A program made the position numbers and the translations under genes. The notes beneath the pieces were generated by a model that did not search any database, was not told the DNA's origin, and saw nothing but the letters and a program-made list of their open reading frames with translations. Of a stretch of DNA of 61,903 bases, positions 1 through 61,903 are shown one piece after another. Origin of the DNA: Deltaproteobacteria bacterium (GTDB lineage Bacteria > Desulfobacterota > Deferrimicrobia > Deferrimicrobiales > Deferrimicrobiaceae); the NCBI GenBank assembly GCA_016220005.1, contig JACRIV010000079.1, positions 1 through 61,903 of the forward strand, read 5' to 3'. Numbering within the stretch: the first letter of the stretch is position 1; each line of letters opens with the position of its first letter.

Positions 1-2
1 AC

Positions 3-74
3 GAACTCCTGAGAGCGACGGAGCTCGAGCTGGATCCTTCCGCCATCGAACTGCTGAATCGGGCAAGCGCCTGA
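3..74 (+). CDS. Aldo/keto reductase, C-terminal fragment (gene starts upstream of window)
   Basis: Open frame from window edge: ELLRATELELDPSAIELLNRASA*; resembles AKR C-terminus. Confidence 0.4.
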   Translation, partial: ELLRATELELDPSAIELLNRASA

Positions 75-180
75 CGCCCGAGCAGGACCTGGCTTGAAAT
101 TCGGTCGGGATTGGGCGCCGTCTCATGAATCTACGGCTAACGGAACGCCGATGCCCGCGTGGAACCGCTGGAGGCTCTTC

Positions 181-960
181 TTACCCGTGGACGGCGTGTC
201 CGAACGCCCGCATGAAGACCATCTCCTCGGGGGAAAGCGGCCCCTTGTCGAGCGCCGCCAGGTTCTCGCGCAATTCGGCTGCGCTGCGAGGCCCGGCGAG
301 GACCACGTCCACGTGCGGGTTCGTGAGGCAAAAGCGGTAGCAGTCGCCCGCCGTCGCCACCCTGTCCTTCCAGCCGCGGGGCGCGCGCAGGAGCCGCCGC
401 CAGGCCGTGGCGGTGTAGGCGATCACCGCGGGACGGCGGTCGGCCAGGTGCGGAAAGATCTCCTGCTCCGCTCCCGGATGGGCGGCGTTGTAGCGGATCA
501 TGAGGAGGTCGAGGATCGAGGCCTCGGCGAGTTTCCCCGCCCGCGGCCGGTCGTGGATCGATACCCCCAGCGCGCGGACCTTCCCCTCCTCGCGGAGCTT
601 CAGCATCTCTTCCTGCACCGCGCCGGTGAAGGCCGACATCTTTCCGAGCCAGTAAAGTTGGAAGACGTCGAGGTAGTCGACGCCCAACGTTCGCAGCGCG
701 GATTCCGCGGCTCGACGCACGGCGCCCGGGAAGTAACCGAACAGCGGACCCGCGGAAACCACGTACCGCTCCCGGTCGCGTGCGAGGGCGTCGCGGAGTG
801 CGAGAGTAAGCCCCTTCATCCGCGGGCTCCAGAACACATACTGGATCCGCTCCAACGCCTCGCGGCACCCTGCTTGGTCGAGACCGAAGCTGCCGGAAAG
901 CCCCATCCGGAAGAGCGACCGGCTGAGTTTGGGCACCTCGCGGTACGCGAAGTCGTTCAC
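181..960 (-). CDS. Aldo/keto reductase family protein
   Basis: ORF 181..1422; AKR-like 'LGVDYLDVFQLYW...KVRALGVSIHDR...NPHVDVVLAGPRS'. The upstream part of the ORF overlaps the NmrA remnant, so an internal GTG near 960 is likely; start uncertain. Confidence 0.7.
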   Translation of the reverse strand: MNDFAYREVPKLSRSLFRMGLSGSFGLDQAGCREALERIQYVFWSPRMKGLTLALRDALARDRERYVVSAGPLFGYFPGAVRRAAESALRTLGVDYLDVFQLYWLGKMSAFTGAVQEEMLKLREEGKVRALGVSIHDRPRAGKLAEASILDLLMIRYNAAHPGAEQEIFPHLADRRPAVIAYTATAWRRLLRAPRGWKDRVATAGDCYRFCLTNPHVDVVLAGPRSAAELRENLAALDKGPLSPEEMVFMRAFGHAVHG

Positions 961-1029
961 GGCCCCGTCCGCCGCATACAATTCCTCCAAGAGGTTGAAA
1001 TCTGTTCGATTCCTATTATTGGACAGTTT

Positions 1030-1312
1030 CACCGCCGAGGAGACAAGGATCATCTTCGACCGCGGATCTCCCCTCCTCCCGGGGAATCTTATTTGGAGAA
1101 TCCCAAGGAAAACGGAAGAGGAGGCGCGCAAGGCGATGTCCGGAATGGGGATGTCCCGGAGCGCGGTCGACGCGATGATCGAGATGCAGCGCGGCTTCAA
1201 CGAGGGGAGAATCCGCCCCACGCAGGCACGGAACCCGGAGAACACAACGCCGACGACTCTGGAGGAGTTCGCAAGCACCATCTTCGCCCGCGCGTACCGG
1301 CCCGCGGCGTAG
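1030..1312 (+). pseudogene. C-terminal remnant of NmrA-like NAD(P)-binding protein
   Basis: ARKAMSGMGMSRSAVDAMIEMQRGFNEGRIRPTQARNPENTTPTTLEEFASTIFARAY resembles the NmrA-family C-terminus; no N-terminal Rossmann domain upstream. Confidence 0.5.
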
Positions 1313-1500
1313 TTTCTCCGGACCTGGACCGGTAAAATCCTTTCCCGGGACAACGGCGGGACCGGAGTCGGGATCGCCCGCATGCTGACGTCGGTGCCCC
1401 AGGCCGAATCGGGGGCAACCACGGGGCAATCTAAATTTTATGATGGCGGCAATTCGTCAACCTGGCCAAGTCTGTCCTGATGACAAATAGAGGAGACATT

Positions 1501-1932
1501 ATGGCGCAGCAATCAGTGATCGACGCAGCCAAGGCATCGATTCTTGCCTACGGCGATAAGAACTGGAATGGAGTCAGGGCTTCGGTGTCCCCCGGCGTCC
1601 TCTACGATGAGGTTGCCACCCATCGGAAAATGAACGGCGTAGAACAACTCCTCACTGTCTGGCAGGGTTGGGCCACGGCTTTCCCCGATTCGAAGGCCAC
1701 GTTCCAGAATGCCTTTTCCAGCGGCAACACCGTAGTGCTGGAGGTGACATGGCGCGGCACCCATGGTGGGCCGCTGCAGACGCCCGAGGGTCGGTTCCCG
1801 GCAACCGGCAAGACGATAGAGGTCCCAGCATGTCTGATTATTGAGATCGGAGACGGAAAAGCAAGATCGATGCGCCATTACTTCGATATGGCGACTCTGA
1901 TGCAGCAACTCGGACTTGCGAAGGCTGCCTGA
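1501..1932 (+). CDS. SnoaL-like / ester cyclase family protein
   Basis: 143-aa SnoaL-like protein (FPDSKATFQNAFSSGNTVVLEVTWRGTHGG); AGGAGA SD 5' of ATG at 1501. Confidence 0.7.
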   Translation: MAQQSVIDAAKASILAYGDKNWNGVRASVSPGVLYDEVATHRKMNGVEQLLTVWQGWATAFPDSKATFQNAFSSGNTVVLEVTWRGTHGGPLQTPEGRFPATGKTIEVPACLIIEIGDGKARSMRHYFDMATLMQQLGLAKAA

Positions 1933-2057
1933 GCCGGCAACAGCGGTAAAGTGTACACCACCCCAGTTGACGGCTGAACCCGCCGGTGCCCGCGGGCTAG
2001 CCGTCGGCGGGATCCTGTGGGCACGGCGCTGGGCATATGTCGGGATTTTATATGAGA

Positions 2058-2085
2058 AAGGGGCTACGGTCGCCCGTAACCCCTT
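2058..2085 (-). terminator. Rho-independent terminator downstream of tRNA-fMet
   Basis: AAGGGGTTACGG/CCGTAGCCCCTT hairpin followed by T-rich tract on minus strand. Confidence 0.6.
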
Positions 2086-2093
2086 GATTTGTT

Positions 2094-2174
<81 letters not shown>

Positions 2175-2367
2175 GAGAGAAAACATATCACCAGTGATTT
2201 CCATCGTCAAGCATTTTGAAGCGCGTTTTGAAGCGCATCTCAAAAAGCGCATCATCTTCCGATTCGGGCGCATCGAATTGCGGAAAGCCAACATGTGAGA
2301 GTAATATGTTTTCGACGATTGAATGGCAGCCGGCGCATCGCGGAGCCGGCGGAAAGGATCGAGACGG

Positions 2368-2820
2368 ATGTCCCGTCCCGTGGTTCCCTGCCTCCTTGCG
2401 GTCTTCTTCCTCGCCTGCATATCGATAGCCGCGTTCGGGGTTTTGAATCCCCACATCGAACCGCCCCAGTGCGACAGCTGCCATAAAAAGATCCCCACTG
2501 AAGAGGAAGCCGCCGCAGGACACTACTTTCTCCTGAAGGACACGATCGACGACACCTGCCACATCTGCCACGAGAAAACCTGCTGCAAACCCGGATCCCT
2601 CCACGGGATCAACCACCCTTCCAACATCAAGGACTGGGACCGGAAGTATTTCCGCAAGCCGAAGACCCTCCCCCTCCACAACGGCTACATTACCTGCAAC
2701 ACCTGCCACTTGCACCGGATGCCGGGGGGGAATCAGTACAAGATGGTCCGGATCGTCAAGATCGACGGGAAGAAGATCGACTGGACGGATCTTTGCACCG
2801 ACTGCCACATCGGTTATTGA
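2368..2820 (+). CDS. Membrane-anchored/exported tetraheme c-type cytochrome
   Basis: N-terminal hydrophobic segment and four CxxCH motifs (CDSCH, CHICH, CNTCH, CTDCH). Confidence 0.85.
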   Translation: MSRPVVPCLLAVFFLACISIAAFGVLNPHIEPPQCDSCHKKIPTEEEAAAGHYFLLKDTIDDTCHICHEKTCCKPGSLHGINHPSNIKDWDRKYFRKPKTLPLHNGYITCNTCHLHRMPGGNQYKMVRIVKIDGKKIDWTDLCTDCHIGY

Positions 2821-2883
2821 GTATACAGGGCGCGGTCTAGCGGTTGCTATGATTACCTGAATTCTCCCTGGAAGGTTGCCGGG

Positions 2884-4101
2884 ATGTATGTGCTTCTCCT
2901 GCTGATACCGTTGGCCATGGGCTTGATCGCCGGATTTCTGCTCGGGAGAGGATTCCCGAAAAAGAAGCGGGAACCGGAGATCGACAAAGGAAAGGAGGAC
3001 TATCAGGGGCAACGATTTCGGGAGCTCAACCAGGAGTTGAAGGCCACCCGGGAGGAGCTCACCCGTAAAAGGGAGATCGCCGCCCAGATACCGATCATCG
3101 TCCGGATGCTGAGCGAGAAGCTGCCGCAGAGTTCCATCCCCGGCATCGCGGTGCGGTCGTCGAAGAACTTCTTCAACGCCAAGCAGGCGGGATTCTTCTC
3201 GCCGGTGGAAGGGACGAACGAGGTTGTCTTGACCGAGGGGGCCGGGTTCCCCCTCGAATGGAAAGGGAACGTCCGTTTTTCCGCCCGGGACGGGATCCTC
3301 GGAATGGCCCTTGAGAACCGCGTCATCCTGACGAAGGACGAATACGCCGCCTGTGGGAAGATGCATCCCCCCGGCCCCAACTCCCTGGAAAAAGCGGGCG
3401 TGATCCCCGACCTCGTCGCCCCCGTTCTCGGGACTTCGGAGCCCATCGGCGCGATCGTGGTCGCGGGATGCGCCGTGCCGGTCAACGACGAGCGCCATTA
3501 CGCGTCGATGCTGGCCGACATTTTCTCCAGCGCGTACAAGAACGCCATGGTGATCGAATCGACCGAGTTGAGCGCCTCGGTGGATGCGCTCACGGGACTC
3601 TTCAACAGGATGTACTTCGCCCCCTGGTTCGAGAACGCGTTACGCCAGGCGAGGAACTACTCTGCGCCCCTCTCCCTCGTCATGCTGGACATCGACCACT
3701 TCAAGAGGGTCAACGACACCTACGGCCATCCCGCGGGGGACCTGGTCCTGAAAAAGATCGGGGAGATTCTCAGAAGATTCACAAGGAGTTCGAACCTCGT
3801 CGCACGATACGGCGGGGAGGAATTCGTGATCGTGATGACTTCTTCGGGCAAGGACCAGTCGTGCCAGTGCACTGATGCCCTGAGAGAGAAGGTCGCCTTG
3901 CTGGAGATCAAGGCCCCCGACAAGGACGTCCTTATCCGGGTGACGATCAGCGCAGGGGTGGCCGGGTTCCCCCAGGACGGGGATTCGACCTCCGACCTCA
4001 TTCGGGCTGCGGACGACGCGCTCTACGAGGCGAAGAGGAAAGGGCGGAACCAGGTGGTCCGGGCCGAAGCGGTGGGGCTGGACGGCAAGCCTGTTCGATA
4101 G
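2884..4101 (+). CDS. GGDEF-domain diguanylate cyclase with N-terminal TM and GAF-like region
   Basis: LVARYGGEEFVIVM; DALTGLFNRMYF; MLDIDHFKRVNDTYGHPAGD. Confidence 0.9.
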   Translation: MYVLLLLIPLAMGLIAGFLLGRGFPKKKREPEIDKGKEDYQGQRFRELNQELKATREELTRKREIAAQIPIIVRMLSEKLPQSSIPGIAVRSSKNFFNAKQAGFFSPVEGTNEVVLTEGAGFPLEWKGNVRFSARDGILGMALENRVILTKDEYAACGKMHPPGPNSLEKAGVIPDLVAPVLGTSEPIGAIVVAGCAVPVNDERHYASMLADIFSSAYKNAMVIESTELSASVDALTGLFNRMYFAPWFENALRQARNYSAPLSLVMLDIDHFKRVNDTYGHPAGDLVLKKIGEILRRFTRSSNLVARYGGEEFVIVMTSSGKDQSCQCTDALREKVALLEIKAPDKDVLIRVTISAGVAGFPQDGDSTSDLIRAADDALYEAKRKGRNQVVRAEAVGLDGKPVR

Positions 4102-4106
4102 GGAAC

Positions 4107-5093
4107 TTACCGCCCCGGTTTCCCGCCCCTCCCGGGTGCCTGCACGCCGCCGCCTTTGCGGACCCCCGCCTTGGACGGACGCGGACCGGGCGGGAAGCCC
4201 GGCCCCTTTGACGGTTTCTTCCATTCCGGCTTGGGCTGGCGGGGGCCACGCTGCTCCCCTGACGCCTCTTCCGACACGGCTGGGCGAGGCCGCTTCGCGC
4301 GGGGGACGAATTTCGGCTTGCCCGCATGCGGTTCCCGGGCCGGCGCATCGCGGGGCTCGTGCTCCCTCTGCTTCACGTAGGCATTGAGGTCGCGTACTTC
4401 CTTTCCCGTGAGGTACCTCCACTCGCCCGGCTCCACGCCCGCAAGCGTAAGCGGCCCGATCGCCACCCGGCGCAGCTTCATCACACGGTGCCCGATCGCC
4501 TCGAACATCTTCCGCACCTGGTGGTACCTGCCCTCGGCGATCCGGATGGAGATCCACGACTTCCCTTCCCGTTTCTGCAGGAAGTCGACCTGGGCGGGGT
4601 TGGTCATCACGCCGTCGACCGGCAGGCCCCGGCGCAGGATCTTGAGGCTGGCCGGGGGCGGGGCGCCCATCACCTTCGCGACGTAGGTCTTCTCCACGCC
4701 GAACTTCGGGTGGGTAAGCTTGTACGCCAGCTCTCCGTCGTTGGTCAGGAGCAGCAGGCCGGTCGTGTGGTAGTCCAGCCGCCCCACCGGAAAAACGCGG
4801 GTGGAAAGCTCGCCCACGAGGGAAGCCACCGTCTGCCGGCCCTCCTTGTCTTTCATCGTGGAGACCACGTTGTCGGGCTTGTACGCCATGATGTAGATCT
4901 TCTCTTCCCGCAAGGGGACGAGCGTGTTGCCGTCCAACCGCACCTCGCCCTTCCCCGGGTCGAGGAACGCGCCGGGGTCCAGAATCGGCTGGCCCCCGAC
5001 GGTCACTCTCCCGTGCCGGATCAGCTCGTCGGCCGTGCGGCGGGAAACGCTCGCGCAGAGCGAGATGTACCGGTTGAGCCGCTCATTCAGCAT
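4107..5093 (-). CDS. rluB: Pseudouridine synthase, RluB/RsuA family
   Basis: S4 domain then FPVGRLDYHTTGLLLLTNDG; long basic C-terminal tail. Confidence 0.88.
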   Translation of the reverse strand: MLNERLNRYISLCASVSRRTADELIRHGRVTVGGQPILDPGAFLDPGKGEVRLDGNTLVPLREEKIYIMAYKPDNVVSTMKDKEGRQTVASLVGELSTRVFPVGRLDYHTTGLLLLTNDGELAYKLTHPKFGVEKTYVAKVMGAPPPASLKILRRGLPVDGVMTNPAQVDFLQKREGKSWISIRIAEGRYHQVRKMFEAIGHRVMKLRRVAIGPLTLAGVEPGEWRYLTGKEVRDLNAYVKQREHEPRDAPAREPHAGKPKFVPRAKRPRPAVSEEASGEQRGPRQPKPEWKKPSKGPGFPPGPRPSKAGVRKGGGVQAPGRGGKPGR

Positions 5094-5985
5094 CCGGCTC
5101 CTCCGCTTGGCTTCCGGACGCGGCGCCTTCCGCCTCCGCTCCCTCCCCCTCCTCCTTGGCGGCCGCCTCGCTCAGAACGACGTCCGAGACCCCTTCCGGC
5201 AGACCGGGCTCCGTCGTGACCAGCGGCTCTCCATGCTCTGCCTCTTCGAGGCTGGCCGCAAGCTCCGAGGTCGAGCGGCGCGGGCCGGCCGGCTGGAAGA
5301 CCGGCTCCGCGGGAGCCTCCGCCACGACGCCCCCGGTCGCCGCGGCGAGGAAGTCCTCGATGTCCCGCATCGACGGGAGGTCGGAGAGGCTGGCCAGTCC
5401 GAAAACCTCGAGGAACTCCCGCGTCGTAGCGAAGAGGAAGGGCTTCCCCGGCACGTCCTTCTTGCCCACGACCTTGACCAGCCGGCGGTCCATCAGCGTC
5501 TTGAGCGCCCCCGCGCAGTCCACGCCGCGGATCTGCTCGATCTCGAGGCGGGTCGCCGGCTGCTTGTAGGCGATGATGGACAGCGTCTCCAGGGCCGCCC
5601 GTGAGAACCGCGGCGGCTTGACGTCGAAGAGCCGGCGCACGTACTCCTGGTTGGCGGGATTGGTGCGAAGCTGCACCCCCTTCGCCACCTCCTCGACCAG
5701 GATCCCGGAAGCGTCCGGCGGGCATTTCGACTGCAGGATGCGGACGACCTCGCGAACCGCCTGCCTGCCGAGCCCGCCCAGGAGCTGGCCGATCTTCTCG
5801 TAGGAGAGCGGCTGGGACGAGACGAGCAGGAGGCTCTCCAGGATCGAGGCGGCGCGGGAGAGATCGGCCTCCTCCGGGGTCGGGGCCGGTTCCTCCTGGA
5901 CGGCAACGCCCACGACCGGGTTGGTGTCGACGGAGTCCGCCGGGGTCTCTTCAGGGGGTGTCGGGTTCTTCGTGTTCTCTTCCAT
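5083..5985 (-). CDS. scpB: SMC-Scp complex subunit ScpB
   Basis: ILESLLLVSSQPLSYEKIGQLL...ALETLSIIAYKQPATRLEIEQIRGVDCAGALKTLMDRRLVKVVGKKDVPGKPFLF. Confidence 0.92.
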   Translation of the reverse strand: MEENTKNPTPPEETPADSVDTNPVVGVAVQEEPAPTPEEADLSRAASILESLLLVSSQPLSYEKIGQLLGGLGRQAVREVVRILQSKCPPDASGILVEEVAKGVQLRTNPANQEYVRRLFDVKPPRFSRAALETLSIIAYKQPATRLEIEQIRGVDCAGALKTLMDRRLVKVVGKKDVPGKPFLFATTREFLEVFGLASLSDLPSMRDIEDFLAAATGGVVAEAPAEPVFQPAGPRRSTSELAASLEEAEHGEPLVTTEPGLPEGVSDVVLSEAAAKEEGEGAEAEGAASGSQAEEPDAE

Positions 5986-6739
5986 CTTCTCCCTCGCGTA
6001 CCGATGGCACGATGGTGATCAGGCCCATCGGGTTCGCCTGGTAGACCTTGACGGTCCGCAGCCGGACCAGTTCCAGGATCCCCAGGAAGAACGAGATGAT
6101 CTCGTTTTTCGTCTTGAACTCCTCGAGCAGCCGGTCGAACCGGATCGCCCCGTCGTCCTTGATCCGGTCCAGCAGGAAGGCGATCGCGTCGGCGATCGTG
6201 AGCCGATCCACGAACACCTCGTGGGCCTCCTTCTCGGGGATCCGGGCGAGCACGTCCTTGAACGCCGTGATGAGGTCGGCCAGGGACAGCTCGGTGATCG
6301 CCACCTCCTCCTCCGGGATCTCCTCGGCCAGGAAGTCCCTTGCGAACACGTCCCGCCCGAGGATCGGCCGGTCCGCAAGGCGCGCCGCCGCCTCCTTGAA
6401 CTTCTGATATTCGACCAGCCGGCGGGAGAGCTCCGCCCGCATGATCTCGGGGTCTTCCTCCGGGTCCGGCTCCTCGTCCCCCCGCGGCAGCAGTGAGCGG
6501 GACTTGATGTAGAGAAGAGTCGACGCCATAACGAGGAACTCCCCGGCGACGTCCAGGTTGAGCGCCTTCATCACATCGAGGTAAGCCAGGTACTGCTCCG
6601 TGATCTTCGCGATCGGGATATCGTGGATGTCGAGTTTGTTCTCCCGGACCAGGTGCAGGAGGAGGTCGAGCGGGCCCTCGAATACCCCCAGCCTGAAGGC
6701 GATCCCGGCCCCCCCGTTCTGCGGCTCAGATCCGGACAG
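5951..6739 (-). CDS. scpA: SMC-Scp complex subunit ScpA (probable CTG start)
   Basis: ORF track starts at 6574 but conserved FEGPLDLLLHLVRENKLDIHDIPIAKITEQYLAYL lies upstream in the same frame. Confidence 0.85.
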   Translation of the reverse strand: MSGSEPQNGGAGIAFRLGVFEGPLDLLLHLVRENKLDIHDIPIAKITEQYLAYLDVMKALNLDVAGEFLVMASTLLYIKSRSLLPRGDEEPDPEEDPEIMRAELSRRLVEYQKFKEAAARLADRPILGRDVFARDFLAEEIPEEEVAITELSLADLITAFKDVLARIPEKEAHEVFVDRLTIADAIAFLLDRIKDDGAIRFDRLLEEFKTKNEIISFFLGILELVRLRTVKVYQANPMGLITIVPSVREGEDGREHEEPDTP

Positions 6740-7706
6740 CGTCCCTTACCTCCTTCATCTTCTTCTCGGCGATGGCACGGGCCCTCTCAGTCCCCTCCTC
6801 CAGGATATCGCGAACCGAAACCCTGCTCTCGAGAATCTGGTTCCGCCGCTCGCGGACGGGCGCCAGGACCTTCTCCATGTGCTCGTACATCCACTTCTTG
6901 CACTCGATGCAGCCGATCCCCGCGGTGCGGCAGCCCACGTTGACCTTTTCGATCGTCTCCCGGTCCGAGAAGATCCTGTGGTACGCGAAAACGTTACAGA
7001 TCTCGGGGTTCCCGGGGTCGGAGCGCCGCACTCGCGCCGGGTCGGTCACCATAGGCTTGACCTTCGCCCAGACCTCTTCGGCGGTATCGGAGAGGAGGAT
7101 CGCGTTGCCGTAGGTCTTGCTCATCTTCCGATTGTCGGTCCCCATGATCTTGGGGGTCTCGGTCAGGTAGGCCTGGGGGATGGTGAAGACTTCCTTGTAC
7201 AGGAAGTCGAACCGCCTTGCGATCTCCCGGGCAAGCTCCAGGTGAGGGACCTGGTCGATCCCGACGGGCACCAGCGCCGCGTCGTACATCAGGATGTCGG
7301 CCGCCTGCAGGACCGGGTAGCCCAGGAACCCATAGGTGTGCAAGTCTCTTGTCGTCTGCTCGCGGAGCTGCTCCTTGTAGGTCGGGTTCCGCTCCAGCCA
7401 CGGAAGCGGAGTGATCATCGACAGGAGCAGGTGCAGCTCGGCGTGCTGGGGGACGCGGCTCTGGATGAAGAGCGTGGCCTTTTTCGGGTCGATCCCCGCC
7501 GCCAGCCAGTCGATCACCATGTCGTCGATGCTCTCGCGGATGATCCCCGTGCGTTCGTATTCCGTGGTCAGCGCATGCCAGTCGGCGACGAAGAAGAAGC
7601 AGTCATTGTCCTCCTGGAGCTTCTTCCAGTTGACGAGCACCCCGAGGTAGTGCCCCAGGTGCAGCTTGCCGCTCGGCCGCATGCCGCTTAAGACGCGTTG
7701 ACGCAA
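6726..7706 (-). CDS. trpS: Tryptophanyl-tRNA synthetase
   Basis: SGMRPSGKLHLGHYLGVL; KMSKTYGNAI. Confidence 0.96.
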   Translation of the reverse strand: MRQRVLSGMRPSGKLHLGHYLGVLVNWKKLQEDNDCFFFVADWHALTTEYERTGIIRESIDDMVIDWLAAGIDPKKATLFIQSRVPQHAELHLLLSMITPLPWLERNPTYKEQLREQTTRDLHTYGFLGYPVLQAADILMYDAALVPVGIDQVPHLELAREIARRFDFLYKEVFTIPQAYLTETPKIMGTDNRKMSKTYGNAILLSDTAEEVWAKVKPMVTDPARVRRSDPGNPEICNVFAYHRIFSDRETIEKVNVGCRTAGIGCIECKKWMYEHMEKVLAPVRERRNQILESRVSVRDILEEGTERARAIAEKKMKEVRDAVRI

Positions 7707-7728
7707 CTCGTTGCCTCCTCGAGAAGGG

Positions 7729-8439
7729 TTATCCGCCCAGGAACAGCATGGTCAGCAGGTGGATGAGCGGGCTGATGACCCGCCAGATTATACCAAACGG
7801 GTCGAACATGAAGAGCGCAATCAGGATGAGCATCCCGTACCGCTCGATCGATGCCAGCGCCTGCGAGGGGCCGTGGGGAAGGAGTCCCACGGCGATCCGC
7901 CCCCCGTCCAACGGGGGGATCGGGATGAGGTTGAAGATGGCCAGGAGGACGTTCCACCGGACCGATTCCACGCACATGAGCGCCAGGGGGATGAGCACCA
8001 TCTGAGTGGCGCCGTCCGCCGTGGCGCGCAGGCCCATGCTCCCGATCTTCGGGATGATTACGGGGTCCACGAGGCCGATGATCCGGAGCAGAAGGCCCGA
8101 CGCCGCCCCCAGCGCCAGGTTCGTGACCACGCCCGCCGCCGCCACGTAGATCGGGTCTCGTTTCTGGTCCCGCAGGAGCCGGAAGTTGACCGGCACCGGC
8201 TTGGCGTAACCGAACAGGAACGGGCTCCGCAGCAGGATGAGCAGCCCGGGAAGCAGGACCGTCCCGAACGGATCGATGTGCTTCAGGGGGTTCAGGGTCA
8301 CCCGCCCGAGCATCATGGCGGTAGGGTCCCCCTTCTTGTAGGCGACCCACCCGTGCGCGGCCTCGTGAAAAGTGATCGCCAGCAAAAGCGGAATCGCAGC
8401 GATGGACAGATGCTGGAGAAAGCCCTGAATGTCGGCCAA
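7729..8439 (-). CDS. Site-2 protease family (M50) metalloprotease
   Basis: ITFHEAAHGWVAYKKGDPTAMMLGRVTLNPLKHIDPFGT; NLIPIPPLDGGRI. Confidence 0.92.
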   Translation of the reverse strand: MADIQGFLQHLSIAAIPLLLAITFHEAAHGWVAYKKGDPTAMMLGRVTLNPLKHIDPFGTVLLPGLLILLRSPFLFGYAKPVPVNFRLLRDQKRDPIYVAAAGVVTNLALGAASGLLLRIIGLVDPVIIPKIGSMGLRATADGATQMVLIPLALMCVESVRWNVLLAIFNLIPIPPLDGGRIAVGLLPHGPSQALASIERYGMLILIALFMFDPFGIIWRVISPLIHLLTMLFLGG

Positions 8440-8496
8440 ACGTAACCCCTCTCAAAAAAAGATTATTTTAACAGGTTCTCGGTTTCCGTAAAGCTT

Positions 8497-8662
8497 AGGG
8501 ACGTTCTTTAACTTTTGTCCGGGGACGTTCTTAAAACTTTTTATCAGGGACGTTCTTGAACTTTTAGAGCACCACGCGCGAAAAAGTTCAAGAACGTCCC
8601 TGAAAGCCATAAAAAGTTTTAAGAACGTCCCCATGCCGCCTGAAAAGTTCAGGGACGTCCCT
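8497..8662. repeat. REP-like array: three ~20-bp direct copies followed by three inverted copies
   Basis: AGGGACGTTCTTTAACTTTT / GGGGACGTTCTTAAAACTTTTT / AGGGACGTTCTTGAACTTTT then AAAAGTTCAAGAACGTCCCT / AAAAAGTTTTAAGAACGTCCCC / AAAAGTTCAGGGACGTCCCT. Confidence 0.9.
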
Positions 8663-11300
8663 GTTTTGACGGTTTGGGGAAGTGGGTGAGGACGAAGGAC
8701 ATCTCGGCCGCCTTGGTCCCCAGCTCCCCGGTGAACTTGCGCTCCAGGACCTCGTCGAGGATCTGTTTGAAAAGCGGCCCCGGGGGGTACCCCAGGTCCA
8801 CGAGGTCCTGGCCCGTGGTGAGTGGCCGCACGTTCTTTAGCTGGGTGAAGTAAAGGGAAATATACCTTTTGATATCGGGATTTTTTGCCCGGGACATCAC
8901 GTGGAGGATGACTTCGTTGGGCAGAGGGCTCAAGCAGTCGTAGACGAGCTTCCGAGAGACCGCCTTGCTGGAGATGAGCCGGTAGATCAGGTCGTCCGCC
9001 TCGTCCTTGGCGATCCGGACCCATTCCCTTGCCTTGCGCCCCATCCCCAAGTCCGCGGCGAATTTCTTCCCCTCCTCGGGGCTCAAGGGGTCCAGGAGCG
9101 CCAGGAAGAGCACCCCCCACTTCTCCGCCTTCTCCTCCAGGAACAGGAGCGAGAACCACACAAGGACCTCGGAGGTCTCCTCCAGGAGGTTGATCTGTTT
9201 CCGATCGAGGGTGATTTTGGGATGGAGCGACGGCCCGATCCCCATCTCCGACAGCCGGCGCAGGATACCGATGGGGTCCTCCTCCTTGAGGATCAGCTCC
9301 AGCTCGCCGAAGAGCCGGGGCTTGGGCAGCCTGCCTATCAGGTCCAACCGGACGGCGTTGCGAATGAGGTTCATCGTGTGCCGGCCGATCACGAACCCGA
9401 ACCGCCGCTCAAAACGCGAGGCCCGCAGGATTCGGGAGGGGTCCTCTACGAAGGAGAGGGAATGCAGGATCCGGATCACCCGCTCCTTGATGTCCCGCTG
9501 GGCGCCGTAGAAGTCGATCAGCTCCCCGAACACCGGGGGATTGAGCCGCACCGCCAGGGTGTTGATCGTGAAGTCCCGCCGGTAGAGGTCTTGCTTGATG
9601 CTGCTGTACTCCACGGTGGGCAGGGCCGCCGGTTCCAGGTAGTACTCGACCCGTGCGGTCGCCACGTCGACCTTGAAGCCGTCCGGGAAGACGAGCACCG
9701 CCGTCCCGAACTTGTGGTGCGGCCGGACGCGGCAGGGGTTCTCCCTGGCGAACGCCTCGGCGAACTCGATTCCGTCCCCCTCGATCACGATGTCCACGTC
9801 GAGGTTGTCGATCCGCATGACGAGATCCCGGACGAACCCGCCCACCACGAAAGCCGTCATACCAAGCCGCTCGGCGACCGTCCCGGCCGACCGCAACAGC
9901 TCCACCACCCGCTCCGGCAGCCGCTCCCGTATGAGGTTCGCGATGCTCTTCTGCCGCGCAAGTATCCCGCCGGCGGGGATGTCCTCCTCGGGGCCCGGGC
10001 GCTGCACATCCCGCACGTCGTGCAGGAACCGCAGGAACCCGGTGCGGGTGATGATCCCCGCGACGTGCCCGTCGCCGACCACCGGGACCAGGCGCTGGTT
10101 CTTCCCGATGATGATCTCCTGGACCCGCTCGATCCCCTCCCCCGGCTCGACCGTGTCGAAGTCGGTGTTCATGTATTCACTCACCTTCTCCTGTCCAAGC
10201 CCGTGGAAGAGCGCTTTTTCCACCACCTGCCGGGTGATGATCCCGGCGACCGATTCGCCCCGCAGGACGGGGACTGCGTTGAAGTTGAAGCGGGTGAGGA
10301 GCTGGTGGACGTCGGCCATCGTGTTCTCCACGGCGGCGCTCCGTGGCGGCGAGACCATTATGTCCGCCGCGGTGCGCCGCGGGATCACCTTCTCCGTCAG
10401 GACCTTGAAGATCTTTTCCCGTACCTGGAAGGTGGTCGCGTCCCGGATCGAGGCGGAGGCCGCGTAGGGGTGCCCGCCGCCGCCCAATTCCCGCATCACC
10501 GCCCCCACGTCCACCTCGGGCTTGCGGCTGCGCCCCACAATCACCACCCGGTCCCCCATCTGGCAGAGGGCGAACAGGACGTTGACCGCCTCCATGTCGC
10601 GCAGCTTGTGGACGAGGACCGCCAGGTCTCCTACGTACTCTTCCCGCCGCGCCTCGGCGATCACCACCTCCACGCCGTGGATGGTGTAGGCCCGCGACCC
10701 CTGGATGAGGTCGTAGAGCAGGGAGATCTGCTCGGAGGTCAGGTCCTTGGCCAGGATGTCGGAGACCGCGCCCAGGTTCGCCCCGCACGCAAGGAGGTGG
10801 GCGGCGGCCTGGTAGTCGGCCACCGTCGTCGACGGGAAGATGAGCGAGCCCGTATCCTCGTAGATCCCCAGCATCATGACGGTGGCCTCGTCCGGCGTGA
10901 TGGGGACATCGCGCTCTTTCAGGATTTCCACGAGGATCGTCGTCGTCGACCCGACGGCCCGGATCACCTCGAGGCTCCCGTGGAGGTCCGCCTCCTCGTC
11001 GGGGTGGTGGTCATAAATATGGAGGTCCATCCCGGGGCGGGTCACGACCTCCCGGAAGACGCCGACCCGCGCGGAGTTGCGGATGTCCACGAGGACCACC
11101 CGGGTCACCTTCGACAGGTCGATCTCCCGGGCCTTGCGCACCTCCAGGGCGTAGAAGGCGGATTGGAGGAGGAACCCCTTGACCGACTCCTCCTGCGACC
11201 CCGGGAACACGAGGACCGCTTCAGGATACAGCTTGTGGGCGGCCACCATCGAGGCGATGGTGTCGAAGTCGGCGTTGACGTGGGTCGTGATGACTTCCAT
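8649..11300 (-). CDS. DHH/CBS-domain tRNA nucleotidyltransferase (CCA- or A-adding / polyA polymerase family)
   Basis: N-term DHH phosphoesterase (THVNADFDTIASM, DHHPD), two CBS repeats, C-term nucleotidyltransferase (FVVGGFVRDLVMRIDNLDVDIVIEGDG). Confidence 0.9.
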   Translation of the reverse strand: MEVITTHVNADFDTIASMVAAHKLYPEAVLVFPGSQEESVKGFLLQSAFYALEVRKAREIDLSKVTRVVLVDIRNSARVGVFREVVTRPGMDLHIYDHHPDEEADLHGSLEVIRAVGSTTTILVEILKERDVPITPDEATVMMLGIYEDTGSLIFPSTTVADYQAAAHLLACGANLGAVSDILAKDLTSEQISLLYDLIQGSRAYTIHGVEVVIAEARREEYVGDLAVLVHKLRDMEAVNVLFALCQMGDRVVIVGRSRKPEVDVGAVMRELGGGGHPYAASASIRDATTFQVREKIFKVLTEKVIPRRTAADIMVSPPRSAAVENTMADVHQLLTRFNFNAVPVLRGESVAGIITRQVVEKALFHGLGQEKVSEYMNTDFDTVEPGEGIERVQEIIIGKNQRLVPVVGDGHVAGIITRTGFLRFLHDVRDVQRPGPEEDIPAGGILARQKSIANLIRERLPERVVELLRSAGTVAERLGMTAFVVGGFVRDLVMRIDNLDVDIVIEGDGIEFAEAFARENPCRVRPHHKFGTAVLVFPDGFKVDVATARVEYYLEPAALPTVEYSSIKQDLYRRDFTINTLAVRLNPPVFGELIDFYGAQRDIKERVIRILHSLSFVEDPSRILRASRFERRFGFVIGRHTMNLIRNAVRLDLIGRLPKPRLFGELELILKEEDPIGILRRLSEMGIGPSLHPKITLDRKQINLLEETSEVLVWFSLLFLEEKAEKWGVLFLALLDPLSPEEGKKFAADLGMGRKAREWVRIAKDEADDLIYRLISSKAVSRKLVYDCLSPLPNEVILHVMSRAKNPDIKRYISLYFTQLKNVRPLTTGQDLVDLGYPPGPLFKQILDEVLERKFTGELGTKAAEMSFVLTHFPKPSKQGRP

Positions 11301-11389
11301 CTCATTTCAAGTATGCGAAATTACAGAGGCAGCGTCAAAGAATCCATGGCAGAATGTGGCGGATCCGAATATCTTATACCGGAGGCTTC

Positions 11390-12292
11390 GTGACCTTGGA
11401 CAAGGAAATTGCCGAACAACTGAAGCGAGTCCTGAACTCGCTGGAACCCCTCCTCCCCAAACCCGTCCCGAAGGTGGACTGGAGGGAGTGCCACGCCGCC
11501 AACTGGCGTCGCCATTTCCTCGCCGGCTACCTGGAGCCGATCCGGAGCATCGAGAGCATCCGGCTCGTCGACCTGCTCGGCATCGAGGAGCAGAAAAAGG
11601 CCGTCGAGGAGAATACCCGGCAGTTCCTTGCCGGTCTTCCCGCCAACAACGTCCTGTTGTGGGGGGCGCGCGGCACGGGTAAATCGTCGCTCGTCCGGGC
11701 CCTGCTCCACGCCTATGCCCCGCAGGGGCTTCGGGTAATCCAGGTGGACAAGGACGACCTCGTCCACTTCCCCGCCGTCGTCGACGAGGTCAAGGGGCAG
11801 CCGTACAAGTTCGTCGTCTTTTCGGACGACCTGTCTTTCGAGCCAGGCGAGTCGAGCTACAAGATGCTCAAGAGCGCGCTGGACGGGTCGGTCTACGCTC
11901 CGCCGGAGAACGTCCGGATCTACGCCACCTCGAACCGCCGGCACCTGGTGCCCGAATACGAGAGCGACAACCGGGGGGCAATGATGGTTCAGGGGGAGGT
12001 GCACCACGGGGAAGGCGTGGAGGAGAAAATCTCCGTGTCCGGCCGGTTCGGGATCTGGGTGCCGTTCCATCCGTTCAGCCAGGACCGGTATCTCGAAGTC
12101 GTCGCGATGTGGGTCGAGAACCTTTGCGAACGGAACGGCGCCCCGCCGGCCTGGACGAAGGAGGCCCGGGACGAGGCGATCCTTTGGTCCCAGAAGAGGG
12201 GGGACCGCAGCGGCCGCATCGCCTACCAATTCGCCTGCAGCTGGGTGGGGCGGGAACTGCTGGGGAAGGAGCGGGAAACCGTCCCCATATAA
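11390..12292 (+). CDS. DUF815-family ATP-binding protein (AAA-like)
   Basis: NNVLLWGARGTGKSSLVRALL; VVFSDDLSFEPGESSYKMLKSALDG. Confidence 0.85.
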   Translation: MTLDKEIAEQLKRVLNSLEPLLPKPVPKVDWRECHAANWRRHFLAGYLEPIRSIESIRLVDLLGIEEQKKAVEENTRQFLAGLPANNVLLWGARGTGKSSLVRALLHAYAPQGLRVIQVDKDDLVHFPAVVDEVKGQPYKFVVFSDDLSFEPGESSYKMLKSALDGSVYAPPENVRIYATSNRRHLVPEYESDNRGAMMVQGEVHHGEGVEEKISVSGRFGIWVPFHPFSQDRYLEVVAMWVENLCERNGAPPAWTKEARDEAILWSQKRGDRSGRIAYQFACSWVGRELLGKERETVPI

Positions 12293-12296
12293 TAAA

Positions 12297-12322
12297 GGGC
12301 AGGGACGAGTCCGCCCCTGCCC
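12297..12322 (-). terminator. Intrinsic terminator of the sdh/frd operon
   Basis: Minus strand GGGCAGGGgcggactcgtCCCTGCCC followed by TTTATTATAT. Confidence 0.7.
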
Positions 12323-12498
12323 GTGCGGTATCCGAGCCCGCCTGACCGGTCACCCGCTCGCGCTCGCCCATCCATGGCCTCGCTCCGCGGGCGGCCTCGG
12401 CAGCTTCCGCGGCCCTCCATGGCCGCTCTTCCTCCCTGCTCGGTCGGCGCTGCCTCGGAGCTCGAATCCTCCTCCGTGAACATCTACCGGTTGGATTC

Positions 12499-13302
12499 TC
12501 ACTCCCCGGCGAACACGTGCGATCCCGCCTTGCTCTTGAACAGGGCCTTCAAGAATTCCCGGTTGAGCCGGGCGATGAACTTGACGTCGATCCCTTTCGG
12601 GCACGCCGCCTGGCACTCGTAGTGGTTCGAGCAGTTGCCGAACCCGCACTCCTGCATCGCCTGGATCATGTCGGCGACGCGCACGGGGGCCTCGACCTGC
12701 CCCTGCGGTAGCGAGGCGAGCTGTGCGACCTTGGCGCCCGTGAAGAGCATCGCGGCCCCGTTCGGGCAGGCCGCCACGCAGGCCCCGCAGCCGATGCACT
12801 CGGCGGCGTCCATCGAATAGTCGGCGTCCGCCTTGGAGATCGGGGTCGCGTTAGCGTCCGGCACTCCCCCGGTGCGCGCGGAGATGTAGCCGCCCTCCTG
12901 GATGAGCTTGTCGAGGGCGCCCCGGTCCACCACGAGGTCCTTGAGGATCGGGAAGGCCCGCGCCCGCCACGGCTCGATATAAATCGTGTCGCCGTCCTTG
13001 AACTTGCGCATGTGGAGCTGGCAGACCGTCGTACGCTCCTGGCCCCCGTGGGGGACGCCGTTTACGACCTGGGAGCACATCCCGCAGATCCCCTCCCGGC
13101 AGTCGTGGTCGAAGGCGATCGGCTCCTTTCCCTCCAGGATCAGCTCCTCGTTGACCACGTCGAGCATCTCGAGGAAGGAGTGGTGCGGCGTGATGTTTTT
13201 GGCGGTGTACGTCTCGAACCGGCCCTGCTTGCCCGGCCCGGCCTGCCGCCAGACGATCAGCTTGAGGGTCATCGTCCCGTGTTCCGCTGTTTGCGCGCTC
13301 AT
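12499..13302 (-). CDS. sdhB: Succinate dehydrogenase/fumarate reductase iron-sulfur subunit
   Basis: [46 protein letters not shown]. Confidence 0.94.
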
Positions 13303-15215
13303 TATTTATAGCTCCTTACCGCGAGGTGGACGTTCTCGAACTTGAGCGGTTCCTTGTGGAGTTCGGGCTCCTTGCCGACTCCCTTGAATTCCCAGGCGGC
13401 CGAGTAGCAATAGTTTGCGTCGTCGCGCCTTGCCTCGCCGTCCTCGTACTGGTATTCGACCCGGAAGTGGCCGCCGCACGATTCGTTGCGGTGGAGAGCG
13501 TCGCGGGCGAGCAGCTCGGCGAACTCGATGAAATCGGCCGTCCGCCCGGCGTTCTCCAGCTGCTGGTTGAAATCGGCCCCGTTGCCGGAGACCTTCACGT
13601 TCTTCCAGAACTCCTCCCGGATGGCCGGGATCTTTTCGATGGCCTCCTTGAGGCTCTCCTTGCTGCGCGTCATCCCGACGTTTTCCCACATCAGGGTGCC
13701 CAGTTCCCGCATCAGATCCGTCACGGTCCGCTTGCCGTTGATCGACAGCAGCCGCTTCGTGGATCCCTCGACCTCCCCGATCGACTTTCTGCACTCGGGG
13801 TGATCTTCCTGCACCTTGCCCGGCTTGCTCTGGGCCAGATAGTGGGAGACGGTATAAGGGATGATGAAGTAGCCGTCGGCCAGCCCCTGCATCAGGGCGC
13901 TCGCGCCGAGGCGGTTCGCCCCGTGGACGGAGAAGTTGGCTTCCCCCAGCACGAAGAGTCCGGGAATGTTGCTCATCAGGTTGTAGTCGACCCAGAGGCC
14001 GCCCATCACGTAGTGGGGTGCCGGGTAGATGCGCATCGGCACCTTGTAGCCGTTCTCGTCGGTGATCCGCTCGTACATCTCGAACAGGTTCCCGTACCGT
14101 TCCCGGATCGTGTCCTCGCCGAGACGCTTGATGGAGTCCCGGAAGTCGAGGTAGACGCCTCGACCGCCCGGGCCTACTCCCCGGTCGTCGTCGCACTGTT
14201 CCTTGGCCGCCCGCGACGCGATGTCGCGCGGCGCCAGGTTGCCGAAGCTCGGGTATTTCCGCTCGAGGTAGTAGTCGCGGTCCTCCTCGGGGATCTCGTT
14301 GGCCGGCCGCTTCTCCCCCTTCTTCCTGGGGACCCAGCAGCGGCCGTCGTTCCGGAGGGATTCGGACATGAGGGTCAGCTTCGACTGGTACTCGCCCGCC
14401 TGGGGGATGCAGGTCGGGTGGATCTGGGTGTAGCAGGGGTTGGCGAAGTACGCTCCCTTCTTGTGCGCCTTCCAGATCGCCGTGACACTGCACCCCATGG
14501 CGTTCGTGGAGAGGTAGAACACGTTCACGTAGCCGCCGGTGCACAGGAGCACGGCGTCGCCCGTGTGGCAGCGGACCTTGCCGGTGACCAGGTCGCGGAC
14601 CGTGATCCCCTTCGCCTCCCCGTCCACCACGACGAGGTCGAGCATCTCGGTCCGGGGGAAGAGTGTCACCGTCCCGGCCTTGATCTGGCGGGAAAGGGCC
14701 GAGTAGGCGCCGAGGAGGAGCTGCTGCCCCGTCTGCCCCCGGGCGTAGAAGGTCCGCGACACCTGGGCGCCGCCGAAGGAGCGGGTGTCGAGGTAGCCGG
14801 CGTAGTCGCGGGCGAAGGGCACTCCCTGGGCGACGCACTGGTCGATGATGTTGTTGCTCACCTGCGCCAGGCGCCACACGTCCGCCTCGCGGGCCCGGAA
14901 GTCGCCGCCCTTGATCGTGTCATAGAAGAGGCGGAAGATGCTGTCGCCGTCGTTGGGGTAGTTCTTGGCCGCGTTGATCCCGCCCTGGGCCGCGATGCTG
15001 TGGGCGCGTCGAGGGCTGTCCTGGTAGCAGAAGGTCTCAACGTTGTACCCAAGCTCGCCGAGGGTCGCCGCGGCGGATGCACCCGCGAGGCCGGTGCCCA
15101 CGACGAGGATCTTGTACTTGCGCTTGTTCGCGGGATTCACCAGCTTCATGTCGAAGCGGTGCTTGTCCCACGTCTTTTCGATCGGTCCTGTTGGACATTT
15201 TCCGTCGAGTATCAC
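13302..15215 (-). CDS. sdhA: Succinate dehydrogenase/fumarate reductase flavoprotein subunit
   Basis: [66 protein letters not shown]. Confidence 0.95.
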
Positions 15216-15226
15216 TTTAGAACCCC

Positions 15227-15892
15227 CTATTTGGTCAGAATGCCGGAAAGCAAGAGAACCGGAATGGCGCTGTAGCCTAAAAGAAAAACCACGGCAAGCA
15301 CCTTGCCGAGCCTGGTGTAGGTCGGCAGGGTCTTGTCGTTGTTCCAGCCGATGCTCTGGAAGAGGCTTTGTATGCCGTGGCTCAGATGCAGGAAGAGGGT
15401 CACCATCGCGGCCACGTAGATCAGGACGATCGGAGTAAAACGGAAGCTCGCGGCCACCATCGAAAAGACGTCGAAACGACCTTTCGCGTCATTTCCGAGC
15501 ACTACGTCGGGGGTGACGCGGAAGGTGAACTGGAGCAGGTGATAGACGATGAAGGCAAGGAGCAGGGCGCCGGTCCAGATCATCGTCTCGCTCGCGAAGG
15601 ATGCCTTGAGCATCTTCTTGACCTTGTACCTGTCCGGTTTCGCGGACCAATTATCGAGGGTGACAAGGATCCCGAACAGGACGTGAATGCCGAGCATGGC
15701 GAGCATGAAGAGGCGGGAGGCCCAGACGAAGGGCCCGAGGCCGTGCAACTTCTCGGCGTACGCGTTGATCCCGTCGGGGCCGGCGAAAATGCTGGAATTC
15801 CCCAGAAGGTGCACGATGACGAAGAGGACCATGAAGAGGCCGCTGACCGCCATCAGAATCTTCCGGCCTATGCTGTTCGTCGTAAATCGCAT
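15227..15892 (-). CDS. sdhC: Succinate dehydrogenase cytochrome b subunit (single-subunit anchor type)
   Basis: 5-TM protein, [26 protein letters not shown]; order C-A-B. Confidence 0.9.
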
Positions 15893-16173
15893 GACACTGT
15901 CCCTTCCCTGTGGATTTTATTTCTTGAGGCTGAGATTGCATCCTTAAGGGAGCGCCGCACGGCGAACAGGAGGCCCTCTCCATTCACTATTCTTCATTTC
16001 CCGCACCACGAACATCACCGTTTTTTTTAAGGGTGGACGACCACATTCTATTCCAGGAGAAAGATCAGCGAGAGTCCGGGAACCCTTCAAGGTTCCTTTA
16101 TATCGCCGTCAGGTGCGGATCGCAATGGATAATCGCGTTGTGTTCGTCATCCAGGGTGCGGCCCACGAAACAC

Positions 16174-16935
16174 TCAAGATACGGTTGCCATGAGGCGGTC
16201 AACGAGGTTCCGGATATCGTCAAACGCATTCCGCAATGCGCCGTCCGGCCTCCTGACCACCACCACGCGGCAGCCCTCCGTGTGGGCGGCCTCGATCTTC
16301 GCCCGGACGCCTCCCTCTACCCCGCTATCCTTGGTGACCAGCACGCCGACACCGTATTTTCTGATGACGGCGCGATTTTCCTCGGCGGAAAAGGGGCCTC
16401 TCCCGAGGAGAAGGGACGCCTCCGGGAGCCCGGAGATACGGCACGCCTCGATCGAGCCGGAATGGGGCAGCACCCGGGCAATCAACGGAATCCCGGCAAG
16501 GCAGGCCGCCTGCACGTAAGGAAGAAGGTTGCGGGACCCGATCGTAAGCAGGATCGGGGAGCCGAGAGAGACCGCGACGCGCGCCGCCTCCTGGTGGCCG
16601 GCCGCAATGAGGACGTCATCGTTCTCCCGGACGGCGGCGGGCCGCACGAAGGCAAAGCAGGGCACGTTCGTTCGCTCCGCTGTCCGTCTTGCCGTGTCGT
16701 GGGCCCTAGAGGCGTACGGATGTGCCGCATCGACGATCGCCTTGATCCTCCGTTCCCGCACCAACGCAGTCATCCGGTCGACATCGAGCGGCCCTGTTCG
16801 CCGGAAGATGTTCGGGTGGCAGCCGACCGATAGGGAGACATCCGTGGCGGTGGAGACAAGCACCTCGTATCCCGCCTCCGCCAAGGCGGCGGAAAGGGAG
16901 GCCGTTTCGGCGGTGCCTCCCAACAGCAGGATCAA
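16174..16935 (-). CDS. cbiJ: Precorrin-6A/cobalt-precorrin-6A reductase
   Basis: LILLLGGTAETASLSAALAEAGYEVLVSTATD; DAAHPYASRAHDTA; TTGA overlap with upstream stop. Confidence 0.88.
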   Translation of the reverse strand: MILLLGGTAETASLSAALAEAGYEVLVSTATDVSLSVGCHPNIFRRTGPLDVDRMTALVRERRIKAIVDAAHPYASRAHDTARRTAERTNVPCFAFVRPAAVRENDDVLIAAGHQEAARVAVSLGSPILLTIGSRNLLPYVQAACLAGIPLIARVLPHSGSIEACRISGLPEASLLLGRGPFSAEENRAVIRKYGVGVLVTKDSGVEGGVRAKIEAAHTEGCRVVVVRRPDGALRNAFDDIRNLVDRLMATVS

Positions 16936-17654
16936 ATCATGTACCCGCGGGGCGTGACGAACCAGCCGTCGATCACTTTCGAGGAACGGTTCCCGATCAG
17001 GACCACGCTCCTCATGCCGATTTCCTCCTCGAGGAAGCAGTCGAGGTCGGAGAGCACGATGCTCTCCTCCAACGTTCCCACCGCCGTGCCGATGCCGACG
17101 GGCGTTGCCCCTGGACGAAACCGGCGGAAGATTTCGGCGGCCTGCACAATCCGCTTTATGCGCTTTTCGCTTCGCGGGTTGTACAGGCCGACCACGAGAT
17201 CGGCGGCGGCGACCGCGGTAAGCCGCCGCCGGATCGTCTCCCACGGCACCAGCAGGTCGCTGAGACTGATGCACGCGAAATCGAGGGACAGCGGGCTCCC
17301 CAGCCTCGCCGCGGCGGCCCCGGCCGCGGAAACTCCCGGCACGATCTCGATCGGCACGCGCACCCCTTCTGCGGAAGAAAGTTCGATCGCCAAGGACGCC
17401 ATGCCGTAGACCCCCGGATCGCCCGAGGAAACGAGGGCAACGACCTTCCCCCCTTTCGCTTGCCGCAGGGCGGCCCGGCAGCGTTCGCCCTCCCGGGTCA
17501 TACCGGTGGCGATCGACTCCTTGCCTCCCAGAAGGTCGCGGATGAGGTCCAGGTACCGCGTGTATCCGACGACGACCTCGCTCCGGGCGATCGCAAGCTC
17601 GGCACGCCGCGTGCGGTCGAGCGGTCCGCCGGGACCTATACCGACGACGTACAG
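16932..17654 (-). CDS. cbiH: Precorrin-3B C17-methyltransferase
   Basis: LYVVGIGPGGPLDRTRRAELAIARSEVVVGYTRY...VSSGDPGVYGMA...ISLSDLLVPWETI; start uncertain (CTG candidate). Confidence 0.88.
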   Translation of the reverse strand: MYVVGIGPGGPLDRTRRAELAIARSEVVVGYTRYLDLIRDLLGGKESIATGMTREGERCRAALRQAKGGKVVALVSSGDPGVYGMASLAIELSSAEGVRVPIEIVPGVSAAGAAAARLGSPLSLDFACISLSDLLVPWETIRRRLTAVAAADLVVGLYNPRSEKRIKRIVQAAEIFRRFRPGATPVGIGTAVGTLEESIVLSDLDCFLEEEIGMRSVVLIGNRSSKVIDGWFVTPRGYMI

Positions 17655-18418
17655 TTTTCCTTGGCCACCGCGATCGCCACACCGTTGTAAACCGTTTTCG
17701 GCAGGAGTAATCGGGTCCTCCTTCCCGCCAGCAACGCGGCCGGTTCGGCCACCGCCGGCAAGTCGACCTTGTCTTTCACGAATTCCGAATGCCTGAAGGG
17801 CAATGCGGCAGCCCGTATGTCCCGGGATGGGATGAGCCTCAACGGTACTCCCAGGGTCCGCGCCGCAATCCACAATCCCCGCTCCCCCGCCTTGATGTCG
17901 GCGGAGGCGAGCAGCCTCACCCGGGAGGGGTCCGTCGAGACCGTTGCGAGAGCTTCCGCAACCGCCCCGACGATTCTTTCCGCGGCGGTCCCGCGCCGGC
18001 ACCCGACCCCGACGATCACGTCCTTCAACGATTCCGACGTTGTCGTGATCACGGGCTCGGCGCCAAGGAGATTTGCCACCGTCACGGAGAGCTCGTTCGC
18101 CCCCCCCTCGTGGCCGGAAAGCAGGCTCACGGCGAACCTGCCTCCCGCGTCGACCACGACAACCGCCGGGTCCTCCCTCTTGTCCCGGACGTTCGGCGCC
18201 AGCCCCCTTACGACCGCTCCGCACGGCGCGATATAGACGAGCCCGCGATATCGGCGGAAGAGGTCCCGCGTCAGGTCCATGAGGCTCGCGAAGCGGATCC
18301 CGACGACCCGCGAAGGGACCTTTTCGTGGAGATAGATGGTGGCGCCGGGAAGTCCTTCCACGAGAATCTCCGCCGTCCTGGCGCCGGCCGAAGAAAGGGC
18401 GATGAGGGCGACCTTCAC
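17636..18418 (-). CDS. cbiG: Cobalt-precorrin-5A hydrolase CbiG
   Basis: YIAPCGAVVRGLAPNVRDKREDPAVVVVDAGGRFAVSLLSGHEGGANELSVTVANLLGAEPVITT. Confidence 0.92.
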   Translation of the reverse strand: MKVALIALSSAGARTAEILVEGLPGATIYLHEKVPSRVVGIRFASLMDLTRDLFRRYRGLVYIAPCGAVVRGLAPNVRDKREDPAVVVVDAGGRFAVSLLSGHEGGANELSVTVANLLGAEPVITTTSESLKDVIVGVGCRRGTAAERIVGAVAEALATVSTDPSRVRLLASADIKAGERGLWIAARTLGVPLRLIPSRDIRAAALPFRHSEFVKDKVDLPAVAEPAALLAGRRTRLLLPKTVYNGVAIAVAKENCTSSV

Positions 18419-19170
18419 GGCTTCCCCTCGCGGAAGCCGTGGGAAAATCCGGGGGCATAAAGCTTCGAGGAGGGGGCTTCCTGCGACAGCGCCTCCCCCA
18501 CGATCACCATCGCCGTCCTTCCGACTCCGGCGGTTTCCGTCTTCCCCGCGATATCGGCCAGCGTTCCCCGGACGATCGCCTGGTCCGGCCACGTGGCGCG
18601 GTAAACGACGGCGGCCGGACATCCTTCCCCCCGATGGCGGGCAAGCGTTTCCGCGATGTCCCGGATCCTCCCGGCGGAGAGGAAAAGACACAAAGTGGCC
18701 CCCGTCCGGCCCAGGACGGAAAGGTCCTGGTCCGCGGGGACGGGCGTCCGCCCGGAGCCGCGCGTCAGGATCACGGTCTGCGCGGCTTCCGGCACGGTGA
18801 GCTCCGCCTTCAACGCGGCGGCGGCGGCCTGGAAGGAGCTGACGCCGGGGACGACCTCGTATTCGATCCCCAGGCGCCCGAGTGCGTTCATCTGCTCCCG
18901 GATGGCGCCGTAAAGGGAGGGATCGCCGGAGTGGAGGCGGACGACGTCGGCGCCCTTCCGATGCGCCTCGCGGAACGCGTCGACGATCCGGGGGAGGGTC
19001 ATGCCGGCAGAGTCATACCGCTCGGCCGTTCCCGGAATCAGGTTCAGAATGGCGGGGTTCACGAGGGATCCCGCGTAGATGCATATCCGGCATTCCCTTA
19101 GCAGCCGGTGCGCCCTGATCGTCAACAGGTCCGGGTCTCCGGGTCCCGACCCCACGAAATATACCCTCAC
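18415..19170 (-). CDS. cbiF: Precorrin-4 C11-methyltransferase
   Basis: VYFVGSGPGDPDLLTIRAHRLLRECRICIYAGSLVNPAIL...LHSGDPSLYGAIREQM. Confidence 0.94.
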   Translation of the reverse strand: MRVYFVGSGPGDPDLLTIRAHRLLRECRICIYAGSLVNPAILNLIPGTAERYDSAGMTLPRIVDAFREAHRKGADVVRLHSGDPSLYGAIREQMNALGRLGIEYEVVPGVSSFQAAAAALKAELTVPEAAQTVILTRGSGRTPVPADQDLSVLGRTGATLCLFLSAGRIRDIAETLARHRGEGCPAAVVYRATWPDQAIVRGTLADIAGKTETAGVGRTAMVIVGEALSQEAPSSKLYAPGFSHGFREGKP

Positions 19171-19895
19171 CTCTTCTCCTCCCTTTCCGTGCGCACCAGG
19201 ATGATGGAGAGGTAACCCGTTTCCCCGTCTTCGCCCCGCAGCCTCCGAAGATCGGTCTCGATCCGCTGGCCGTCCATTCCCGCCCGTGAGACGAACACGC
19301 TCCTGTCGAGGAAACCTTCGTTCTCCAGGAGATCGACCAGCTGTCCCAGTCGTCTGCCCACCTTCATCAGGACGAGCGTTCCCCCTGCGGCGAGGGCTTG
19401 CCGGACCGTCCGAAGGTCGTCCGCCGCCGGGACGATAGTCACCGGCTCCTTGAATCGCCCGATGGGGAACTCCGCCAGCGAGGCCGCGGCGCCCATTGCC
19501 GTGATCCCCGGTACGGTCACGACTTCCACTCCCGGGATGCGGGCACGGAGAGACTGAAGGAGGTAAATGTAGGTGGAATACAGGAGAGGATCCCCAAGGG
19601 TCAGGAAACAGGCATCCTGTCCGGATTCGAGGGAGGCGGCGATCTCCTCCGCCGACGCCTCCCATACCGAGGCCAGCTCCTTCCGATCCGTCGTCATGGG
19701 GAAGACCAGCTCGCAGACCCGGGAACCAGGGTCCAGGTACCTCCTTGCGATTTCCAGGGCGAGGCTCTCCGAGGCGTTTCCGGCCTTCGGAACGAACACG
19801 TTCCGACATCGCGCCAGAAGCTTCGCCCCCTTTACGGTCATCAGTTCGGGATCGCCGGGGCCGACGCCGATCCCGTAGAACGTTCCTCGTTTCAA
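19167..19895 (-). CDS. cbiL: Precorrin-2 C20-methyltransferase
   Basis: GTFYGIGVGPGDPELMTVKGAKLLARC...LTLGDPLLYSTYIYLL. Confidence 0.93.
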   Translation of the reverse strand: MKRGTFYGIGVGPGDPELMTVKGAKLLARCRNVFVPKAGNASESLALEIARRYLDPGSRVCELVFPMTTDRKELASVWEASAEEIAASLESGQDACFLTLGDPLLYSTYIYLLQSLRARIPGVEVVTVPGITAMGAAASLAEFPIGRFKEPVTIVPAADDLRTVRQALAAGGTLVLMKVGRRLGQLVDLLENEGFLDRSVFVSRAGMDGQRIETDLRRLRGEDGETGYLSIILVRTEREEKR

Positions 19896-20530
19896 ACAAA
19901 CACCCCATCGTTGAGGAGCAGGACGATACCCCTTCCGACGTTGGGCAGCCGGGAAAGTTCACCAGGGTCCACCTGGCGGATCCGTTCACCGGGAAGGGTC
20001 AGATCTTCACAAAGAAACACCCGGCGTCCCTCCCCAAGCTGTTCAAGCAGCTCCACGATCCGCCGGACTGATCCACCTCCTCCCACGAGGACGGCGATCT
20101 TGTCGGCATCGCGGAGACGCTCCATATCCCCCTCCGCCGGACGGCCATGGACGCTTACGACGTTCGCATCGTGCCACCCGAGCCCCAATCGGGCAAACAC
20201 CACCTGGACCGAACTGATCCCGGGGACTACTTCGCACGCATCGCGGCCGAACCGCGAAATCACCGGAAGGGCCAGGCTGTAAAGCCCGGGATCGCCGGAT
20301 ACGAGGACGGCTACCCTGCCCTGGCTCCGGCGGGACGAGATTTCGCCGAGTACCTTCTCGACGTCCGAACCGACGACGATCCGTTCCGCCATCGAGGAGG
20401 GAAAGAGCTCGAGGAGGCGTGCCGCTCCCACGAGGACATGGGCGCCCTCCACAGCCCGCTTCGCAGCGGGCGTCAGGTAGTCGGGGGATCCCGGACCGCA
20501 GCCCACGATGACGATCGTCTTGTCCCTCAT
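19892..20530 (-). CDS. cbiE: Precorrin-6Y C5-methyltransferase CbiE (no CbiT domain)
   Basis: IVIVGCGPGSPDYLTPAAKRAVEGAHVLVGAARLLELF...VSGDPGLYSLA...NVVSVHGRP. Confidence 0.9.
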   Translation of the reverse strand: MRDKTIVIVGCGPGSPDYLTPAAKRAVEGAHVLVGAARLLELFPSSMAERIVVGSDVEKVLGEISSRRSQGRVAVLVSGDPGLYSLALPVISRFGRDACEVVPGISSVQVVFARLGLGWHDANVVSVHGRPAEGDMERLRDADKIAVLVGGGGSVRRIVELLEQLGEGRRVFLCEDLTLPGERIRQVDPGELSRLPNVGRGIVLLLNDGVFV

Positions 20531-21582
20531 CTCCACGGGATCGTATCCCCGTCGGAGCCCAGGAGGTCCCCCCGCATGTCGACCAGGGCGACCGCCGCCC
20601 CGCTTTGGCGCCTCACGCGGCGCATGACCTCTTCCCGCACCTTGCCCGCCAGGTCCGCCGCAAGCGTTGCGCGGTCGGCCGCCGGCAGCGCGCCGAAGAT
20701 CCCTTCCACGGTGGGGCACTCCGGCGGCGTTCGACCGAGGACCCTTGCCGCAAGATCGACTACGTAAGGAACAGCCCGGGAAGACCGTGCGGAGTGGGTA
20801 TCCCACTGTCCCATGGCAAGCTTCGCGAGCTTGCCGGGGTGCCCGAGAACAAGCACGCGTTCGAACCGGTAATCCGGGATATGATCGAGAATGAATCCCC
20901 ACTCGTTGCCGACCTCGATCACTTGTTGGGTGGAAAGCCGGAAGTGTTCCCGAGCGGCTTTTTCCCCGATACGACCCGGTACAAGGACGGGCGAAAGGAC
21001 CCCGCACCCTGCTGCGACTCCGAGCGAACATTTCAACGCTTCCCGCAGCGCCGGAAGGCTGAAGGGGCGCACCCGTCCGGTGGTCCCCAGGATGGACAGG
21101 CCCCCGGCTACGCCGAGCCGGGGGTTGAACGTCCTTTCCGCCAACTTCCTTCCGCCGGGGATCGAGATGGTGACCTTGATCGGACGGTCCGTCACCTCGC
21201 GAACCGCTGCCTGAATCATCCCTCGCGGGACGGGATTGATGGCCGGCTCGCCCGGGGGGATTACGAGCCCCGGCCTGGTGACGGTCCCCACCCCCTCCCC
21301 GGCCGCGAAGGTCACGTCTCCTCCTTCCGCAAAGGACACCGACACCGATACCATCGCGCCATGGGTAACATCGACATCGTCACCGGCATCTTTCCGGACG
21401 GCGACTTCCGCCTCTGCGTTGCGCCGGCAGGCATGGACAGTCGACAAGGTCACTCGCGTCCCGTCCGGGAGGGAAACCTCGATCTCCCGTGGAGCCGGTC
21501 TGCCGCAAAGGACCATTGCGGCGGCCTTCGCTGCCGCCGCCGCACACGTCCCCGTCGAATATCCCGAACGGCCGGCATTCAT
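20527..21582 (-). CDS. cbiD: Cobalt-precorrin-5B C1-methyltransferase
   Basis: MNAGRSGYSTGTCAAAAAKAAAMVL; ATGA overlap with cbiE. Confidence 0.94.
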   Translation of the reverse strand: MNAGRSGYSTGTCAAAAAKAAAMVLCGRPAPREIEVSLPDGTRVTLSTVHACRRNAEAEVAVRKDAGDDVDVTHGAMVSVSVSFAEGGDVTFAAGEGVGTVTRPGLVIPPGEPAINPVPRGMIQAAVREVTDRPIKVTISIPGGRKLAERTFNPRLGVAGGLSILGTTGRVRPFSLPALREALKCSLGVAAGCGVLSPVLVPGRIGEKAAREHFRLSTQQVIEVGNEWGFILDHIPDYRFERVLVLGHPGKLAKLAMGQWDTHSARSSRAVPYVVDLAARVLGRTPPECPTVEGIFGALPAADRATLAADLAGKVREEVMRRVRRQSGAAVALVDMRGDLLGSDGDTIPWR

Positions 21583-22463
21583 TTGCCTCCCCCCTCCCGA
21601 TTCCCGACGATCAGCGCCTCGGGGATGAGATCCAGAAGTCGCTTGCGCGCCTCGCCCACCGTAAGCGGCAGGCCTTCGATCGGCACCCCATCGTATCGCT
21701 TCAGATCGTGGAGGAGGCCGGAAATGTAAGGCAGCCTCAAGCTCGCCCTCTCGATCATCTCGTGCTCGCAAAAGATCGCCTCCGGAGGCCCGTCCTTGAG
21801 CACCCTTCCCCCCCGAAACACGTAGATGCGGTCCGCGAAAAGGGGCAACAGGTCCACCGAATGGGTGGCAAGGATCACCGTGATCCCCCTTTCCCGGTTC
21901 AGCCGGCTGAGGAGGCGCATCATCAGCGTTTCGCCCGCCGGATCCAGCCCCGCCGTCGCCTCGTCGAGGATCAGGATCGACGGTTCCATCGCCAGCACCC
22001 CGGCCACGGCCACCCGCTTCTTCTCGCCGAAGCTCAAGTGATGCACCGCACGGGAGAGCAGGTCCCCCGCCACCACCGATTCCAAGGCGGCGGCGACGCG
22101 GCGCCCGACCTCCGGTTCCGGAAGTCCAAGGTTGCGCGGACCGAAGGCAACGTCCTCCTCCACAGTGGCGCCGAAGAGCTGGTCGTTCGGGTCCTGGAAG
22201 ACCACGCCCACCTCCTGGTAGAGATCCCTCGAGGGAAACCCCCGGATGTCCCGGCCCGCGATCCTGACCGTCCCCGTCCCGGGGCGCAACAGGCCGGAAA
22301 GCACCTTGATCAAGGTGGTCTTGCCCGATCCGTTCGAGGCGAGGACGGCCACGAACTCTCCCCTCCGCACCCGGAAATCTACGTCCTGTAGCGCCCGTGT
22401 CCCCTCGGGGTAGAGGAAGGAGAGGGCTTCCGTCTCAATAGCCCAGCCGCGTCCTGCTTCCAT
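21579..22463 (-). CDS. cbiO: Cobalt ECF transporter ATPase
   Basis: LASNGSGKTTLIKVLSGLL; HHLSFGEKKRVAVAGVLAMEPSILILDEATAGLDP. Confidence 0.93.
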   Translation of the reverse strand: MEAGRGWAIETEALSFLYPEGTRALQDVDFRVRRGEFVAVLASNGSGKTTLIKVLSGLLRPGTGTVRIAGRDIRGFPSRDLYQEVGVVFQDPNDQLFGATVEEDVAFGPRNLGLPEPEVGRRVAAALESVVAGDLLSRAVHHLSFGEKKRVAVAGVLAMEPSILILDEATAGLDPAGETLMMRLLSRLNRERGITVILATHSVDLLPLFADRIYVFRGGRVLKDGPPEAIFCEHEMIERASLRLPYISGLLHDLKRYDGVPIEGLPLTVGEARKRLLDLIPEALIVGNREGGGK

Positions 22464-23239
22464 CACGGCAACATCCCTTCGGCGAGGAGATAGGCTGCCA
22501 GGAGGATAGGAGGCGCAACGCCTGCGACCAGGCGGTCCGCCCGGCGCATGGGGCCCATCGGCCCGAAGCCGATTTGCCCGGAATAGCCGCGGGCACTCAT
22601 GGCCTCGGCCGTCCGGGAAGCCTGGTCGACGGACCGGAGGAGGACCGTTCCCCCCAGGATCCCCATCGACGAGAGGGATCGTCCCGGACCCGAATATCCG
22701 AGGCGCACCCGTTGCGCGGCGGACACTTCCGCCGCCTGGTCCAGCAGAACGAACGTATAACGATAGGTGAGCATCGCGATCTCCACCCATCCGCCGGGAA
22801 CCCCGGCCCAGCGGAGGACATGAAAAACCCGATGAGCGGGCGTCACCGAGCCGAGCAGCAGAACGATGGACGAGCACCCGAGGACGCGAGCCCCCAGGAG
22901 AAGGCCGTGCCGCGCGCCTTCCGCCATGGCGGTGAACCGGACCCCTGCTACGGACACGCCGAAGAGCGGCGTGGCGCCGACCAGGAAGCTTTGCAGGAGC
23001 ACGAGGACGGATGCGATCACCGCCGGTCCGGCGAGTCGGGCGAGCACCCATCGGGCGGGAATTCGCACGGCGAACAGGCCGGACAGGCAAACGACGAACA
23101 CGGCGATCGGAAGCGTCGCACCGCCGGAGAAGAGCGCGGCCAATATGCCGGCAACCGCCACGGACAGCTTCGCCCTGGGGTCCAGCCGCACCAGCGCGTT
23201 ATCCCTTCCCGCGAAGATGTCCGAGAACAGCTCAACCAT
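22463..23239 (-). CDS. cbiQ: Cobalt ECF transporter T component
   Basis: RLDPRAKLSVAVAGILAALFSGGATLPIAVF; SMGILGGTVLLRSVDQASRTAEAMSARGYSG. Confidence 0.9.
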   Translation of the reverse strand: MVELFSDIFAGRDNALVRLDPRAKLSVAVAGILAALFSGGATLPIAVFVVCLSGLFAVRIPARWVLARLAGPAVIASVLVLLQSFLVGATPLFGVSVAGVRFTAMAEGARHGLLLGARVLGCSSIVLLLGSVTPAHRVFHVLRWAGVPGGWVEIAMLTYRYTFVLLDQAAEVSAAQRVRLGYSGPGRSLSSMGILGGTVLLRSVDQASRTAEAMSARGYSGQIGFGPMGPMRRADRLVAGVAPPILLAAYLLAEGMLP

Positions 23240-23522
23240 CCTTCCGCCCGCTCCCGTCCCGCGTTTTCGGGGGGAACAGCTCCCGAAAGAAGTATCCGCC
23301 GACGCAGCCTCCCGCTCCTCCCGCAAGGAGAAAAAGGAACAGGAGAAGGTCCCCCCGGTCGGTGTTGATATACGGCTCCCGCGGAGGACGCCCCGCCTCC
23401 TCGGCGAACTTCGCCACCACCGTTTTGTCCACGCCCTCCCACTGGCCGCCGGGACCCGCGACCGCAAAGACGAGGACCGTCGCCAGGGAAACGACCGCTC
23501 CGGCCACGGCCACCCGCCTCAT
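23232..23522 (-). CDS. Small membrane protein between cbiM and cbiQ, probable CbiN/PDGLE-like auxiliary component
   Basis: Two hydrophobic segments, operon position with overlapping neighbours. Confidence 0.6.
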   Translation of the reverse strand: MRRVAVAGAVVSLATVLVFAVAGPGGQWEGVDKTVVAKFAEEAGRPPREPYINTDRGDLLLFLFLLAGGAGGCVGGYFFRELFPPKTRDGSGRKDG

Positions 23523-24262
23523 GGCGCCCATCCTTCCGCCGGGAGCTCCAGCAGCTCGGGGCGGCGCGTCCGGATGAATCGGTATGCCCCCGCCGCAAGG
23601 AATCCCTCGAAGACCCCCAAGGGAACCTGCGTCGGGACGAACGCGGCAAGGATCATCCGAAACAGGGCCGCGATGGAGCCGCCCCCGGCCAGCGCCGCGG
23701 AGAGCGAAAACGAGGTAGCAGCGTAAGTGCCCCAATCCGAGAGCAGGCCCGCGAGGAAAGCGGCAACGGGCCACGGCGCTCTAACCTTCCGCGCAAGGAG
23801 AAACGCGCCGTATCCGAGATAGCCGCCTACCACCCCCATGGACACGATGTTCGCGCCGAGGGTCGACAGCCCCCCGTGGGCCAGGAACAACGCCTGCAGC
23901 AGGAGCGCCACGCTGGTCACGATGACGGCCTGCCCGGGGCCGATGAGGATCGCCGCCAGGCCCGTGCCGCACGGGTGGGAACAGGTCCCCGCCGTGGGAA
24001 CCGGAATCGGCATGCACGAGACGACGAACACGCCCGCCCCCACCAGTCCCACCAGCGTCTTGAAATGGGGAGCCCGCCCGGCGCGAATCCGCAGGTCGCG
24101 CATTCCGAGGACGAGGAACGGCGCGGCCACGAGGAACCAGAACCCGGCCCACCCCGGCGGGAGGATCCCCTCGGAGATGTGCATCCCGTAGGCACGTCCC
24201 GGAAGCAAGGCAAGGGCGACGATCCACAGAACGTACGCCGCTTTTTCCCATCGAACCGTCAT
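23519..24262 (-). CDS. cbiM: Cobalt ECF transporter S component CbiM
   Basis: MHISEGILPPGWAGFWFLVAAPFL; GTCSHPCGTGLAAILIGPGQAV. Confidence 0.93.
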   Translation of the reverse strand: MTVRWEKAAYVLWIVALALLPGRAYGMHISEGILPPGWAGFWFLVAAPFLVLGMRDLRIRAGRAPHFKTLVGLVGAGVFVVSCMPIPVPTAGTCSHPCGTGLAAILIGPGQAVIVTSVALLLQALFLAHGGLSTLGANIVSMGVVGGYLGYGAFLLARKVRAPWPVAAFLAGLLSDWGTYAATSFSLSAALAGGGSIAALFRMILAAFVPTQVPLGVFEGFLAAGAYRFIRTRRPELLELPAEGWAP

Positions 24263-24750
24263 TTCCGCCCTCCCCTGTCCTGATGGCCGGGGTCTTCCGG
24301 CCCCGAAGCGGACCGCTCCCGACCCCGCGGCATCATTTCGCGCACGTCGCGAAGGCTCAAGGACTCCGTCGCACGTTTCTCCACAAGGTCGACGAGGGAT
24401 TCGTCGTAGCCCAGGTTCTTGCCGAGAATCATCGTCACGTCCGGGTATCCTCGGACCTTTTCCCGCAACATCCCGGGGATGTCCTCCAGGAGGTGTTGCC
24501 CCTCATGGAGGAAATAGGGGATGACCACGACCTTTCCCGCCCTCACCGTGGCGCACTTCTCCAGAGCCTCGGACAGGGAGGGCTTCTGAAGCGACATGTG
24601 GCAAACCTCCACGAGGATGTACTTCCCCCTTTCCCTGAGCCTGGCGGCCACCTGTTCCATGGCTTTCCCGGCCCCCGGCAAGCGGCTCCCGTGGCCAAGG
24701 AGGATGACGGCTTCTCCGCTGAATTTGTTGCCCGTCGTGTCCCGGTCCAT
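24259..24750 (-). CDS. cbiX: Sirohydrochlorin cobaltochelatase, CbiX type
   Basis: AVILLGHGSRLPGAGKAMEQVA...VVVIPYFLHEGQHLLEDIP. Confidence 0.9.
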   Translation of the reverse strand: MDRDTTGNKFSGEAVILLGHGSRLPGAGKAMEQVAARLRERGKYILVEVCHMSLQKPSLSEALEKCATVRAGKVVVIPYFLHEGQHLLEDIPGMLREKVRGYPDVTMILGKNLGYDESLVDLVEKRATESLSLRDVREMMPRGRERSASGPEDPGHQDRGGRK

Positions 24751-24756
24751 TCCGGG

Positions 24757-26187
24757 TCACCGCCCCTGGCTTCTTTCCGGCGTGCCGATCTCGATAGCGG
24801 TCGACATCCCGGTGTCCCAGCCGTCCCACAGGTACGCGCCTTCCTTGCCGTCGGCGATAAGCCGCAGTGCATATCGGACCTGCTCCTCGTACAGTTCGCA
24901 GAAAGCGCCGGGGCGGCGCATGCCTCCGTTCATCTCGTGCGCTTCGGCAGGACAGGGAGATCCGCAGAAATGTCGCACCGCACACCGGGAACAAGGTTCG
25001 ATGTCTTCCACCTTTCGTTGCGTCACTTTCCTGAAAGCCTGACTTTCGAGCGCCCTCGGAATCTCGTCCCTGAAGAGATTTCCGCCCTTGAACTCGCGGA
25101 ACCCGATGAACTCGCTGCAAGGGAAAAGATCCCCACGGGCGGATACCGCGAAGAAATACCGCCCGCCCCCGCAGGGCGAGATATCGCACATGAGCCGTCT
25201 TGCCGCGGGCGCAACGATGCTCACGAGCACATTGGCGAAGTTCGCGACCACCAGCTTTCGGCCACTCTCCCCGTACAATTCATACGAGCGATCGAGCGCC
25301 GCGAGATAGGGCACGGCAAGCTCCTTGTCCCGGGGCTTGAGGAAGCGGGCGCCCTGGCGGGTGCAACGAAGGGGGTTGAGCATGCACGCAGGAACTTCCT
25401 GTTCATGCAGGAACTCCACCATCCGGGGAAGCGAGCGCATGTTCCTGCTCGTCACGGTGCAGAGGACGTTGTAGTCCGGGTATCCCTTCAGTTTCTCCAG
25501 GGCGCCGGCCACGATCCTGAACGTTCCCTCCCCACCCCACGTTTTTCTCGTGCGATCCGCGACCTTGTCCAGGTGCCCGTCCAGCGACAGGCCGATGCCG
25601 ACCTTGCGCGAGGCCAGGAACCCGATCGCCTCGTCGTCCAACAGCGTGCCGTTGGTCTGCACGCCGAAGCGGAAATCGTCCCGGTATTCCTCGATCCCGG
25701 CGAAGACGGCGTCGCGGCAGAGCATCGGTTCCGAGCCGTGGAAGACGATCTGCGGCCGCGTTCCTCGGGGGAAATGCTTTTCGAAGTATGCTTTCAGTAT
25801 CCCGAGGGCCTCGATCAGCCTGGCCCGGGACATGCGCTTGCCCTCCCGGCGCATCTTTTCCGGGATGTAACAATAGGGGCAGTTGAGGTTGCAGCGTTCC
25901 GTGGGGTTGAAATAGACCGCCATCGGGTTCACTTCGAACCGGAGCTTCTCCATTTCCGACAGGAATGCGGCCCTTTTCCTGCGATATTGCGAAAAGAGGG
26001 AGCCGTCGGTGAGCGCTTCCCCGAGCTTCCTCTTCTTCACGAGAGACCAGAAAGCCGTATCGGGGTCCAGCAGGGCGATATAGTCCGGGTGCCCGATGTC
26101 GATCGGCTGTATCGTGGGCCCCTTACCCGTGTTGAAATAAATCCCTCGCGATGGTGTCTCGTTGCTCCCTTTTTTCAGGTCCGCCAC
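24757..26187 (-). CDS. cbpB: Peptide-modifying radical SAM/SPASM enzyme, CbpB-like
   Basis: CNLNCPYC radical SAM motif; SPASM-type cysteines CDISPCGG...CSEF...CSRCAVRHFCGSPC; next to a tiny conserved-looking ORF in a B12 cluster. Confidence 0.85.
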   Translation of the reverse strand: MADLKKGSNETPSRGIYFNTGKGPTIQPIDIGHPDYIALLDPDTAFWSLVKKRKLGEALTDGSLFSQYRRKRAAFLSEMEKLRFEVNPMAVYFNPTERCNLNCPYCYIPEKMRREGKRMSRARLIEALGILKAYFEKHFPRGTRPQIVFHGSEPMLCRDAVFAGIEEYRDDFRFGVQTNGTLLDDEAIGFLASRKVGIGLSLDGHLDKVADRTRKTWGGEGTFRIVAGALEKLKGYPDYNVLCTVTSRNMRSLPRMVEFLHEQEVPACMLNPLRCTRQGARFLKPRDKELAVPYLAALDRSYELYGESGRKLVVANFANVLVSIVAPAARRLMCDISPCGGGRYFFAVSARGDLFPCSEFIGFREFKGGNLFRDEIPRALESQAFRKVTQRKVEDIEPCSRCAVRHFCGSPCPAEAHEMNGGMRRPGAFCELYEEQVRYALRLIADGKEGAYLWDGWDTGMSTAIEIGTPERSQGR

Positions 26188-26225
26188 GATCGTCTCCTTG
26201 TTTCCTGTGGTCTCCCGCAGGTCGT

Positions 26226-26259
26226 GCGGGACCCCCGGCGACAGGACCGGGCGTCCCGC
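26226..26259 (-). promoter_or_regulatory. Strong intercistronic hairpin between cbpA and cbpB
   Basis: GCGGGACgCCCGG tcctgtcg CCGGGgGTCCCGC, no T-tract. Confidence 0.6.
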
Positions 26260-26268
26260 TCCGAACTC

Positions 26269-26376
26269 CTACCTGCTCTTCCCTTTCATGAAAAGGAAAT
26301 GGGACAGGCCGGTGCCAATGACCTTGCAGGTCTTGCGGTAAGCGATCACTGCCCTTGTCGTCTTGCTTTTCTTCAC
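26269..26376 (-). CDS. cbpA: RiPP-like precursor peptide CbpA, 35 aa (GTG start), absent from the ORF track
   Basis: Translation MKKSKTTRAVIAYRKTCKVIGTGLSHFLFMKGKSR*; SD CGAAAGGAGGTGATACCC-GTG; directly upstream of the radical SAM gene. Confidence 0.9.
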   Translation of the reverse strand: MKKSKTTRAVIAYRKTCKVIGTGLSHFLFMKGKSR

Positions 26377-26412
26377 GGGTATCACCTCCTTTCGGAGCAG
26401 GATGGTTCTCCC

Positions 26413-27096
26413 CTATTCCGATCTCCGAGCAGCCGCGGAACAGAGGGCATGAAGCGCGCTCACGGCCATGGGACTGCCGCCTCGCCGTCCGGAAACGGCG
26501 ACGAAAGACATTCCCAGGGACATCAGCTCCTGCTTGCTTTCCTCCACATGCACGAAGCCCACCGGCATGGCGATCACGAAGGCCGGCCGGATCCCTTCTT
26601 CGATGACAAGGCGGTTGAGCTCCAGCAGGGCGACCGGGGCGTTGCCGATCAACGCTATTCCTCCGTCGAGGGTCGCCCTGGCCTTGCGGACGGCGAAAAG
26701 GGAGCGCGGCAGGCCGCTTTCGACGGACTGCCGCGCCACGTCCTCGTCCGCCACATGACACACGATGCTGTCGCGGCCGTACGTCGGGCATGCCTCCCGC
26801 AGGCGATTCAGGGAAAGTCCGGCCCGAATCATGTTGGAGTCCGCATAAAGCGGGCGTCCGGCGCGAAGCGCCGCAGCCCCTGCTTCCACCGCATCCGGAG
26901 AAAATCTGACGTATTCCAACAGCCCGAAATCCGCGGTGGCATGAATCATTCGGCGGACCACCTGCCACTGGGCGGGTGCAAATCGGTGTGAGGGGACTTC
27001 CCTTTCGATTCTCTCGAGCGAGAGGGCCTCGATGGCCTCTCCGGTCAGCGGAGAAGCATAGAGCGACAGGATGAGGGGCGGGGCGTCACTCGCCAT
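26413..27096 (-). CDS. cbiC: Precorrin-8X methylmutase
   Basis: MIHATADFGLLEYVRFSPDAV...YADSNMIRAGL...GNAPVALLEL...AMPVGFVHVEESK. Confidence 0.93.
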   Translation of the reverse strand: MASDAPPLILSLYASPLTGEAIEALSLERIEREVPSHRFAPAQWQVVRRMIHATADFGLLEYVRFSPDAVEAGAAALRAGRPLYADSNMIRAGLSLNRLREACPTYGRDSIVCHVADEDVARQSVESGLPRSLFAVRKARATLDGGIALIGNAPVALLELNRLVIEEGIRPAFVIAMPVGFVHVEESKQELMSLGMSFVAVSGRRGGSPMAVSALHALCSAAARRSE

Positions 27097-28480
27097 GGTT
27101 TTGCTCGCAAAGCGAAAGAAAGCTCTCCACGGAACGCGGATGGGATCCGAAATGAACGTGAACATAGCTCGCCAGCGTCCGGCTTCGCCCATATCCCTCC
27201 GGAATCACGGCCTCCGACCGCCGGTGCCTGATACGATAGACAGCCCTCCACGCGGGATCCGCGAACGGATCGCCGGTCAAGTCGGAGTAATGGAACTCAT
27301 GCCCGCGAAGGATCGTACCGGGGGGACCCAGGAGCGTATTCTCCGACAGGTTGATCTCGGCATACCCCAGCCTCTTCGGACGGTTGAGCATACGGGTCCA
27401 CGACGGCAGCAGCCCGACGAAGCCGTGACGCGCACCGTCCCGGGTCTCGATCCCTTCCGCCAGGTACATCAATCCGCCGCACTCGGCGTATACCGGACGG
27501 CCACTCTCCGCGAAACGCTTCACCGCCTCTATCATGTGCCGGTTCCTCGAGAGCGTCTCCGCATGTTCTTCCGGGTATCCTCCGCCGATATACAGCCCGT
27601 CGAGTTTTTCCGGCAGGCGCTCGTCCCTTATCGGGGAGAACCGGACCAGTTCGCCCCCGCCCGCTTCAAGCGCCTCCAGGTTGTCGGGATAATAGAAATG
27701 AAACGCCTCGTCCCAGGCCACCCCGATCCGCACCCGCCTCTTGCGTCCCGGGGGATTGCCGGATGCGCAAACGCGTCGGACCTTGGCCACGCCGTGCGCC
27801 AGCTTCATCACCGCCTCCAACGAAACATGCCTCTCCAGAACGTCTGAGAACGCTCCAAGGAGTTCCGGCGTCAACGTCCCGGGATCCGCAGGGGCCAGGC
27901 CCAGGTGCCGGCTTCGCAAGGCGGGAAAAGCACCCCGGGAGATCCTGCCGAGAAGCGGCGGCAAGGACGATCCCCGGAGGGATTCGGCCAGCCAGGCAGC
28001 GTGCCGGTCCGATCCGCACCGGTTTGCGACAACGCCGGCCACTCTTACGCCGCGCTCGAATCCGGTAAACCCCTTCACCGTCGCGGCCACGCTGCGGGAC
28101 ATGCCGCCGGCGTCGACCACCAGCAGCACCGGAGCGGAAAGCCACCGAGCGATCTCGGCGGTGCTCCCTTCGGAGGAAACGGGGTCAGCCCCATCGAAAA
28201 GACCCATCACCCCTTCGACGATCGCCACGTCCGCCCCGGCAACGGCGCGGGCGAAAAGCGCGTGCACGTACGCTTCCCCGGTCATCCAGCCATCGAGGTT
28301 GTAGCAGGGCCTCCCTGAGGCCAAGGCCAGGTAGGAAGGGTCCAGGAAGTCGGGCCCCACCTTGAAGGTCTGCACCCGGAGCCCACGCCGTTTCAGGGAG
28401 GCAGCAAGGGCGAGGGAAAGGGAGGTCTTCCCGACCCCGCTGCCGGTACCCGCAATGACGACGGTGGGACACGACGCCAT
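27086..28480 (-). CDS. cbiA: Cobyrinate a,c-diamide synthase
   Basis: VVIAGTGSGVGKTSLSLALAASLKRRGLRVQTFKVGPDFLDPSYL; GGGYPEEHAETLSRN; YAECGGLMYL. Confidence 0.94.
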   Translation of the reverse strand: MASCPTVVIAGTGSGVGKTSLSLALAASLKRRGLRVQTFKVGPDFLDPSYLALASGRPCYNLDGWMTGEAYVHALFARAVAGADVAIVEGVMGLFDGADPVSSEGSTAEIARWLSAPVLLVVDAGGMSRSVAATVKGFTGFERGVRVAGVVANRCGSDRHAAWLAESLRGSSLPPLLGRISRGAFPALRSRHLGLAPADPGTLTPELLGAFSDVLERHVSLEAVMKLAHGVAKVRRVCASGNPPGRKRRVRIGVAWDEAFHFYYPDNLEALEAGGGELVRFSPIRDERLPEKLDGLYIGGGYPEEHAETLSRNRHMIEAVKRFAESGRPVYAECGGLMYLAEGIETRDGARHGFVGLLPSWTRMLNRPKRLGYAEINLSENTLLGPPGTILRGHEFHYSDLTGDPFADPAWRAVYRIRHRRSEAVIPEGYGRSRTLASYVHVHFGSHPRSVESFLSLCEQNHGE

Positions 28481-28496
28481 CACAATTCCACCCCTT

Positions 28497-29471
28497 TCAT
28501 GCCACACCTCCTCCTTGCCCCCACCAGGCGCCGATCAGGAACCTCGCACCGAGGAAAAAGGCCACCGCAAGGCCCGAGACGGCCAGCGCCAGCGCATTCG
28601 CCTGCCTGATGTGATGGGGATCCGGAGGTACGGCGGAATCCCCCAGCAGCGGCTTCATCGAGGGTCGCCCGTCGTAGTAATTCAGGCCGCCCAGCTGCAC
28701 GCCGAGGGCCCCCGCCACGGCCGCCTCCGTATGCCCCGAGTTGGGGCTGGGATGCTTGTGCCGATCGCGAAGGAAGATGCGCAGGGAATCGGAAGCCTTA
28801 AAGCCCAGGAAAAATGCGGCGACGGGCACCAGGAGTCCCGTCACCCTGGCGGGAAGGAAGTTGGCCGCGTCGTCCGCGCGGGCGGAGATCCGGCCAAAGG
28901 CGATATAGCGCTCGTTCCGGTAGCCGAAGAGGGAGTCGAGCGTATTCACCGCGCGGTAGGTCACGGCTCCCAGAGGCCCGAACAGGACGGCGTAAAAGAG
29001 GGGGGCCGTGATCCCGTCGACGATATTCTCCGCCACGCTTTCCACCGCGGCGCGAACGACCCCCGGCTCCTCGAGCCGATCCGTGTCGCGTCCGACGATC
29101 CTGGCCACCTTCTTCCGCGCTTCTGCAAGGTCCCCCTTCTCCAACGCCCGGTACACATGGGCGCCGTGCCCGACCAGGTCTCTCGCAGCGAGGCAGAAAT
29201 AGAGGAGCAGGATGGAGATCCCGTCCGCGGCCGATGGGTTCAGCCAGCGGGTACAACGGATGAGGGCGAAGGCGGCAAGGAACGTCGAAAGCAGCACGGC
29301 GGAGAACACGGCGATCCCCGCCGCCTCGGGATCCTTCAGCGATCGCCGGAAGGGCATTTCCAGGGACGCAGCGAAGCGCCCGATCCCTCGGACAGGGTGT
29401 GGAAGCCACCGGGGGTCCCCCAGCGCCATGTCCAGGGCGATGGCGGAAAGGATCTGATATTCCAGCCTCAC
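28497..29471 (-). CDS. cbiB: Adenosylcobinamide-phosphate synthase
   Basis: [44 protein letters not shown]. Confidence 0.93.
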
Positions 29472-32044
29472 GAAAGCCCCATCGCCCGGTAGATCTCCTT
29501 GATCCGCACGTTTTGCCGGACGGTTGCGGCCAGGCGCTCCAGGGCGGGCTCCAGGTCGTACTTCCCGAGTATTTTTCCAAGGGGGGAAAGGTCGCGCCTT
29601 TGTCTCAGTCGGTCGATGAACCATCGACGGAACGCATCCGCATCGAAGATCCCGTGCATATAGGTGCCCCATATGCGCCCGTCGGATGAGGACGCGCCTT
29701 CGTTCTCTCCGTCCTCCCGGCGCAGGACCGGAGCCATCCCTTCGGACCGGGTCCTGCCGTGGTGGATCTCGTAGCCATGCACGATGACACCCGACGCAAT
29801 GTGCAGCCCCTTCGTGCGGGCGAGGATCTTCCCGCTTTGCATCGCCGTGCACACCGGGAGGAGCGAGAGACCCTTCACGGGCCCGCCCGCGGACTCGACG
29901 CGGTCCGGGTCGGCGATCGTTTCCCCCATCATCTGGAAGCCGCCGCAGATCCCCACCACTTCCGTTCCGCCCCCCGCCGCCAGGGAGGCGATCTTCCGGT
30001 CCAGTCCCTGCCTCCGCAGGTACTCGAGGTCGCCGGACACGTTCCTGCTCCCCGGGAGGATCACGGCATCCGGCCGCCCGAGGTCTTCCGGAGAACGCAC
30101 GATGCGCACGCGGACATCCGGTTCGACACGGAAGGGGTCGACGTCCGTGAAATTCGAAATGTGGGGCAGGTCGACCACGGCGATTTCCACCTCCCCCGCG
30201 GAAAGAGGGAAAACTTCGCTTACGGCAGCCTTGAAGGCCACGGAGTCTTCCTCCGGCAGTCCCAGACCGTGCAGATAGGGGACCACTCCCAGCACGGGAC
30301 GTCCCGTGTAACGCATGAGGTGATCCAGGGCATCCTCCAACAGCCCCGCCTTCCCGCGGAACCGGTTGACGATGTATCCGGCCACCAGGGACCGTTCCCA
30401 TTCGGACAGCGTCTCCATCGTTCCGACGAAGGAGGCGAACACGCCACCCCGGTCGATGTCGCCGACGAGCAGGACTTTTGCCTCCGCATGGCGGGCCATC
30501 TTCATGTTGACGATGTCGTGCCGTTTCAGGTTGATTTCCGCCGGACTCCCCGCCCCCTCCAACACGATGACATCGAACTCGCGCGCAAGAGAGTCGTACG
30601 CCTCCCTTGCCGTCTCGAAGGCCTTAGGCTTGTACCGGGTGTACCCCTCGACGTCCATGTTCCCGACCGGCTTTCCGCCGACGATCACCTGCGCGCCGGT
30701 GTCGCTGTTGGGCTTGAGCAGGACGGGGTTCATGCCCACGTCCGGCTCGATCCGGCACGCCTGCGCCTGGAGAACCTGGGCCCGTCCCATCTCGCCGCCC
30801 TTCGTTGTCACGAATGAATTGAGCGACATGTTCTGCGCCTTGAAAGGCGCCACCCGGTAGCCGTCCTGGAGCAGGATGCGGCACAGCGCGGCGGCGAGGA
30901 CGCTCTTGCCGGCGCCGGAAGAGGTTCCCTGGACCATGACGGCAGGCGTCCGGCGGCGGCGTTGGAGAACTTTTCCGGGCGCGCCGAGGGCGTTCCGGAG
31001 CCTCTCGCACAAGCGGCCGTTTTCCTCTTCCGTGCGTACGGCGACGCGCAAGAAACGGGCATCCAGCCCGGCGAAGTCGTCGCACGTCCGGATGGCGATC
31101 CCGTCCTGCAGCATCCGCCGCGCCAGCGCGGGCGCATCGATGGTCTTTCGGTCGATCCGCGCAAGCAGGAAGTTCGCTTTTCCCGGATAAACGAAAAGCC
31201 CGGGGATCGACCGGAGATCGCCCGCGAGCCGTTCCCGCTGCAGCCCAACGTACTCCCGCGAGCGCGCCACGTATTCCTCGTCCCGCAACGCCGCGACGCC
31301 GACGGCCTGGGCGACCGTGTTGACCGACCAGGGGGGCTGCAACGCCCGGATCCGGGCGATGAGATCGGAGTCGCCGACGGCGCAGCCGAGCCGCAAGCCC
31401 GGGATGGCGAACGTCTTGGTCAACGAGAGCAGGACGACGACGTTGGAGGGGCGATTCTTCGTCAGCCGATCCATCCCTTCGACGAAATCGGCGAACGCCT
31501 CGTCCACGACGAATGTCGTGGACGGATGGGACGCGGCGAGGGAACGGATCGCCTCCGCGTCGCAGAGCAGCCCGGTCGGATTGTTCGGGCAGCCGATGAA
31601 GACCGGCTCTCCCCCTTCGAGCCTTGCGCCGAGCGCCCGGACGTCCAGGGCGAACCCGTCTTCCTCTCTCATCGGAATCGACGCGACGGCAAGCCCCGCC
31701 GAACGCGCGGCGACCGCGTAATCGACATACGCCGGCTCCGGGATGACGGCGCGGGAAGCGCCGCATGCCCGCGCCAGGAGAAACAGGATCTCGGACGTTC
31801 CGTTTCCGGCGACAACCTCGTCCTTCGATGCGCCGTAGCGGGATGCCGCCGCCTCGACAAGGGCCGAACAGTCCGGGTCCGGGTAATGGGCGACGGACCC
31901 GATGGTCGCGCTTACCAGCGGGCGCAGCCATTCCGGAGGCCCCAGCGGGTTGATGTTTGCGGAGAAATCCAGTATCTCCCCCGGCGGCCGTCCGGTCACG
32001 GCCGCCAGCCTCCGAAGATTTCCCCCGTGTCCGTCTTTCCTCAC
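29468..32044 (-). CDS. Fusion: threonine-phosphate decarboxylase (CobD-type) + cobyric acid synthase (CobQ/CbiP)
   Basis: N-half PLP enzyme ([27 protein letters not shown]); C-half [42 protein letters not shown]. Confidence 0.92.
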
Positions 32045-32054
32045 GGCATCGGCC

Positions 32055-32795
32055 TCATGCCGAACGCACCGCGGCAGCCAGCGCCGGAATCATCTCGACG
32101 AGCTCGCAGGCGGCTCCCAACGTGTCCCCCGTAAAACCGCCGATTCTTCTGTAGCTGTACCCCGCGAAAAGGAGGGCCGAGATGACCGAGGTCCCGGCGA
32201 TTACCAGCCCCATCCATCCCAACGCCCACCAGGCCGCGAAGGCAAAGACCGCGAAGGCCCATGCCGCCTGCCGGGCCGGCCGACCCTTAAGGAACCAATG
32301 GCACAGTCCCCCGTTGGTACGGGCATAGGGAAGAAGCGCCATCGTGACCGCGAGGGCGCAACGCCCGGCCACGGGCATCAGCAGCACGGTCCCCCACCGC
32401 AGGGGACGGGGGACGGAGGCCAGAACGGCGATCTTCAACGCGATGACGCACGCCACCGCGGCGGCTCCCATGGGCCCTGTCCTGCTGTCCCTCATGATTT
32501 CGAGGATTCGGTCCCGCGTGCGGAAGCTGAAAAAACCGTCCGCCGTATCCGCCAGACCGTCTATATGCAGTCCCCCCGAAGCCGCCAGCAGGACGATCAC
32601 GACGAGAACCGCTGCCGGAAAGGGGGGCAGGATTCGGCGGAGCAGATAATCCGAAACCGCCGCGAGCCCCCCGATGCACAATCCCACCGCCGTGAAGAAA
32701 GGGATGCTGCGGCCGAGCTCATCCTCCCCTCCGCACCATCGCGCGGGTATGGGCAGGATGGTCAAAAACCGGAGCGCCGCAAAGAAGGGGATCAC
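32055..32795 (-). CDS. cobS: Adenosylcobinamide-GDP ribazoletransferase
   Basis: [49 protein letters not shown]. Confidence 0.93.
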
Positions 32796-33856
32796 TTGTC
32801 CGCCCCGGAGACCGCCGCTTCCTCGAATGTCGCCACTTCCGACAATACCCGCACGGCGCCCTCCACGATGGGCATGGCCAGCGCCGCGCCGGTCCCTTCC
32901 CCAAGCCTCAAGTCCAGGTCGAGGAGCGGCTTCTTCCCCAGGCGCCGGAGGGCGATCCGGTGGCCCATTTCCACGCTCAGGTGCGCCGCGATCATGTAGT
33001 CGGTTGCGCGCGGGGCGAGATGGCAGGCGATCAGCGCGCCCGCCGTCGAAATGAAACCGTCCACAAGGACCGGCTTCCGCAGGGAGGCGGCCCCGAGAAT
33101 CAATCCGGCGATCCCGCCGATCTCGAAACCGCCCACCTTCGCCAGGACGTCGAGAGGATCCTTCGGATCGGGCCGGTTGACCTCCAGGACTTTCTCGACC
33201 ACGGCGATCTTCCCCCGCAGGCATTCGTCGTCGATCCCCGTTCCGCGGCCGGTGACTTCGGCTGCGGGGGCCCCTGTCAGGGCGGCCACGATGGCGCTGC
33301 TCGGAGTCGTATTGGCGATCCCCATGTCTCCCGTGGCGAAGACGTCGATCTCCGGGGCCAGCTCCAACGCCGCTTCGATCCCCGCCTCCACGCAGCGGAC
33401 CGCGTCCTCGCGGCGCATGGCCGGGCCCAGCGCGATATTCCTTGTGCCGGGTCCGATTCGCCGGGACAGGATCTTTCCCTCGGCGGCCAAGCCTTCAAGG
33501 CCGCCCGCCACCCCCATGTCTATCACGATCACGCGAGCGCCGGCCAGGCGGGCCAAGGCGTTGATGCCGGCCCCCCCGTTGACGAAGTTGCAGACCATCT
33601 GCCGCGTCACTTCCTGGGGGTATCTGCTCACGCCCTCCGAAGCCACGCCGTGATCGCCGGCCATGACAACGACGGCCTTTCGCTCCACGGGAGGACGGAG
33701 AGACCGTGTCATTCCCGCGAGGTCCTCCGCCAGGTCCATCAGGCGCCCCAGGGCCCAATGCGGCATCGTCAGCCGGTCCAGACGCGACTTCGCCGCCGCC
33801 CGCGAAGCGGGATCCTGGGCGACAATCCTTCCGACCGTTTCGTCTAGAAGACGCAT
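32792..33856 (-). CDS. cobT: Nicotinate-nucleotide--dimethylbenzimidazole phosphoribosyltransferase
   Basis: VVMAGDHGVASEGVSRYPQEVTRQMVCNFVNGGAGINALAR; GDMGIANTTPSSAI. Confidence 0.95.
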   Translation of the reverse strand: MRLLDETVGRIVAQDPASRAAAKSRLDRLTMPHWALGRLMDLAEDLAGMTRSLRPPVERKAVVVMAGDHGVASEGVSRYPQEVTRQMVCNFVNGGAGINALARLAGARVIVIDMGVAGGLEGLAAEGKILSRRIGPGTRNIALGPAMRREDAVRCVEAGIEAALELAPEIDVFATGDMGIANTTPSSAIVAALTGAPAAEVTGRGTGIDDECLRGKIAVVEKVLEVNRPDPKDPLDVLAKVGGFEIGGIAGLILGAASLRKPVLVDGFISTAGALIACHLAPRATDYMIAAHLSVEMGHRIALRRLGKKPLLDLDLRLGEGTGAALAMPIVEGAVRVLSEVATFEEAAVSGADK

Positions 33857-34404
33857 TCAGCACCTTTTCCTTTCAAGGATAGTGGAAGGCCGCAGACCAG
33901 AAGGGTCACTTCATCCGCGCCTTCCGCCATGATCTGGCCGCATCTGCCCAGGAGGTCGCGGAAGTTCCGGGACACGGGATTCTCCGGGACGATTCCCATC
34001 CCCACCTCGCCGGTCACGAAGACGACCGTGCCCGAAAGTCCCCGGCAAACGGCAAGGAGCTCCCGGCAACGGCGGACGATCTCCTCCTCCCCTGCCTCCC
34101 TGCCCGCGACCTGCGCCCCGTAGACAAGGTTGTTGATCCACATCGTCAGGCAGTCCACCAGGAGGACGTTGCAGCCCTGAGCATCCTGCAAGGCTCCCGC
34201 CAGGTCCACGGGCTCCTCGATCGTCTCCCATCCCGCGTTCCGGCGTTCCGCCCGGTGTTTCCGTATCCGTTCCCGCGTCTCCTCATCGAAAGGCGTACCG
34301 GTGGCAATGAAAGCCCGAGGGGAAGGGATCCCCTCTGCGAGCCGGCGCGCGTACCCGCTCTTTCCGCTGCGGGCGCCTCCCGTTACCAGAACCACCCTGC
34401 CCAC
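33844..34404 (-). CDS. cobU: Adenosylcobinamide kinase/guanylyltransferase
   Basis: VVLVTGGARSGKSGYARRLAE; LLVDCLTMWINNL; VTGEVGMGIVPENPVSRNFRDLLG. Confidence 0.95.
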   Translation of the reverse strand: MGRVVLVTGGARSGKSGYARRLAEGIPSPRAFIATGTPFDEETRERIRKHRAERRNAGWETIEEPVDLAGALQDAQGCNVLLVDCLTMWINNLVYGAQVAGREAGEEEIVRRCRELLAVCRGLSGTVVFVTGEVGMGIVPENPVSRNFRDLLGRCGQIMAEGADEVTLLVCGLPLSLKGKGAECVF

Positions 34405-34405
34405 G

Positions 34406-35053
34406 TCACTCTCCTCCCGCGATGCAAGGATAGGAAAGGCCCGTCAGGACGCCCTTGCCGTCATGGATCTCGAGCCTCGTCAGTGAGGCGGGCTTCACAT
34501 CGAACAACACGTAATTGCGAGGGGGCAATCCCAGGAAGTGGCAAATCGTGGCCCGAATCACACCACCGTGAGTGACGGCGAGAACGGCGGCAGCGCCGCA
34601 TCCGGCCATCCGTTCCGCGGCCCGCCGGACGCGGGCGAGAAAGTCCCCGATCGACTCGCCGCCCGGAAAGGTGAAGCCGGGCTCGAACCGCGCCCATCGA
34701 TCCACGGCCTCGGGGTCCGATTCACGTACGGAATCGAAGGTCATCCCCTCCCATCGTCCGAAGTCGATCTCGCGCAGCTCCGGGTCGATTTCCGGGGTCA
34801 TCCCCAGCGCCTCCCCTAAGGCTTCCGCGGTTTCCCGCGCGCGCCTCAAGGGGCTGCAGTACAGGCGGGCCGGCCTTTCCCCCGCGATCCGCGGGGCAAG
34901 GAGGGACGCCTTCCGGCGCCCTTCGGGGGCGAGAGGCAGGTCGGCGCTCCCGATGAGGCAACCGGCGTGCTGCGCCGCGGTCTCCGCGTGTCGAAGCAGC
35001 TTGATCGTCCGCGGCCGGACGAGTCCCGCAATCCGGCGGTCGCGCTCCGTCAA
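34406..35053 (-). CDS. cobC: Alpha-ribazole phosphatase-like histidine phosphatase
   Basis: IKLLRHAETAAQHAGCLIG; YCSPLRRARETAEAL; LREIDFGRWEGMTFDSV; TTG start overlapping upstream stop. Confidence 0.85.
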   Translation of the reverse strand: MTERDRRIAGLVRPRTIKLLRHAETAAQHAGCLIGSADLPLAPEGRRKASLLAPRIAGERPARLYCSPLRRARETAEALGEALGMTPEIDPELREIDFGRWEGMTFDSVRESDPEAVDRWARFEPGFTFPGGESIGDFLARVRRAAERMAGCGAAAVLAVTHGGVIRATICHFLGLPPRNYVLFDVKPASLTRLEIHDGKGVLTGLSYPCIAGGE

Positions 35054-36507
35054 GGCTCCTCCTCCGCCGGTCGGAACCAGTCCATCTCGGGGATCGCCCG
35101 GACGACGTCGCCCACCACGATCAACCCCGGCGCTGACGTCTCGGGAAGCTCTTTCCCGGAGAGGAACGATTCCAGCGTCCCCACGACACGCCGCTGCCCC
35201 GGCGTGGTTCCCCCGCTGATGAGGGCGATGGGCGTCTCCGGAGACCGGCCGAACGCCAGCAGCTTCTCGACCACGGTCCTGCAGCGGGTCACCCCCATAA
35301 GGAAAACCAGGGTCCCGGAGTCGCCGGCGATCCGCTCCCACTCTTTGTCGGAAAAGCCGAGGCCGCCCCGTTTGTGCGCGCTGTACACCGCGAAGGAGGA
35401 GGCATGCTCCCGGTCCGTGAGAGGGATCCCCGCATACGCAGGAACGGCGGACACGCAGGAGACGCCGGGCACCACCTCAAAGGGAATCCCCGCCCGGAAA
35501 AGGGCGCGCGCTTCCTCCCCGCCCCGGCCGAAAATCATCGGGTCCCCTCCTTTGAGGCGGACGACCGTTTTCCCTTCGAGCGCCTTCCCGACGAGAAGGT
35601 CGTTGATCTCTTCCTGCGTCTTCGCGCAATTTCCCTTTCGTTTGCCCGCATGGATCCTCTCCGCGTGGGGACAATACATCTCGAGAAGCGCCGGGTTAGC
35701 GATCCCGTCGGAAAGGACGGTATCCGCGGCCAGGAGGCATTCCATCCCCCGGATCGTGAGCAGTCCCGGGTCGCCCGGTCCCGCTCCGACGAGATACACC
35801 TTCCCGGGGACGGTCTTCCTCGACCCGCCGGAGGTCTTCGACAAAGCGGGCCCGTCGGCATCCGTGGGCGCTTCAGGCCGGTGAACACGCGTCAGGAATT
35901 CCCGGCGCGCCTGATCCGCTTCTCCCCGGGACAACGCTTCGAGAACGTCCCGGTCCAGCAGCTCCATCGAAAGCCGGCGGCGCCGCTCGCGCGGAATCTC
36001 CTTCCAGGCCCCCTTCTCCTTGAGGGAACCGATGAGGCGCAGGAACTCGCCGTACGCCGCTCCGTAGCGGCCGGCCGCCTCCGCCCGAAGGTGCGCGGAG
36101 AGCGCCGGGGAAATACCGTCGGTGGCGAAGGAAACCGTGAAGTTCCCTCTCCGCAGCGTGGCCGGAAAGGAGAAATCGCCTTCCCCGGGGTCATCGGTCC
36201 GCTGGGCCAGGATCCCCATTTCGGCGGCATCCGCGAGCACCCGCCGGTTCACCCCGGGATCGTCCGTGGCGGCGATCGCCAGAAAGGCCCCCCCCAGCAA
36301 ATCCTTGCCGTACGGGCACTCCCGCCGGTCGATGTCCGTGAACGTCCACGCGCCATCCCCCCCGTGAAAATCCGGCGAAACGACCCGCACGCGGGCGCCG
36401 TGCTCCAGTAGTTTCCGGCATTTCCGGTTCGCCACGGGGCCACCGCCGACGATCACGCACAGCCGGCCCTTTACGCTCAGATTTACGGGAAGGAGCAAGT
36501 CCTGCAT
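35050..36507 (-). CDS. cysG: Siroheme synthase-type fusion: precorrin-2 dehydrogenase + uroporphyrinogen-III C-methyltransferase
   Basis: NLSVKGRLCVIVGGGPVANRKCRKLLEHGA...KVYLVGAGPGDPGLLTIRGMECLLAADTVLSD...RLKGGDPMIFGRGGEE. Confidence 0.92.
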   Translation of the reverse strand: MQDLLLPVNLSVKGRLCVIVGGGPVANRKCRKLLEHGARVRVVSPDFHGGDGAWTFTDIDRRECPYGKDLLGGAFLAIAATDDPGVNRRVLADAAEMGILAQRTDDPGEGDFSFPATLRRGNFTVSFATDGISPALSAHLRAEAAGRYGAAYGEFLRLIGSLKEKGAWKEIPRERRRRLSMELLDRDVLEALSRGEADQARREFLTRVHRPEAPTDADGPALSKTSGGSRKTVPGKVYLVGAGPGDPGLLTIRGMECLLAADTVLSDGIANPALLEMYCPHAERIHAGKRKGNCAKTQEEINDLLVGKALEGKTVVRLKGGDPMIFGRGGEEARALFRAGIPFEVVPGVSCVSAVPAYAGIPLTDREHASSFAVYSAHKRGGLGFSDKEWERIAGDSGTLVFLMGVTRCRTVVEKLLAFGRSPETPIALISGGTTPGQRRVVGTLESFLSGKELPETSAPGLIVVGDVVRAIPEMDWFRPAEEEP

Positions 36508-36527
36508 TTTTCGCCCCGAAAATGAAA

Positions 36528-36558
36528 ATCCCCGGACCTGACGACCAGGCCCGGGGAT
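36528..36558 (-). terminator. Intrinsic terminator between cobalamin riboswitch and cysG (expression platform)
   Basis: Minus strand ATCCCCGGGCCTG gtcgt CAGGTCCGGGGAT TTTCATTTT. Confidence 0.75.
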
Positions 36559-36617
36559 GCCGTTTTCCATCCGCGGTTCGTGGAACCCTACTCTCCGCCC
36601 CCATCCCCGAGGGCGAC

Positions 36618-36792
36618 AAAGCTCCACGTTGGCGTGAGCAGGTCTTCTGGCTTCCGGATCAGCCTACTCGCCGCGCCTTCCCGTCCTTGCGGACAGTGAC
36701 ACGTTTGCGGCTTTGGTCCCCGGTTACAGCGGCGGGCCCGCGACGGATTCTCACCGTCTTCCCTTGATGCCCTTTCGGGCTACCCACGCAGG
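36618..36792 (-). promoter_or_regulatory. Cobalamin riboswitch (AdoCbl class)
   Basis: Minus strand GGGAAGACGGTGAGAATCCGTCGCGGGCCCGCCGCTGTAACCGGGG...GCCAGAAGACCTGC, canonical B12-box elements. Confidence 0.92.
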
Positions 36793-36797
36793 CCGAC

Positions 36798-36825
36798 GTT
36801 ACAACAATTCCAGACAGGATGTAAA
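36798..36825 (-). promoter_or_regulatory. Candidate sigma70-type promoter of the B12 operon
   Basis: TTTACA - 16 nt - TGTAAC on minus strand just 5' of the riboswitch. Confidence 0.3.
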
Positions 36826-36874
36826 GAAAATTATTCTTCGAGCTTCCGGTTGGATCGAAGCGGAACAGGACGCG

Positions 36875-37765
36875 CTATCCCCGGGGGTGGTGCTTCCGGT
36901 GGATCTCCCGGAGCCGCTCCGGGGTGACGTGGGTGTAGATCTGCGTCGTGGAGATGTCCGCGTGCCCCAGCATCGCCTGCACGGCCCGCAGGTCCGCCCC
37001 GCCCGCCAGCAGGTGCGAGGCGAAGGAATGGCGCAAGGTGTGGGGGGAGATCTTCGTCCGGATCCCGGCCTCCCGCGCCCACCGGCCGATCCGGTTCCAC
37101 AGCGTCTGCCTCGTGACCGGCCGTCCGCGGCGGGAAAGGAACAGGGCGTTGGTCGCCCGGCCCCGGAGGAACCGGGGGCGCCATTCCTTGAGGTACTCCC
37201 GCAGCGTGTCGAGGGCCGCCTCGGCCACGGGGACCACCCGCTCCTTCCCTCCCTTGCCGAGCACCCGGACGAAGCCGGCGTAGGCCTCCACGTTCTCCAG
37301 CCGGAGGGTCACGACCTCGGAGGCCCGCAGCCCCGCCGCGTACATGAGGGCGAGCATCGCCCGGTCGCGCATCCCCTCGGGGGTCCCGCGGTCGGGGGCG
37401 TCGAGGAGCTTCTCGACCTCGGTCACCGTCAGGTACTTCGGAAGAGGCCGGCCCAGGCGCGGCCCCCTGGCCTCGGAGATCGGGCTCATCGGGAGGATCC
37501 CTTCCCGCACCAGGAACCGGAAGAAAGACCGTAGCGAGGAGACGTGGCGGGCAATGCTGCGGGCCGACAGCCCCTCCTCCCGCAGCGCCCCGAGAAACTT
37601 CAGGTAGTGGACCCGGGAGAACTCCCGCAAGGGAACCTGTTGCCCTTCGAGGAAGGCGGCGAACCCGCGCAGGTCGGACCCGTACGCCTCCTGGGTGTTC
37701 AACGAGAGGCGCCGCCCGGTCCGCAGCTCGAAGAGGAAGGCGTCCACGAGCGCGTCAACGTCCAT
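36875..37765 (-). CDS. xerD: Tyrosine recombinase XerC/XerD family
   Basis: MYAAGLRASEVVTLRLENV; SPHTLRHSFASHLLAGGADLRAVQAMLGHADISTTQIYTHV. Confidence 0.92.
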   Translation of the reverse strand: MDVDALVDAFLFELRTGRRLSLNTQEAYGSDLRGFAAFLEGQQVPLREFSRVHYLKFLGALREEGLSARSIARHVSSLRSFFRFLVREGILPMSPISEARGPRLGRPLPKYLTVTEVEKLLDAPDRGTPEGMRDRAMLALMYAAGLRASEVVTLRLENVEAYAGFVRVLGKGGKERVVPVAEAALDTLREYLKEWRPRFLRGRATNALFLSRRGRPVTRQTLWNRIGRWAREAGIRTKISPHTLRHSFASHLLAGGADLRAVQAMLGHADISTTQIYTHVTPERLREIHRKHHPRG

Positions 37766-37783
37766 GCGCCACCCGTTCGCCCG

Positions 37784-38320
37784 CTACCTTCGGCCGGCGA
37801 TGTCGGAAGAGACGCTCGCCCTGCCGCCCTCGCCAAGGGGGATGTCCAGGATGCGGGCCGTAATCGTCGGAAGGTCGACCAAGGCGCACGTGGGCCGGCC
37901 GCTCATGAAGCCGCAGGCCTCTCCGGGGTTGATGACAACCGCCCGGCCCACCCGCATCGTCAGGGGGCGGTGCGTGTGCCCGAAGAGGATGAGGTCGAAC
38001 TTCCCCCCCTCGCCGATCTCCCGCTGCAGCTCGTCGAAGATGTGGGCCATGAGGATCTTCCGCCCGTCCAGGGTAAGGATGTGCGGCCCCGGATGGAAGC
38101 CGTTCATCGAGACCTGCTGCAGCCCCTGGCGGTTGCCGTCGTTGTTCCCGAAGACCCCGATCAGGGGGATCCCGGCGAAGCGGAACGGTTCGAGAACGAG
38201 GGGCTGGCAGACGTCGCCCAAGTGGAGGATCGTCTGAACATTTTCGCTGATGAAGAGGGCGAGGGCGTCCGCCGCGGTCTCGCGGTTGTCGTGCGAGTCG
38301 GAGAGGATCCCGATCTTCAC
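37784..38320 (-). CDS. YfcE-family metallophosphoesterase
   Basis: KIGILSDSHDNRETAADAL; HLGDVCQPLV; GVFGNNDGN; FGHTHRP. Confidence 0.88.
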   Translation of the reverse strand: MKIGILSDSHDNRETAADALALFISENVQTILHLGDVCQPLVLEPFRFAGIPLIGVFGNNDGNRQGLQQVSMNGFHPGPHILTLDGRKILMAHIFDELQREIGEGGKFDLILFGHTHRPLTMRVGRAVVINPGEACGFMSGRPTCALVDLPTITARILDIPLGEGGRASVSSDIAGRR

Positions 38321-38330
38321 CGCGGCTCCC

Positions 38331-41003
38331 TTACTCCCCGATCGCATCGAGGAGCGCGGCGCGGATCTCCTCGAGCCGGCCCTCGTCCAGGACCTTGCCG
38401 CGCCCCCGGTCCGTGATGTAGAAGACGTCGGCGACCTGGTCGGCCTTGGTGGAGATCTTCGACAGGGCGATGTCGATCTTCATGGCCGTGAGCGTGCGGG
38501 TGATATCGTACAGGAGCCCGAGCCGGTCGTAGGTGAAGACGTCGACGACCGTGTACTTCGACGAGACCGAGTTGTCGAAGACCACCTTCGTGGGGCGGTA
38601 CTTCGTCACCTTCTCTCGGACAAACCGGGCGATCTTGCGCTCGGCCAGGAGCTGCTCCACCGTGGTCTCCCCCAGCAGGACGGCGGAGAGGTCCTGGAGC
38701 ACCCGCTCCTTCTTGGCGTCCCCCTTGAGACTCCTCCCCATGTAGGTGACATAGAAGGTGTCCAGGGCGATCCCGTCGACCGAGGTGGAGATCGTGGCGT
38801 TCAGGATGTTGATCCCGTTGGCCGACAGGGTCCCCGCAATCTTGGCGAAGAGCCCCCGCTGATCGGTCCATACGATGATCAGCTCGGAAGCGCCGGAGTC
38901 GGGGAAGTCCACCGCCTCGATCCGCGGCGCGGTCCCGTCGAACCCGGACAGGAGGCGCAGGTGGCTCTCGAAGCGTCCGTCGGGCGTTCCCAGGAAGTAG
39001 CGGTCGTCGAACCGGGAGAGGTACCGGTCGACCTCCTGCCGGGGGAAGGCCGCAAGCCACTCCCGCACCTGCTCGCGCCGCTGCAGCGGCCGTTCCTCGT
39101 AGACCCGCTTGAGCTTCCCGGTTTCCAGGACGTTCTTCGCCTTGTCGTAGACCTCCGCGAGGAGCATCGCCTTCCACTGGGTCCACACCTCCGGCCCGAC
39201 CTCCTTCAGGTCCGCGTAGGTGAGGAGGTAGAGCCGGTCGAGGCGGTGCGGAGTCCCCACGACCCCCGCGAACGAGAGGATGAGTTCGATGTCGTGCAGG
39301 TCCCGGCGCTGGGAAGTGTGCGCCATCAGGAGGTGGTTCTCCACCAGGAAGACGAGGTCGGAGATCTCGTTCTCCGCAAGCCCCAACCGGGCGCCGATCG
39401 TCGCCACGAGCTTCGCGCCGATCTCCGAATGGCCGTGCCCCTTCCCCTTGCCGATGTCGTGCAGCAGGATCGCCAGGTTCAGCAGGTCCTTGCGTGGGAT
39501 CGCCCGGTAGATCTTGAGAAACTCCTCATCCTCCCCCGTGCGGGAGGAGGCGTTTTCCAGCTGGGAGAAGACGCTGGCGGCGCGGATCAGGTGGATGTCC
39601 ACGGTGTAGACATGGTAGATGTCCCGCAGCACCTTGCTGTACAGAGGGGAGAATTCCGGGATGTAGCGCCCCAGGAACCGGCACTCGTTCATCGCGAGCA
39701 GCGTTTCCCGCAGGTGGTGCGGGTCCTCGAGGATCTCCAGGAACAGGGCCGACGCCCGCGTATCCTCCCGGAACGCTTCGCCCACCACGGGGAGCGCCCG
39801 CTGGATCTGCTTCTTGGCCTGCACGGAGAGGACCGCGTGGGTCTTCTGCATCGTCCGGAAGAACTCCAGGATCTTGACGGGGTCCTTGTGGAAGGAGGAG
39901 CTGTCCTTGAGGGAAAGCTTCCCCCGGTAGAGGATCCCCTCCCCCGCCATCGCCTTCTTCCGGATGGAGAAGAAGGGCTTGCGCTCCCCCTCGGGGAGGA
40001 ACCGGCCGACCTCCTCCAGGAGCTCCTCGGAGAGGACGGCAGCGGAGGCGGCGTGCATGTAGTACGCCCGCATGAACCGCTCGACCGCATAGTTCCTCCC
40101 GTAATCGCGGTACCGGAAGAGCTCGGCCATCTGTTCCTGGACCTCGAAAGTCAGGACGTCGGTCTTCTTCCCCGTGAGAAAGTGCAGCTCGTTGCGGACC
40201 CGGAGCAGGTAGGACAGAATGTGCTGGATGGCCCGGATCGTCTGGGAGCCTATGACCCCCTTGTTCCTGAGCTCCGTCAGGTTGCGGGACTTGTACTTGA
40301 TGCGGGCCGTCCAGATGGCGGTGTGCAGGTCCCGCAGGCCTCCCTTTCCCTCCTTGATGTTGGGCTCGAGGAGGTACACCGTGGAGCCGAACTTTGCGTG
40401 GCGTGTCCGCAGCTCCTTGATCTTCTTTTCGATGAACTTGTCGGCGTCCGTGAAAAAGAGGAACTTCTCGATCTCCTTCTCCGCCTCGCGGAAGAAGGAC
40501 TCGTGGCCCGTGATCAGTCGGTAGTCCAGGAGCGCCGTTCGGATCGAGTCGTCCGCCGCGGACATCCGGACCGTCTCCTTGACGTTGCGCACGCTGTGGC
40601 CCACGTCCAGGCCCAGGTCCCACAGGGGGTACAGCATCCATTCGGTCATCGCCTCGACGTAGCGATCCACCTTGTACGGGTGCAGGAAGAGGAGGTCGAC
40701 GTCCGACTTGGGGCACAGCTCCCGCCTGCCGTACCCGCCGACCGCCACGACCGCCAGCTTGTAGCCGAGGTCCGGTGCCGAAGCCAGGAACCGGCGGCTG
40801 GCGCGCTCGTGGAGCGCCCCCAGGACGGCGTCCATCGCGTCGGAATAGCGGCCGCAGGCGGCGCAGCCGCCGGAGACGCCGTCGCGCTGCTCCTCCCGCA
40901 GGGCGAAGAGAGTCCCGGAGAGGAAGGACCTCAGGTACTCGAGGAAGTCGCGGTCGGACAGGTCCTCGCGGGCGGGGTCCATCTGGAAGACGGGCAGGGA
41001 CAT
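38331..41003 (-). CDS. glnD: [Protein-PII] uridylyltransferase
   Basis: GYGRRELCPKSDVDLLFL; ILLHDIGKGKGHGHSEIGAKL; two C-terminal ACT domains. Confidence 0.94.
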   Translation of the reverse strand: MSLPVFQMDPAREDLSDRDFLEYLRSFLSGTLFALREEQRDGVSGGCAACGRYSDAMDAVLGALHERASRRFLASAPDLGYKLAVVAVGGYGRRELCPKSDVDLLFLHPYKVDRYVEAMTEWMLYPLWDLGLDVGHSVRNVKETVRMSAADDSIRTALLDYRLITGHESFFREAEKEIEKFLFFTDADKFIEKKIKELRTRHAKFGSTVYLLEPNIKEGKGGLRDLHTAIWTARIKYKSRNLTELRNKGVIGSQTIRAIQHILSYLLRVRNELHFLTGKKTDVLTFEVQEQMAELFRYRDYGRNYAVERFMRAYYMHAASAAVLSEELLEEVGRFLPEGERKPFFSIRKKAMAGEGILYRGKLSLKDSSSFHKDPVKILEFFRTMQKTHAVLSVQAKKQIQRALPVVGEAFREDTRASALFLEILEDPHHLRETLLAMNECRFLGRYIPEFSPLYSKVLRDIYHVYTVDIHLIRAASVFSQLENASSRTGEDEEFLKIYRAIPRKDLLNLAILLHDIGKGKGHGHSEIGAKLVATIGARLGLAENEISDLVFLVENHLLMAHTSQRRDLHDIELILSFAGVVGTPHRLDRLYLLTYADLKEVGPEVWTQWKAMLLAEVYDKAKNVLETGKLKRVYEERPLQRREQVREWLAAFPRQEVDRYLSRFDDRYFLGTPDGRFESHLRLLSGFDGTAPRIEAVDFPDSGASELIIVWTDQRGLFAKIAGTLSANGINILNATISTSVDGIALDTFYVTYMGRSLKGDAKKERVLQDLSAVLLGETTVEQLLAERKIARFVREKVTKYRPTKVVFDNSVSSKYTVVDVFTYDRLGLLYDITRTLTAMKIDIALSKISTKADQVADVFYITDRGRGKVLDEGRLEEIRAALLDAIGE

Positions 41004-41016
41004 GGGCTTCGCGGCC

Positions 41017-42291
41017 TCACGGCCCCGCGCGGGCCACCGCGGCCTTTTCCCCGTAGTAGCGGACCGCCTCGACCACGCTGTCGGCGATCGCGGCCAGGAA
41101 CGAAGTGCCGCGCAGCCGCGCCTCCTCGCGCGCGTTGGTGATGAAGGAGGTCTCGACGAGCACCGCGGTCATTCGGGCGCCCACCAGGACGTAGAACGGC
41201 GCCTGCTTGAGGCCCAGGTCGTGGACCGGCCCGAATCGGCCGTTCACGTTCCGCACGATCGCGTCGTTGACGGTCTTGGCGAGCCGGAGCGACTCCTTCT
41301 TCCGCCAGGAGGTGGAGAGGTCGTCGATGATGAACTTGACCCCCGTGAGCTTCGCCAGCGGCACGCCGTTCTCCCGGGCGGCCAGCTCGAGGGCCTGCCG
41401 GTCGCTCGCGCCGCGGCTCAGGACGTAGGTGGAGATCCCCTCCGCCCGCCGGTTCGGACTGGCGTTTATGTGGAGCGAGACGAAGATGTCGGCCCGCGCC
41501 TCGTTCGCCATCGCGGTGCGCTCCTCCAGGGGGATGAAGATGTCGGAGTCCCGGGTCATCTTCACGTCGAACTCCTCGTGTCTTTCCAGCCGCTCCCGCA
41601 CCATCTTCCCGATCGCGAGAACCACGTCCTTCTCCTTCAGGCCGGTCGGCCCGATCGCCCCCGGGTCCTTCCCGCCGTGCCCCGGGTCGAGCATCACCCG
41701 GATCCTTGCCCCTCCGGCCCGCCTCGGCTCGCTTCCGCCCCCATCCTTCACCGGGGACATCTCCTCGGGGGGACATTCCTTGCATCGAGTATCACGTTGA
41801 AGGAGTGCCCCCCCCCGGTGCGGTTGAGGAGTGTCCCCGCCCGGCTCGGTCGACGCCGCCTCCGCCTTCCCCTCGATGTCGACGATGATCCGGAAGGGGT
41901 CGGTCATCGTGAAGGCGCGGTATCCGCTCTCCCGCTCCAGGTCGATCACGACCCGCACCACGCCCTTCCTGAACCGGCCGGCCCGGACGACCTTGAGCAG
42001 GCCGTTCCGCACCTCCACCGGGCGGCGGAGGATCTCCTCCCGGATCGACGCATCCTCGATATCGATGTAGATCCGGGGAGGCAGGTTGCTCTCCGGGTCG
42101 GCGCGCAGGAAGTTCGCCTCGTACTTCGCCTCGTCGGAAAGGTCGACGGCGACTCGCGTGTACTCCTCGTTGGTCCAGAACCGGATCCCGGACACCGCGG
42201 CGTGCCGGGGGGACGCAAGGGACAGGAAGGGCGGAAGAAGGAGCGAGGCGGCCAGGAAAGCCGCCCGTAATTGGGGCGGGATGGGCCTCAC
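41017..42291 (-). CDS. amiC: N-acetylmuramoyl-L-alanine amidase with AMIN domain
   Basis: AMIN: GIRFWTNEEYTRVAVDLSDE; amidase_3: VMLDPGHGGKDPGAIGPTGLKEKDVVL...SLHINASPN. Confidence 0.92.
   Translation of the reverse strand: MRPIPPQLRAAFLAASLLLPPFLSLASPRHAAVSGIRFWTNEEYTRVAVDLSDEAKYEANFLRADPESNLPPRIYIDIEDASIREEILRRPVEVRNGLLKVVRAGRFRKGVVRVVIDLERESGYRAFTMTDPFRIIVDIEGKAEAASTEPGGDTPQPHRGGALLQRDTRCKECPPEEMSPVKDGGGSEPRRAGGARIRVMLDPGHGGKDPGAIGPTGLKEKDVVLAIGKMVRERLERHEEFDVKMTRDSDIFIPLEERTAMANEARADIFVSLHINASPNRRAEGISTYVLSRGASDRQALELAARENGVPLAKLTGVKFIIDDLSTSWRKKESLRLAKTVNDAIVRNVNGRFGPVHDLGLKQAPFYVLVGARMTAVLVETSFITNAREEARLRGTSFLAAIADSVVEAVRYYGEKAAVARAGP
41767..41838. repeat. REP-like palindromic element within amiC
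   Basis: Minus strand GGGGACACTCCTCAACC..GGGGGGGGGCACTCCTTCAAC..AAGGAATGTCCCC; includes C9/G9 run. Confidence 0.6.
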
Positions 42292-44876
42292 CGTATTTCC
42301 TTCGTCAACCTCTCTTTCCACGCCACGAGGCGAAGGAGCGCGTCCAGCGGAGAGAGCCGTTCCGCGTCCGCTTTCCGTATTTCCTCGAGGATGGCGTCCT
42401 CCTCCGAGGAGCGCCTCCCGCCGAACAGCTCCATCTGCGCCGCGGGCAGGCCTTCGCCTGCGGCCGGGCCGGCGATGTTGGGCAACCCGTATTCATTATA
42501 CTCGGCGGATTCGAGGTTTTTCAAAATATCTCGGGCCCGGCCGACGACCTCGTCCGGGATCCCCGCCAACCGCGCGACCTGGATCCCGTAGGACTTGCTG
42601 GCGCTCCCGCCGTCGATCCGCCGCAGGAAGATGATCTCCCCCTGCCACTCGCGGACCGCCACGTGGAAGTTCTCCGCCCTGGGGGAGGTCTGCACGATGT
42701 CGGTCAGCTCGTGGAAATGGGTCGCGAAAAGCACCTTGGGCCGATGGGCGCAGTCGTGCAGGTATTCGGCGACCGCCCAGGCGATGCTCAGGCCGTCGAA
42801 GGTGCTCGTCCCGCGGCCGACCTCGTCCAGCACCACCAGCGTTCGAGGGGTGAGCCCCGACAGGATCCGGGCGGTCTCCCGCATCTCGACCATGAAGGTG
42901 CTCTCCCCGCGCGCGATGTCGTCGGAGGCCCCGATCCGGGTGAAGATCCGGTCGACCACGCCGATCTCCGCCCGGTCGGCGGGGACGAAAGACCCCGCAT
43001 GGGCCAGGATCACGATCAGCGCCACCTGCCGGATGTAGGTGGACTTGCCGGCCATGTTGGGGCCGGTGATGATCGCCATCTGGCTCCCGTCGGGGGAGAG
43101 GCGGCAGTCGTTGGGGACAAAGGCGTGCCGGCCCAGGATCCGCTCGACGACCGGGTGTCGCCCGTTCTCGATGACGATATCCTTCCCGGCGTTGATCGTC
43201 GGACGCCCGTAGCCGGCTGTCCCGGCGAGCGAAGCGAACGAGACGAGGACGTCGATCTCGGCCACGCCTTCCGCCGCCCTGACGATCGCGGGCAGGAAAT
43301 ATTTCAGCTCCTCCCGCAAGGCGAGGAAGAGCTCCTCCTCCCTGCCATTGCGTTCCTCCTCCGCCCGCAGGACTCTCCCCTCGAAATCCTTCAGCTCCGG
43401 GGTGATGAATCGCTCGGCGTTTACCAGGGTCTGCTTCCGGATGTAGTCGTCGGGGACCCGGTCCAGGTTGGACCGGGACACCTCGATGTAGTACCCGAAC
43501 ACCCTGTTGTGGCGAATCTTGAGGTTGGCGATACCCGTGCGCTGCCGCTCCCGCTCCTCCATCTCCGCGAGCATGTTCTTACCGTGGGTGAGCAGGTGGA
43601 CGAGCTCGTCGACCCGCCGGTCGTACCCCTCCCGGATGAAGCCCCCTTCCCGAAAGCCGACGGGGAGCTCGTCCCGCAAGGCGGCGCGGATCTTCCCCAC
43701 GGTCGCGGTGTGGTCGCCAAGCCCCTCCCGGGCCCGCGCAAGGAGCGGGGAGTACGCCTGCCCCAGGTCCGACTGGACCCCGGGAAGCAGTTCCAGGGTA
43801 TCGGCCAGGGCCGCGACGTCCCGGGGGCCCGACCGGTCCTGGGCCAGGCGCGAGGCGAGCCGGGGGAGGTCCGCCATCCCGGAGAGGCGCAGGGCGATCG
43901 CCCCCCGGACGGGTTGGGATTCCAGGAGCCAGGCAACGGCGTCGTGCCGCTCCCCGATACGCGCCGGGTCGACCAGGGGGGCGGACAGCCAGGCGCGGAG
44001 GAGCCTCGCCCCCATCGGCGTCTTCGTATTGTCGATCGCCCAGAGGAGGCTCCCCTTTCGCTCTCCCGACAGGGTGGAGAAGATCTCCAGCGTCCGGACG
44101 GCGGTCTCATCCATCCCCAGGTACCGCCTCCCCTCCCGCTCCTGGACCCTCGAGATCTCGGCCAGGGCCGCCGGCTGGTGAAGGTGGAGGTAGTACAGGG
44201 CGGCCCGGACGACGCCGCGCGCCGGGCGCCCCGCGTCCGGCACCCCCTCGGGGTCCGACGGCGGGGAAAATGCCTCCACCGCGGCCTTCGCCAAGGCCGT
44301 ATGGAGCTTTCCGGAAAGTATCCTCCGGAGCCGGTCCGACGGCGGGCTCCCCTCCCCTTCCAGGGAGACGAACTCGGCGGGAGAAAGCCGGAACAGGGCG
44401 TCGGAGAGCGCCTCCTCCGTGTCGCACGCCTCGAAGAAGAACTCCCCCGTGGTGGCGTCCAGGGCGGCGTAGGCGTAAGGCGGCACGAACCGCACTGCAG
44501 CCAGGTAATTGTTCCCCCGGGCATCGAGGCACTCGTCGTTGAACACGAGGCCCGGCGTCACCACCTCGGTCACCTCCCGCCGGAACAGTCCGTGGCCTCC
44601 GGGCTCCTCTATCTGCTCGCAGATCGCCACCTTGCACCCCTGTCGTATCAGTCGGGACAGGTAGGTGTTGCGGGCGTTGTGAGGGACCCCGCACATGGGG
44701 ATGTTCGAGTCCTTGTCCCGGCTGGTCAGGGCGATGTCCAGGAGGCGGGAGGCCCGGATGGCGTCCTCGAAGAACATCTCGTAGAAGTCGCCCATTCGGA
44801 AGAAGAGGATGCAGTCCCGGTAGCGGGACTTGATCTCCACGTACTGTCGCATGGCGGGGGTGAGCTGGGTCGACAT
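42288..44876 (-). CDS. mutS: DNA mismatch repair protein MutS
   Basis: TPAMRQYVEIKSRYRDCILFFRMGDFYEMFFEDA; ITGPNMAGKSTYIRQVALIVILA; DEVGRGTSTFDGLSIAWAV. Confidence 0.97.
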   Translation of the reverse strand: MSTQLTPAMRQYVEIKSRYRDCILFFRMGDFYEMFFEDAIRASRLLDIALTSRDKDSNIPMCGVPHNARNTYLSRLIRQGCKVAICEQIEEPGGHGLFRREVTEVVTPGLVFNDECLDARGNNYLAAVRFVPPYAYAALDATTGEFFFEACDTEEALSDALFRLSPAEFVSLEGEGSPPSDRLRRILSGKLHTALAKAAVEAFSPPSDPEGVPDAGRPARGVVRAALYYLHLHQPAALAEISRVQEREGRRYLGMDETAVRTLEIFSTLSGERKGSLLWAIDNTKTPMGARLLRAWLSAPLVDPARIGERHDAVAWLLESQPVRGAIALRLSGMADLPRLASRLAQDRSGPRDVAALADTLELLPGVQSDLGQAYSPLLARAREGLGDHTATVGKIRAALRDELPVGFREGGFIREGYDRRVDELVHLLTHGKNMLAEMEERERQRTGIANLKIRHNRVFGYYIEVSRSNLDRVPDDYIRKQTLVNAERFITPELKDFEGRVLRAEEERNGREEELFLALREELKYFLPAIVRAAEGVAEIDVLVSFASLAGTAGYGRPTINAGKDIVIENGRHPVVERILGRHAFVPNDCRLSPDGSQMAIITGPNMAGKSTYIRQVALIVILAHAGSFVPADRAEIGVVDRIFTRIGASDDIARGESTFMVEMRETARILSGLTPRTLVVLDEVGRGTSTFDGLSIAWAVAEYLHDCAHRPKVLFATHFHELTDIVQTSPRAENFHVAVREWQGEIIFLRRIDGGSASKSYGIQVARLAGIPDEVVGRARDILKNLESAEYNEYGLPNIAGPAAGEGLPAAQMELFGGRRSSEEDAILEEIRKADAERLSPLDALLRLVAWKERLTKEIR

Positions 44877-44893
44877 TCCGGTGCCGGGCGGCG

Positions 44894-45394
44894 CTAGGGG
44901 CGGAGCGGCCCGAACCTCGGAAGCAGCCGGGCGTGCGTCTCGGGGAGCGATTCGGGCAGGACGCGCGTCGACTGGACCGTGGTCATGAAATTGGTGTCCC
45001 CGCCCCAGCGGGGGACGACGTGCAGGTGAAGGTGGTCCTCTATCCCGGCGCCGGCCACCCGGCCCAGGTTCATCCCGACGTTGAACCCTTGAGGGTTGTA
45101 CTCTTCCGCGAGGGCCCTGGTGGAGAGGGCCAGCAGGGACATCAGCTCGGCAAGCTCCTCGCGCGAGAGGGAGGAGAGGTCGGCGACGTGCCGCCGCGTG
45201 GCGATCATCACGTGCCCGTTATTGTAGGGATAGCGGTTGCAGATCGCGAGGGTGCGGTGATAGATCCCCAGGACCAGGCGCTCGGGGTCCCCCCGGTCCG
45301 CCTCCCCGACGCAGAAGAGGCAACGCCCCCCTCCCCCGCCCGGGTCGCCCCGGCGGATGTACTCCATCCGCCAGGGGGAGAACATCCTCTCCAT
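44894..45394 (-). CDS. HIT family protein
   Basis: HLHLHVVPRWGGDTNFM. Confidence 0.92.
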   Translation of the reverse strand: MERMFSPWRMEYIRRGDPGGGGGRCLFCVGEADRGDPERLVLGIYHRTLAICNRYPYNNGHVMIATRRHVADLSSLSREELAELMSLLALSTRALAEEYNPQGFNVGMNLGRVAGAGIEDHLHLHVVPRWGGDTNFMTTVQSTRVLPESLPETHARLLPRFGPLRP

Positions 45395-45401
45395 CGGGGA
45401 A

Positions 45402-45689
45402 TCAGGCGTTGACCAGTTCCCGGAGTTCCTTGCCCACCTTGAAGAAGGGGATCCGCTTCTCGGGGATCGACACCTTCTCTCCGGTCTTGGGGTTGCGCCC
45501 TTCCTTGGCGCGGCGGACGCGGACGGTGAAACTGCCGAAACCGCGTATCTCTATCTTCTCTCCCCGCTGCAAGGCGTCCTTCATATGGTCGAAAACGGTG
45601 TCCACGATCGCCTCGCACTCCTTCTTCGTCAGGGTCGTTACATGCTCCGACAGTTTCTGGACGAGATCGCTTTTCGTCATTGCCGTCAT
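45402..45689 (-). CDS. ihfB: Integration host factor / HU-family DNA-binding protein
   Basis: MTKSDLVQKLSEHVTTLTKKECEAIVDTVFDHM...RGFGSFTVRVRRAKEGRNPKTGEKVSIPEKRIPFFKVGKELRELVN. Confidence 0.92.
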   Translation of the reverse strand: MTAMTKSDLVQKLSEHVTTLTKKECEAIVDTVFDHMKDALQRGEKIEIRGFGSFTVRVRRAKEGRNPKTGEKVSIPEKRIPFFKVGKELRELVNA

Positions 45690-45704
45690 TCCCTCCGGGG
45701 GGAT

Positions 45705-46607
45705 TTATTGTGCAAGGTAATCGAGGCGGATCCGATTCTCGCTCAGCTTGTCACCGATTATACTTTTCGCCTCATCCTTTAGCAATTCCAGGATGGAGAT
45801 CTTTTTCTTGGGCGGGGTCACCACGCGGGGCTCCCCCTCGATCTTCGCCATCTTGCCCGCGTCCGCCACGGCGTCCTCGAGGTTCCCGAGGGCGTCCACC
45901 AGGCCCAGCGTCTTGGCCTGCTCGCCGGACAAGATCCTCCCGTCGGCGATGCGCAGGACCTTCTCCCGGGGGAGCCTCCTTCCTTCCGCAACCGCGGAGA
46001 CGAACTGCAGGTGGACGTTGTCGATCACCCCCTGGAGCAGCTCGCGCTCCTCGGGCTTCATCTCCCGGACGGGGGACCCGATGTCCTTGAAGGCGCCGCT
46101 TTTCACCACCATCCCTTTAAGGCCGATCTTCTCGATCAGATCCTTCACGTTCACAAACTGCATGATCACCCCGATCGACCCGGTGATCGTCCCGGGGTTG
46201 GCGTAGATCTTCTGGGCGGCGCAGGCGATGTAGTACCCCCCCGAGGCCGCGAGCGCTCCCATCGAGGCGACCACGACCTTCTTCCCCTTGAGCTTCCTGA
46301 CCTCCTCGTAGATCTCCTGGGAAGGGCCCACACCCCCGCCCGGGGTGTTGATGCGGAGGACGATCGCCTTGACCGAGTCGTCCTTGGCGAACTTCTTGAG
46401 CTGATCTATCGTGGCCTCGGAATCGGTGATGAGGCCCGTGACGGGCAGGACCGCCACCTTGTCCCCCGTCTTGAGGGACAGCCCGTCCAGCCGGGAGATG
46501 ATCCCGATGAGGACGAAGAATGCGGCGAAGACCAAGGCGATGATCGCGCATCCGCGCAGGAACGGGCGGCGGGCACGCGGCGCCGGGAGGGGCGTCTCGA
46601 CGTTCAT
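45705..46607 (-). CDS. sppA: Signal peptide peptidase SppA
   Basis: VKAIVLRINTPGGGVGPSQEIYEEV; MGALAASGGYYIACAAQKIYANPGTITGSIGVI. Confidence 0.94.
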   Translation of the reverse strand: MNVETPLPAPRARRPFLRGCAIIALVFAAFFVLIGIISRLDGLSLKTGDKVAVLPVTGLITDSEATIDQLKKFAKDDSVKAIVLRINTPGGGVGPSQEIYEEVRKLKGKKVVVASMGALAASGGYYIACAAQKIYANPGTITGSIGVIMQFVNVKDLIEKIGLKGMVVKSGAFKDIGSPVREMKPEERELLQGVIDNVHLQFVSAVAEGRRLPREKVLRIADGRILSGEQAKTLGLVDALGNLEDAVADAGKMAKIEGEPRVVTPPKKKISILELLKDEAKSIIGDKLSENRIRLDYLAQ

Positions 46608-46620
46608 TGTCGGTCTGGTG

Positions 46621-48423
46621 CTACTCGCTGTTGATCTTCAGTTTCGCGCGGAGGGCCTCCCCCAGCACGGTCAGGTTCTCCGACGATTCGGCAGGCTTCG
46701 ACATGTACGACTCCATGTTCCTCCGGTCCAGCTCGTCCTGGTACGAACGGGCGCTAAGGGAGATCTTCTTGTTGCCCCGGTCCACCGAAAGCACGACCGC
46801 GCCCACCTCGTCCCCGGGCTTGAACAGGGAGCCCGGGTTGTCGACCTTCTCCCGGGAGAGCTCCGAGATGTGGACCAGCCCCTCGATTCCCTCGGCCAGC
46901 TCGACGAAGACGCCGAAGTCGGCCACCCGGGAGACCCGGCCGTGGACGATCTCCCCCTTCCTGAAGCGGGTCTCCACCCCTACCCAGGGATCGAGGGTGA
47001 GGTGCTTGATGCTCAGGGAGAACTTCTGGGACTCGGCGTCGACCTTCAGGACCCTGGCCTGCACCTTGTCCCCCCGCTTGAACATCTCCGAGGGGTGCTT
47101 GACCCGCTGGCTCCAGGAGATGTCGGAGACGTGGACCAGGCCGTCGATCTCCCCCCCGATGTCGACGAAGACGCCGAAGTCCGTGACGTTCTTGACCACC
47201 CCTTCGACGATCGTTCCCTCGGGGTGCAGGGCCTTGAGCTCGTCCCACGGGTTGGGCTGAAGCTGCTTGAACCCCAGGGAGACCTTCTTGTGCTCCTTCT
47301 CGACCTTGAGGACCACGACGTCCACGAAGTCGCCGGGCTTCATGACCTCGGACGGATCGCGCAGCTTCTTGCTCCAGGTCATCTCGGAGATGTGGAGCAG
47401 CCCCTCGACTCCCTCCTCGAGCTCGATGAAGGCGCCGTACTTGGTGATGTTGCTCACCCGTCCCTTGAACCGGCTTCCCAGCTGGTACCGCTTCTCGATT
47501 TCGAACCAGGGGTCGCCCTTCATCTGCTTGAGCCCCAGGGAGATCCGCTCTTTCTCGCGGTCGAAGCGGATCACCTTCACCCTGAGGGCGTCGCCCACCT
47601 TGCAGATTTCGGAAGGATGGGAGACCTTCCCGTACCTCATGTCGGTGATGTGCATCAGGCCGTCCAGGCCCCCCAGGTCCATGAACACGCCGTAGTCGGT
47701 GATGTTCTTGACCTTCGCCTCGACGACGTCGCCCTCCTTGATTCTCTCGAGGATCCCCTTGCGCAGGGTGTCGCGCTCCTCCTCCATGGCGGCGCGCCGG
47801 GAGACGACGACGTTGGCCTTCTTCCGGGAGAACTTGAGGATCCGGAACTTGCCCTGGAGCCCCAGGACGGAGTCGTTGTCCCGGACAGGACGGATGTCCA
47901 CCTGGCTGCCCGGGAGGAACGCCTTGACACCGATGTCGACCGTGAATCCGCCCTTGACCTTCGCCACGATGGTTCCGGGGACGGAGGTCGCCTCGTCGAA
48001 GGCCTTCTGCAGGTCGTCCCAGACCCGGATCTTCAGGACCTTGGAGCGGGAGAGAAGGACGAAGCCCTGCTCCTGGTCGTACCGCTCGACCATGATGTCC
48101 ACGCGGTCGCCGGGCTTGAGGCCGGCGATCTCCTCGGGGGGCAGCTCTTCGAGGGGAAGCATCCCCTCCGATTTCCGGTTGATGTCTACAGCAATGTAAT
48201 CCTTGAGGATCTTGATCACTACACCGTGGAGGATCTGCCCCTCTTCGGGGACCTCGATGCTTTCCTCGTAGAGTTTCGCGAAATCGTCCTCGGCCTTGCC
48301 CGCGGGGAGGCCTCCCCCGCCGCCTTCCTCTCCCCCTCCGGAATGGTCAGCGATGCCCAGTTTGTCCTCCATAAGTTGCTCCTCTAAAGGGGATTCCTCT
48401 CCATCATATAAATCATACTCCAC
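46621..48423 (-). CDS. rpsA: 30S ribosomal protein S1
   Basis: Six S1-type repeats e.g. GVVKNVTDFGVFVDIGGEIDGLVHVSDISWSQRVKHPSEMFKRGDKVQARVLKVD. Confidence 0.95.
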   Translation of the reverse strand: MEYDLYDGEESPLEEQLMEDKLGIADHSGGGEEGGGGGLPAGKAEDDFAKLYEESIEVPEEGQILHGVVIKILKDYIAVDINRKSEGMLPLEELPPEEIAGLKPGDRVDIMVERYDQEQGFVLLSRSKVLKIRVWDDLQKAFDEATSVPGTIVAKVKGGFTVDIGVKAFLPGSQVDIRPVRDNDSVLGLQGKFRILKFSRKKANVVVSRRAAMEEERDTLRKGILERIKEGDVVEAKVKNITDYGVFMDLGGLDGLMHITDMRYGKVSHPSEICKVGDALRVKVIRFDREKERISLGLKQMKGDPWFEIEKRYQLGSRFKGRVSNITKYGAFIELEEGVEGLLHISEMTWSKKLRDPSEVMKPGDFVDVVVLKVEKEHKKVSLGFKQLQPNPWDELKALHPEGTIVEGVVKNVTDFGVFVDIGGEIDGLVHVSDISWSQRVKHPSEMFKRGDKVQARVLKVDAESQKFSLSIKHLTLDPWVGVETRFRKGEIVHGRVSRVADFGVFVELAEGIEGLVHISELSREKVDNPGSLFKPGDEVGAVVLSVDRGNKKISLSARSYQDELDRRNMESYMSKPAESSENLTVLGEALRAKLKINSE

Positions 48424-48456
48424 CGAATATGCAAATCTCCGGAAAGCTCCATCTTA

Positions 48457-49353
48457 TCATTGGTAATAGGAAACCTGAATCTTTTCCTGCCGCCATGCTG
48501 CCTTGATCCGATCCACCAGCTCCTCGATGATCCACTCGGGGGTCGAGGCGCCCGCCGTCACGCCCACGCAGGAGACCCCCGACAGCACATCCGGAGAAAG
48601 CTCCGCCGCGGTCTCGATGTGGCAGGTCCTGGGATTGGACTCCCTGCAGATCTCGGCCAGCCGCCGCGTGTTGGCGCTGTTGTAGCCGCCCAGGACGATC
48701 ATCACGTCCGCCTTGGAGGCCACCGCCGTGGACTCCTTCTGCCGCAGGACCGTGGCGTGGCAGATAGTGTTGTAGACCCGGACTTCCGGGATTTTCTTCA
48801 GGGCGACGGAGACGAACTGCATCAGGTTCTCGAAGGACTGTGTGGTCTGGGCGACGATCCCCACCTTCCGGATACCCGAGGCTCCCTGGAGGTCGGGGAG
48901 GGACGTCAGGATCGGCACGCCGCTCTCGATGTAGCTGATGATGCTTTTCACCTCCGGGTGGTTGGCGTCCCCCACGACCGTCACCGCGTACCCCTTCCGG
49001 CTCAGGGACCGGGCGTACTCCTGTGCCTTCTTGACGAACGGGCAGGTGGCGTCGATGATCTTCACCGCCTTCGCGGCGAGTGCGTCGGCGTCCTTGCGGG
49101 TGATGCCGTGCGAGCGGACGATCACCTTCCCGCACGGGATGGCGTCCACCGACTCGACCACGTGCACCCCCTTCTTCTCCAGCTCCTCCACCGCCTGGGG
49201 GTTGTGGATGAGGGGGCCCAGGGAGTGGATGGGGAGCGCCTCCCCCTTGGCCTCTTCTTCAGCCGTCCCGCGGGCCGTTTCGTTCGCGATGGAGATGGCC
49301 CGCTTGACGCCGAAGCAGAAACCCGCGCTCCGGGCGATGAGGATCTCCTTCAC
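48457..49353 (-). CDS. ispH: 4-hydroxy-3-methylbut-2-enyl diphosphate reductase
   Basis: ILIARSAGFCFGVKRAISIA; LIHNPQAVEELEKKGV; DATCPFVKKAQ. Confidence 0.95.
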   Translation of the reverse strand: MKEILIARSAGFCFGVKRAISIANETARGTAEEEAKGEALPIHSLGPLIHNPQAVEELEKKGVHVVESVDAIPCGKVIVRSHGITRKDADALAAKAVKIIDATCPFVKKAQEYARSLSRKGYAVTVVGDANHPEVKSIISYIESGVPILTSLPDLQGASGIRKVGIVAQTTQSFENLMQFVSVALKKIPEVRVYNTICHATVLRQKESTAVASKADVMIVLGGYNSANTRRLAEICRESNPRTCHIETAAELSPDVLSGVSCVGVTAGASTPEWIIEELVDRIKAAWRQEKIQVSYYQ

Positions 49354-50048
49354 AGGGTGGCGCCTCCCGGCAGCCCTTTCCGCGCCTCGGGCAGCAGGCG
49401 CCGCAGCATCTCCTCGACGACCTCCTCCGCCGTCATGGTCGTGGTGTCGATGTAGACCGCCCCTTCCGCCATCCGCAGCGGTGAATGCTCCCGCGTGGAG
49501 TCCTGGATGTCCCGGAGCAGCACTTCCCGCAGCACCTCTTCGAAGGGCTTCCTCTCTCCCGCCCCCCATTCCAGGAACCGCCGCCTGGCCCGGACGGCCG
49601 CGGCGGCGTCGAGGACGAACTTGGCGTCGGCGTCGGGGAAGACGACGGTCCCGGTGTCGCGGCCCTCCAGCACCACGCCGCCCTTCTCCCCCATCTTCCT
49701 CTGCAGCCTCACCATCGCCTCGCGCACGGCCTTGTGCGTTGAGACCTCCGACGCCCCCATGCTGATCTCGGGGGTGCGGATCGCTTCGCTCGCATCCTCG
49801 CCGCAGAGAAGGATCCGCATCTCTCCCCCCTCCTGCCGGAACGCGAGGCGAAGATCGGCGCACAGCCGTCCCAGGCGCGCGCCGTCGGACCAGGGGACCC
49901 CCGCTTCGCGGGCGGCCAGGGCGCAGGCCCGGTACATCGCCCCCGTGTCCAGCCGGGTGAGAGAGGCCCGCTCGGCCAGCCGCTTCGAGACGGTCGTCTT
50001 CCCCGCCCCGGACGGACCGTCGATCGTAATGATCGGCCGTTCCCTCAC
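49350..50048 (-). CDS. cmk: Cytidylate kinase
   Basis: IITIDGPSGAGKTTVSKRLAERASLTRLDTGAMYRACAL; LEGRDTGTVVFPDADAKFVLDA. Confidence 0.94.
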   Translation of the reverse strand: MRERPIITIDGPSGAGKTTVSKRLAERASLTRLDTGAMYRACALAAREAGVPWSDGARLGRLCADLRLAFRQEGGEMRILLCGEDASEAIRTPEISMGASEVSTHKAVREAMVRLQRKMGEKGGVVLEGRDTGTVVFPDADAKFVLDAAAAVRARRRFLEWGAGERKPFEEVLREVLLRDIQDSTREHSPLRMAEGAVYIDTTTMTAEEVVEEMLRRLLPEARKGLPGGATL

Positions 50049-51322
50049 CGGAGGACCTCTTTCAGCATATCGTGAAACCCCGGGAAGGATGTATCGATGC
50101 AGGCGGTATCCGTGACCTCGATCGGGACCCCCGCGGCGGCGGAAAGGACCAGGAGCGACATCGCGATCCGGTGGTCCCCGCGGCTGTCGCACCGCACGCC
50201 GGTAAGAATCCGCGTAGACCCTTCGATCCAGAGGCCGTCCTGGTATTCCCCGCACGAAACCCCGAGGGAGGAGAGGGCGGACACCATCGCCCCGATCCGG
50301 TCGGACTCCTTCACCCGAAGCTCCCCGGCCCCGCGCACGACGGTGCGTCCTTCCGCCAGGGCGGCCGCAACGCAGAGGGCGGGGACCTCGTCGATGAGCG
50401 ACGGCACCTCGGGCGGAGAAACCTCGGTCGCCGAAAGCTCCTTGCCGCGGACCACGATGTCGGCCACCGGCTCGCCCCCTTCCTCGCGGAGCGACTCCAA
50501 ACGGATGTCGGCGCCCATCCTCCGGAGTACCGCGAGGATCCCCGTCCGGAACGGGTTCACCCCCACGCCGGGGAGGCGCAGGAGGGCGCCCGGCACCGAG
50601 GCCGAAAGGACGAGGAAGAAGGCGGCCGCGGAGATGTCGCCGGGGACGTCGAGGTCGAGGGGGGCAAGCCGCTCCGCAGGACGGACCGTCACCTCGTTCC
50701 CGTGCCGGGATACCGAAAGACCCATCGCGGAGAGCATCCGTTCGGTGTGGTCCCTGGAAGGGAGCGGCTCCACGACGGTGACCGGGCCGGCGGCGTACAG
50801 GCCGGCCAGGAGGAGCGCGGATTTCACCTGGGCGGAAGCGACCGGCATCTCGTACCGGATCCCGGAAAGTCTGCCCCCTTCGATGCACAGCGGCGGCAGC
50901 GTGTTTCCCCTGCGTCCGGCAATTGTCGCTCCCATCCGGACAAGGGGCTCCACGATCCGCTTCATCGGGCGGCGGCGAAGGTACCGGTCCCCCGTGACGA
51001 TCGACAGGAACGGCTGGGCCGCCAGGATCCCCGCCCCGATCCGGATCGTGGTGCCGGAGTTCCCGGCATCGATGACGTCCTCGGGCTCGGTGAGCCCCCG
51101 CAGCCCCGCCCCGACGACCCGCAGCTCCGTGGGCGACACCTCGTCGACCCGGCCCCCCAGGGCGCGCATCATGGCCGCGGTGGCAAGCGTGTCCTCGGCG
51201 TGGAGGAACCCGCGGATCCGGCTCTCCCCGTCCGCCAGGGCGCAGAGCATCACCGCCCGGTGGCTGATCGACTTGTCCCCCGGCACCTTCACCGTTCCGG
51301 CGATCCGGATCCGGCTCGTCAT
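50045..51322 (-). CDS. aroA: 3-phosphoshikimate 1-carboxyvinyltransferase
   Basis: GTVKVPGDKSISHRAVMLCALADGESRIRGFL; DAGNSGTTIRIGAGILA. Confidence 0.96.
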   Translation of the reverse strand: MTSRIRIAGTVKVPGDKSISHRAVMLCALADGESRIRGFLHAEDTLATAAMMRALGGRVDEVSPTELRVVGAGLRGLTEPEDVIDAGNSGTTIRIGAGILAAQPFLSIVTGDRYLRRRPMKRIVEPLVRMGATIAGRRGNTLPPLCIEGGRLSGIRYEMPVASAQVKSALLLAGLYAAGPVTVVEPLPSRDHTERMLSAMGLSVSRHGNEVTVRPAERLAPLDLDVPGDISAAAFFLVLSASVPGALLRLPGVGVNPFRTGILAVLRRMGADIRLESLREEGGEPVADIVVRGKELSATEVSPPEVPSLIDEVPALCVAAALAEGRTVVRGAGELRVKESDRIGAMVSALSSLGVSCGEYQDGLWIEGSTRILTGVRCDSRGDHRIAMSLLVLSAAAGVPIEVTDTACIDTSFPGFHDMLKEVLR

Positions 51323-51326
51323 CGGG

Positions 51327-52169
51327 TCACAGACCGTCCCTCGTCTTCTTCGCCCTGCTGAAGTAGGCGATCAGGCCCGCGGCGTCCTTTTGCCGGATGA
51401 GCCTCGTAAGCAGCGCGAGGTTTTTCCTGTAGTGCCCGACGGCGCGCAGGACCTCCTCCCCGTTCTGGAGGACGATGTCCCTCCACATCTCCGGGTTGCT
51501 GGAGGCGATCCGCGTGAAGTCCCGAAACCCCCCCGCGGAATAGCCCAGCGGCACCCGCGAGTCGAGGGTGGACACCGAGTGGACGAGGGCGTACGCCACG
51601 ATGTGGGGGAGATGGGAGACGTAGGCGAAGACGTGGTCGTGCAGCGAGGGGTCCATCCGGATGACCCGGGCGCCGGCCGCCTTCCAGAGCCGCTCCACGC
51701 GCCGGACCGACTCCTCGGTGTTCCGCTTCGTCGGGGTGAGGATTGCCGTCCTCCCCTTGAAGAGCGCGCCGTCGGCCGCGGGGTAGCCGGAGTTCTCGGT
51801 GCCGGCGATCGGGTGGCCGCCGACGAACTCCGCCCCGTCCGCCACCTCCGCCTGCCCCGCCCGGACCACCGCCGCCTTGACGCTGCCCGCGTCGGTCAGC
51901 ACCGCACCCGGCCGCATCTTCCCGCCGATGCGGCGCAGGAGCTCGACGGACCGGAGGACCGGGACGCAGACGACCGCGATGTCGCACGCGGCGATCTCCG
52001 TTTCCGTGCAGGCCCGGGCGATCGCGCCGTCCGAAAGCGCCATCCGGACGTACTCCTTCCGCCGGTCGCACCCCCATACTTCGTACCCCTTCCGCTTCCC
52101 CCGGAGCGCCAGGGCGAGGGAGCCCCCGATCAGCCCCAGCCCCAGGATGCCGACCCGTTCCGGCTTCAC
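51327..52169 (-). CDS. tyrA: Prephenate dehydrogenase
   Basis: GILGLGLIGGSLALALRGKRKGYEVWGCDR; FVGGHPIAGTENSGYPAADGALFKGRTAILTP. Confidence 0.93.
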   Translation of the reverse strand: MKPERVGILGLGLIGGSLALALRGKRKGYEVWGCDRRKEYVRMALSDGAIARACTETEIAACDIAVVCVPVLRSVELLRRIGGKMRPGAVLTDAGSVKAAVVRAGQAEVADGAEFVGGHPIAGTENSGYPAADGALFKGRTAILTPTKRNTEESVRRVERLWKAAGARVIRMDPSLHDHVFAYVSHLPHIVAYALVHSVSTLDSRVPLGYSAGGFRDFTRIASSNPEMWRDIVLQNGEEVLRAVGHYRKNLALLTRLIRQKDAAGLIAYFSRAKKTRDGL

Positions 52170-53188
52170 GCGTTCCCCAGGGTCTTGCCGACGGCGTCGG
52201 AGATCTTTTTCAGCCGCTTGACCATCTCCCGGAAGGCGTCGGGCTTGAGCGACTGCGGGCCGTCCGAGAGCGCCGCCTCCGGCTGGTTGTGGACCTCGAC
52301 CATGATCCCGTCGGTCCCCGCGGCGATGGCGGCGGCGGCGAGCGGCTCGACGAGGCTCATCTTCCCCGCCGCGTGGCTCGGGTCGGCGATGACGGGCAGG
52401 TGGGAAAGGCCCTTCACCACCGGGATCGCCGAGACGTCGAAGGTGTTGCGGGTCGCCTGCTCGTAGGTGCGGATCCCCCGCTCGCACAGGATGATCTGGT
52501 GGTTCCCTTCCGAGGCGATGTACTCCGCCGACATCAGCCACTCCACGATGGTGGCGGACAGGCCCCGCTTGAGAATCACCGGCTTGCCGAGCCTGCCCAC
52601 CTCGGTCAGGAGCCGGAAGTTCTGCATGTTGCGCGCGCCGATCTGAATCACGTCGGCGTACCGGGCGACGAGGTCGATGTCCCGAGGGTCCATGAGCTCC
52701 GTGGCGACCGGCAGCCCCGTTGCCTCCCGGGCCTCCGCCAGGTAGCGCAACCCTTCCTCCCCCAGCCCCTGGAAGGCGTATGGAGAGGTGCGGGGCTTGA
52801 AGGCGCCGCCGCGGAGGAAGGACGCGCCGGCCGAGGCCACCCGCCCGCCGATCTCCACCATCATCTCCCGGCCCTCCACCGAGCAGGGCCCGGCGAAGAG
52901 CGCCACGGCGCCTCCTCCGATCTTCTGGCCCCGCACCGTGATGACGGTGTCCTCCTTCCTGAAGTCGCGGCTGACGAGCTTGTAGGGCTTGAGGATCCGG
53001 AGCACCTTCTCCACGTACTCCAGCCCCTCGAACGCCTCCGCGTCCACGAGCCGCTCGTCCCCGATCGCCCCGATGATCGTCCGCTCCACCCCCTTGGAGA
53101 TGTGGGCGGAGAGCCCGTGGGACTTGATCTTCTCCTCGATCAGGCGGATCTCCCGGTCGGTCGCGCCAGGCCGTAACACGATGATCAT
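52166..53188 (-). CDS. aroF: 3-deoxy-7-phosphoheptulonate synthase
   Basis: MIIVLRPGATDREIRLIEEKI; GPCSVEGREMMVEIGGRVASAGASFLRGGAFKPRTSPYAFQGLGEEGL. Confidence 0.95.
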   Translation of the reverse strand: MIIVLRPGATDREIRLIEEKIKSHGLSAHISKGVERTIIGAIGDERLVDAEAFEGLEYVEKVLRILKPYKLVSRDFRKEDTVITVRGQKIGGGAVALFAGPCSVEGREMMVEIGGRVASAGASFLRGGAFKPRTSPYAFQGLGEEGLRYLAEAREATGLPVATELMDPRDIDLVARYADVIQIGARNMQNFRLLTEVGRLGKPVILKRGLSATIVEWLMSAEYIASEGNHQIILCERGIRTYEQATRNTFDVSAIPVVKGLSHLPVIADPSHAAGKMSLVEPLAAAAIAAGTDGIMVEVHNQPEAALSDGPQSLKPDAFREMVKRLKKISDAVGKTLGNA

Positions 53189-53272
53189 GCGCCGCTCCTC
53201 CTTCCGATCTTCGCCGTCCTTCGGCGCTGCACCACGTACTCCATACCACGAATACGGTCACACGCCCTGCCC

Positions 53273-53436
53273 CCGGAGGCGCTTTCCGGCGTCGCTCGAT
53301 ACCCCCTCCTCACTACGCTTGCCGGCCGTCCCTGGCCGGCTAACGCTGGCAGGTATTTCGCGCTCTGGCCCTCCCTGGCTTCGCGCGAAACACATGCCCG
53401 CTCGGACGGGGTATCGTCGCTCCGCTGCGCCTCCGG
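53273..53436. other. Multi-helix structured intergenic element (candidate RNA or palindromic repeat)
   Basis: Perfect nested stems: CCGGAGGCGC/GCGCCTCCGG, CGATACCCC/GGGGTATCG, TTTCGCGC/GCGCGAAA, GCCGGCC/GGCCGGC. Confidence 0.7.
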
Positions 53437-53491
53437 ATGTCATCCCGATACGTGACTGTACCTTCGAAAGGTGGCACCGTGCCCCGCGCGG

Positions 53492-54565
53492 TCAGAGAGC
53501 GCGGGGATAGGATCCCAGAATTTTCAAGTATTGGGCGCGCATCTTCAGCTCGTCCACGGCCTTCGCCACCGGGTCGACCGAGATGTGCCCTTCCATGTCG
53601 AGGAAAAACAGGTATTCCCACGCCTTCTTCTTGACCGGGCGGGATTCGATCTTGGTGAGGTTGACCTGGTGCCTGGCGAACGGCTCCAGCATGAGGTACA
53701 GGGCCCCCACCTCGTCGCGCGCCGCGAAGAGGATGGAGGTCTTGTCGTTGCCGGTGCGCTTGGGCGCGATCTTCCCGATGATGATGAACCGGGTGAAGTT
53801 GTTCGTGTTGTCCTGGATCCGCTTCCTTATGCTCTTGAGCCCGTAGGTCTTGGCGGCCGCCTCCCCCGCGATCGCCGCCGCCGCGGGGTCGTCCGCGGCC
53901 AGCTCCGCCGCCCGCGCGGTGCTCTCCACGTCGAAGACGGGGACGCTGCGCAGGTTCCGCTCGAGCCAGCCCCGGCACTGGGCGATGGCGTGGGGGTGCG
54001 AGTACACCTTTTTGACGTGCTCCATGTCTCCCGTGACGGAGAGGAGGTCGTGGGCGACCTCCACCAGGATCTCCCCGCAGATCAGCAGGTTGTGGTCGAC
54101 GAACATGTCGAGTGTGTTGCTGACGATCCCTTCGCTGGAGTTCTCGATGGGCACGACGCCGAAATCGGCGACCCCGCGCTCGACCGCATCGAAGACCTCG
54201 GAGACGTTGATCTGCGGGACGTAGTCGGCGCTCTCCCCGAAATGCTTGAGGCACGCCAGGTGCGTGAAGGTCGCCTTGGGGCCCAGGAAGGCCACCGAGA
54301 GCGGCTTCTCCAGGGCCAGGGAGGCCGAGATGATCTCCCGGTATATCGCCTTGAGCGCGTCGTTCGGGAAGGGGCCGGCGTTCGCCGCCGTCAGCCGCCG
54401 CAGGATCTCGACCTCGCGCTCGGGAACGTAGAACGACAGCTTCTGCTGCGCCTTGATCTTCCCCACTTCGACCACGGCCTCGGCCCTCCGGTTGAGGATC
54501 GATAGGATCTCGTCGTCCAGCCGGTCGATCTCGGCGCGCAATTCCTGGAGGCGGTCCTGAGTCAC
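53492..54565 (-). CDS. pheA: Bifunctional chorismate mutase / prephenate dehydratase
   Basis: LQELRAEIDRLDDEILSILNRRAEAVVEVGKIK; AFLGPKATFTHLA; VVPIENSSEGIVSNTLDMFVD; C-terminal ACT. Confidence 0.94.
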   Translation of the reverse strand: MTQDRLQELRAEIDRLDDEILSILNRRAEAVVEVGKIKAQQKLSFYVPEREVEILRRLTAANAGPFPNDALKAIYREIISASLALEKPLSVAFLGPKATFTHLACLKHFGESADYVPQINVSEVFDAVERGVADFGVVPIENSSEGIVSNTLDMFVDHNLLICGEILVEVAHDLLSVTGDMEHVKKVYSHPHAIAQCRGWLERNLRSVPVFDVESTARAAELAADDPAAAAIAGEAAAKTYGLKSIRKRIQDNTNNFTRFIIIGKIAPKRTGNDKTSILFAARDEVGALYLMLEPFARHQVNLTKIESRPVKKKAWEYLFFLDMEGHISVDPVAKAVDELKMRAQYLKILGSYPRAL

Positions 54566-55536
54566 CCGGTGCTCCCCGCCTTCCGCTTGAGAAGCCCGAT
54601 GTCGCGGTACTTCGCGTACCGCCGGTCGAGAAGCTGGGGGATGGGGAGCCCGCGCAGGGAGGAGAGCGACTCGACCATGGCGATCTTGAGGACGTCTGCC
54701 GCCGCCTTGTGGTCCCGGTGTGCGCCTCCCAGCGGCTCGGGGATGATCCGGTCCACGACGCCGAACTTCTTCAAATCGACGGCGGTGATCTTCATCATCT
54801 CGGCGGCCGTCTCCGCCCGGGCGGTGTCCCGCCACAGGATCGACGCACACCCCTCGGGGGAGATGACCGAGTAGATCGCGTACTCCATCATCAGGATCTC
54901 GTCCCCCACGCCGAGCGCCAGGGCCCCGCCGCTGCCCCCTTCGCCTATGACGACCACCAGGATGGGCGTCTTAAGCCTCGCCATCTCCAGGAGGTTGCGG
55001 GCGATCGCCTCGGACTGGCCGCGCTCCTCGGCGCCGATCCCCGGGAAGGCCCCGGGGGTGTCGATGAAGGTAATGACCGGAAGCCGGAACTTTTCGGCGA
55101 GCTTCATGACCCGCAGCGCCTTGCGGTACCCTTCCGGGTTCGCCATGCCGAAATTCCGCCGGATCTTCTCGGTGGTGTTCCTCCCCTTCTGCTGGCCGAT
55201 GATCAACACCCTTTCGCCTTCCAGCTCGGCGAAGCCGGAGACGACCGGCGGGTCATCCCGGAACGCTCTGTCTCCGTGGATCTCCAGGAAGGTCTTAAAG
55301 CAAAGGTTAACATAATCGAGCATATAAGGCCGATTGGGATGGCGCGCGAGCTGAGTGATCTGCCAGCGGGTGAGGTTGGAGAAAACCTCCTTGCGGATCT
55401 TGCCGATCTTCTTGTCGAGCTTCGCGATCTCCTCGCGGAGATTCTTGTCCGTTCCGTCGTCGACCCGCCGCAGCTGCTCCAGCCGGTTTTCCAGATCGAT
55501 GATCGGCTTCTCGAAATCGAGATACTGGAGGATCAT
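54562..55536 (-). CDS. accA: Acetyl-CoA carboxylase carboxyltransferase subunit alpha
   Basis: LDFEKPIIDLENRLEQLR; HGDRAFRDDPPVVSGFAEL; TFIDTPGAFPGIGAEERGQSEAIARNL. Confidence 0.96.
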   Translation of the reverse strand: MILQYLDFEKPIIDLENRLEQLRRVDDGTDKNLREEIAKLDKKIGKIRKEVFSNLTRWQITQLARHPNRPYMLDYVNLCFKTFLEIHGDRAFRDDPPVVSGFAELEGERVLIIGQQKGRNTTEKIRRNFGMANPEGYRKALRVMKLAEKFRLPVITFIDTPGAFPGIGAEERGQSEAIARNLLEMARLKTPILVVVIGEGGSGGALALGVGDEILMMEYAIYSVISPEGCASILWRDTARAETAAEMMKITAVDLKKFGVVDRIIPEPLGGAHRDHKAAADVLKIAMVESLSSLRGLPIPQLLDRRYAKYRDIGLLKRKAGSTG

Positions 55537-55585
55537 CGCCGCTCCTTGTGCCGGGATAAATTTTTAATTTAGGGCAAACCAGCCG

Positions 55586-56503
55586 TCAAAACAAGAACTT
55601 TTTGGCAAATTCCTCCGCCGCTTCGCGGGCCTCCTTCCCCCGGACCCAGACCGTTCCGGGCTCGCGGGAGAGCCAGGTGAGCTGCCGCTTGGCGTAGCGT
55701 CGGGTGTCGCGCTTGGTCTCTTCGACGGCCCGCGCGATCGAAACGCCGCCGGTCAGGTGCGAGCAGACGTGCCGGTACCCGAGCGCCCCCATCGGTTTCA
55801 GGTCGCTCCCGTAGCCCCGGGACAGGAGCCCCCGGACCTCGTCCACCAGCCCCTTGCGGAACATCGCCTCCACGCGGGCGTCGATGCGGCGGTACAGCTC
55901 TTCCCGGTCCGCCGACAGGACGATGAACAGGGTTCGGAATTTCCCTCCGTGCTCCGTCCATCGGGCCTTCCGCGCGCTCGGCGGCGCACCCGTGATCGCC
56001 GCCACTTCCAGTGCGCGCAGGACGCGGACCCGGTCGGCCGGATGGATACTCTTCGCGGAGAGCGGGTCGATGCACGCAAGCTCCGCGTACAGGGCGCTCC
56101 CCCCTTCCCGCTCCCAGCGGCGGGAGAGCCCGGCGCGGACCCCCGGGTCCTTCGGCAGGGGGTCCAGCCCGCGCAGGAGGGCGCGGATGTACATCCCGGT
56201 CCCGCCCGCCACCAGCGGAAACCGCCCCCGCTCCCGGATCCCCCGGATCGCCTTTTCCGCCTCGTCGACGAACCGGCCCGCGTTGTATTCCTCGTCGGGG
56301 TCCGCCACGTCGATGAGATGATGCGGGACCTCCCGCCGCTCTTCCGGCGTGGGCTTGGCGGTCCCGACATCCATTCCCCGGTAGACCTGGAGCGAGTCCG
56401 CGTTGACTATTTCGAGGGGGAGGGCGCGCGCCAGGCGGAGGGCGAGCGCCGTCTTCCCGGCGGCGGTGGGGCCCGACAGGACCAGGAGCCGGTTTTCTTC
56501 CAT
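55586..56503 (-). CDS. miaA: tRNA dimethylallyltransferase
   Basis: LLVLSGPTAAGKTALALRLARALPLEIVNADSLQVYRGMDVGTAKPT. Confidence 0.95.
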   Translation of the reverse strand: MEENRLLVLSGPTAAGKTALALRLARALPLEIVNADSLQVYRGMDVGTAKPTPEERREVPHHLIDVADPDEEYNAGRFVDEAEKAIRGIRERGRFPLVAGGTGMYIRALLRGLDPLPKDPGVRAGLSRRWEREGGSALYAELACIDPLSAKSIHPADRVRVLRALEVAAITGAPPSARKARWTEHGGKFRTLFIVLSADREELYRRIDARVEAMFRKGLVDEVRGLLSRGYGSDLKPMGALGYRHVCSHLTGGVSIARAVEETKRDTRRYAKRQLTWLSREPGTVWVRGKEAREAAEEFAKKFLF

Positions 56504-56523
56504 GAGCGGCACGCGGGAGATAC

Positions 56524-58263
56524 TTACGTCCTGCCGAACATACGCCCCAGCTCGGCGCCGGAGAGCTTCACCCATACCGGGCGCCCGTGCGGGCAGCTGT
56601 GGGAGGCGACCGCCCGGTCCAACTCCTGAAGGAGCGCCCGCATCCCCTCTTTTTCCAGGGAATCCCCCGCCCGCACCGAGGCGTGGCACGCCATGCGCCA
56701 CAGCTCCCGGTCGGCGTCGAAGATCCCCTTGGGCGCAGCCCCCTGCGCAAGGTGGAACTCGCAGAGGTCCTTCCACCACCGCTGGACGTCGAAGTGGCCG
56801 AGGATCGCCGGGCCGCCGGTGATCTTGAAGGTGTCCTCCCCGAACGCCTCGAAGAGAAAACCGACGCGGGAGAGGAACGCCTCGATCTCCGTCCGCTCCT
56901 TCTTCGCCGCCCCCGGGAGGGTGACGGCCTGGGGGACGAGCCACCGCTGGATGGAGGCGCCGATCCCGAGGCAGGCGTCCTTCAGACGGGAGAAGACGAT
57001 CCGCTCGTCCGCGGCGTGCTGGTCGATGATTATGATCTCCCCCTCCCCCCGCGCCCCCGCCCCCTCGCAGACGATGTAGGTGCCGAGGAACTGGCCGACC
57101 GGCTTGAGCGATGCGAAAAATCCCGTCCCCGGCCCATGAACCCCGGCGCCGGGAAAGGGATGGGGCTGCCCCTCCCGGCCGCCGAACAGCGTCTCCATCG
57201 TCCCCGCCGGGACCCTCCCCGGCGGGAAGGGCTCCGCTTCCTCGCGCGCGGCCGGCTGCACCCGTAACGAATCGGAGCGTGGGGGCTCGCCGACGGCCGT
57301 CCCGATCGCATGGCGCACCAGTTCGAAGAGCTCGCGGGCGTACCGGAACCGGACCTCCGTCTTGGAGGGATGGACGTTGACGTCCACCTCCGCCGGGTCG
57401 CAGTCGACGAACAGGTAGACGACGGGCTGGCGGTCGGGAGCCAGGATCCCGCGGTAGGCCTCCTTCACCGCGCCGAAGACCCCGCGGTCGCGGAAATGGC
57501 GGCCGTTGACGAAGAAGTGGATCCCCGAGGCGCCGAACCGGGAGAGATGGGGCAGCCCCGCCCATCCTTCGATGCGGAAGAAGGGGGACGAAAGCGCGAT
57601 AGGGACGAGGTATTTCCCGTCCTCCTCCGCGTGCCGCAGCGCCCGGGACCCCCGCGACTCCGCGCCTTCATAAGAGAAGTCCCGCCTGCCGTCGGACATC
57701 CGGAGAAAGATCCCCTCGCAGGGGATCGCCACCCCGTGGAACGTCTCCCACAGGTGGGCCATTTCGGTGCGCGGGGTCTTGAGGAACTTCCGTCTCGCGG
57801 GGACGTTCCCGAACAGGGCGGACATCTCCACGGTGGTCCCGGAAGGCGCACCTGCCTCGATCAGGGATCTGACCGTCCCCCCCTCCACAACGATCTCCGC
57901 GCCGAGGGGCTGCGAGGCGGGCCGGGTCGTGATCCTGAGGCGGGATACGGAGGCGATCGAGGGGAGCGCCTCTCCGCGAAACCCGTACGTGGCGATCCGG
58001 TGGAGGTCGTCCGCCGTGCGAATCTTGCTCGTCGTGTGCCGCCGGACGGCCTGCTCGGCCTCCTCCGCCGTCATCCCGATACCGTCGTCGGACACCCGCA
58101 GGGTGAAGGGGAACGCGCCGGTGATTTCCGCCTCGACGCGTTTGGCCTTCGCGTCGACCGCGTTCTCGAGCAGCTCCTTGAGGACGGAGGCCGGCCGCTC
58201 GACGACTTCGCCGGCCGCGATCTGGTTGATCACCCCGTCGGGGAGGAGGCGTATCGCGCTCAG
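56524..58263 (-). CDS. mutL: DNA mismatch repair protein MutL (probable CTG start)
   Basis: INQIAAGEVVERPASVLKELLENAVDA; the conserved upstream strand IRLLPDGV is in frame and preceded by CTG overlapping the pgi stop. Confidence 0.93.
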   Translation of the reverse strand: MSAIRLLPDGVINQIAAGEVVERPASVLKELLENAVDAKAKRVEAEITGAFPFTLRVSDDGIGMTAEEAEQAVRRHTTSKIRTADDLHRIATYGFRGEALPSIASVSRLRITTRPASQPLGAEIVVEGGTVRSLIEAGAPSGTTVEMSALFGNVPARRKFLKTPRTEMAHLWETFHGVAIPCEGIFLRMSDGRRDFSYEGAESRGSRALRHAEEDGKYLVPIALSSPFFRIEGWAGLPHLSRFGASGIHFFVNGRHFRDRGVFGAVKEAYRGILAPDRQPVVYLFVDCDPAEVDVNVHPSKTEVRFRYARELFELVRHAIGTAVGEPPRSDSLRVQPAAREEAEPFPPGRVPAGTMETLFGGREGQPHPFPGAGVHGPGTGFFASLKPVGQFLGTYIVCEGAGARGEGEIIIIDQHAADERIVFSRLKDACLGIGASIQRWLVPQAVTLPGAAKKERTEIEAFLSRVGFLFEAFGEDTFKITGGPAILGHFDVQRWWKDLCEFHLAQGAAPKGIFDADRELWRMACHASVRAGDSLEKEGMRALLQELDRAVASHSCPHGRPVWVKLSGAELGRMFGRT

Positions 58264-59654
58264 ACGTCCCCCCGGATCCGGATTTCCGCGGACGCCCGGC
58301 CCTTCATCGCCCTCAGGAACTGCTCCCGGCGGACGGAGGACTCCTTCTCGCCCATCAGGGCGCGGGTGATCCTCTTCCCCTCCTCCACACCCGGCTGGTC
58401 GAAGGCGTCGATCCCCGCGATCTCACCGACGACGGCGGTCACCCATTCCCAGAAATGGAGGAAGGCGCCGAGGTGCGCCTCGTCCCCCGCGCCGATCTCG
58501 ATCCGGACGATGGGGCGGCCAGCGTTCCAGAGCGCGCCGATCGTGCCGTCGAACTCCGCGTCGAACAGGTCGCGCAGGGGCCTGCCGCCGAGCATGGCCA
58601 TCTCCGGCGCGAACCCCGCCCGGGGCACGTCCCCCCTTTCGCTTCCTTTCATCCACTTGATGAAGGTGAACACCTTGTCCGGCGGGCCGTCCTGGTAAAG
58701 CTGTACCTGCGAATGCTGGTCGGTGACGCCGACCGCCCGCGCGGGGGTCTGCCCCACGGGAGTCCCGTCGGGCCGCTTCTTGCCCAGGCTCTCGGCCCAG
58801 AGCTGCTGCCACCACTCCGCCATCCGTTCCAACCCCTGCCCGTAGGTGAGCCACACGTGGACGGGTTTCGGGTTCACAAGCATGTAGTGGGAGTAGACGG
58901 CCGCGGAAAACAGGACCGGGTTCTCTTCCGGCTTCCTCTTCCGGAAAGCCGTCTCCATCCAACGCGCCCCGGCGAGGAGCCTCTCCGTTGAGACGCCCGC
59001 CGCGGCAAGTGGAAGGAGCCCCACGGGCGACAGGACGGAGAACCGCCCCCCCACGTTGGGCGGCACGGGAAAGGACCGGAAGCTTTCCTCCCGGGCCATC
59101 CGGCGGAAGATCCCCTTCTCCGGGTCGGTGACGAGGATCAAGTGGTCCTTCCATTTTCGCCCGTTGGCCTTCTTCAGGGCGTCGATGGCGATCGACAGCT
59201 GGGCGTTCGTTTCCGCCGTCCCCCCCGACTTGCTGATGGCGACGACCGCCGTGCTTTTCATCGGGTGCGTGCGCAGCAGCGGGAAGAACCCGTCGGGATC
59301 GACGTTGTCGGCGACGGTCAGCGCGAGCCCTTTGCGCGCTCCCGGGCCGCCGACCCCCTCGAGGACCGCCTTGGTCCCCAGGGCGGACCCGCCGATCCCC
59401 AGCACGAGCATATGGGTGAACCGCCGGCGCAGCTTCGCCGCGTCCCGGGAGATCCGGCGCACCTCCTTCACCATGAAAGGCAGGTCCGGGAAACCGATCT
59501 CTCCCGAGGCGTGCCTCCGGGCGGCCGCCAGGGCGCCCTTCTCGGCCCTGCGGAGCGCCCTGCCGAGCTGCCCGGCCGTCATCCCCTCCCCGCTGCGGAG
59601 GTTGCTCTCCCGCACGAGGGAAAAGTCGAAGCGAAAATCGAGCCCTTTGCCCAA
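58260..59654 (-). CDS. pgi: Glucose-6-phosphate isomerase
   Basis: VLGIGGSALGTKAVLEG; VAISKSGGTAETNAQL; DQHSQVQLYQDGPPDKVFTFI. Confidence 0.94.
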   Translation of the reverse strand: MGKGLDFRFDFSLVRESNLRSGEGMTAGQLGRALRRAEKGALAAARRHASGEIGFPDLPFMVKEVRRISRDAAKLRRRFTHMLVLGIGGSALGTKAVLEGVGGPGARKGLALTVADNVDPDGFFPLLRTHPMKSTAVVAISKSGGTAETNAQLSIAIDALKKANGRKWKDHLILVTDPEKGIFRRMAREESFRSFPVPPNVGGRFSVLSPVGLLPLAAAGVSTERLLAGARWMETAFRKRKPEENPVLFSAAVYSHYMLVNPKPVHVWLTYGQGLERMAEWWQQLWAESLGKKRPDGTPVGQTPARAVGVTDQHSQVQLYQDGPPDKVFTFIKWMKGSERGDVPRAGFAPEMAMLGGRPLRDLFDAEFDGTIGALWNAGRPIVRIEIGAGDEAHLGAFLHFWEWVTAVVGEIAGIDAFDQPGVEEGKRITRALMGEKESSVRREQFLRAMKGRASAEIRIRGDV

Positions 59655-59708
59655 GATCCCCCCTTGCCTCCGATTTTCAGCGGGATGGCCGCCCCGCCGC
59701 CGCGCCTT

Positions 59709-60830
59709 TCATGCCTTGACCTCTTCCTTGCCCGAGAGCACCTTGAACTTGGAGTCCATCTTCTTCAGCCGCTCCACGATCCCCCCGTATTCCAACTCGC
59801 TGTAGGGCAGCATCGCGGGGCCGAAGAACCCCTGACGGCGCAAGTCCTCGGACTTCGCCGAGACCTTCGTGCGGACGTACTCCCAGTAGGGATGATCGAA
59901 GGGGTCGGCCGGCTCCGTCAGCTTGCCGTTCTTGACGCAGAAGGCGAGGCAGGAGACGATCGGCGGGCCGTCGAAGAAGGAGGTGCCCGTGTTGCGCGGC
60001 ACCGGCATCAGCGCCCCGTGGTGGCTGCCCCGCATGAACCCGGCGACGTAATGGCCGATGGTGAAGGGTGCGAGTACTTCGCCGGTGGCCGGGAAGTTCC
60101 CCTGGACCCGGACGAGCATGACGGGGTCGTCCTTACCGGTGTATTTCCCGGCGATGTTGTGCAGGCGGGTCGTGCTGACGGAGACCGCGATCTCCCCCGT
60201 CGCCCGGGACCGGATCGACTCGACGACGAACCGCTCCTGGTCGCGCAACAGGGCCGCGATGTCGTAGAGGTCTTCGGGGGCGGAAAGATCGATGACCCGG
60301 TCCCCCTCCGTGTTCTCGACGTCCATGATCCGGAAGGTGAACCCCGTCCCTATCTTGGGGGAGAGGATGAGCCCTGCGCTGAACATCGGGTCCGCGAAGG
60401 CAAGGTAGCACGGCAGGTTGTAGGCGCCGGGGTCGGTCTTGTCGGCGGCGAAGAGCAGGAACGGCTCGTTGGGCCGCTCTTCGAACGATATTTCGGCCAC
60501 GGCGGGCCCCATCCCCTTGACGTTGCCGGAGAAGGAGTCCTTGAGGAGGTCCTGTCCGGCGCCGTAGAGGCCCTGCGCCTTGGCCACCTCCGTCCCCGCA
60601 AGGAAGGTGTCCCAGGCGAGCTTGTGGACCTTCTCGTTCAGGACGCCGCCCGTATGGGTCATCAAGATGGCGATGTCGTCCCCCGTGTACCCGATGTAGG
60701 AGTCGATCAGAAGGTTCTTCCCGAGGTCCCGCACCTTGCTGCGGACCTCTTCGACGAGCTGGGCGCTGGGCCGGATGTGGCCGCCGATGGAGCCGATGTC
60801 CGCTTTGATGACGGATAGAGTGATCTTCAT
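59709..60830 (-). CDS. Class V (archaeal-type) fructose-1,6-bisphosphate aldolase/phosphatase
   Basis: MKITLSVIKADIGSIGGHIRPSAQL; DSYIGYTGDDIAILMTHTGG; NEPFLLFAADKTDPGAYN. Confidence 0.92.
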   Translation of the reverse strand: MKITLSVIKADIGSIGGHIRPSAQLVEEVRSKVRDLGKNLLIDSYIGYTGDDIAILMTHTGGVLNEKVHKLAWDTFLAGTEVAKAQGLYGAGQDLLKDSFSGNVKGMGPAVAEISFEERPNEPFLLFAADKTDPGAYNLPCYLAFADPMFSAGLILSPKIGTGFTFRIMDVENTEGDRVIDLSAPEDLYDIAALLRDQERFVVESIRSRATGEIAVSVSTTRLHNIAGKYTGKDDPVMLVRVQGNFPATGEVLAPFTIGHYVAGFMRGSHHGALMPVPRNTGTSFFDGPPIVSCLAFCVKNGKLTEPADPFDHPYWEYVRTKVSAKSEDLRRQGFFGPAMLPYSELEYGGIVERLKKMDSKFKVLSGKEEVKA

Positions 60831-60847
60831 CGTTTGCCTCCTCCTGC

Positions 60848-61816
60848 TTATGATTGTTTCCCTGCAAGCATGCCTCGATACCACTCCACGAATCGTTCCA
60901 CGCCCGTCTCCACGGGCGTCTTCGGGTCGTAGCCGATCTCGGCCCGGGCCCGGCTGATGTTCGCGAAGGTGACGGGGACGTCCCCGGGCTGCGGAGGCAG
61001 GAATTTAAGTCTCGCGGGAATGCCCGTGGCGTGCGAAAGCAGGCCCACCAGGTCTTCCAGCGAGATCGTTCGGGATTCCCCGAGGTTGTACACGCGGAAC
61101 CCGGGCGGGGCTTCGAGGCTCCCGAGGACCCCGCTCACGATGTCATCGATATAAGTGTAATCCCGGCGGCTTGAGCCGTCGCCGTAGACCTCGATCTCTC
61201 TTCCCTCGAAGAGGCGGCGGGTGAACTTGTGGATCGCCATCTCGGGGCGCTGCCTCGGCCCGTACACGGTGAAGAACCGGAGGGAGGCGATGTTCATCCC
61301 GTAGAGATGAGCCCAGGTGTGGCAGAGCAGCTCGCCGGCCTTCTTGGTCGCCGCATAAGGGCTCACGGGATGGTCGACGACATCGTTCTCCGAAAAGGGG
61401 ACTTTCGCGTTCCCCCCGTATACAGAGGAAGAGGAGGCGAATAGAACTTGGGGTACGGAACGCTCTCTTGCGAATTCGAGGACCTGTATGGTACCCATGA
61501 CGTTCACGTCGGCGTAGCCGGCCGGGTCCGCGACCGAGGGGCGGACGCCCGCTTTCGCCGCCAGGTGGACCAGGGAGTCTACGGATTCCCCCCTGCCCCA
61601 GAGGGAGAGCGCTCCGGGGTCCCGGATGTCCCCTTCCTCGAAACGGAAACCGGGAAACTCCCGGAGGGCGGCGAGGTTGCGCTCCTTCAGGGCACGGTCA
61701 TAGAAAGGATCGAAGTTGTCCAGGCCGAAGACGCAGTCGCCGCGCCGCAGCAACGTTTCCGCCACGTGGGAACCGATGAAGCCGGCCACCCCGGTGATGA
61801 AGACGGATTTCGGCAA
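60848..61816 (-). CDS. NAD-dependent epimerase/dehydratase (UDP-glucuronate/glucose 4-epimerase-like)
   Basis: VFITGVAGFIGSHVAETLLRRGDCVFGLDNFDPFYD; SSSVYGG; SPYAATKKAGELL. Confidence 0.9.
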   Translation of the reverse strand: MPKSVFITGVAGFIGSHVAETLLRRGDCVFGLDNFDPFYDRALKERNLAALREFPGFRFEEGDIRDPGALSLWGRGESVDSLVHLAAKAGVRPSVADPAGYADVNVMGTIQVLEFARERSVPQVLFASSSSVYGGNAKVPFSENDVVDHPVSPYAATKKAGELLCHTWAHLYGMNIASLRFFTVYGPRQRPEMAIHKFTRRLFEGREIEVYGDGSSRRDYTYIDDIVSGVLGSLEAPPGFRVYNLGESRTISLEDLVGLLSHATGIPARLKFLPPQPGDVPVTFANISRARAEIGYDPKTPVETGVERFVEWYRGMLAGKQS

Positions 61817-61903
61817 CCGGTCCTCCTGCGCCGCAGGGACATCGATCGTTTACTCATACTACCATTTTTCCCCGCAGGGGAAGCAAGCGGGCCGGCCCGG
61901 GCC

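Follow-up and report, generated by a model that had tools for sequence, protein, structure and literature searches.

The two genes that we describe here, a 35-aa precursor peptide gene (cbpA) and the radical SAM/SPASM maturase gene directly downstream of it (cbpB), belong by profile and motif to a family that has a name in NCBIfam, of which they are a divergent representative. Based on their distribution and genomic context, we propose that cbpAB encodes a RiPP system repressed by B12 and that its modified peptide serves corrinoid uptake, trafficking or late assembly, a reading that we hold tentatively and place somewhat short of an even chance. The prevalence of cobalamin riboswitches, the existence of stand-alone units and the retention of the pair in salvage-type genomes narrow the question to post-ring corrinoid handling at low B12. 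If the proposal is true, B12 metabolism employs a modified peptide that is missing from every textbook pathway.

Identification of the cbpAB pair

The window, by which we mean the whole analysed stretch of 61,903 nt, carries the following features, given from upstream to downstream along the minus strand.

36620-36802, minus strand: cobalamin riboswitch (RF00174, 105.8 bits), at the head of a same-strand B12 gene run
26413-27192, minus strand: cbiC, upstream neighbour (PF02570, E 1.2e-62)
26269-26376, minus strand: cbpA, 35-aa precursor peptide (HMM TIGR04164, conservation, SD)
26188-26268, minus strand: cbpA-cbpB spacer, 81 nt, GC-rich (fold -43.4 kcal/mol, z -1.9; no T run)
24757-26187, minus strand: cbpB, radical SAM/SPASM peptide maturase, 476 aa (TIGR04163; Pfam Radical_SAM and SPASM; alignment; fold)
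24259-24750, minus strand: cbiX-type chelatase, downstream neighbour (PF01903, E 1.3e-25)
23519-24262, minus strand: cbiM, cobalt ECF transporter S component (PF01891, E 4e-51)

The cbpA frame starts with GTG, stops at TAG and translates as VKKSKTTRAVIAYRKTCKVIGTGLSHFLFMKGKSR. Its SD sequence, AAAGGAGGTGA, ends 5 nt from the GTG and agrees with the SD consensus used in 11/11 letters, which bears out the original prediction of a 35-aa frame with a strong SD between cbiC and a radical SAM gene. The short peptide gene lies directly 5' of the maturase gene on the same strand, and the pair stands in a cobalamin gene context, between cbiC and cbiX. In HMM searches CbpB scores 709.7 bits against TIGR04163 (E 1.1e-213), well past the curated cut-off of 375 bits, and contains the Pfam domains PF04055 and PF13186. 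CbpA matches 24 of the 25 profile positions of TIGR04164 with 34.3 bits (E 1.2e-8), 0.7 bits below the curated cut-off of 35 bits, and was assigned to the family by CbpB, adjacency and motif instead of by score. The cut-off rather than the peptide is at fault, because 15 of the 24 CbpA genes found beside CbpB in a sample of the window's own phylum also miss it and nine pass. Spacing variants such as CKPNGDQVGLSHY would come within reach of a broader TIGR04164 model. The window pair resembles the NCBIfam families in peptide, maturase, cbpA-cbpB order and B12 gene neighbourhood. The CbpA/CbpB identity given in the original prediction is confirmed by HMM search. The accompanying label 'unannotated' suits the window peptide, which stays under the cut-off, but not the system as a whole, given that the families were already defined and that cbpA and cbpB carry RefSeq annotations in other genomes.

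The maturase likewise has the predicted CNLNCPYC motif and SPASM-like cysteines. In an alignment of 62 sequences 11 CbpB cysteines are invariant, namely the radical SAM triad (99, 103 and 106) and eight in the SPASM region (334, 339, 357, 399, 402, 408, 412 and 430). The spacer keeps cbpA and cbpB in one frame, which makes a read-through fusion model possible; its fold and the promoter- and terminator-like signals were set aside as too weak to serve as evidence.

The NCBIfam short names cobo_pep and rSAM_cobopep suggest that the curators were aware of the cobalamin link. The searchable open literature, family names included, reports no product or function for CbpA/CbpB, and no paper on radical SAM peptides with cobalamin riboswitches was found in the literature searched. 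This analysis adds riboswitch statistics, salvage-only occurrence, a tandem precursor and a docking prediction, the priority of which is judged only within that literature.

Conservation and distribution of the family

A CbpB scan of 85,462 species genomes returned 443 relatives, 80 of which were fetched, and a further sample comprised 297 genomes of the window's phylum with 26 CbpB carriers. Using a profile started from the window peptide, CbpA was located next to CbpB at ~99 loci across many phyla, that is, beside practically every CbpB. Among loci with usable upstream sequence just one CbpB is without it. The scanned loci that gave no CbpA match are two, L110, whose contig starts just before cbpB, and L029, which encodes a deep-branch CbpB (630-2003, plus strand; above the cut-off and ~41% identical to the window enzyme) and has neither CbpA nor a cobalamin riboswitch in the 630 nt upstream. 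In the phylum sample CbpA is restricted to CbpB-bearing genomes (24/26 vs 0/271; Fisher p 2e-33). Across 74 distinct sequences the 20-residue core has a mean pS of 0.75 against a pN of 0.17, a clear sign of selection at the codon level. The ~99 loci, the excess of pS over pN and the confinement of CbpA to CbpB genomes lift the 35-aa frame beyond chance. No CbpB relative was found in viral contigs.

CbpA has a median length of 36 aa, and nearly all loci fall within 29-49 aa; the outliers are one of 55 aa, possibly with a wrong start, and one of 69 aa. The latter (L105, a Neptunomonas MAG; 1139-1354, plus strand) holds two complete units in tandem, and each unit therefore has its own recognition part. 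The N-terminus is Lys-rich and is followed by the usual pattern V-I-A-x-R-K-x-C-x(5-7)-G-L-S-H-Y-I-L, in which the Cys, a Gly and the G-L-[S/A]-H-[Y/F] stretch are invariant and the Arg at -3 from the Cys is unvaried in every complete row. The aromatic residue after the His is Tyr in 96%; the window, L036 and L057 have the rare Phe, the window reading SHF-LFM where SHY-ILM is usual. No solved structure resembling the CbpA sequence was found.

Cobalamin control and genomic context

A same-strand cobalamin riboswitch whose 3' end lies 112-349 nt ahead of the codon for the CbpA Cys is present at 71/91 scanned loci, or ~68/87 when four locus pairs that are apparently the same genome twice are allowed for. 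The B12 control that had been foreseen for the window therefore finds strong support across the family. In the window itself no riboswitch adjoins cbpA, and because the nearest one lies ~10 kb upstream in the same-strand gene run, we only infer that it controls the gene. Among the 20 riboswitch-less loci, recognised B12 biosynthesis genes are wanting only at L039, L091 and L096, and the rest lie mostly inside cob/cbi operons. Many riboswitch-cbpA-cbpB units stand alone, with no B12 gene detected on the fetched stretch by queries that were the window's own B12 proteins and that transport genes such as btuB would escape. Within B12 operons the gene 3' of cbpAB varies (cbiX, cbiM, cbiC, cobT, cobD, cbiB, cbiP, cobC or DUF71), and a search among neighbour clusters yielded no constant partner. 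On a quick CbpB tree built mainly from MAGs the context label requires 18 changes, and the rows nearest to the window enzyme belong to Verrucomicrobiota, Chloroflexota and Poribacteria. From these sequences cbpAB looks like a mobile two-gene cassette that may have been transferred and repeatedly put under B12 control. A copy annotated as cbpA-cbpB (L112; NZ_CP073765, 131035-152372) resides on a 278-kb plasmid of the cultured Methylovirgula sp. HY1, where it adjoins pqqADE and a further, TIGR04463-related SPASM maturase; the 21 kb analysed contain no riboswitch, and B12 genes are absent within 10 kb.

Is the pair tied to the synthesis of the corrin ring? In the phylum sample CbiC occurs in 24/26 CbpB carriers, CobT in 25/26 carriers vs 184/271 non-carriers (Fisher p 0.001), and one or the other in 26/26. 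A separate test covered twelve cbpAB genomes picked mostly for salvage-type operons. CbiC is missing in nine of them, and CbiD in all nine, so the known pathway would not yield a corrin ring in these genomes; they are mostly MAGs, which may be incomplete, together with one single-contig finished chromosome, CP070837 (L068). There the genes run cobU-cobT-cobS-cbiB-cobD-AsnB-like-cbpA-cbpB-DUF71-BtuF-like-FecCD permease-ATPase, and a TonB receptor gene lies farther along. At seven of the nine ring-deficient loci cbpAB is found among btuFCD-type transport and/or cobU-cobT-cobS-cbiB-cobD genes, several of these also having an adenosyltransferase, a TonB receptor and DUF71-B12; an adenosyltransferase gene comes after the ATPase in L055 and L056. 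L104 and L109 have the arrangement cobC-cobU-cobT-cobS-cobD-cbiP-cbiB instead. Because cbpAB is kept without CbiC and CbiD, a role limited to cobalt insertion or ring methylation does not fit. The cobalt handling suggested in the original prediction is disfavoured on this ground, and a role in cobalt chelation was downgraded.

Predicted docking and candidate chemistry

Fold searches rank CteB (5WHY, E 1e-20) as the best match of CbpB, followed by the anaerobic sulfatase maturase, ChlB and SuiB, and a PDB profile search returns the same order (CteB 3e-37, then sulfatase maturase and ChlB). The SCIFF/CteA-CteB ranthipeptide system (5WGG, 5WHY) shares with cbpAB the fold and a short Cys-containing precursor. 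The SCIFF precursor has six Cys whereas CbpA has one conserved Cys, CteB has an open AuxI site where CbpB has eight SPASM Cys, and B12 control is a trait of cbpAB only. The closest other NCBIfam model is that of the PapB-type ranthipeptide maturases (NF047865), which CbpB matches with 134 bits, far under the cut-off of 340; CbpA is without the C-x-x-x-D motif. The anaerobic sulfatase maturase (4K37, TIGR03942; fold match E 2e-17) has, like CbpB, a full auxiliary-cluster Cys set, but the CbpB substrate is a short peptide. The eight invariant SPASM-region Cys suggest that both auxiliary clusters of CbpB are fully ligated, as in the anaerobic sulfatase maturase, SuiB and PqqE and unlike the thioether enzyme CteB, in which the AuxI site is open (PMC6231123).

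To model docking, the window TAG was read as Gln, and the resulting CbpA-linker-CbpB chain, with an artificial linker, was predicted in one AlphaFold2 run from 62 sequences. The fusion model has a pLDDT of 87.7, with ~89 for a CbpA strand from Arg8 to Cys17 and an average of 70 for residues 21-30. In CbpB alone the C-terminal tail (461-470), which has an alternating T-T-F-x-I pattern, is a coil of pLDDT 70 falling to 33, and the AuxI loop (335-339) stays <50; in the fusion the tail forms a strand at ~90 and the AuxI loop block rises to 72-77. Because tail and loop become ordered only when CbpA is present, CbpA 8-17 may pair as a strand with the tail, and the core may contact the AuxI side. In CteB the leader is also bound as a strand, on the RRE (PMC6231123), whereas in the model the CbpA strand is apparently paired with the tail. 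CbpA might be divided into a recognition strand (Arg8-Cys17) and a candidate core (Cys17-Met30).

The reaction site of CbpB is probably Cys17, because this residue is invariant and Cys is the target of the closest maturase families, with thioethers formed by PapB and the SCIFF maturases and formylglycine by the anaerobic sulfatase maturase. Conservation is consistent with the modification at Cys17 or in the GLSHFLFMK segment that had been envisaged from the sequence. CbpB might instead oxidise Cys17 to formylglycine, as the anaerobic sulfatase maturase does, with no linking. That enzyme is the second-best structural and family match and likewise has eight SPASM Cys, and the CbpB position opposite its Asp277, the residue after the AuxI Cys which we take to be catalytic, is adjoined by an invariant Glu359. 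The position itself, however, is Ser358, CbpA is without the sulfatase C-x-P-S-R motif, and among NCBIfam models the closer one is that of PapB, which makes thioethers. With Asp277 replaced in the alignment and no sulfatase motif in CbpA, a Cys17 thioether is the likeliest chemistry, ahead of formylglycine, which we regard as improbable.

A proposed role for the modified peptide in corrinoid handling

How might a modified peptide act in B12 metabolism? We propose that B12 scarcity would relieve riboswitch repression and allow cbpAB to be expressed. CbpB would hold CbpA through strand pairing with Arg8-Cys17 and carry out an oxidative radical SAM reaction at Cys17, most likely yielding a thioether with a residue farther along, in the G-x-G-L-S-H segment. 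Once modified, the peptide would remain intracellular and aid corrinoid acquisition, trafficking or late, post-ring assembly while B12 is scarce. The job of cbpAB is probably B12 handling and not ring building, since even B12 scavengers keep the pair under B12 control. An intracellular helper in corrinoid handling is favoured because the module is B12-repressed, ring synthesis is dispensable, the association is with uptake, salvage and late assembly, no signal peptide was seen in CbpA, and the neighbour clusters show no exporter, protease or receptor that recurs. Against this proposal stand the eight SPASM Cys, which suffice for two fully ligated clusters, unlike CteB; the Methylovirgula plasmid copy with no riboswitch or nearby B12 gene; the want of a constant partner gene that would point to the B12 step served; and the derivation of the predicted docking from a single fusion prediction, in which 62 sequences were used and the linker was artificial. 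One concrete form would be a small corrinoid carrier with the invariant His, possibly the Cys, as axial ligand. We speculate that CbpA could be a ribosomal, cross-linked peptide whose His, perhaps together with the Cys, ligates the cobalt in incomplete corrinoids, standing in for the lower ligand during uptake and late assembly. Such a carrier, which we consider quite improbable in this specific form, would be to corrins what methanobactin is to copper, but would act inside the cell.

The small size of the peptide and the stand-alone riboswitch-cbpA-cbpB units with no partner gene could befit a regulator or signal of B12 status that is neither cofactor nor carrier, and SCIFF-derived peptides have been tied to quorum sensing in clostridia, according to work cited in PMC8326336. 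We think a signal unlikely, given the missing signal peptide and export, processing or receptor genes mentioned above and the high conservation of the core from phylum to phylum, which strain-specific signals do not show. The late-pathway association, the invariant His and aromatic residue and the plasmid copy beside pqqADE would also accord with a redox cofactor or its precursor, similar to PQQ or mycofactocin, used for example in cob(II)rrinoid reduction before adenosylation or by an enzyme that takes the place of a B12-dependent one; the pair, however, is not linked to a dehydrogenase, a protease or an additional maturation gene, and the Tyr is replaceable by Phe, as in the window, which renders this reading rather unlikely. 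The same substitution, in the window, L036 and L057, led us to drop a lower-ligand precursor role in which the Tyr would give a phenolic ligand. Least probable, and in our judgement quite improbable, is that the peptide serves cobalt, either as a carrier or as a partner of the chelatase and ECF transporter for corrin-ring synthesis: cbpAB does adjoin cbiX and cbiM in the window and at several other loci, but most loci are not beside either gene, and nine cbpAB genomes have neither CbiC nor CbiD.

Neighbouring genes

In Omnitrophota-type salvage operons an AsnB-like PP-loop gene precedes cbpA. At L107 the AsnB-like protein (4656-5711, plus strand), which has a zinc-ribbon-like C-terminus, is in frame with CbpA with no intervening stop, possibly a fusion or an assembly error. 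DUF71 lies directly 3' of cbpB at L056 (4571-5038), L055 (4950-5624), L068 (7511-8176) and L078 (2876-3538), and the last three contain a DUF71-B12-like G-E-x-G-E-Y-H motif. This motif fits the signature of the DUF71-B12 group, for which a role in pseudo-B12 salvage has been predicted (PMC3541065). DUF71-B12 appears as a neighbour directly after cbpB in one lineage group, the Omnitrophota-type salvage operons, outside cbpAB itself. In the window no CbiT, which would account for the decarboxylating step, is recognisable in an otherwise full cbi operon (16174-36627, minus strand), and none exceeds the cut-off in the whole genome, which is 91% complete. In the same operon CobD (threonine-phosphate decarboxylase) and CbiP are apparently fused in an 858-aa frame (29468-32044, minus strand), and similar long fusions occur at L043, L045, L060, L062, L065 and other loci.
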